NCBI GenBank assembly: GCA_013180565.1
Contig: QBUN01000270.1
Span: forward strand, 1 to 5,871
DNA from: Candidatus Methanophaga sp. GoMg3.2
Lineage (GTDB): Archaea; Halobacteriota; Syntropharchaeia; Alkanophagales; Methanospirareceae
Reading direction: 5' to 3'
DNA length: 5,871 nucleotides
Part shown: positions 1 to 5,871 of the stretch, piece after piece
Layout of the letters: every line of letters starts with the position of its first letter
Numbering within the stretch: the stretch's first letter is position 1
The notes under the pieces: generated by a model
What the model saw: only the letters and a program-made list of their open reading frames with translations
Told to the model about the DNA's origin: nothing
Database searches by the model: none
Program-made: the position numbers and the translations under genes

Positions 1-1
1 G

Positions 2-700
2 GGGCTTCCTGCTTCGATGCATCAGCCGCTGGATAGCGAAGAGAAACAGAGAGTCGAAGAACTCATTGGTAAAGATCGTCTCAAAGATACGATTGTGCTA
101 AAAAACCAAGCTCTTATTTTCGCACCCTCTATCTTAGTGCCTTCTTCCACTTTTTTAGATTATGGTACGGCAATGCATCGTCGATTTTTCCTGCGGGGCT
201 TCTGGTTCTCAATCCTAGCATTAAACGATGCATATCTCAAATCCGCGTCTGAACTCATGCTTAAATACATATTCGAGCACGAACTTACTCAGGGCGAACT
301 ATACAAAGAGTTAGCAGAGCTTCAGATCGTAAATATTGGCTCTGAGATAAAAGGTGCAGTCCATGAAGAAGCGCGTATTAAAGCGATGCAGCAGTCAGCA
401 ATTTCAGAAGACGAAGTAGAACGCGAAAGGCAATTGATACTAAACCTCGCCACGGAATATCCGGTGGTTCCCGTGCAGTTCGCATCGGCATCGCTTTTTA
501 TGTACTTAGAAGAGAATTGGGAAGAGATAAAGCAGTTTGGAGTCACCAGCCAGAACGAAAAGGAAAAGAAATTGGAACCCGAAGCCAAAAAAATCAGTGA
601 TTGGGCTGATTTCGCCCGTAACTTATTTGTATTATTTCTGAATGCATTAAAAAAAGAGATGACCATGACCGGGGTAGAATATGGTGCTGGAATAGTATAA
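2..700 (+). CDS. Unrecognised protein, possibly 5'-truncated by the window edge
   Basis: I do not recognise this protein. The first ATG is at 17 and gives 227 residues, but the frame stays open back to base 2 and no ribosome binding site is visible before the ATG, so the true start may lie outside the window. The protein appears soluble and largely helical. Residues 1-25 are charged. A segment near residues 55-70 (FFLRGFWFSILAL) is aromatic and hydrophobic but is flanked by charge, so it is probably a buried helix and not a membrane anchor. Residues 110-142 are a charged helix rich in Glu, Arg and Lys, residues 180-192 a Lys/Glu-rich linker, and residues 198-212 a last hydrophobic helix. No catalytic motif, metal ligands or signal peptide were seen. 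The stop is 35 bases before the preferred RNase Z start, so the two genes may be co-transcribed. Coding potential is supported by length and by codon use like the neighbours; function is unknown. Confidence 0.7.
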   Translation, partial: GLPASMHQPLDSEEKQRVEELIGKDRLKDTIVLKNQALIFAPSILVPSSTFLDYGTAMHRRFFLRGFWFSILALNDAYLKSASELMLKYIFEHELTQGELYKELAELQIVNIGSEIKGAVHEEARIKAMQQSAISEDEVERERQLILNLATEYPVVPVQFASASLFMYLEENWEEIKQFGVTSQNEKEKKLEPEAKKISDWADFARNLFVLFLNALKKEMTMTGVEYGAGIV

Positions 701-735
701 CATCAATTATAAGGTACAACCACCTTTTGTTCTGT

Positions 736-1659
736 ATGCTGCGAATAACATTTTTAGGAACCGGCGGCTCAACGCCTACGCCGAACAGGAATCCGTCTGC
801 GATAGCGGTGAATAGAGAAGGCGAGTTAATACTATTTGATTGTGGAGAAGGAGCGCAGCAGCAGATGATGCGTGCAAAGAGTGGCATGAAGATAACTTCC
901 ATCTTCATCTCGCATTTCCATGCCGATCATGTGCTTGGTATCCCGGGTTTATTACAGACAATGGCGTTGCAAGATAGACAAGAGCCTTTAGAGATATACG
1001 GACCCAAGCAGGTGGATAAATTCTTATACCATCTCCTTGCCCTGGGCTATGCGGGAAAGAATTTTGAAGTGAAAGCGATAGAACTGCGGCCGGGCGATGT
1101 AGTAAGAAGAGAGGGGTATGAGATAAGAGTGATAAAAACGGTGCACAATATACTAAGTATAGGATACGTGCTAGAAGAGGATATGCGACCCGGGAGGTTC
1201 AACAGAGAAAGAGCAATAGAGCTAGGCATAAAACCGGGCCCTTTATTTTCTAAGCTTCAATCAGGGCGTTCCATTCTACTGGATGGAAAAGAGATAAGAC
1301 CTGAGCAAGTCGTAGGACCACCAAGACCAGGTAGGAAAATTGTGTATACCGGAGATACGAGACCTTGTGATAGCGTAATAGAAGCGAGTGAGAACGCGGA
1401 TTTATTAATTCACGATAGCACCTTATCAGAGGAGACGAAAGAATATGCGATTAATTACATGCATTCAACGGCATTAGAAGCTGCGGAAGTGGCGAAAAAG
1501 GCATCTGTAAGAAAACTCATCTTAACACATATCAGCGCGCGATATTCTGATCCGGGCGGAGCAAGTAAATTGGAAGAAGAAGCACGGAGCATGTTTGAGA
1601 ATACCGAAGTCGCGAAAGATTTAATGACTGAGGAAGTAGGATATAAGGAAGAGGAGTGA
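736..1659 (+). CDS. rnz: Ribonuclease Z (tRNase Z), tRNA 3'-processing endonuclease
   Basis: RNase Z is a cytoplasmic zinc-dependent endonuclease that cuts precursor tRNAs just after the discriminator base, before CCA addition. The 307-residue product has the length of the short (ElaC) form and the expected order of metallo-beta-lactamase motifs. These are the N-terminal strand LGTGGSTPTPNRNPSA (7-22), D35 in LFDCGEG, zinc motif HFHADH (60-65), H137 in KTVHN, the exosite-arm region with GPLFSKLQSG (168-177), D207 in YTGDTRP, the MHST motif (H243) and H265 in LTHISARY. No key residue is missing. The family normally begins MLRITFLGTGG, so I chose the ATG at 736; an in-frame TTG at 727 would add three residues, and an AAGGT at 711-715 lies nearer to it. 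The acidic C-terminus (GYKEEE) ends at a TGA touching the 3' end of rnpB on the other strand. Confidence 0.95.
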   Translation: MLRITFLGTGGSTPTPNRNPSAIAVNREGELILFDCGEGAQQQMMRAKSGMKITSIFISHFHADHVLGIPGLLQTMALQDRQEPLEIYGPKQVDKFLYHLLALGYAGKNFEVKAIELRPGDVVRREGYEIRVIKTVHNILSIGYVLEEDMRPGRFNRERAIELGIKPGPLFSKLQSGRSILLDGKEIRPEQVVGPPRPGRKIVYTGDTRPCDSVIEASENADLLIHDSTLSEETKEYAINYMHSTALEAAEVAKKASVRKLILTHISARYSDPGGASKLEEEARSMFENTEVAKDLMTEEVGYKEEE

Positions 1660-1918
1660 GGAGAGTAAGCCCCCTTCTGTTTCCGCGGCATTTATCTTTG
1701 CGCCCTATTTTGGCTTGCACCCACGAGGTTGGTCGATTCCATCCGCAACCATACGTCTTCATCCTTACGGAATCATTACATTAGTATGGTACGGTACCGT
1801 TTCTATACCAGAGCCAAGACTCTCGCCTTATGCCCTCTCGGCATTCGTGTTCTTATGGTGGGGGGACTTTCCTCAGCCTTCTACGAACGAAGGCCGGCAG
1901 CCGCCCTTCCTCTCTCCT
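1659..1918 (-). ncRNA. rnpB: RNase P RNA (archaeal)
   Basis: This is the catalytic RNA of RNase P, which removes 5' leaders from precursor tRNAs. Read on the minus strand it shows the universal core. CR-I GAGGAAAGUCC lies at 1874-1864 and CR-V ACAGAAGGGGGCUUA at 1680-1666. They form the P4 pseudoknot, AAG-U-CCCCC against GGGGGCUU, with the conserved bulged U. P1 pairs AGGAGAG at the 5' end with CUCUCCU at the 3' end. P3 is a GCCUUC/GAAGGC hairpin (1894-1889 with 1881-1876), and P12 pairs ACCAUAC (1790-1784) with GUAUGGU (1754-1748). The CR-IV-like GUGCAAGCCAAAAUAGG lies at 1720-1704. Ends are set from P1 and are good to a few bases. About 260 nt is compact for an archaeal RNase P RNA. The 3' end touches the RNase Z stop codon. 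Small open frames in both directions across this stretch are not genes. Confidence 0.96.
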
Positions 1919-1944
1919 TAGACAAAGATTTATATTATCCTATG

Positions 1945-1953
1945 TAAATAAAG
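1945..1953 (-). promoter_or_regulatory. Probable TATA box for rnpB
   Basis: On the minus strand the sequence reads CTTTATTTA. Its centre is about 26 bases before position 1923, which fits a transcript starting just ahead of the P1 helix (5' base near 1918). A second AT-rich element, ATAATATAAAT at 1938-1928, looks more like a classical TATA box. It lies only about 15 bases from P1, though, so it would start transcription inside the RNA. The assignment rests on spacing alone. Confidence 0.4.
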
Positions 1954-1970
1954 TAAGCAAATATCCCGCA

Positions 1971-1989
1971 CCCGTTATCTGATAACCGG
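1971..1989 (-). terminator. Hairpin at the ftsZ stop codon, possible terminator element
   Basis: The palindrome has arms GTTATC and GATAAC around a single T, extended by two more C-G pairs beyond one C-C mismatch. It spans the TAA stop of ftsZ (1977-1975). On the minus strand it is followed by a T-rich stretch, ATATTTGCTTACTTTATTT, of the kind at which archaeal polymerase can terminate. That same stretch holds the proposed rnpB promoter, so some read-through from ftsZ into rnpB is also possible. Confidence 0.3.
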
Positions 1990-3075
1990 TATAATATCGC
2001 TGATTACCCCCTTATGCACCGGTCTTTCGTTTTGATTTATTACATTTTCACGCTTTGCATAGTCCCCGCCAAATGTCCACTTCGGCTCCACACCGGTCAT
2101 TATTGCCGATACCTTTGCCGTCCCATTGCAAGCCTCATTTATCCTCGCTCCCCATATTACATTTGCATCCTGGTCCAGTTCGTAAGTAAGTAACTCTACA
2201 ATGTCATTTGTCTCTTTCATCGTTAGGTCAGAACCACCAGTCACATGTATGAGAGCTCCTTTTGCACCCTTATAATCCGCATCTAACAGGGGATGACTGA
2301 ATGCATCTTCTACCACCGCTTCGGATTTGTTCTCCGCTTTTGACGTCTCACCTACAAGCATCACTGCAACACCGCCTGCTTCCATTACCGACTTGAGGTC
2401 CGCAAAGTCAAGATTTACCAGAGAAGGCTGTGTTATCGTCTCTGCAATACCCTGTATCGTGTCTGCAATCAAGGTATCCATGGTTTTAAACGCCTCATTC
2501 ACCGGAAGATTTCCTGCATATTTTAGCAACTTGTCGTTTTCCAGCACGATAACCGTATCGGTACACTCCCTCAACTTCTTTATCCCCTCCGCTGCTTTGT
2601 CTCTTCTTCGCCTTTCCACTTCAAAGGGAAACGAGACCATCGCAACTACGATCGCACCGGCTTCCTTCGCTATTTCTGCGATAACAGGCGCAGCCCCGGT
2701 GCCTGTTCCTCCGCCCATGCCGGCAGTGAGGAACACGAAGTTTTTTCCTTCGAATAACTCCCCTAACACTTCCCGGTCTAATTCCGCCGCCTTTCGCCCT
2801 ACATCGGGCGCGCCCCCGGATCCTAATCCGTGGGTGAGCGTTTTCCCTATCAATAGCTTCCGTTCACATTCTACCGAATCCAGGTGCAGCTTGTCAGTAT
2901 TTATAGCTATTCGATCAACGCCATCTAATCCGCCCAAATCCTCTAATCTACCCATAGAGTTGTTTCCCGCTCCACCAACGCCAACTATTGCTAACCGCGG
3001 CACTCCAAACCACTCCTCTATTTCTTCGCCCATGCCTAGCCCCTCAGAGCAATAACCTAACACTTTATCCATCAT
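1975..3075 (-). CDS. ftsZ: Cell division GTPase FtsZ, archaeal FtsZ2 type
   Basis: FtsZ is the tubulin-related GTPase that polymerises into the division ring at mid-cell. The 366-residue product has GVGGAGNNS (32-40), the INTD strand (59-62), the GTP-binding signature GGGTGTG (121-127), and the FEVERRRRDKA region (151-161). The T7 catalytic loop NLDFADLKSVM (221-231) has N221, D223 and D226 intact. The stretches INTDKLHL, TITQPSLVNLDFADL and ANVIWGARI match the archaeal FtsZ2 group as I remember it. After the fold ends near residue 330 comes a short linker and a C-terminal peptide ending SDIIPVIR, resembling the DIPxFLR-type tail that binds SepF or FtsA elsewhere. The ATG at 3075 follows GGAAGGTGG by three bases, and a second ATG at 3072 gives a more usual six-base spacing; they differ by one Met. 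The gene is divergent from the cetZ-containing operon and ends 56 bases before rnpB. Confidence 0.96.
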   Translation of the reverse strand: MMDKVLGYCSEGLGMGEEIEEWFGVPRLAIVGVGGAGNNSMGRLEDLGGLDGVDRIAINTDKLHLDSVECERKLLIGKTLTHGLGSGGAPDVGRKAAELDREVLGELFEGKNFVFLTAGMGGGTGTGAAPVIAEIAKEAGAIVVAMVSFPFEVERRRRDKAAEGIKKLRECTDTVIVLENDKLLKYAGNLPVNEAFKTMDTLIADTIQGIAETITQPSLVNLDFADLKSVMEAGGVAVMLVGETSKAENKSEAVVEDAFSHPLLDADYKGAKGALIHVTGGSDLTMKETNDIVELLTYELDQDANVIWGARINEACNGTAKVSAIMTGVEPKWTFGGDYAKRENVINQNERPVHKGVISDIIPVIR

Positions 3076-3116
3076 TTTCCACCTTCCCCTTTTCTATTCT
3101 ACTATCATCCCACATA

Positions 3117-3125
3117 CTTATAACT
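3117..3125 (-). promoter_or_regulatory. Possible proximal TATA box for ftsZ
   Basis: AGTTATAAG on the minus strand is centred on 3121. With the usual 26-base spacing this puts a transcription start near 3095 and a 5' leader of about 20 bases carrying GGAAGGTGG (3087-3079). A stronger but more distant box lies at 3148-3156. There is no experimental support. Confidence 0.35.
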
Positions 3126-3146
3126 ACCTCTTCTTAAGAAGGAGGT
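3126..3146. repeat. Near-perfect palindrome in the divergent promoter region
   Basis: CTTCTTAAGAAG (3130-3141) is a perfect 12-base palindrome. It is extended by ACCT on the left and AGGT on the right, interrupted by one extra G at 3142. It lies beside the symmetric TATA box at 3148-3156 and between the start codons of ftsZ and the plus-strand operon. That is where a dimeric repressor or activator could control both directions. Operator function is inferred from position and symmetry only. Confidence 0.4.
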
Positions 3147-3147
3147 G

Positions 3148-3156
3148 TTATATAAA
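3148..3156. promoter_or_regulatory. TATA box that could serve both directions
   Basis: TTATATAAA is the best TATA-like element in the gap and reads almost the same on both strands (TTTATATAA on the minus strand). On the plus strand it predicts a start near 3178, just ahead of the inverted repeat at 3183-3211. On the minus strand it predicts a start near 3126, beside the palindrome at 3126-3146. Which direction is used cannot be read from the sequence. Confidence 0.45.
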
Positions 3157-3182
3157 CTTTTCGGTTGCCATCCTATAATATA

Positions 3183-3211
3183 TATAGTCTTCTAGACTAG
3201 AAAAGACTATA
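3183..3211. repeat. Inverted repeat in the leader of the coiled-coil/PRC/cetZ operon
   Basis: The arms TATAGTCTT (3183-3191) and AAGACTATA (3203-3211) are perfect 9-base inverted copies. Inside them sit two CTAG tetramers (3192-3195 and 3197-3200) that can pair with each other, leaving an AA bulge. It could be an operator, since it overlaps the region between candidate TATA boxes, or a hairpin in the mRNA leader. There is no T tract after it, so a terminator is less likely. Confidence 0.45.
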
Positions 3212-3219
3212 AAGAGGAA

Positions 3220-3230
3220 TTTTAAATAAA
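3220..3230 (+). promoter_or_regulatory. Possible proximal TATA box for the plus-strand operon
   Basis: TTTTAAATAAA is preceded by the purine-rich AGAGGAA, a plausible TFB recognition element. The expected transcription start is near 3251, giving a leader of about 20 bases before the ATG at 3272. If this is the promoter in use, the inverted repeat at 3183-3211 lies just upstream of it, a position typical of activator sites. Confidence 0.35.
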
Positions 3231-3259
3231 TTAGGTGATACGATCCATAACTAATCTTT

Positions 3260-3268
3260 GGTGGAGTG
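3260..3268 (+). promoter_or_regulatory. Ribosome binding site that decides the start of the coiled-coil gene
   Basis: GGTGGAGTG carries GGTG and GGAG, both complementary to the 16S rRNA tail. It lies a few bases before the ATG at 3272 and overlaps the alternative in-frame GTG at 3266. The overlap argues that 3272, not 3266, is the true start. Confidence 0.6.
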
Positions 3269-3271
3269 AAA

Positions 3272-4168
3272 ATGGTTGAAAAGTTCAATGAGCGGGCAAA
3301 TACGATAGCAAATGAATACTGGCGGTTGAAAGAGGTAACTGCGGACAAAGCAGATGAAGCTAGATTAGCGGAAATAGAGAAGCTATTGGAAAAAGGGATA
3401 GGGGGTAAGCTACAGGAACAATTAGCGGCAGAATCGAAGACGCTAAGGAAAGAGAAGGAAGATAGAAGCAGTGCCTCTGAGAAACTAGAGGAATTGAAGA
3501 AGGAAATGACAGAGCTAACAGCGGATTTAGCCCCGAATCTCGACCTCTTTGTGGATGATTTCTTCCCTTATGACAGTGAGCACGAACCGATTTCAGAGGC
3601 GTATTTCATGGCTATTACTGATATCTTTTTTGGATCACCTCAGCCAAGTATCAAATTTAAAATAGCTGCCTTCTCTACGGAGGGAATAAAAGTTAATTCA
3701 ACTGACGAAAATTCACCTTTGACTATCCTGGCGTATGTAATAATGATAATTCAAGAGACAGCGAAGCACATGTTAGGCATGGAGAATATCATAGGTAGGT
3801 GCTGTAAGCTACTGAAACAAAATGAATATGCTTTTATTGCTTTAGGGACTTTGATTAAAGAAGGAAAGGTGCTGATGCTAAAGGAGATAAAGGAGATTTC
3901 TAAAAGGGAAGATAGGGAATATAAAGAGCTGGTAAGTAGCACATATGATAAAGAATTGAGTAATGGTGTGGCGTATTTAGTGAGCGACGAATGGGAATAT
4001 AACATGGTGCAGGAATTGAGTGGCGAATATGAAGTGACGGACTTTGGCGAATGGGTGTGGCGAGTATGCAATGTCGAAGCGAGAGGGGGGGAAAGGAAAG
4101 AGAAGGGAAAAAGTATTTCATCTCCAAATTTGGATATTCATAAGATAATAAACTTTTTAAGGAGATAG
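3272..4168 (+). CDS. Unrecognised coiled-coil protein with possible C-terminal winged helix
   Basis: I do not recognise this 298-residue protein. Residues 15-85 are almost pure Glu/Lys/Arg/Ala/Leu with heptad-like spacing and very likely form a coiled coil, hence probably a dimer. Residues 88-135 are more compact and acidic to aromatic (LDLFVDDFFPYD). Residues 150-170 are hydrophobic (LTILAYVIMII) but look like a core helix, not a clear membrane span. Residues 185-265 suggest a winged helix: helices through LGTLIKEGKVLMLKEIKEIS, a polar region, then YLVSDEW and a wing-like end YEVTDFGEWVW. The tail is basic. It has no signal peptide, nucleotide-binding motif or metal ligands. It is the first gene of a cluster with the PRC-barrel gene and cetZ, and divergent from ftsZ. 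A DNA-binding regulator of the locus or a cytoskeletal adaptor are both conceivable; neither is shown. An in-frame GTG at 3266 is the alternative start. Confidence 0.8.
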   Translation: MVEKFNERANTIANEYWRLKEVTADKADEARLAEIEKLLEKGIGGKLQEQLAAESKTLRKEKEDRSSASEKLEELKKEMTELTADLAPNLDLFVDDFFPYDSEHEPISEAYFMAITDIFFGSPQPSIKFKIAAFSTEGIKVNSTDENSPLTILAYVIMIIQETAKHMLGMENIIGRCCKLLKQNEYAFIALGTLIKEGKVLMLKEIKEISKREDREYKELVSSTYDKELSNGVAYLVSDEWEYNMVQELSGEYEVTDFGEWVWRVCNVEARGGERKEKGKSISSPNLDIHKIINFLRR

Positions 4169-4187
4169 TGCAAATAAAGAAGCGGGC

Positions 4188-4889
4188 ATGAGGAAGAAGA
4201 AAGATAAAGAGGAGAAGGAAAAGGTAATAGCTTATCTGCGATCAAGATTATTCCCCTGGAATTTCGTTTTCGAGGACGTTGAGGCAGATGCCATAGAACA
4301 TTTTGTTCCATATGCGATTCAGGTATGCGAAGGGAAGGGGATAAATAAAAAGGCAATTGGTGGCGAGGTGTTAAAAGAGGTAATTACAAGGGAAGTAAGG
4401 GAAGCAGTTAACGATTATCTATTTGATACGGGTGATAAAGAGATTATGAGGATGCATGGTAAATTCATAACTAATTACCCTTTTGCGTTCTCTCAGTGTT
4501 TGGTCTATGTGATCTTAGACCGACTTGGGCTCAATATGGGCGAAGTGTTAGATCTAAAAGCGGTTAGCGATTTATTGGGCACGGATGTAGAACGGCTAAG
4601 AGATAGGGGGGTTTTTATCAATGGCTTAATAATAAAGAACGAAAAGAATGCGTTGAAGCTGTTTGGTAAAGACATTTTAGATAGAAAGGTAATAAGCGTA
4701 GGGGGCGATTATGTAGGTCATCTGGGAGATATTATTTTTGATATAGATAAAGGGGATGTGGCTGGATTAATAATAAACCACAGAAAGGGCACGGGATTGG
4801 AAAAGAGCCAGGTATCCATGAGCGATGTGCGTTTAAATATGTATACTAAGAATATTAGTTTAAAACATTCAAATTACAATAAGAAATGA
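4188..4889 (+). CDS. PRC-barrel-like domain protein, candidate division/cytoskeleton factor
   Basis: The 233-residue product has two parts. Residues 1-155 are mostly helical and unrecognised: a Lys/Glu-rich start, an acidic segment FVFEDVEADAIEHF (27-40) and a hydrophobic patch (98-112). From about residue 159 it reads like a PRC-barrel: LFGKDILDRKVISVGG, then YVGHLGDIIFDIDKGDVAGLIIN (split by a turn near 186-190) and a closing strand VSMSDVRLNMYTKNISLK. PRC-barrels are small beta-barrels that mediate protein contacts. In haloarchaea the PRC proteins CdpB1 and CdpB2 work with SepF and FtsZ in division, but they are shorter, so this protein is at most a relative with an added domain. A stop codon at 4176-4178 leaves ATG 4188 as the only good start, although its ribosome binding site is weak. 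It lies 19 bases after the coiled-coil gene and 21 before cetZ. The PRC call rests on pattern recognition. Confidence 0.82.
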   Translation: MRKKKDKEEKEKVIAYLRSRLFPWNFVFEDVEADAIEHFVPYAIQVCEGKGINKKAIGGEVLKEVITREVREAVNDYLFDTGDKEIMRMHGKFITNYPFAFSQCLVYVILDRLGLNMGEVLDLKAVSDLLGTDVERLRDRGVFINGLIIKNEKNALKLFGKDILDRKVISVGGDYVGHLGDIIFDIDKGDVAGLIINHRKGTGLEKSQVSMSDVRLNMYTKNISLKHSNYNKK

Positions 4890-4893
4890 AAAA

Positions 4894-4903
4894 GGGGAGG
4901 GGG
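4894..4903 (+). promoter_or_regulatory. Strong ribosome binding site for cetZ
   Basis: GGGGAGGGGG ends seven bases before the cetZ ATG at 4911. It is the strongest Shine-Dalgarno match in the window. It contrasts with the weak site before the PRC-barrel gene, suggesting cetZ is translated more efficiently than its upstream neighbour. Confidence 0.7.
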
Positions 4904-4910
4904 ATATAAA

Positions 4911-5871
4911 ATGCGGATATTTGTGATAGGCTACGGGCAGGCTGGAGGAAGAGTAGCGGATTCTTTTTTAGAATTTGCTAAGCGAACGGGGCAAAATTTT
5001 GTTGCTCGTGCATTGGTCATTAATACGGCAACGTCTGATCTGATGGGACTGAAGAATATACCGATGGAAGATCGGTTGCTTATAGGTGAATCAGTAACGA
5101 AAGGGCATGGAATAGGGGCCGATAATGAATTAGGTGCGAAGGTAGCTACGGAGGAGCTTTATACCATTCAGAGTGAAATAGATGAGCGGGGGTCGTATAA
5201 GGTTGATGCTTTTTTACTAATAGCTGGTTTAGGTGGAGGGACGGGTTCTGGTGGTGCGCCTGTATTAGCAAGGCGGCTGAAGAAGTTATATGAGGAGCCA
5301 GTTTATGGACTCGGTATTCTACCATCGAAAGATGAAGGGAGTTTGTATTCCTTAAATGCTGCAAGGAGTCTGGTGACTCTGGTAAACGAAGTGGATAATC
5401 TCTTCTTGTTCGATAACGATGCGTGGAAGAAGGGCGGAGAGAGCGTAAAAGAGGCTTTTGCAGATATAAATAACGAGATAGTGAGACGATTCGGGCTTTT
5501 GTTCGGCGCAGGAGAAGCAAATGAGGTAGGGCAGATGGTGGTAGATGCAGCAGAGATAATTAACACGCTTAAAGGGGGCGGGATATCATCAATTGGCTAT
5601 GCGGCAGAAGAAATAGCAAGTGAAGGTATTCTAAAGAAGTTCTTTGGAAATAAAAAAGGAAACGTAGAAAAGTTAGATTCCGTTACAAGGATTACGTCTT
5701 TGGTTAGGCGAGCAATAGCAGGCCGATTAACGATACCATGCGATGTTTCAACAGCGGAAAAGGCGTTGATAATTGCTGCGGGACCACCAAAGGAATTGAG
5801 TAGAAAGGGTATAGAACGGTCAAAGGTGCGAATAGAAGATATGATAAGGGGGACAGAAGTAAGGGGGGGGG
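4911..5871 (+). CDS. cetZ: CetZ, tubulin-superfamily cytoskeletal GTPase (3'-truncated by the window)
   Basis: The frame is open from ATG 4911 to the right edge, 320 codons plus one base, so the C-terminus is missing. CetZ proteins polymerise with GTP, and in haloarchaea they control cell shape and motility, not division. The hallmarks are all present: MRIFVIGYGQAGGRV (1-15, against FtsZ's GGAGNN), VINTATSDLMGL (36-47), KGHGIGADNELGA (64-76), GTP signature GGGTGSG (108-114), VYGLGILP (131-138), FDNDAW (167-172), and a T7-loop region DAAEIINTLKGGG (212-224). There E215 stands where the catalytic Glu of haloarchaeal CetZ1 lies. ITSLVRRAIAGRLTIPC (261-277) and KGIERSK (299-305) are also typical. 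It ends in EVRGG, where CetZ proteins usually continue with GGDYP. From memory of family lengths, roughly 30-75 residues are missing. It is the last visible gene of the cluster. Confidence 0.96.
   Translation, partial: MRIFVIGYGQAGGRVADSFLEFAKRTGQNFVARALVINTATSDLMGLKNIPMEDRLLIGESVTKGHGIGADNELGAKVATEELYTIQSEIDERGSYKVDAFLLIAGLGGGTGSGGAPVLARRLKKLYEEPVYGLGILPSKDEGSLYSLNAARSLVTLVNEVDNLFLFDNDAWKKGGESVKEAFADINNEIVRRFGLLFGAGEANEVGQMVVDAAEIINTLKGGGISSIGYAAEEIASEGILKKFFGNKKGNVEKLDSVTRITSLVRRAIAGRLTIPCDVSTAEKALIIAAGPPKELSRKGIERSKVRIEDMIRGTEVRGG

Follow-up and report, generated by a model that had tools for sequence, protein, structure and literature searches.

A conserved CetZ gene cluster encoding coiled-coil, PRC-barrel and membrane proteins, found beside ftsZ2 in ANME-1 archaea

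Introduction

Does a locus in which a division-type and a shape-type relative of tubulin lie close together encode one cytoskeletal system, and what would the two proteins encoded between them contribute? The question arises from a 5,871-nucleotide stretch of DNA (the window) from the ANME-1 (Methanophagales) archaeon Candidatus Methanophaga sp. GoMg3.2, in which ftsZ2 stands head to head with genes for a coiled-coil protein (CC), a PRC-barrel protein and CetZ. A 2023 survey of CetZ describes its action on cell shape as not yet understood.

Results and Discussion

Gene content of the locus

A first-pass annotation had proposed four genes here, and ORF coordinates together with domain matches locate all four close to where it had put them:

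1975..3075, minus strand: ftsZ2 (366 aa); TIGR00065 at 380 bits; paralogue of the FtsZ of the ftsZ1 context
3272..4168, plus strand: CC protein (298 aa); 105 homologues, A3 alignment, structure model with pLDDT 85
4188..4889, plus strand: long-form PRC-barrel protein (233 aa); PF05239, E 5e-7; 90 homologues; model pLDDT 82.7
4911..5870, plus strand: the 5' 320 codons of cetZ; PF21011 and PF00091; the gene runs past the window end

The intergenic gaps are 19 nt between the CC and PRC genes and 21 nt between the PRC gene and cetZ, and the divergent ftsZ/CC spacer spans 190–196 nt. Position 3272 corresponds to the first residue of many 298-residue CC homologues, with a GTG at 3266 as an alternative start.

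The window FtsZ exceeds the TIGR00065 cut-off of 295 bits and belongs to the FtsZ family. In relatives, SecE-like and NusG/Spt5-like genes (names that are our reading of the matches) come after a second FtsZ gene, an arrangement that defines the ftsZ1 context. The FtsZ from this context matches Methanocaldococcus jannaschii FtsZ1 at 404 bits, compared with 280 bits for the window FtsZ. The name FtsZ2 holds for the window protein insofar as it rests on paralogy to the ftsZ1-context FtsZ. The window CetZ combines a tubulin-type GTPase domain (PF00091, E 4e-36) with the CetZ_C domain (PF21011, E 8e-54). Among solved structures it is closer to 4b46 (E 7e-112, 377 bits) and 4b45 (242 bits), which we take to be CetZ1 and CetZ2, 4b46 being that of Haloferax volcanii CetZ1, than to FtsZ or tubulin; the next match scores 79.5 bits.

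Conservation of the CC-PRC-cetZ order

CC is present in 55 of 392 genomes of the phylum; no CC relative was found in the viral collection. The PRC gene follows it directly in 54 of these, with gaps between the matches of 16–63 nt in 46, and the 55th locus stops at a contig end. CetZ comes next in 46 genomes, and in a further one (L009) it begins just as the contig ends, giving 47 of the 51 genomes whose contigs allow this adjacency to be assessed. In the exceptions, the CC-PRC pair lies apart from CetZ (G010, G017 and G042) or the PRC gene has no CetZ after it (G286). With this recurrence, and with CC identity in linked loci as low as 42%, the gene order is not due to chance. The two proteins thus recur beside cetZ widely, far beyond the source genome, rather than being confined to it or scattered without association.

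The class containing the source archaeon is represented by 58 genomes. In 52 of them the presence or absence of CC matches that of CetZ (39 with both, 13 with neither); CC is missing from 13 of the 17 class genomes without CetZ. Of the 13 that have neither, 10 retain PRC, and all 13 lack the strong form of the membrane protein described below. A CetZ_C match occurs in 281 genomes (weakly in 11, E above 1e-4), 230 of which are without CC; CetZ in general therefore does not require CC. Named organisms underlie six of the 12 comparisons at class level or beyond, and shared presence follows lineages and therefore does not reflect many independent events.

A membrane-protein gene downstream of cetZ

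In relatives, a fourth gene lies immediately 3' of cetZ, just beyond the point corresponding to the window end, and encodes a putative bitopic membrane protein. Of the 40 CC-linked loci, 37 carry a gene with both hydrophobic segments at this position, mostly at a spacing of −4 to 29 nt. The protein has a predicted signal peptide, ∼220 residues predicted to lie outside the cell, a single transmembrane helix at the C-terminal end and then a short basic tail predicted to be cytoplasmic. The family includes a named protein of Haloferax larsenii. Its Methanophagales, Methanocellales, mixed and haloarchaea-like versions match one another at 98–100% in hhalign, indicating homology across the phylum, and 91 of the 92 strongest matches adjoin cetZ. 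The gene follows cetZ in 22 of 30 haloarchaea-like loci and was not found in the other eight. At the 21 CetZ loci unlinked to CC, a flavoprotein-like gene of 182–183 codons replaces it in eight, and no codirectional gene was found within 260 nt in four (one at a contig end). The C-terminal PLF/PLI-like end of CetZ is family-wide in the loci examined, haloarchaea-like ones included, and was rejected on this ground as an operon-specific docking site.

The PRC-barrel protein

The PRC protein consists of a helical N-terminal domain of ∼160 residues, with a conserved PWNF motif in which P and W are invariant in the A4 alignment, followed by the C-terminal barrel:

4662..4796, plus strand: PRC-barrel domain by Pfam (PF05239), residues 159–203; profile match to CdpB 8qzo

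Both the profile match (Archaeoglobus fulgidus CdpB 8qzo, E 5e-10) and structure matches relate the barrel to CdpB1/CdpB2; further PRC barrels also match, reaction-centre H subunits among them. CdpB proteins are built from PRC domains alone and carry no large additional domain, a composition from which the window protein departs by its helical domain. A single position is conserved (at least 90%) in both CetZ-linked and other PRC proteins and yet differs between the two sets; no CetZ-specific face can therefore be named.

The link to ftsZ2

The first-pass annotation envisaged a dedicated cytoskeleton locus joining FtsZ and CetZ. The CetZ half of this proposal, enlarged by the membrane protein, is well supported; the FtsZ half is weaker. 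A head-to-head ftsZ2 accompanies the CC operon in 21 of the 43 class genomes with CC; in the other 22, none lies head to head within 1 kb, in some cases perhaps owing to contig ends. Outside the class the arrangement occurs at none of 12 loci within the flanks available, two of the upstream flanks being short. Cluster and ftsZ2 are separated in the window by a spacer with three elements:

3130..3141, no strand assigned: 12-bp perfect palindrome CTTCTTAAGAAG; aligned, with variants, in 22 spacers (window and relatives)
3148..3156, plus strand: TATA-box-like TTATATAAA, candidate for the CC-PRC-cetZ operon; identical in 20 of 22 aligned spacers
3183..3211, no strand assigned: inverted repeat TATAGTCTT / AAGACTATA, arms 11 nt apart; from a repeat search of the spacer

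With at most one mismatch, the palindrome occurs upstream of 26 of 61 ftsZ2 starts, 0 of 18 ftsZ1 starts and 0 of 96 cetZ starts. It remains near ftsZ2 where the CC operon sits elsewhere, and was not found at this stringency upstream of unlinked CC genes. It was rejected as an operon-specific operator, since it tracks ftsZ2, to which it belongs as a promoter element that the divergent operon shares here. The TATA-box-like TTATATAAA, which differs by a single substitution in the remaining two spacers (L003 and L011), may act as the promoter of the CC-PRC-cetZ operon. The inverted repeat is intact in the spacer alignment in the nearest relatives only (L001–L003); it is thus probably not essential, and was set aside as a conserved element.

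The patchy linkage within the class, the failure to find it at the 12 loci outside and the ftsZ2-specific palindrome all favor a reading in which CC, PRC, CetZ and the membrane protein do form a genuine operon module but its adjacency to ftsZ2 is only local synteny (RNase Z – RNase P RNA – ftsZ2) devoid of functional meaning. We regard this as quite possible. Against it, several PRC-tree branches include loci linked to ftsZ2, and five genomes that have neither CC nor CetZ also show the long PRC gene and ftsZ2 head to head (5 of the 12 places where PRC has no adjacent CC or CetZ). These five genomes make PRC, more than CC, the candidate bridge, and by its gene context the PRC protein is the likeliest link to FtsZ2. 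The available portions of a study of H. volcanii vesicles list CetZ1, CetZ2, CetZ5, FtsZ2 and the PRC protein HVO_1964 among the enriched proteins, and report vesicle production unchanged in CetZ knockouts (PMC10927574). That cetZ and ftsZ2 are not neighbors in haloarchaea, with PRC genes located elsewhere, as first annotated, is in line with the accessible part of Brown and Duggin 2023.

The coiled-coil protein

The coiled coil originally recognized in CC is borne out, as one part of a more complex protein. In the model, the helical coiled coil is followed by a mixed middle region, a winged helix, a disordered linker and an amphipathic C-terminal helix:

3788..4087, plus strand: winged-helix region, residues 173–272 (structure model)
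4124..4165, plus strand: C-terminal cationic amphipathic helix, residues 285–298, candidate membrane-targeting sequence (helix computation and model)

Over 61 sequences, the tail has a median hydrophobic moment of 0.71 and a charge of +4; it is less amphipathic in the most distant sequences (p at least 0.1 in 11 of the 61). Its position after a disordered linker in the model is a feature of peripheral membrane proteins, and CC looks like one. The winged helix resembles TubR, with RosR, MarR and PadR matching equally well. Its recognition helix and wing lean acidic, which argues for binding of protein rather than DNA.

The winged-helix fold and the palindromes in the divergent spacer might instead suggest that CC controls the transcription of its own operon and of ftsZ2 through those palindromes. 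We consider this unlikely, given the acidic-leaning recognition helix and wing and a palindrome that stays with ftsZ2 and is not seen (0–1 mismatch) before CC when the two are apart. Still less probable is a TubR-like role, with CC as a DNA-binding adaptor and CetZ as a segregation filament, as in TubZ-TubR-tubC: besides the equally good matches to other winged helices and the acidic lean of recognition helix and wing, CC ends in a membrane-type helix, is single-copy and, in the sole complete genome among the loci (L040), chromosomal, and no centromere-like iterated repeat array was found within 3060–3290. This partition reading is kept as a weak rival only. Finally, that the genes merely share a promoter and owe their conservation to slow genome rearrangement is hardly credible, for although gene-order changes are few within single lineages, the order spans lineages with CC identity of only 42–50%, and CC, CetZ and the strong membrane-protein form are jointly absent from 13 class genomes.

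A proposed CetZ apparatus

We think it probable that the products of this locus form a CetZ apparatus anchored in the membrane, with the PRC protein as a hub shared with FtsZ2. Gene order, conservation, domain models, co-absence and membrane-protein homology are the observations from which we infer the interactions, co-transcription, co-expression, membrane topology and link between division and shape that such an apparatus would entail. CetZ would form a filament, held by the short basic tail of the membrane protein, perhaps through its conserved PLF-like end, and so coupled to the envelope. CC would serve as a cytoplasmic coiled-coil and winged-helix adaptor whose amphipathic C-terminal helix touches the membrane. 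The PRC protein, with its barrel related to the CdpB division proteins, would act as the hub, working with CetZ at this locus and in FtsZ2 division in relatives. The module lies beside ftsZ2 in many Methanophagales and shares a divergent spacer with it, which may lead to co-expression of the two.

A more tentative and rather doubtful generalization is that, throughout the Halobacteriota, CetZ relies on a transmembrane partner of its own, the product of the gene that follows, to tie cytoplasmic tubulin-like filaments to the surface layer of the cell; ANME-1 and its kin would add two adaptors, one of which, PRC, is shared with FtsZ2 and could couple shape to division. The membrane protein, present 3' of cetZ across the phylum, haloarchaea-like loci included, is a candidate CetZ partner that a tractable host would allow to be deleted or tagged. 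For uncultured methane oxidizers, the PRC protein offers a specific candidate for what connects the shape-type with the division-type tubulin relative. Together, CetZ, CC, PRC and the membrane protein beside FtsZ2 resemble a cytoskeleton kit that could bind internal filaments to the cell surface.

Comparison with known systems

No report of the gene cluster or the membrane partner was found in the literature text; figures (e.g. Figure 6 of PMC9871819, on CetZ gene contexts) and supplements lay outside this search, and an earlier report is possible. No paper treating ANME-1 and CetZ together was found in the literature searched.

The window PRC protein differs from CdpB in the CdpB1/CdpB2-SepF-FtsZ complex (8onw, 8qzo) by the PWNF-containing helical domain and by its place in an operon with CetZ. 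CdvA, of the ESCRT division system, is a PRC barrel plus a coiled coil; here, the two reside on different polypeptides encoded next to a tubulin-family GTPase, and the PRC protein carries its barrel at the C-terminal end. TubZ-TubR likewise pairs a tubulin-family GTPase with a winged-helix partner, without the acidic lean, amphipathic tail, and PRC and membrane partners seen here. In FtsA, SepF and MinD, an amphipathic helix at the protein end is the membrane anchor; Pfam and PDB searches detected no homology of CC to these proteins, and CC also ends in such a helix, a candidate anchor. Haloarchaeal CetZ1 (H. volcanii) is a GTPase of the same family, with a PLF-like C-terminal end in haloarchaea-like loci, and its role is in shape and motility according to the literature accessible to us. 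Genomes with haloarchaea-like cetZ loci differ by yielding no CC match, and resemble the present system in that, at 22 of the 30 loci, the same bitopic membrane-protein gene comes next after cetZ.

Gene content of the window

The closest relatives of the window are Methanophagales (ANME-1), and all six window proteins are matched in one relative's locus, L001, at 97–100% identity. Its features are as follows.

2–700: open reading frame without a Pfam match
727–1659: RNase Z gene
1654–1916, minus strand: archaeal RNase P RNA (Rfam RF00373, 193 bits)
1975–3075, minus strand: ftsZ
3130–3141: palindrome CTTCTTAAGAAG, aligned, with variants, in 22 spacers
3148–3156: TTATATAAA, exact in 20 of 22 spacers and with one change in the other 2
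3272–4168, plus strand: gene for the coiled-coil and winged-helix protein (CC)
4188–4889, plus strand: gene for the PRC-barrel protein (PRC)
from 4911, plus strand: cetZ, interrupted by the window end

The RNase P RNA is convergent with the RNase Z gene, overlapping its end by 6 bases; they form an adjoining pair of genes, both for tRNA-end processing.

Conservation of the CC-PRC-CetZ order

The gene arrangement described in the first-pass annotation, ftsZ2 head to head with CC, PRC and cetZ, is real, and part of what is there had been understated: the module comprises CC, PRC and CetZ and, in addition, a membrane protein. A contig scan with the CC alignment gave 48 loci, on which the window proteins were then placed by tblastn. 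PRC follows CC in 47 (the exception, L047, lies on a contig ending within CC), and CetZ follows PRC in 43; two of the five exceptions (L007, L032, L042, L046 and L047) are interrupted by contig ends, namely L042 and L047.

Of the 392 genomes in the phylum, 55 carry CC, as a single copy in each, and 281 have a CetZ_C match, in 11 of them only a weak one. Judged by position, the gene after CC is PRC in 54 of the 55 CC genomes, the last being interrupted by a contig end, and CetZ comes next in 46. G295 provides a 47th case, its contig matching in length and layout that of L009, where CetZ starts and is interrupted. Since four genomes that stop at a contig end (G082, G108, G127 and G160) were excluded, CetZ follows CC-PRC in 47 of 51 testable genomes; it lies elsewhere in G010, G017 and G042, and none was seen in G286. 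The ftsZ2 neighbour is narrower, standing head to head with CC in 21 of the 43 CC-bearing genomes of the class to which G001, the genome of the nearest relative, belongs. No ftsZ was found in the available flanks of the 12 loci outside the class (L033–L035, L037–L045).

Among the 58 class genomes, CC is present in 43 and CetZ in 41: both occur in 39, CC alone in 4, CetZ alone in 2 and neither in 13. This co-absence represents few events, because these genomes are related. The strong form of the membrane protein is absent from all 13 genomes lacking CC and CetZ, weak matches (E 4e-4 to 2e-8) occur in 4 of them, and long-form PRC is matched at full length in 10.

A membrane protein encoded after cetZ

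Directly 3' of cetZ, relatives encode a predicted bitopic protein with a signal at the N terminus and, at the C terminus, a transmembrane helix followed by a short basic tail (for example, L001:12803–13648). Both hydrophobic segments are present after cetZ in 37 of 40 CC-linked loci; in L002 the cetZ frame is broken and a partial membrane gene follows, in L019 the gene was not found after cetZ, and in L031 it lies 200 nt downstream and the C-terminal helix was not seen. Where CetZ does not adjoin CC (21 loci), the membrane gene follows cetZ in 9, a 182–183-aa flavoprotein-like gene replaces it in 8, and no codirectional gene lies within 260 nt after cetZ in 4. The membrane gene is also present in 22 of 30 haloarchaea-like loci, these being the best-scoring CetZ_C places of the phylum scan. 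Lineage labels of loci are those of the source records, some clearly unreliable (L014 is labelled Nitrosotalea); "haloarchaea-like" was read from the sequences, in agreement with the named haloarchaea that have members in the membrane-protein family.

Profile comparisons gave 98–100% probability between the Methanophagales, Methanocellales, mixed and haloarchaea-like alignments, and 77–97% for a longer form (L167, L169, L177 and L184). A search with alignment A5 found the protein in 225 of 392 phylum genomes. Adjacency to CetZ was scored on the best 150 places, where 91 of the 92 strongest matches (E≤4e-41) adjoin CetZ; the sole one away from it is in G082, whose CC-PRC stops at a contig end. 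Among the other 58, 30 adjoin CetZ, 2 are apart despite a known CetZ place, and 26 are not judgeable, their genomes having no CetZ place in the lists compared. The pairing of CetZ with this membrane protein extends across the phylum.

Source annotations of the family include "hypothetical", "DUF4398" and "tetratricopeptide". The short tails end in KRGIY, WDRLG, WERL or YDKLG, according to lineage.

Identity of the FtsZ and the shared spacer

Relatives carry a second FtsZ (L062, L055 and L058), followed by genes that we read as SecE-like and NusG/Spt5-like. Conservation of the ftsZ1 context with protein-synthesis genes is described in PMC9871819. The window FtsZ is assigned to FtsZ2 by paralogy, because the SecE/NusG-context paralogue fits the ftsZ1 context and scores higher against M. 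jannaschii FtsZ1 (404 bits versus 280 bits for the window FtsZ).

Upstream regions were counted after related sequences had been collapsed to one unless their last 120 bases differed. With 0–1 mismatch, the palindrome precedes 26 of 61 ftsZ2 starts, among them those of ftsZ2 genes that do not neighbour CC (exact in L192 and L193). It also precedes 16 of 52 CC starts, each of which we read as head to head with ftsZ2, and 5 of the 22 PRC starts that belong to a second context, all 5 adjoining ftsZ2. It was found upstream of none of 18 ftsZ1 and none of 96 cetZ starts. As the palindrome tracks ftsZ2 starts, it is an ftsZ2 element, common to the operon only when ftsZ2 and the operon lie side by side.

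PRC in a second context

Long-form PRC occurs at 12 further places with neither CC nor CetZ adjoining (L147–L158), and the L158 genome bears the CC-PRC-CetZ operon elsewhere. All 12 sequences form one branch (99/95) beside the Methanophagales CetZ-linked PRC; a 13th, L159, is placed elsewhere. All but one of the positions that both sets conserve, PWNF included, carry the same residue. Five of the 12 are head to head with ftsZ (L149, L150, L152, L154 and L155). Its retention at places without CC or CetZ, some beside ftsZ, suggests that PRC has a role not needing either, with FtsZ2 a reasonable candidate partner. A link of the module to FtsZ2, through PRC, is plausible and unproven.

In the four loci scanned for domains (L148, L149, L151 and L158), PRC is followed by a MutS-V-like ATPase (Pfam cut-off passed in one of four) and then a winged-helix/AAA_assoc_C protein (passed in all four), a cassette of mostly CetZ-less genomes. 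The PRC proteins of L156 (G249) and L158 (G007) are identical, pointing to a contig in one assembly that is shared or misbinned.

Other tubulin-superfamily proteins

Nearly all CetZ C-termini (L001–L048, L109–L138 and L164–L186) end in a PLF, PLI or SLF peptide; in L041 and L044 PLI lies a few residues short of the end, and the L002 frame is broken. Distant tubulin-superfamily proteins, large (∼700–900 aa) and small (∼305–335 aa), occur in several genomes (contigs G001:C103, G003:C20, G017:C1 and others). In each of G150, G179 and G199, CetZ is matched three to four times and FtsZ several times, reflecting either expansion or mixed assemblies.

Comparison with published systems

CetZ gene neighbourhoods were studied by Brown and Duggin (2023; PMC9856176), in whose available text "PRC" and "membrane protein" do not occur and "transmembrane" occurs once, for pilC2. 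A figure of Santana-Molina et al. (2023; PMC9871819) presents CetZ contexts. Related literature comprises PMC8178401 and papers on vesicle proteins (PMC10927574), CdrS and ftsZ2 (PMC7439475), and PRC barrels in division (PMC10936438).
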